Source of the DNA: an uncultured Rubrobacteraceae bacterium
GTDB taxonomy: Bacteria; Actinomycetota; Rubrobacteria; Rubrobacterales; Rubrobacteraceae
Assembly (NCBI GenBank): GCA_902805985.1
Contig: CADCUW010000368.1
Location: forward strand, 1-14,351
Reading direction: 5' to 3'
DNA length: 14,351 nt
In this document: one piece after another, positions 1 through 14,351 of the stretch
Numbering within the stretch: the first letter of the stretch is position 1
How the letters are laid out: each line of letters starts with the position of its first letter
Made by a program: the position numbers and the translations under genes
Notes under the pieces: model-generated
What the model was told of the DNA's origin: nothing
Database searches by the model: none
The model's input: only the letters and a program-made list of their open reading frames with translations

Positions 1-114
1 TCTCTCCTACGGTCCTCGACAGGCGACGCGCCACATTATGGCAGGGCGAGCGGCCCCGTCGCCCGGATGAGTACGGATACGCGAATCCGGGTACGTCCTG
101 GGACCGTGAGCGAA

Positions 115-121
115 GAGAGGA
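115..121 (+). promoter_or_regulatory. Ribosome binding site of the selenoprotein peroxiredoxin gene
   Basis: GAGAGGA lies 6 nt before the ATG at 128 and fixes that start. This matters because the reading frame from 128 meets a TGA after 47 codons, and a gene caller would otherwise place the start downstream of it. The same AGAGAGGA box sits 6 nt before the rhodanese gene at 11487. Confidence 0.8.
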
Positions 122-127
122 CATGTA

Positions 128-850
128 ATGGACGCGACGAGCGCCGGCCTGATTACGGGCCAGCCGATACAGAACTTCGAGTTGCCCGACGAGGAGGGGA
201 GGCCCTTCGAGCTCTACGAGAGGCTGCGGCGGGAGCCCCTCGTCCTCGTGTTCTACCGGGGCGACTGGTGACCGTACTGCATTGGGCAGCTGGTCAGCTA
301 TGCCAGGACGTACGAAGAGTTCCAACGACGGGGTTTCGGGGTCGCGGGGATAAGCGTCGACCCGCCGGGCAGCAACGCGGCGATGGTCGAGAAGCTAAGC
401 CTGCCGTTCCCGCTGCTTAGTGACCCGCGGGGGGATCTGATCAAGAGCCTCGATCTCTGGAATGAGGAGGAGGGGGTCTCGGAGCCGGCGATCCTGGTCC
501 TCGACGGGTCGGGCGCGGTGCGCCACCTCTACTCCGGCGGCTCGGACTTCTCGGACCGTCCCGCGAACGAGGACCTCATGGAGATTCTCGACGGGGTCGA
601 GCCCGGGGGCGAGCCCGGGAACGGCGGGCCTGCGGTCCGCGTCTCGGCCGGGGAGGCGGAGGACGCGTCGGTGCGCCCGCAGAGGCCCGCCATGACGCTC
701 GACGCGCTGCGCCCCTACTACCTGGGCGCCCACTTCACCGCGGTCGCGCTGCAGAAAAAGCTCGACGGCGGGGCTAAGGAGACGGTCGCCGCCTACCAGG
801 CGCTCGTCGACGAGTACAACGAGGCCCTGCGCGAGACCGCCAGAAGCTAA
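128..850 (+). CDS. Peroxiredoxin-like (AhpC/TSA) protein, candidate selenoprotein with in-frame UGA
   Basis: A 240-residue thioredoxin-fold protein if the TGA at 269-271 (codon 48) is read as selenocysteine. Residues 1-47 give a typical AhpC/TSA N-terminus (GQPIQNFELPDEEGRPFEL, then LVLVFYRGDW). The TGA follows directly, then PYC, so the motif is W-U-P-Y-C where many relatives have W-C-P-Y-C. After the TGA the same frame continues with family-like sequence (GVAGISVDPP, FPLLSDPRGD, PAILVLDGSG) to a TAA stop. The peroxidatic or redox centre would be U48, with C51 as partner in a UxxC motif. Residues about 165-240 form a charged, probably helical C-terminal extension. The expected activity is thiol/selenol-dependent reduction of peroxides or a related disulfide exchange in the cytoplasm; that is family knowledge. 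The gene converges on the sugar block. Alternatives are a pseudogene or a base error; the SECIS-like hairpin and the second case in this window argue against both. Confidence 0.85.
269..304 (+). promoter_or_regulatory. Candidate bacterial SECIS element of the peroxiredoxin gene
   Basis: The TGA at 269-271 is followed by a hairpin. GGC (285-287) and AGCT (288-291) pair with AGCT (296-299) and GCC (302-304), with a two-base bulge AT (300-301) and apical loop GGTC (292-295). The loop begins 23 nt after the first base of the UGA. In E. coli fdhF the SelB-binding loop AGGUCU sits at nearly the same distance and also has a bulged U beside a short stem. The fold was drawn by eye, not computed. Confidence 0.7.
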
Positions 851-867
851 CCGCAACGCAAAGCCGC

Positions 868-896
868 GGAGCCCTGACCCGTGGAGCCCTGACCCG
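868..896. repeat. 14-bp tandem direct repeat between convergent genes
   Basis: GGAGCCCTGACCCG occurs at 868-881 and again at 883-896, separated by one T (period 15). It lies in the 52-nt gap between the peroxiredoxin stop and the end of the fusion gene. The second copy runs into the hairpin at 891-915. No function is evident; it may have arisen by slippage. Confidence 0.85.
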
Positions 897-915
897 GGGT
901 GCCTAGCCCCGGGTC
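891..915. terminator. GC-rich hairpin between convergent genes, possible bidirectional terminator
   Basis: GACCCGGGG (891-899) and CCCCGGGTC (907-915) are perfect 9-bp inverted arms around a 7-nt loop. The loop contains the TAG stop (903-905, minus strand) of the glycosyltransferase-kinase fusion. The position between two converging genes suits a shared transcription stop. Neither side has a clear U-tract, so it is not a textbook intrinsic terminator. Confidence 0.5.
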
Positions 916-3377
916 TTCGCGGTGGCCTCCATCCCGAGCCGGCGGTAGATGGCCTCGCGGTCGATCATCCGCTCGACGTGACCCTCCACCCCGAGCTTGA
1001 GCGCGGCGATCTCGTGGGCGAAGCGCACGCACGCCGGCCAGTCCCGGCCGTCGAGGTGTGCGACGAGCAGCGCCGACCAGAAGGCGTCGCGGGCGCCTGT
1101 GACGCTCCGCACGTCCACCTTCGGCAGGGGCCCTACACGCTCGACGGAGGTCCCGTCCGAGACGACGACGGCGCCGCCGCTGCGGGTCATCACGACGACC
1201 CCGGCCCCGAGGTCGTGGAAAGCGTCGAGGCAGGCCTCCTCCAGCGCGTCGTCGTCCATGTTCGGGTCGAAGAGGCGGCGGGCGTCTTCGAGGGACGGTT
1301 TGACGACGGTGACGTAGGGGAGGACCTCCGCGAGCACCTCCCAGGCCTCCTCGCGGTCGGGCCAGACGCGCGGGTCGTAGTTGGGGTCGAGGGAGACGAC
1401 CTTGCCTAGCCTGGCCCCGAGCCGCATCGCCCTTCTCACGGCGAGCCGCTGCGGGTCTCGCGAGAGGGCGAAGGCCGAGGTGTGGACGGCCCGCGCCCGC
1501 TCGACGAGCTCGTCCGTGACCTCCCTGATGGTGAGCAGCGTGTCGGCGCCCCGGTTGACCTGGAAGTCGGGGACGTTGACGGTCCTGGTGACGAAGGCGC
1601 TCGTCGTAGGCTCCCCCGGCGCGCGGTGGAGGCCCTCCGTGGAGACGCCGTGGCGCCCCAACTGGTCCTCCACGAACTCGCCGAAGTAGTCCGCCCCCAC
1701 CTTCGTGACGACCGCCGAGCGACCGCCGAGCTTGGCGACGTAGACGGCGACGTTGGCCGGCTGTCCGCCCAGGTAGCGCGAGAACCTGTCGGCGGTCCTC
1801 AGTGAGATCCTGAACTCGTGCGAGATAAAGTCGACGAGCGACTCCCCGACCGCGAGCACGTCGAGCCCGAAGTACAGTTCGTCTAGGGTTTCGAACGAGG
1901 CACCTCTCTCGGAGACCGGGTCCGTGAAGTACTCCGGGATCTCCAGCCGTGCCGAGGGCGTCGGGAAGCCGTCGCCCGAAACCCCATCCTCGACCCTCCC
2001 GGCCCCGGCCATGGCCTCCAGGTACCCCTCGGCGGTGCGCTCCCAGGTGTACTTGGCGAGCACGCGCCCGTAGCCGGCCCCGGCGAATCGGCCCCAGCGC
2101 TGCGCGTTGCCGGCGACGGAGTAGAGACCGGCCGCGACCTCCTCGGGGTCCCCGGGGTCTACGAGGACGCCGTACTCCTCGTCCCCCTCGCGCAGCGACT
2201 CGCTCGGCCCGCCGTTCTTCGTGACGACCGCCGGCAGGCCCGCCGCCATCGCCTCGAGGGGGGCGAGCCCGAACGGTTCGTAGTTGGCGGTAAGCGCGAA
2301 GACCGAGCGCCGCTCGGAGAGGAAGCGGTAGGCGGCGGCCAGGCGCCGCTGCCCCCTGACAGCGAACATGGAGACCATGCCGCGCATCCGCGCCCGGTCT
2401 ATGGTCCCCATGATGCCGTCGAGCACGGCCCGCTCGCCCTCGTCGGCGTCCCTGTAGTCCACGAGCGGGTTCTCCATGTTGCCCGTGAGGATGACCAGGT
2501 TCGCGCTCTCCCTCAGCGTCGGGCTGCTGGCGAAGGCCTCGACGAGCGAGAGGTGGTTCTTCTTCGGGTCGAGCCGGCTGGAGGCGACCACGCACGGCAG
2601 GTCCCGCCGGTCGGGGTCGAGGTCGCGCGCCAGGCAGGCGCTGACGTGTTCGCGCACGGCGTCCTCGTCTTCGGTGCGGGAGTTTTTGTCGAAGATGTGC
2701 ATGGCCACGCCGGGGGGCACGGCGGCGAAGCGGTCGCCGTCGGTGGGGTCCACGGCCCCCCGGTAGGCGTTGTGGGTGTACTGGACGAAGCGCTCCTGTC
2801 CCGTGCTGGTGACGTTGACCCGCGAGCGGTTCATCGCCAGCCGCTCGGCCACGATGCGCCTTGAGAAGTGGTACTTCCCGTCTATCTCCGCGACGTCCCG
2901 GCGGCGCACGTCCATCTTGTCCATCTTCTGGGCGCCTAGAGAGTGGGCCGTGAAGCTAAACGGGATGCCGGCCCGCTCCTCGATGAGCGCGGCGCACAGC
3001 CCCCCGTCCCCGTAGTGCGCCGTGAGGGCGTCCGGCAGGGAGCCCTCGCGCTCGTAGAAGGAGATCAGGTTCGGCACGAACTCCGTCCCGAGATAGGGCC
3101 ACAGCTCTTCTTTCGGCAGGAAGCGCTCGGGCCCGCAGGGGATACGCAGGATGCGGACGTTCGGGGCATCCGGGTAGGCGTCGGTGGGCCCGGCGAACTC
3201 GGGCCAGTTCGGGTCGATGACCTGCCGCGTCACGATGTCCACGTGGTGGCCGAGGTTTCCCATCGCGAGCGCCAGTTCCTTGACGTAGACGAGCTGGCCG
3301 CCGAAGTCCGGGTGGGCGGTCCAGTACGAGTCCTCGGGGTCGAAGTTGCCCTGCGGGTTGATAAACGCTACGTGCAT
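903..3377 (-). CDS. Fusion of SPS-type GT4 glycosyltransferase and PfkB-family sugar kinase
   Basis: An 824-residue cytoplasmic protein. Residues 1 to about 455 are a GT-B, family 4 glycosyltransferase of the sucrose-phosphate synthase type: N-terminal FINPQGNF and HPDFGGQLVYVKELA, the donor-side SRLDPKKNHLSLVEAF (267-282), and the E-x7-E motif YEPFGLAPLEAM with E367 and E375. A linker (about 456-504) leads to a PfkB (ribokinase) domain, about 505-815, opening DVLAVGESLVDF with GGQPANVAVYVAKLGG. The kinase active-site motif, normally D-A-T-G-A-G-D, reads SVTGARD at 758-764: the catalytic Asp764 is kept, but the leading Asp is Ser and an anion-hole Gly is Arg763. The kinase half may be weak or inactive. 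AGAGAGGA lies 7 nt before the ATG. The gene follows its unfused paralogue by 19 nt, so one operon is likely. The exact sugar substrates cannot be read from sequence; a mannosylfructose- or sucrose-phosphate type product is a guess. Confidence 0.93.
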   Translation of the reverse strand: MHVAFINPQGNFDPEDSYWTAHPDFGGQLVYVKELALAMGNLGHHVDIVTRQVIDPNWPEFAGPTDAYPDAPNVRILRIPCGPERFLPKEELWPYLGTEFVPNLISFYEREGSLPDALTAHYGDGGLCAALIEERAGIPFSFTAHSLGAQKMDKMDVRRRDVAEIDGKYHFSRRIVAERLAMNRSRVNVTSTGQERFVQYTHNAYRGAVDPTDGDRFAAVPPGVAMHIFDKNSRTEDEDAVREHVSACLARDLDPDRRDLPCVVASSRLDPKKNHLSLVEAFASSPTLRESANLVILTGNMENPLVDYRDADEGERAVLDGIMGTIDRARMRGMVSMFAVRGQRRLAAAYRFLSERRSVFALTANYEPFGLAPLEAMAAGLPAVVTKNGGPSESLREGDEEYGVLVDPGDPEEVAAGLYSVAGNAQRWGRFAGAGYGRVLAKYTWERTAEGYLEAMAGAGRVEDGVSGDGFPTPSARLEIPEYFTDPVSERGASFETLDELYFGLDVLAVGESLVDFISHEFRISLRTADRFSRYLGGQPANVAVYVAKLGGRSAVVTKVGADYFGEFVEDQLGRHGVSTEGLHRAPGEPTTSAFVTRTVNVPDFQVNRGADTLLTIREVTDELVERARAVHTSAFALSRDPQRLAVRRAMRLGARLGKVVSLDPNYDPRVWPDREEAWEVLAEVLPYVTVVKPSLEDARRLFDPNMDDDALEEACLDAFHDLGAGVVVMTRSGGAVVVSDGTSVERVGPLPKVDVRSVTGARDAFWSALLVAHLDGRDWPACVRFAHEIAALKLGVEGHVERMIDREAIYRRLGMEATAKTRG

Positions 3378-3396
3378 CCGCCCATCCTCTCTATCT

Positions 3397-4887
3397 CTAC
3401 CCTGCGGAACGTTCCGGTTGGCCCTCCCAGCCCCGCAACCGCGGCAGCCCGGCCGGGGCCGGTCGCCGGGCGAAGTCGGGGATGGGGAAGGAGGGGTCCC
3501 CGCCCCGTTCCCCCCGCCGGGCCTCCTCCGCCAGCTCCAGGTAACCCTCGGCGGTGCGGCGCCAGTTGTAAAGGTCGCGGGCTCGTTTGAGGGCCCGGTC
3601 GGCGTAGGTTCTCCAGGTCTCCCCGTCGGAGAGGAGGCGGAGCAGCTTCGCGGCGATGTCCCCGGGGTCGTGGGGGTCGGCGAGGAGGCCGGCCCGGCCC
3701 CCGTCCGTGGTCTCCCGGGTGCCGCCGTTCTGCGTGGCGACCACGGGCAGGCCGACGGCCATCGCCTCCACCACCGTCATGCCGAAGGGCTCGTACTCCG
3801 CGGGGAGGCAGAAGACGCCGCCCGTCTCCACGCCCCAGCGGTAGAGGGCCGCCAGCGCCGTCTGCCCCGAGAGGCCGAAGGCCGAGACGCGGCCCCAGAG
3901 GTCCGCGCGCTCGACGACCGGGATCAGGGCGTCCAGGACGGACCGCTCCTCCCCGGAGGCGTCGCCGGGGTCGCGCAGCGGGTCCTCGAGGCCGCGCGTG
4001 ATCATGACCAGGTTCGCCCGCGCCCTGAGCTCATTGCTCCCGGCGAAGGCCTCGACGAGCGAGAGGTGGTTCTTCTTCGGGTCGAGCCGGCTCCAGGCTA
4101 TAACGGCCGGCAGCCCCCGCCTCTCCGGGTCTATGTCCCGTTCGTGGGCGGACCGGATGCTCTCGCGCGTCTCCTCCTCGTGCTCGCTGCGCGCGCCCGG
4201 GTCGAAGATGCCGAAGTCCACACCTGGCGGTATCACGGCGAAGCGCCCGTCGTCCGTCGGGTCCACAGCTCCGTGGTAGGCCGGGTGGTCGTACTGCTCC
4301 CGGCGCTCGGCGGAGCTGTTCGCCACGTTCGCCGCCGAGCGGGCCATCGCCGCGCGCTCTGCGGCGATCCTCGCCCCGAAGTTGTACCGGGCGTCCGCCG
4401 CCGGAAGGTCCTCCGATTCTTGCAGGAGCCCGTCCAGCTTCCACGCGCCGAGCGAGTGACCGGTAAAGGTGAAAGGAACACCCGAGGCCTCCGAGAGCAG
4501 CGCCGCCGCGAGGCCGCCGTCCGCGTAGTGCCCGGTCCAGAGGTCCGGCCACGCGCCCTCCTCCCGGTAGAGCGCCGCCACACCCTCGGCCCACTCGCCC
4601 AGGTATGGCCAGAGCTCTTCTTTCGGCAGGAAGCGGTCGGGCCCGCAGGGGATGCGCAGGATGCGGACGTTCTCCTCTCCCGGATAGGCGTCGGTGGACC
4701 CGGCGAACTCGGGCCAGCCCGGGTCGGCAACGCGGCGGGTGAGGATGTCCGACTGGTGGCCCATCTCCCCGAGCATGCGGGCGACCTCCCGGACGTAGAC
4801 CAGTTGGCCGCCGAAGTCCGGGTGGGAGGCCAGGTAGCTGTTGTTCGGGTCGAAGTTCCCCTGCGGGTTTACGAAGGCGACGCGCAT
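3397..4887 (-). CDS. SPS-type GT4 glycosyltransferase
   Basis: A 496-residue GT-B glycosyltransferase related to sucrose-phosphate synthase and mannosylfructose-phosphate synthase; it should transfer a hexose from a nucleotide sugar to a sugar phosphate. Visible features are FVNPQGNF and HPDFGGQLVYVREVA at the N-terminus (acceptor domain), SRLDPKKNHLSLVEAF (266-281), and YEPFGMTVVEAM with the E-x7-E pair E366/E374 in the donor domain. The reading frame is open for 90 further codons upstream, but the ATG at 4887 is preferred because the homologous fusion protein starts at the same residue and GAGGA lies 7 nt upstream. That GAGGA overlaps the kinase stop, so translation is probably coupled. The C-terminal tail (about 455-496) is proline/arginine-rich and differs from the fusion's linker. 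It is a clear paralogue of residues 1-455 of the downstream fusion, with near-identical blocks such as RFLPKEELWPYLG. Confidence 0.93.
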   Translation of the reverse strand: MRVAFVNPQGNFDPNNSYLASHPDFGGQLVYVREVARMLGEMGHQSDILTRRVADPGWPEFAGSTDAYPGEENVRILRIPCGPDRFLPKEELWPYLGEWAEGVAALYREEGAWPDLWTGHYADGGLAAALLSEASGVPFTFTGHSLGAWKLDGLLQESEDLPAADARYNFGARIAAERAAMARSAANVANSSAERREQYDHPAYHGAVDPTDDGRFAVIPPGVDFGIFDPGARSEHEEETRESIRSAHERDIDPERRGLPAVIAWSRLDPKKNHLSLVEAFAGSNELRARANLVMITRGLEDPLRDPGDASGEERSVLDALIPVVERADLWGRVSAFGLSGQTALAALYRWGVETGGVFCLPAEYEPFGMTVVEAMAVGLPVVATQNGGTRETTDGGRAGLLADPHDPGDIAAKLLRLLSDGETWRTYADRALKRARDLYNWRRTAEGYLELAEEARRGERGGDPSFPIPDFARRPAPAGLPRLRGWEGQPERSAG

Positions 4888-4897
4888 AGGTCCGTCC

Positions 4898-5878
4898 TCA
4901 GCCCTCCCGCGGTTTCTTTTTCTCCGCCCCGTCTCCATCCAACCTGGCGTAGATCTCATCGCGGTCGATGTCCGCGGGAAGGGGCCCCTTGGCCGTAAGC
5001 TTGCGCTCGACGATCTCGCGGGCAAAGAGGACGGAGCGCTCGACCTCGTTGCCGTCGAGGAGCGCCGTGAGGAACCCCGCCCAGAACGAGTCTCCGGCGC
5101 CGGTGGCGTCAACGACGTCCACGGGTCGGGCTGGGACGTGGGCCGTGATCTTGCCACCCTCGGAGATGAGGTTCCCCTCGACGCCCATCGTGAAGATGAC
5201 GGTCTCGGGCCCTAAGTCGTGGAACATCTCGATGTACTGCTCGGGTTCGTAATCCGGGCCGAAGACCCGGCGGGCGTCGTCGGCTGAGGGCTTGGTGACG
5301 TTGACGTGCTTGTAGGCCTCCCGGATGACGCCCTGCGCCTCCTTGTAGTCGGGCCAGACGCGCCTGCTGTAGTTGGGGTCGAGCGAGACGATCTTGCCCA
5401 TCTCCCGCGCCCTGCTGAATGCCCCTGTGACGGCCGAGCGGCACGGCTCGCGGGAGAGGGCGAAGGTAGAGGAGTGGACGACCTTCGCCCTCTCTATGGC
5501 CTCGTCGGGGATCTCGTTGGTCTCCAGCAGGAAGTCTCCGATGCGGAACTCCTCGAAGTCCGGGGTGGTCGCGGTTGAGGAGACGAAGATCACGGTGGTG
5601 TTGGTCCTGTGGTCCATCTGCAAGTATTCGGTGACGACCCCGTGGCGCTGCAGCTCGCTCTTGAGGAACTTCCCGAAGGCCCCGATGCCGGTCTTGGCGA
5701 TCACCGCAGAGCGCCCCCCGAGCTTGGAGACGTACACCGCGATGTTGGCCGGGGACCCCCCGAGGTACCGCTTGAACGTGGTCGCGTTGCTTAGAGTGTC
5801 GGTCTTCTCCGCCGAGATAAAGTCAACCACCGTCTCCCCGATGGTGAGGACGTCCAGTTGCCGCTCTGAGGAAACCAT
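4898..5878 (-). CDS. PfkB-family carbohydrate kinase
   Basis: A 326-residue ribokinase-fold sugar kinase. It opens with DVLTIGETVVDFIS, has the sugar-binding GGSPANIAVYVSKLGG (about 40-55), and carries an intact C-terminal active-site motif DATGAGDSF at 257-265 with Asp263 as catalytic base. The family phosphorylates fructose, 2-keto-3-deoxygluconate, 5-dehydro-2-deoxygluconate and similar sugars with ATP; the substrate here is unknown. It is the unfused counterpart of the kinase half of the protein encoded at 903-3377. Its TGA stop lies 10 nt before the glycosyltransferase start, which indicates an operon and suggests that it supplies the phosphorylated acceptor. No good ribosome binding site precedes the ATG; a TAACCT -10-like box 7 nt upstream raises the possibility of a leaderless message. 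Confidence 0.92.
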   Translation of the reverse strand: MVSSERQLDVLTIGETVVDFISAEKTDTLSNATTFKRYLGGSPANIAVYVSKLGGRSAVIAKTGIGAFGKFLKSELQRHGVVTEYLQMDHRTNTTVIFVSSTATTPDFEEFRIGDFLLETNEIPDEAIERAKVVHSSTFALSREPCRSAVTGAFSRAREMGKIVSLDPNYSRRVWPDYKEAQGVIREAYKHVNVTKPSADDARRVFGPDYEPEQYIEMFHDLGPETVIFTMGVEGNLISEGGKITAHVPARPVDVVDATGAGDSFWAGFLTALLDGNEVERSVLFAREIVERKLTAKGPLPADIDRDEIYARLDGDGAEKKKPREG

Positions 5879-5885
5879 ACCGCGT

Positions 5886-5891
5886 AGGTTA
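5886..5891 (-). promoter_or_regulatory. Possible -10 box for a leaderless PfkB transcript
   Basis: On the minus strand TAACCT (TANNNT type) ends 7 nt before the kinase ATG, which would place the transcript start at or next to the start codon. No Shine-Dalgarno sequence is visible and leaderless messages are common in actinobacteria. No convincing -35 was found. Confidence 0.3.
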
Positions 5892-5945
5892 CTCTACCTG
5901 ACCGCCACGTACCGCCGGACCCCGCTACCCAACGACGCGGGGCCG

Positions 5946-6416
5946 TCAGGTACCGCAGACCCCGCCCTCACCCCGCAGGCCGCCGCGAAGCAACCCGAGC
6001 AGCCTCAGTAGCTCGCGGCGGTCCTCCTCTGAGAGCCCGACGAAGAGCTCCGCCACAGCCCTGCGGTGTTCGTCGTAGAGCGTGTCCATCGTGCGCCCGC
6101 CCTCGTCGGTCAACTCTATGACGGTCGCCCGCCGGTCGGTTGGGTGGGGGAGGCGCCTGACGAGGTCCTCCTCCTCAAGCGCGTCCACCAGCGCGGTGAC
6201 GTTGCGCCGCGTCACCCCGAGCTCGTCGCTGATGCTGCTCATGATCTTGGGCCCCCCGCAGTGCAACGCCCCGAGCAACCGCATCCGCGCGTAACTCACC
6301 CCAGGCTCCCGCATCCGCGAACGGGCCCACTTCATGTAAGCCGGACCGAAAGCGGCGAACTCGTCCACGAGCCGCAGGGAGAGATCCCCGACAGCCCCCT
6401 CTCTCACTGTGTCCAT
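5946..6416 (-). CDS. MarR-family transcriptional regulator
   Basis: A 156-residue winged helix-turn-helix repressor of the MarR type. The recognition region reads MSSISDELGVTRRNVTALVDALE (split here as MSSISDELGVT and RRNVTALVDALE), followed by the wing LVRRLPHPTDRRATVIELT with the family's DRR signature. Helices flanking it would form the dimer. MarR proteins bind palindromes as dimers and usually release DNA on binding small aromatic or oxidant ligands. The gene diverges from the membrane-protein/oxidoreductase/ABC operon starting at 6556, and a strong inverted repeat sits between the two, so control of that operon plus autoregulation is the natural reading. The sugar kinase starts 67 nt downstream on the same strand, so read-through into the sugar block is possible. 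The site before the ATG is a weak GGGGTGCGG. Confidence 0.93.
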   Translation of the reverse strand: MDTVREGAVGDLSLRLVDEFAAFGPAYMKWARSRMREPGVSYARMRLLGALHCGGPKIMSSISDELGVTRRNVTALVDALEEEDLVRRLPHPTDRRATVIELTDEGGRTMDTLYDEHRRAVAELFVGLSEEDRRELLRLLGLLRGGLRGEGGVCGT

Positions 6417-6460
6417 GCCGCACCCCGCACGAAACCCATACTACCAACTCCTCTGGCCGC

Positions 6461-6489
6461 ATCTTAACGTTGACGTTCATAGTAGTCAA
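6461..6489 (-). promoter_or_regulatory. Predicted promoter of the MarR gene
   Basis: On the minus strand TTGACT (6489-6484) and TAAGAT (6466-6461) are separated by exactly 17 nt. The start would fall near 6454, about 40 nt before the MarR ATG. The inverted repeat at 6465-6494 covers the -35 and the spacer. Confidence 0.55.
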
Positions 6490-6494
6490 TGTTA
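6465..6494. promoter_or_regulatory. Inverted repeat, probable MarR operator
   Basis: TAACGTTGAC (6465-6474) and GTCAATGTTA (6485-6494) are 10-bp arms with 9 of 10 positions paired and a 10-nt spacer, so the half-site centres are 20 bp apart. The arms contain the -35 hexamers of two divergent promoters. A dimer bound here could block both directions. It is in the only AT-rich intergenic stretch of the window. Confidence 0.65.
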
Positions 6495-6498
6495 TGGT
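6470..6498 (+). promoter_or_regulatory. Predicted promoter of the DUF6069/oxidoreductase/ABC operon
   Basis: TTGACG (6470-6475) and TATGGT (6493-6498) are separated by 17 nt, with the inverted repeat lying between and over them. The predicted leader is about 50 nt and ends in the strong GGAAGGAGG site before the GTG at 6556. Confidence 0.55.
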
Positions 6499-6514
6499 GA
6501 ATAATTACATAGTT

Positions 6515-6531
6515 AGATATAAAAGATATCT
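6515..6531. repeat. Small AT-rich inverted repeat in the operon leader
   Basis: AGATAT (6515-6520) and ATATCT (6526-6531) are perfect 6-bp arms around AAAAG. The element falls just after the predicted transcript start. It could be a second operator or a weak leader hairpin; nothing decides between them. Confidence 0.35.
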
Positions 6532-6555
6532 GGCGCTGGTTGGAAGGAGGCAAGG

Positions 6556-7011
6556 GTGGCGGCTTTGTCTGGCGGTGGGGTTACGGGTGGTGGGGTCTCT
6601 CTGGGGCGATTGGCGCGGGTTGGGGCCGTAGCGGTGGCGCTCGCGGTCGTGGTGAACGTCGTGATCCGGACGGTGGCGGCGTCTGTTTTTGGGATCGGGG
6701 AGGGCTTCCTGCCCCTCGGCGTGGGGCCGACGGTGTCTTTCACCGTGGTGGGGATGGTCGGTGCCGTGGTCGTGTTCGGGTTGATCTCGCGCTTCGCGCG
6801 GCGTCCGGTGCGGCTGTTCCGGAGGGTCGCGCTGGTGGTGCTCCTGGTCTCGCTGGTGCCTGACGTCCTGATGCTGTTCTCGGGCTCGATGCCGGGTACT
6901 ACCGTCGCCGGCGTCGGAACGTTGATGGTGGAGCACGTCGCCTCCTGGGCCGTCGCCGTCGGGGTGCTTACCACGCCCGCCGGAGAGAAGGAGGGCGGGC
7001 GGCATGGCTGA
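6556..7011 (+). CDS. DUF6069-family integral membrane protein
   Basis: A 151-residue protein with four likely transmembrane segments: about 19-40, 54-75, 86-106 and 122-145. The run from VVNVVIRTVAASVFGI through FARRPVRLFRRVALVVLLVSLVPDVLML resembles the DUF6069 family of small actinobacterial membrane proteins; its function is unknown. The GTG start is set by GGAAGGAGG 5 nt upstream. It is the first gene of the run divergent from MarR, and its last 8 nt overlap the following oxidoreductase gene, so the two are translationally coupled. A plausible role is membrane-associated help to the efflux/redox operon, but that is context only. Confidence 0.85.
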   Translation: MAALSGGGVTGGGVSLGRLARVGAVAVALAVVVNVVIRTVAASVFGIGEGFLPLGVGPTVSFTVVGMVGAVVVFGLISRFARRPVRLFRRVALVVLLVSLVPDVLMLFSGSMPGTTVAGVGTLMVEHVASWAVAVGVLTTPAGEKEGGRHG

Positions 7012-7483
7012 GGCTGCCTCGGAGCGGAGAAAGGTGGCACCGCGGCTCCTGATGCGCGCGATGAACGCGGTGCCGCAGATGGTGCTGCGCTCGCCGCTGC
7101 ACGGACTGATGAGCGGGAAGACCCTCCTCCTCGAATTCACCGGGCGCCGGAGCGGCAGGCGTTACGTCACGCCCATGAGCTACGTGTGCGTCGGGGATGA
7201 GATCCTTATGTCAACAGGGGCGCCGTGGTGGAGGAACCTCGCCGGCGGCGTGCCGGTGGGGATGAGGGTGCGCGGCGAGATCCGCTCCGGCGTGGCGGAG
7301 GCGGTTGCGGACGAAGAGGGCGCCGCGGAGGTCTTGAAGACCATACTGCACCAATACCCTGAGTACCGCCGGTTCGTGGGCGTAGCGGTGGACGAGGATG
7401 GACGGCTGGACGAAGAGACGATCCTCGGCGCCGTACGCAAGGGCAGGGTCGGCATCCGGGTTCGGTTGAATGGCGCCGCTTGA
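7004..7483 (+). CDS. DUF385 / deazaflavin (F420)-dependent nitroreductase-family protein
   Basis: A 159-residue split beta-barrel protein of the DUF385 group (Ddn-like, F420H2-dependent quinone or nitro reductases). The block LLLEFTGRRSGRRYVTPMSYV at about 46-66 (given here as LLLEFTGRRSGRR and YVTPMSYV) is the family's cofactor-side signature, followed by PWWRNLAGG. These enzymes reduce quinones, nitroaromatics or similar compounds with F420H2, although some members bind FMN or heme. The ATG overlaps the end of the preceding membrane-protein gene by 8 nt. A second member of the same family lies at 10991-11464, at the other end of the ABC transporter genes. The family call is solid; cofactor and substrate are inference. 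Confidence 0.88.
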   Translation: MAEAASERRKVAPRLLMRAMNAVPQMVLRSPLHGLMSGKTLLLEFTGRRSGRRYVTPMSYVCVGDEILMSTGAPWWRNLAGGVPVGMRVRGEIRSGVAEAVADEEGAAEVLKTILHQYPEYRRFVGVAVDEDGRLDEETILGAVRKGRVGIRVRLNGAA

Positions 7484-7533
7484 AGAGCCGAAGGTGGCCC
7501 CGCTTACGGACTTCTGGTGCTGCGGGATCGAGA

Positions 7534-7560
7534 CTCTGTACCGACGGCCAGGGTATAGAC
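7534..7560. promoter_or_regulatory. Imperfect inverted repeat before the SDR gene, possible operator/promoter
   Basis: CTCTGTACC (7534-7542) and GGTATAGAC (7552-7560) pair at 7 of 9 positions with a 9-nt spacer. They lie in the 117-nt gap before the dehydrogenase, the largest gap inside the operon. The right arm contains a TATAGA that could serve as -10. This suggests an internal, separately regulated promoter, but no good -35 is visible. Confidence 0.3.
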
Positions 7561-7600
7561 TCTGGACGTCCGCAGAATTTCGATACGAAGAGGAGCGGTT

Positions 7601-8461
7601 TTGGCTGACCCCGGCATGAATGGGAAGGTCGCGCTGGTTACGGGCGGGACCTCCGGCATAGGGAAGGCGACGGCGATGGCGCTGGCGGCGATGGGGGCCG
7701 ACGTCGTCGTGGCGGGGCGCGACCCGGAGCGGGGCGAGAAGGCGGCGGCCGAGATACGGACCCGGACCGGCGGACGCGTGGACCTCGCGCTCGCGGACCT
7801 CGCCTCGCAGGCGGAGGTGCGCAATCTGGCAGAGGAGTTCCGCCGTCGCTACGACAGGCTCGACGTGCTCGTCAACAACGCGGGGCTCGTGCAGAGCACG
7901 AGGACAGAGACCCCGGACGGCCTCGAATCTACCTTCGCCATAAACCACCTGGCGCCGTTCCTGCTCACGGACCTGTTGCTGGATCTGCTGAAACAGAGCG
8001 CGCCGAGCAGGGTCGTCACCGTCTCCTCGGAGGCCGAGCGGTGGGGCAACATCGACTTCGACGACCTGCAATCCAAGAAAAATTACATGGGCTTCCCGGT
8101 CTACGGGATGACCAAGCTCGCCAACATCATGTTCACCTACGAGCTCGCGGAGAGGCTGAAGGGGACGGGTGTCACGGCCACCTGCATGCACCCGGGGGCC
8201 GTCAACACCAGGTTCGGCACGAACAACTCCGGGCCGATGACGACTTTGTTCCGGCTCTTCAAGCCGTTTATGAGGAGTCCGGAGCAGGGAGCCGACACCG
8301 TGGTCTGGCTCGCCTCCTCGCCCGACGTGGAGGGTATCAGCGGCCGGTACTACGGAGATCGCAAGGCCATCGAGCCGAAGAAGATCGCCAACGACCCGTC
8401 TGCCCGCCGCAGGCTGTGGGAGGAGAGCGAGAGGCTGACGGGCCTCGGGGTGAGGGCGTAG
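7601..8461 (+). CDS. Short-chain dehydrogenase/reductase (SDR)
   Basis: A 286-residue classical SDR, resembling retinol-dehydrogenase-like and related oxidoreductases. The Rossmann motif TGGTSGIGKA is near residue 15, and the Arg in AGRDPERG just after the second strand suggests NADP(H). NNAG is at about 91-94, the catalytic Ser lies in VVTVSSEAERWG, and the catalytic pair is in YGMTK. The C-terminal part (MRSPEQGADTVVWLASSPDVEGISGRYY, here split as MRSPEQGADTVV and WLASSPDVEGISGRYY) is typical of the same subgroup. The TTG start is chosen because GAGGAG lies 5 nt upstream; an ATG five codons later has no such site. Its TAG stop shares its G with the GTG of the ABC ATPase gene. It probably reduces or oxidises a carbonyl or alcohol in the detoxification operon; the substrate is unknown. 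Confidence 0.92.
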   Translation: MADPGMNGKVALVTGGTSGIGKATAMALAAMGADVVVAGRDPERGEKAAAEIRTRTGGRVDLALADLASQAEVRNLAEEFRRRYDRLDVLVNNAGLVQSTRTETPDGLESTFAINHLAPFLLTDLLLDLLKQSAPSRVVTVSSEAERWGNIDFDDLQSKKNYMGFPVYGMTKLANIMFTYELAERLKGTGVTATCMHPGAVNTRFGTNNSGPMTTLFRLFKPFMRSPEQGADTVVWLASSPDVEGISGRYYGDRKAIEPKKIANDPSARRRLWEESERLTGLGVRA

Positions 8462-9450
8462 TGGGGCGGGACCGCGGGATCATCGTCGAGGGGCTCGTCC
8501 GGGAGTTCAAGAAAGGGCCTCGGGCCGTAGACGGCATCGACCTGCGCGTCGAGCCTGGTGAGGTCTACGGCTTTCTCGGCCCGAACGGCGCCGGCAAGTC
8601 GACCACGGTCCTCATGCTCACGACGCTCTTGCCGCCCACCGGCGGCACGGCGAGGGTCGCCGGCTACGACATCGTCAAGGAGGGGCCGCAGGTTCGGGCC
8701 TCCATCGGGGCCGCGCTGCAGGAGGCGGCGCTGGACCCCTTCCTGACCGGCCGGGAGCACCTGAACCTTCAGGCCGCGTTGCACGGCATCTCGCGTTCCG
8801 AGCGCCGGAAGCGGGGGAACGCGCTGCTGGAGCGGGTCGGCTTGCAGGAGGCGGCCGACCGTAGGGTGCGGGGCTACTCCGGCGGCATGAAGCGCAGGCT
8901 CGATCTCGCGCTCGCGCTCGTTCACGAGCCCAGGATATTGTTCCTCGACGAGCCGACGACCGGGCTCGACCCGCAGAGCCGCAGCGCGCTGTGGAGCGAG
9001 GTCAGCCGGCTCGCCAGGGACGAGGGCGTGACGGTATTTTTGACGACACAGTACCTCGAAGAGGCCGACGTGTTGGCCGACCGGGTCGGGATCATCGACC
9101 GCGGCAGGATCGTGGCCGAGGACACGCCCGAGGCGCTCAAGGCCGAGATCGGACGCCCCAGCGTCGAGGCGACGCCCGCGGGCCCCGACGAGCGCGACGC
9201 GGTGGTCGCCGTGCTCGGCCGGTTCGGGGAGGAGCTCCCGTCCCAGCCCGGCACGGTGGCCGTCCGCCTCTCCGGCGGCGCCTCGGGCCTGGCCGACGTC
9301 GTGCGCGCCCTGGACGCTGAGAACCTCAAAGTCTCGAACCTCCGCCTGGAGGAACCGAGCCTCGACGACGTCTTCCTCGCCAAGACCGGCCGCTCGCTCG
9401 AAGGGGCGGGGGACAGGGACGAGAACCAGGCCGAGGAGGCCCAGGCGTGA
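8461..9450 (+). CDS. DrrA-type ABC transporter ATP-binding protein
   Basis: A 329-residue ATPase of the drug-resistance (DrrA/CcmA-like) ABC exporter group. Walker A is GPNGAGKST (40-48), the signature is YSGGMKRR (139-146), Walker B is ILFLDEP (159-165), and the H-loop position carries Gln in TTQYLEEAD, as is usual for DrrA. The last roughly 100 residues hold the family's accessory domain, ending in LRLEEPSLDDVFLAKTGRS. It powers export by the two following ABC-2 permeases. The GTG start overlaps the SDR stop by one base and the TGA stop overlaps the next GTG by four bases, so the three reading frames are coupled. Confidence 0.93.
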   Translation: MGRDRGIIVEGLVREFKKGPRAVDGIDLRVEPGEVYGFLGPNGAGKSTTVLMLTTLLPPTGGTARVAGYDIVKEGPQVRASIGAALQEAALDPFLTGREHLNLQAALHGISRSERRKRGNALLERVGLQEAADRRVRGYSGGMKRRLDLALALVHEPRILFLDEPTTGLDPQSRSALWSEVSRLARDEGVTVFLTTQYLEEADVLADRVGIIDRGRIVAEDTPEALKAEIGRPSVEATPAGPDERDAVVAVLGRFGEELPSQPGTVAVRLSGGASGLADVVRALDAENLKVSNLRLEEPSLDDVFLAKTGRSLEGAGDRDENQAEEAQA

Positions 9451-10223
9451 CGGGCTCCTCGTTTCTCGTGCAGGTCGTGGCGCTCGCGCGCCGCTCGACG
9501 GTGCGGACGCTGCGCCAGCCGGCGGTGCTCGTCTCGGCGCTGCTCTTCCCGATGATGTTCTTCTCCATAAACGCCAGCGGCCTGGACGCGGCCTCGCGGT
9601 TGCCGGGGTTCCCGGATGCCCCGTACCTGGACTTCGCGTTCGCTTTTCCGCTCGTGCAGGCCTCGCTCTTCGGGGCGATCACGGCCGGCAGCGACCTCGC
9701 CCGCGACATCGAGAACGGCTTCTTCGACCGCCTCTCCCTCACCCCGATGCGCCCCGCCGCCCTCCTGAGCGGGATGCTCGCGGGCGTCGTGGCCCTCGGC
9801 CTCATCCAGGGCGTTGTCTTTCTCGCCTTCGGGCTCGTGATGGGCGTGAACATCAGCAGCGGCGTCCTCGGGATGGTCGTGATCGTGGCGCTCACGGTGC
9901 TCGTGGCCCTCGCCTTCGGCGGCCTCGGGGCGGTGCTCGCGATACGCACCGGATCGGTGGAGGCCGTCGAGAGCGCCTTTCCGCTCTTCTTCGTGGCGAT
10001 CTTCATGTCCTCGATCAACCTCCCGAGGAACCTCATAGAGCAGGACTGGTTTCGGTTTATAGCGACGATCAACCCGATAAGTTACCTGGTGGAGGGCATC
10101 CGGAGCCTCGTGATCACGGGCTGGGACGCCCAGGCGCTCCTGCTCGGCTTTGGCTGCGCGGCGGCCATCGTCGTGCTCGCCATCGGCGGGGCGGCGGCCT
10201 CGATGCGGACGAGGGTGGCCTAG
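9447..10223 (+). CDS. ABC-2 type (DrrB-like) permease, first subunit
   Basis: A 258-residue membrane protein with about six transmembrane segments. It starts with a cytoplasmic stretch (VVALARRSTVRTLRQPAVL), and a loop carries the ABC-2 signature DIENGFFDRLSLTPMRPAAL. The C-terminal half includes NPISYLVEGIRSLV, common in DrrB-like permeases. It should pair with the following permease as a heterodimeric channel driven by the upstream ATPase, exporting a hydrophobic drug, lipid or similar compound. GTGA overlap with the ATPase stop shows tight coupling. The substrate is not predictable. Confidence 0.9.
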   Translation: MTGSSFLVQVVALARRSTVRTLRQPAVLVSALLFPMMFFSINASGLDAASRLPGFPDAPYLDFAFAFPLVQASLFGAITAGSDLARDIENGFFDRLSLTPMRPAALLSGMLAGVVALGLIQGVVFLAFGLVMGVNISSGVLGMVVIVALTVLVALAFGGLGAVLAIRTGSVEAVESAFPLFFVAIFMSSINLPRNLIEQDWFRFIATINPISYLVEGIRSLVITGWDAQALLLGFGCAAAIVVLAIGGAAASMRTRVA

Positions 10224-10224
10224 G

Positions 10225-10989
10225 ATGGGGAGCTTCTTCCAGGTCGCGTGGGCCGTCGCCGGCCGGCAGACGTACAAGTACTTCACCAACCCGGCGTTCC
10301 TGGCGCCGGCGCTCTTCCCCTTGTTCTTCTTCATCGCGTTCGCGGGCGGGCTCACGAGGGTTGGGGACATCCCCGGCTTCAACTACGCGGCGGGCTACAT
10401 CGCGTTCCAGTACGTCTGGGCGCTGTTGCAGGCCGTCACGATGGGCGGGGCCTTCACGGGGTTCTCCATAGCCAGCGACTTCGAGAACGGCTTCGCGAGG
10501 AGGCTCATGCTCGCGGCTTCCAACCGGTACGGGATCATCCTGGGCTACACCATGGCTTCTCTGGTGCGGGCCTTCATGACGGGTACGCTCGTGACCGCGC
10601 TCGCGCTCGCGACCGGCATGCCCATAACCGGCGGCTTCGACTTCTTCGGCCTCATAGCCCTGGCCGTCCTGGCGAACATCGCGGCCACGCTCTTCGGGGC
10701 CGGCATCGCGATGATGCTGCGCACCCAGCAGGCCGGGCCGGTGATACGGACCCCGATCTTCCTCGTCCTCTTCCTGGCCCCCGTCTTCGTCCCGCTGAAC
10801 TTGCTTACGGGTTGGATCGAGACGGTCGCCCGCCTCAACCCGTTCACCGCCATCCTCGACGCCGCCCGCGGCTATCTGGCCGGCAACCCGCAGAACGTCG
10901 TCCAGGCCTTTGCCGTGAGCGCGGCCCTGATCCTGATCCTCTCCCTCTGGGCCGTCTTCGGCCTCCGCCAGGCCGAGAAGGCGGGATGA
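10225..10989 (+). CDS. ABC-2 type (DrrB-like) permease, second subunit
   Basis: A 254-residue paralogue of the preceding permease, again with about six membrane segments. The loop SDFENGFARRLMLAASNR matches the DIENGFFDRLSLTPMR region of subunit one, and LNPFTAILDAARGYL matches NPISYLVEGIRSLV. The ATG lies one base after the first permease's TAG, so expression is coupled. Two different permease genes imply a heterodimer rather than a DrrB homodimer. It ends in TGA just before the TTG of the second DUF385 gene. Confidence 0.9.
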   Translation: MGSFFQVAWAVAGRQTYKYFTNPAFLAPALFPLFFFIAFAGGLTRVGDIPGFNYAAGYIAFQYVWALLQAVTMGGAFTGFSIASDFENGFARRLMLAASNRYGIILGYTMASLVRAFMTGTLVTALALATGMPITGGFDFFGLIALAVLANIAATLFGAGIAMMLRTQQAGPVIRTPIFLVLFLAPVFVPLNLLTGWIETVARLNPFTAILDAARGYLAGNPQNVVQAFAVSAALILILSLWAVFGLRQAEKAG

Positions 10990-10990
10990 A

Positions 10991-11464
10991 TTGGCCCGGG
11001 GCCGCCCCTACAACGTCGCCATCGCCACGGCCCAGAAGTGGGCCACGAAGCTCCACGCCTCCCTGTTCCGCGCCACTGACGGCAGGATCGGCAGCCGGAT
11101 GGTCGGCAGCCCCGTCCTCCTGCTCGTCACCACCGGCCGCAAGAGCGGAAAGGGGAGGACCACGCCCCTGCTCTACCTCGAAGACGGGGACCGCTACGTC
11201 ATCGTCGCCTCCAACGGCGGCGCCCCGAAGCACCCCGTCTGGTGGCTCAACCTCCGGGCCAACCCGGAGGCAACGGTCGAGCTCGGGGCCCGCAAACCCC
11301 GGGTCCGCGCCACGGAGGCGCGAGGCGAGGAGAAGCGGCGGCTGTGGAAGCGACTGGTCCAGATGTACGGCCCCTACGAGAGCTACCAGAGGAAAACGGA
11401 CCGTGAGATCCCCGTCGTCGTCCTCGACCCAATCCAACAAGCCAACCTGAAGCCTGAAACATGA
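10991..11464 (+). CDS. DUF385 / F420-dependent nitroreductase-family protein, second copy
   Basis: A 157-residue DUF385 (Ddn-like) protein. Core blocks are VGSPVLLLVTTGRKSGKGRTTPLLYLED (here VGSPVLLLVTTG, RKSGKGRTTPLLYLED), then SNGGAPKHPVWWLNLRANPEATVELG (SNGGAPKHPVWW, LNLRANPEATVELG), close to the M. tuberculosis Ddn pattern and more typical than the copy at 7004. It is expected to reduce quinones or nitro compounds with F420H2. The TTG start lies directly after the permease stop (TGA at 10987-10989), with GGCGGG upstream. An ATG at 10986 is in another frame and gives no family protein. It sits in the same run as the ABC exporter and the rhodanese, 22 nt downstream. Confidence 0.9.
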   Translation: MARGRPYNVAIATAQKWATKLHASLFRATDGRIGSRMVGSPVLLLVTTGRKSGKGRTTPLLYLEDGDRYVIVASNGGAPKHPVWWLNLRANPEATVELGARKPRVRATEARGEEKRRLWKRLVQMYGPYESYQRKTDREIPVVVLDPIQQANLKPET

Positions 11465-11472
11465 TGCCTAAA

Positions 11473-11480
11473 AGAGAGGA
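11473..11480 (+). promoter_or_regulatory. Ribosome binding site of the rhodanese selenoprotein gene
   Basis: AGAGAGGA lies 6 nt before the TTG at 11487 and decides this start; there is no ATG in a suitable position. It is the same box at the same distance as that of the peroxiredoxin gene at 128. Confidence 0.75.
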
Positions 11481-11486
11481 CCCAGC

Positions 11487-11804
11487 TTGAAGACCATCGA
11501 CCGCGAAGAGCTCAAGGCGAAGATAGACCGGGGGGAGGACTTCCTCCTGCTGGAGGTGCTCGGCGAGGCGTCGTACACCCGGGAACACCTGCCCGGTGCG
11601 GTGCGCTACGAGGGGCGGGATCAGGTCGAGGGCCTCGTCCAGGACAGGAGCGCCGAGATCGTCGCCTACTGCTCGAACTTCAACTGACACTCCTCGACGC
11701 GGGTCGTCCGTGAGCTGACGGCCGAGGGTTACGAGAACGCCTCCGACTACGAGGGCGGCAAGCAGGACTGGATCGAGGCAGGCCTCCCCACGGAGACCGC
11801 TTAG
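11487..11804 (+). CDS. Small rhodanese-like protein, candidate selenoprotein with in-frame UGA
   Basis: A 105-residue single-domain rhodanese if the TGA at 11685-11687 (codon 67) is read through as selenocysteine; otherwise it stops at 66 residues, inside the active-site loop. Before the TGA: LLLEVLGEASYTREHLPGA (typical DxR-less entry of the fold) and AEIVAYCSNFN, with Cys62 as the usual rhodanese nucleophile. After it: HSSTRVVRELTAEGYENASDYEGGKQDWIEAGLP (split as HSSTRVVRELTAEGY, ENASDYEGGKQDWIEAGLP), a textbook rhodanese C-terminus, ending in TAG. The loop is therefore YC-x4-U, where relatives known to me have YC-x4-C. C62 and U67 could form a selenenylsulfide, so the role may be redox or persulfide transfer. 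It is the last gene of the efflux/oxidoreductase run. Confidence 0.82.
11685..11714 (+). promoter_or_regulatory. Candidate bacterial SECIS element of the rhodanese gene
   Basis: After the TGA (11685-11687), CTC (11693-11695) and GACG (11696-11699) pair with CGTC (11705-11708) and GAG (11712-11714), leaving a CGT bulge (11709-11711) and apical loop CGGGT (11700-11704). The loop GGGU begins 16 nt after the first base of the UGA, nearer than in E. coli fdhF but within the range described for bacterial SECIS. Like the element at 269-304 it presents GGUC at or next to the loop and has a bulge ending in U on the 3' side. Confidence 0.6.
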
Positions 11805-11893
11805 TGGTCTGGTCCCGGTTTCTCTTCTTCACGATCTCTCTGCGGACACGGTCCTAGAGGTACGTGGGGACGTCGCGTGGCCGGGGTCTTGAG

Positions 11894-12598
11894 ATGATCG
11901 GGAACGGCCGCGCGGCGAAGGTCATAGAGGCGGAGGGGCTGACCAAGGTCTACGGTAGGGGAGAGGGCCGGGTCGAGGCCCTGGCCGGCGTGAGCCTGGA
12001 CGTCGAGCCCGGCGAGTGGGTCTCGGTGGTAGGGCCGTCCGGGAGCGGGAAGAGCACGCTGATGAACCTGCTCGGGCTGCTGGACCGGCCGACCTCGGGG
12101 AATTACGTGCTGGACGGGCGCGAGGTGTCCGGTCTCAGGGGCGGGGACTTAGCAAGGACGCGGCGGGACTTGATCGGGTTCGTCTTCCAGAGCTACAACC
12201 TCCTGCCCCGCCAGAGCGCCCGCAAGAACGTCGAGCTTCCCCTGGTCTACGCGGGGATGCGCGGGTCGGAGCGCAGGAAGCGGGCGCTCGAGGCGCTGGA
12301 GCAGGTCGAGCTCTCGGACCGGGCGGCCCACAAGCCGCCGGAGCTCTCGGGCGGGCAGAAGCAACGGGTCGCGATAGCGCGGGCGCTGGTGGGACGCCCG
12401 GCGATGCTTCTGGCCGACGAGCCGACAGGGAACCTCGACACGAGATCCGGGGCGGGGATCCTGGATCTCTTCGGGGAGCTGAACGCGGCCGGGGTGACGC
12501 TCATCGTGGTCACGCACGACCCCGAGGTCGCCGGCAGGGGGGACAGGATCGTGGACATCAGGGACGGCCTGGTGTTCGCCGACGAGCGGGCGGGGTGA
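11894..12598 (+). CDS. MacB/LolD-type ABC transporter ATP-binding protein
   Basis: A 234-residue ATPase of the MacB/LolD/FtsE group. Walker [10 protein letters not shown] (47-55), Q-loop [10 protein letters not shown], signature LSGGQKQR (151-158), Walker [13 protein letters not shown] (171-182), and H-loop His208 in VVTHD. It drives the FtsX-like permease encoded next, with a TGATG one-base overlap. The ATG at 11894 is preferred from the length of relatives, but a GTG at 11864 in the same frame, with AGAGG three bases upstream, would add ten residues. The gap of 89 nt from the rhodanese gene shows no clear promoter or terminator, so whether it belongs to the same transcript is open. Confidence 0.93.
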
Positions 12599-13998
12599 TG
12601 CGGGTACTCCGGATCGCCGGCATGGGCCTCTCCGGGCTGCTGGTCAACTGGGGGCGGACGGTACTGACCATGCTCGGCATCGTCATCGGGGTGGCCGCCG
12701 TCGTGCTGCTCGCCTCATTGGGAAACGGCATACAGCAGAGCATCTCCGGCCAGATAAACGACCTCGGACCGAACCTGATCACGGTCAGCCCCGGCACGAG
12801 CGGCGAGCAGGACGGGGGGGACAACGGCCCGTTCGGCGCAGCCGCCGCGAGCACCCTCACCCCCGACGACACGCGGCTCGTCGAGGATCTTCCCGGTGTG
12901 GCGGCGGCTTCCTCCAACGTCTCGACCGTGACGCAGGTGGGCCAGGAGAGCGTCTCGTTCAGCGGCGTGGACCCCTCGTACGACGAGGTCCGGGCCGTCG
13001 GACTCGCCGCCGGACGTTTCGTGGAAGGGCGCGGCGAGGTCGTGCTCTCCCAGGCCGACGCGAGGAGGCTCCTCGATTCGGGACCCGACGAGGCCGTCGG
13101 CGAGACCCTGTCCGTCGGGACCCCGCCCGAGGACGCACCAGAACAGGACCCCCAGCAGGGCCCCGCCCAGGCCCCGGACCGGCTCCCCGAACGGCTCCCC
13201 GAACGGCTCCCCGAACGGCTCCGCGAACAGATCCCCGAGCGGCTCCGCGAGGATGCCGCGCCCGAGCAGGCGCAGGAACCGAGGCAGGAGCCTACGCAGG
13301 AGCCTACGCAGGAGCCTGCGCCCGAGCCCGTCAGAGAATACGAGGTGGTCGGGGTGGCCGAGGCGTCCGACGTGGAGTTCGGCCCGCCGATCCCCGAGTC
13401 CTCCTACATGACGACCGGGGACGCGCTGGAGGTCTCCGGCGTCGAGACGGTGGGGCAGATCGTGGTCCAGGCCGAGGGCGCGGGGGACGTGGACCGGGCG
13501 GTGGATGGGATCGGGAGGGAGTTGCGGGAGGCCCACGACGGGGCTAAGGACTTCTCCGTGATCACGCAGAGGGAGTTGCTCTCGACGTTTACGGAGATCA
13601 CGGACCAGCTCAAGATCTTCCTCGCGGGTATCGCGGGCATCTCGCTGCTCGTCGGCGGCATAGGCGTCATGAACATCATGCTCGTCTCGGTGGCCGAGAG
13701 AACAAGGGAGATCGGCGTGCGCAAGGCCCTCGGTGCTACGAACGCGGACGTGCTCTTCCAGTTTCTACTGGAGGCGATCCTGCTCTCCCTGATCGGGGGC
13801 GTCATAGGCGTGGCCCTGGGTGTCGCAGGATCGGCGATCCTGCCCAAGATCCTGACCGACCTCCCCCCGGCCGTCGTAACGGCCAACGAGGTCGCGCTCG
13901 CCTTCGGGGTCTCCGCCCTGATAGGCGTCGTCTTCGGCGTCCTCCCCGCCTACCGCTCCGCCCGCCTCCAACCCGTCGAAGCCCTACGCAGGGAGTAA
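12598..13998 (+). CDS. MacB-like (FtsX-domain) ABC transporter permease
   Basis: A 466-residue permease of the MacB/FtsX type VII family. Four membrane segments: about 20-42, 340-364, 388-412 and 430-449. Between the first two lies a large extracytoplasmic MacB_PCD-like domain (43-335). The conserved cytoplasmic block [14 protein letters not shown] is at 367-380 and the C-terminus is the usual [13 protein letters not shown]. Such pumps move periplasmic or surface substrates mechanically (lipoproteins, peptides, macrolides). The oddity is an insert at about 176-246, rich in Pro, Glu, Gln and Arg, made of two 4-residue repeats: RLPE-type then QEPT-type. It interrupts the domain between LSVGTPPED and [10 protein letters not shown], and probably loops out as a charged, disordered or helical arm. 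Stop is TAA. Confidence 0.93.
13180..13251 (+). repeat. Six tandem 12-bp repeats inside the MacB-like permease
   Basis: The unit CGGCTCCCCGAA is exact at 13180-13191, 13192-13203 and 13204-13215. Three diverged copies follow (CGGCTCCGCGAA, CAGATCCCCGAG, CGGCTCCGCGAG). Each encodes four residues of the type R-L-P-E, so gain or loss of a unit keeps the frame. Confidence 0.9.
13273..13320 (+). repeat. Four tandem 12-bp repeats inside the MacB-like permease
   Basis: CAGGAGCCTACG is exact at 13285-13296 and 13297-13308. The copy at 13309-13320 differs by one base, and a diverged copy (CAGGAACCGAGG) precedes at 13273-13284. The encoded unit is Q-E-P-T. It is a separate tract from the RLPE repeats, with the same 12-bp period. 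Confidence 0.88.
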
Positions 13999-14286
13999 GA
14001 TCAACGAACCGCGAGAGAGGCCGAGGTTTCCCGGCAACGTCCAGACCTCCCGAGAGGCAGCTCCCTACAAATGATCCCAAAACGAGACCCCGGAACATTC
14101 CCCCCCAACCCCCGTAGCGCGGGCGGGTTTGAAACCCGCCCGCGCACCCAAAGACCCGCCCCCACAGGAGAACGCGCGCCCGCCCTTGCGGGGAGAACCG
14201 TCTAGTGGCGGATCGGGTGCAGGGCGGAGAGCGGGGCACGGCGCTGGTGGGGCCGATGCCCGCTCCCGGGATGGAGACCCGGTAGC
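13999..14286. other. Noncoding stretch with GC palindromes
   Basis: No convincing gene lies between the MacB-like permease and the start at 14287. The stretch holds a 29-bp palindrome (14117-14145) and a small hairpin CCCGC/GCGGG (14179-14183 with 14188-14192). A weak GAGGT/ACCTC pairing (14023-14027 with 14045-14049) encloses CCCGGCAAC. No clear promoter was recognised. Confidence 0.6.
14117..14145. repeat. 29-bp palindrome, REP-like element or terminator hairpin
   Basis: GCGCGGGCGGGTTT (14117-14130) and AAACCCGCCCGCGC (14132-14145) are perfect 14-bp arms around one G. The core GGGCGGGTTTGAAACCCGCCC has the look of dispersed palindromes seen in many GC-rich genomes. It lies 118 nt after the permease stop. 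It may also end transcription, but there is no U-tract. Confidence 0.75.
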
Positions 14287-14351
14287 GTGGAGACCTACTC
14301 CCACGCCTTCTTTACCTGGGCGCTCGCCAAGCACGGCGTAAAGGCCGGGCG
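14287..14351 (+). CDS. Start of an unidentified gene, cut by the window end
   Basis: A GTG at 14287 preceded by GGAGA (14273-14277, 9 nt spacing) opens a frame reading VETYSHAFFTWALAKHGVKAG up to the window edge (given in full: 21 codons, first ten VETYSHAFFT). Third positions are mostly G or C, as in the neighbours. The Y-S-H start is reminiscent of YdjM-like membrane-associated metal-dependent hydrolases (PF04307), but 21 residues are too few to decide. Confidence 0.5.
   Translation, partial: METYSHAFFTWALAKHGVKAG

Follow-up and report, generated by a model that had tools for sequence, protein, structure and literature searches.

The window analysed here is a stretch of 14,351 nucleotides from an uncultured Rubrobacteraceae bacterium, and close to its beginning it carries, on the forward strand, what is very probably the gene for a peroxiredoxin-like selenoprotein of the UxxC type (128–850), an assignment based on homology and purifying selection. 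The frame opens with an ATG at 128–130, passes through a single in-frame TGA at 269–271 (codon 48, the U of the motif W-U-P-Y-C), and closes with a TAA at 848–850. The element AGAGAGGA, which resembles a ribosome-binding site, is visible in the sequence a few bases upstream of the start ATG. Apart from the TGA, the 240-residue frame reads as one continuous AhpC/TSA protein, matching PF00578 with an E value of 4.2e-31 (107.9 bits against a cut-off of 26) when cysteine is put for selenocysteine; the start, the stop, and the joining of both halves across the TGA are as an earlier note on this DNA had proposed. The same note had predicted that standard gene calling would go wrong here. The two ORFs from which such a caller would have to choose, 67–420 and 383–850, are both present in the ORF list, and the truncated form expected from standard calling is the one at 383–850 on the forward strand, a kind of form in which relatives have been deposited. 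In this window it is not unusual for an open frame to run across a single TGA: between TAA or TAG codons, seven further stretches of 200 codons or more contain exactly one each, although this tally is rough and may include TGAs that are ordinary gene ends. The evidence beyond chance comes from homology and not from the open frame or from hairpin stability. No match in the window reached the gathering score in Rfam, and ARAGORN found no tRNA in it.

Beyond the end of the gene, on the reverse strand, lies a gene (903–3377) for an 824-residue protein in which a sucrose-synthase-like GT-B glycosyltransferase is fused to a PfkB sugar kinase. It adjoins a separate glycosyltransferase/PfkB pair (3397–5157 and 4898–5878, both reverse), as if fused and unfused copies of one system stood in tandem. 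Besides the host genome, only the sister genome G003 (loci L017 and L046) showed the fusion near the selenoprotein gene among the loci tested, most of which hold at most 1.5 kb of flank.

To read the position of the TGA in homologues, 148 genomes were searched with stops read through, and the best 30 loci for the query were read by script. One of these, L044 (G033:C75), carries an active-site duplication, WUPDWUPDC, with two TGAs and one TAG, and is either a broken copy or an assembly error; it was set aside from the motif, SECIS, and tree counts, leaving 29 of the best 30 loci. The TGA was the exact U of W-U-P-Y-C in 20 of the 29 (the host locus included), 19 of them from Rubrobacteraceae (again with the host) and one from another family. 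The other nine loci have Cys (6), Ser (2, WSPFC and WSAYD), or Asp (1, WDPYC) at the site. Sec and Cys are thus exchanged among homologues, and one or the other stands at codon 48 in 26 of the 29 loci, the outcome that the earlier note had named as support for its selenoprotein reading. The TGA loci come from separate assemblies, including the single-contig genomes G016 and G027, which are listed as 100% complete. Moreover, when 396 genomes of the phylum, Rubrobacteraceae included, were searched with a profile, 12 matches outside the family scored above 130 bits, a line set after viewing the score gap (132.7, then 112.3), and TGA occupied the site in all 12 (L045 and L189–L199). The 11 loci L189–L199, which belong to other actinobacterial families and add to the 20 TGA loci above, read GDW-U-PYC or GDW-U-PFC in 10 cases and GDF-U-TYC in one.

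As judged by dN/dS, purifying selection is acting on both halves of the gene: in 9/9 pairs tested the ratio stays under 0.35 both before and after the TGA, and for G000 versus G003, whose orthologue is 90% identical, it is about 0.11 before the TGA and about 0.21 after it. We give almost no credence to a true stop, in a pseudogene or through a sequencing or assembly error in one MAG, and reject it because the TGA recurs at the same codon; the host MAG is fragmented, no Sec machinery was detected in it, and a single change turns TGC or TGG into TGA, but none of these points accommodates a codon shared by separate genomes, two of them single contigs listed as 100% complete, or the selection on either side of it.

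Several loci differ from this pattern. Second copies of the gene were found with Cys in the host genome and in G003 and with the reading WCAYD in G024. Loci L035, L036, and L043 have Ser or Asp where others have Sec or Cys, and Asp replaces Cys51 in L043 and in the G024 copy L151, and these two may no longer have the redox couple. Possibly representing another Sec group, the more remote peroxiredoxin-like frame L147 (G090:C3) has a TGA in GRGTW-U-PHC. The apparent internal TGAs of L142, L143, L146, L148, and L152–L154 were read as frames running past their own terminal stop.

The 42-row tree places the Cys, Ser, and Asp forms within its Rubrobacteraceae portion, where 11 of them cluster and L038 stands apart; every row from other families is a Sec form. 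This distribution suggests an ancestral Sec that was replaced one or more times, to be read with the midpoint root, several open forks, meeting long branches, and the placement of L195, a row from another family, among those of Rubrobacteraceae in mind. L197 was omitted because its frame shifts.

Public protein records of relatives bear the marks of the same codon. We compared 121 proteins (P0001–P0121, P0001 being the query with C for U), of which 64 are CxxC (P0001 included), 13 WxxC, 12 SxxC, and 1 DxxC. A further 17 are shorter than 190 residues and lack the site, and 14 fall outside the pattern; 13 of these 14 are SxxC with another residue before GDW, bringing SxxC to 25 in total, and the last, P0091, starts after the site. 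Among the 17 short ones, the NCBI records P0002, P0010, and P0064 (155–182 aa) start after the TGA, in line with the predicted mis-annotation, so that public records of close relatives are without the catalytic half. The 13 WxxC records, without exception from JGI, share the LVS signature of the Sec group, from which we infer that they are TGA codons translated as Trp by a code-4 gene caller. The Trp in these 13 of 121 proteins could also be taken to mean that TGA stands here for a standard amino acid (Trp, as under code 4, or else Cys) instead of Sec. However, TGA terminates other genes of the same genomes, such as the Cys paralogue L149 of the host genome, and apart from the JGI records the homologues have Cys, Ser, or Asp at the site and not Trp. 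In addition, the family has selA, selB, tRNA-Sec, and SelD, and the SECIS-like element is far better kept in the TGA forms. Since TGA ends other genes and relatives have the Sec machinery, a change of genetic code was rejected as very improbable.

A SECIS-like hairpin with a GGUC loop had been proposed downstream of the TGA, and conservation supports it, whereas folding alone does not. The GGTC loop (292–295) lies 20 nt past the TGA, inside the coding sequence, and belongs to a predicted upper stem-loop (285–304, forward strand) in which 285–291 pair with 296–304, positions 300–301 being bulged; synonymous constraint, pair counts, and fit to the bacterial SECIS pattern all speak for it. Most of the family reads GGGCAGCU-GGUC-AGCU-NN-GCC downstream of the TGA, and several other families read GGCCAGCU-GGUC-AGCU-U-GGC or close to it, with an AGUU loop in L022, L027, and L028. 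In PMC13188914, bacterial SECIS elements are described by a loop of 3–9 nt, an upper stem of 4–16 bp, a G in the first two loop positions, a spacing of 16–37 nt, and an MFE of at most −7.5 kcal/mol. The present element falls within these bounds with a GGUC loop, 7 bp, 20 nt, and −13.2 kcal/mol.

Over relatives, 98.3% of the cells of the upper stem are paired. Across codons +5 to +12, synonymous diversity is 0.167 in the 18 Sec genes versus 0.407 in the rest of the gene, whereas the 8 non-Sec homologues give 0.561 versus 0.413 elsewhere (the partial matches L026, L042, and L040 being omitted from these 18 and 8 rows). Serine has six codons, and Ser +9 is AGC in 18/18 Sec genes; Arg +12 is AGG in 17/17, the 18th Sec gene having Gln. 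The loop ends are G-C in 14 of 17 distinct rows, A-U in 3, and mixed in none. Changes from G-C to A-U at these ends are synonymous, and because the A-U rows sit in two separate supported clades (L022, and L027 with L028), this paired loop change probably arose twice.

Other results tell against the element. The stability of the hairpin does not exceed that of shuffled sequence (z = −0.04) and was dropped as evidence, and RNAalifold favours a different hairpin, of which the UGA is itself a part. Of the 500 shuffles in the control, 132 had at least as many pairs changed on both sides and 371 at least as many further pair types, while 6 of 500 equalled the element in cells paired and in cells changed on both sides and 19 of 500 did so in covariation score. 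Sliding the structure by −3 and −2 columns gave covariation scores of 0.121 and 0.100 versus 0.072, though it left only 44% and 24% of the cells paired. In the Sec genes, synonymous diversity is low from about −1 to +19, a zone wider than the hairpin; it is not at its lowest in the SECIS codons, and non-Sec genes also show low-diversity stretches around the active site (the lowest, 0.147, from −3). The loops are altered in 5 of the 11 outside loci (L191, L194, L196, L198, and L199). A possible lower helix (273–277 with 310–314, forward strand) was judged weak, with 78.8% of its cells paired over relatives.

We also built a covariance model, R1, from 20 elements. It scored three Cys copies at 37–45 bits and six Sec genes at 78–85 bits, a lead that arises partly by construction because the model was built from Sec genes. 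Over 8 genomes, R1 indicated no further selenoprotein gene; its matches lie in the present gene family save one, a weak match in G027 (E = 0.26). In L038 and L037 a good deal of the element survives, seemingly as the remnant of an earlier Sec gene.

For selenocysteine to be inserted, the organism would need selA, selB, selC, and selD. The earlier note had held that a genome without selB or selC would count against its reading, and formally the host MAG (4.23 Mb, 707 contigs, 88.6% complete) is such a genome, as none of selA, selB, selC, or selD was found in it above cut-off. SelA was not found, the best SelB match (185 bits) lies in genes read as EF-Tu-like, and the only trace of SelD is a 64-bit SelD-like match. 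The tRNA-Sec search of this MAG yielded nothing over cut-off and nine weaker matches, with ARAGORN calling ordinary tRNAs in the eight scanned. Its relatives were surveyed in a set of 43 chosen genomes, comprising 39 Rubrobacteraceae (the host included) and 4 others. There, selA was matched in 36 of 43 (34 over cut-off), tRNA-Sec over cut-off in 33/43, and SelB in 33/43, and selA was present in all 26 genomes of the subset with completeness of 90% or more and contamination of no more than 5%. In G006, G016, and G027, for example, the genes for selA, SelB, and tRNA-Sec stand side by side. SelD was over cut-off in 19 of the 24 genomes searched, including G003, and each of these 19 holds one in-frame TGA (e.g. 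L210–L213), a sign that Rubrobacteraceae recode UGA. The SelD of the family is probably a selenoprotein too, the count being one of TGAs per gene and not of their location within SelD.

The same-genus genome G006 (2 contigs, 97% complete) served as a ruler for the missing genes. Its order is hem genes, moaC, selC, selB, selA, and then a DUF2342 gene. In the host MAG, contig C144 holds the hem side, with its first base at ruler position 5505, and contig C493 holds the DUF2342 side, with its first matching bases at ruler position 10275; the moaC, selC, selB, and selA stretch falls between the two and is on neither. Because the contigs break at the sel cluster and the genes are present in relatives, the missing selA, selB, and selC are explained, and the selC–selB–selA stretch has probably fallen into an assembly gap and not been lost. 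The contig break accounts for these three genes only, and the absence of SelD from the host MAG is a second absence outside it. A true absence of the Sec system from the host species is disfavoured with both flanks of the sel cluster on contig ends, though SelD is missing too. Neither flank of the sel region was found in the sister genome G003 (82% complete), where selA, selB, and selC were not detected either; G003 has a SelD with its own TGA. At L155 (about 10327–10600), short intergenic stretches upstream of selA match many contigs in several same-genus genomes. These stretches are apparently a dispersed repeat, and assembly may break there on that account. More generally, the absence of sel genes from a MAG need not oppose a selenoprotein where contigs break at the cluster.

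On the evidence of sequence comparison, the TGA at 269–271 very probably encodes selenocysteine (Sec48). We estimate a probability of about 0.92 that the gene encodes a selenoprotein of peroxiredoxin fold with the active site U48-x-x-C51, the UGA being read as Sec by SelB and tRNA-Sec under the guidance of the GGUC stem-loop.

The model of the protein (mean pLDDT 84.9) and its alignments suggest how this active site could work. In phmmer alignments to 2ywn and 5xbs, Sec48 is placed at the catalytic Thr of the PxxxTxxC motif, Cys51 (codon 278–280, forward strand), the second residue of UxxC, at the peroxidatic Cys, and Arg44 at the Pro. The protein thus departs from the classical PxxxT/SxxC motif of peroxiredoxins, having R44, U48, and C51 at the aligned positions. 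Cys51 is invariant in the 46-row alignment A1. In the model, a helix begins at residue 49, and two extra long helices, 191–211 and 215–239, are present at the C terminus. The nearest folds are those of Bcp4 (3hjp) and AhpE (1xxu), with TM-scores by target length of 0.87 and 0.89 over 153–155 aligned columns. However, Bcp4 and the 1-Cys AhpE are without Sec and have 153–158 residues with no match to the C-terminal helices, and the TM-score by query length is 0.58.

We propose a redox couple in which Sec48 would attack, Cys51 would resolve, and an external thiol would reduce. From its position at the N terminus of the first helix, the Sec48 selenolate would attack a peroxide or disulfide substrate, Cys51 would then form a selenenylsulfide, and a thioredoxin-type or low-molecular-weight thiol reductant would open it. 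Alternatively, the selenoprotein may be chiefly a peroxiredoxin-type peroxidase, with Cys51 as the peroxidatic residue and Sec48 as its partner, rather than a disulfide oxidoreductase attacking with Sec48. This second mode of action is plausible, although we place it below even odds. It is favoured by the placement of Cys51 and residue 48 at the peroxidatic Cys and catalytic Thr, by the closeness of the fold to the Bcp4 and AhpE peroxiredoxins, and by the S-x-x-C site of the Ser forms (25 of the 121 proteins). However, the Pro of PxxxT is Arg44 in the Sec48 protein, and the prevalence of Sec or Cys at residue 48 (26 of 29 loci) suggests that this residue takes part in redox chemistry.

Comparing the protein with known systems, it becomes clear that its kind is already known: UxxC Prx-like selenoproteins, distinct from PrxU. 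The Prx-like thiol:disulfide oxidoreductase selenoproteins (UxxC/UxxU; GOS Prx-like 1) share with it PF00578 and a UxxC in place of TxxU. From the catalogued UxxC group, known by description and represented by WP_010940744.1, the present protein differs in being actinobacterial and in having a C-terminal helical extension. PrxU (TxxU) is likewise a Sec member of the same fold, whereas here the Sec lies three residues earlier, at the Thr position in the 2ywn and 5xbs alignments, and the PrxU model NF040737 gives 30.7 bits against a cut-off of 270; the difference in layout from PrxU that the earlier note pointed to is real. SelL-related proteins (NF040769) are Prx-like redox proteins as well, and the present protein scores 31.8 bits against that model's cut-off of 120. 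In all, 11 NCBIfam models match the protein and none reaches its cut-off, and the subfamily seems to be without a model of its own. The FxRGxWCPyC core presumably resembles that of the cd02970 AhpC/TSA family. This family is peroxiredoxin-like too, and its catalogued Sec form in PMC13188914 is UxxS, whereas the present one is UxxC.

The suggestion that this might be a less described group stands in part. UxxC Prx-like selenoproteins are listed as known by 2005 (PMC1088965), appear in the GOS survey (PMC2398784, Table 2), and return in reviews of 2022 (PMC9312934) and 2026 (PMC13188914, Table 1), and a survey of 2016 records 32 Prx-like thiol:disulfide oxidoreductases across 28 organisms (PMC5029168). 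The UxxC family as such is therefore catalogued, and the subfamily is apparently new. A 2006 survey gives five selenoproteins for Rubrobacter xylanophilus, and because its available passages do not name all five (PMC1794560), the orthologue of that species may already have been counted there. The tRNA-Sec of R. xylanophilus is described in PMC5330540. In the main text of the accessible literature on Rubrobacter with selenoprotein or selenocysteine, we found no description of the present gene, and the deep-Sep paper PMC12013277 gave no match to the terms looked for.

What appears to be new is a phylum-wide subfamily with a helical C-terminal extension, a conserved SECIS, and a Sec–Cys–Ser/Asp series. 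As a tentative hypothesis, to which we assign more doubt than belief, this would be an actinobacterial U-x-x-Cp subfamily that combines Sec at the catalytic-Thr position with a retained peroxidatic Cys, a C-terminal helical domain, and a conserved 3′-bulged SECIS. Within Rubrobacteraceae, Sec would have given way to Cys and then to Ser or Asp, with the Ser forms restoring S-x-x-Cp and some Cys forms keeping a fossil SECIS; if this is true, the loss of selenium changes the chemical class of the enzyme. The finding adds a well-supported selenoprotein group in actinobacteria, whose hosts we take to be aerobic bacteria of soil and desert. Moreover, with Sec, Cys, Ser, and Asp all found at one active-site position in a single bacterial family, it provides a natural series that is useful for asking why selenium is kept or lost.
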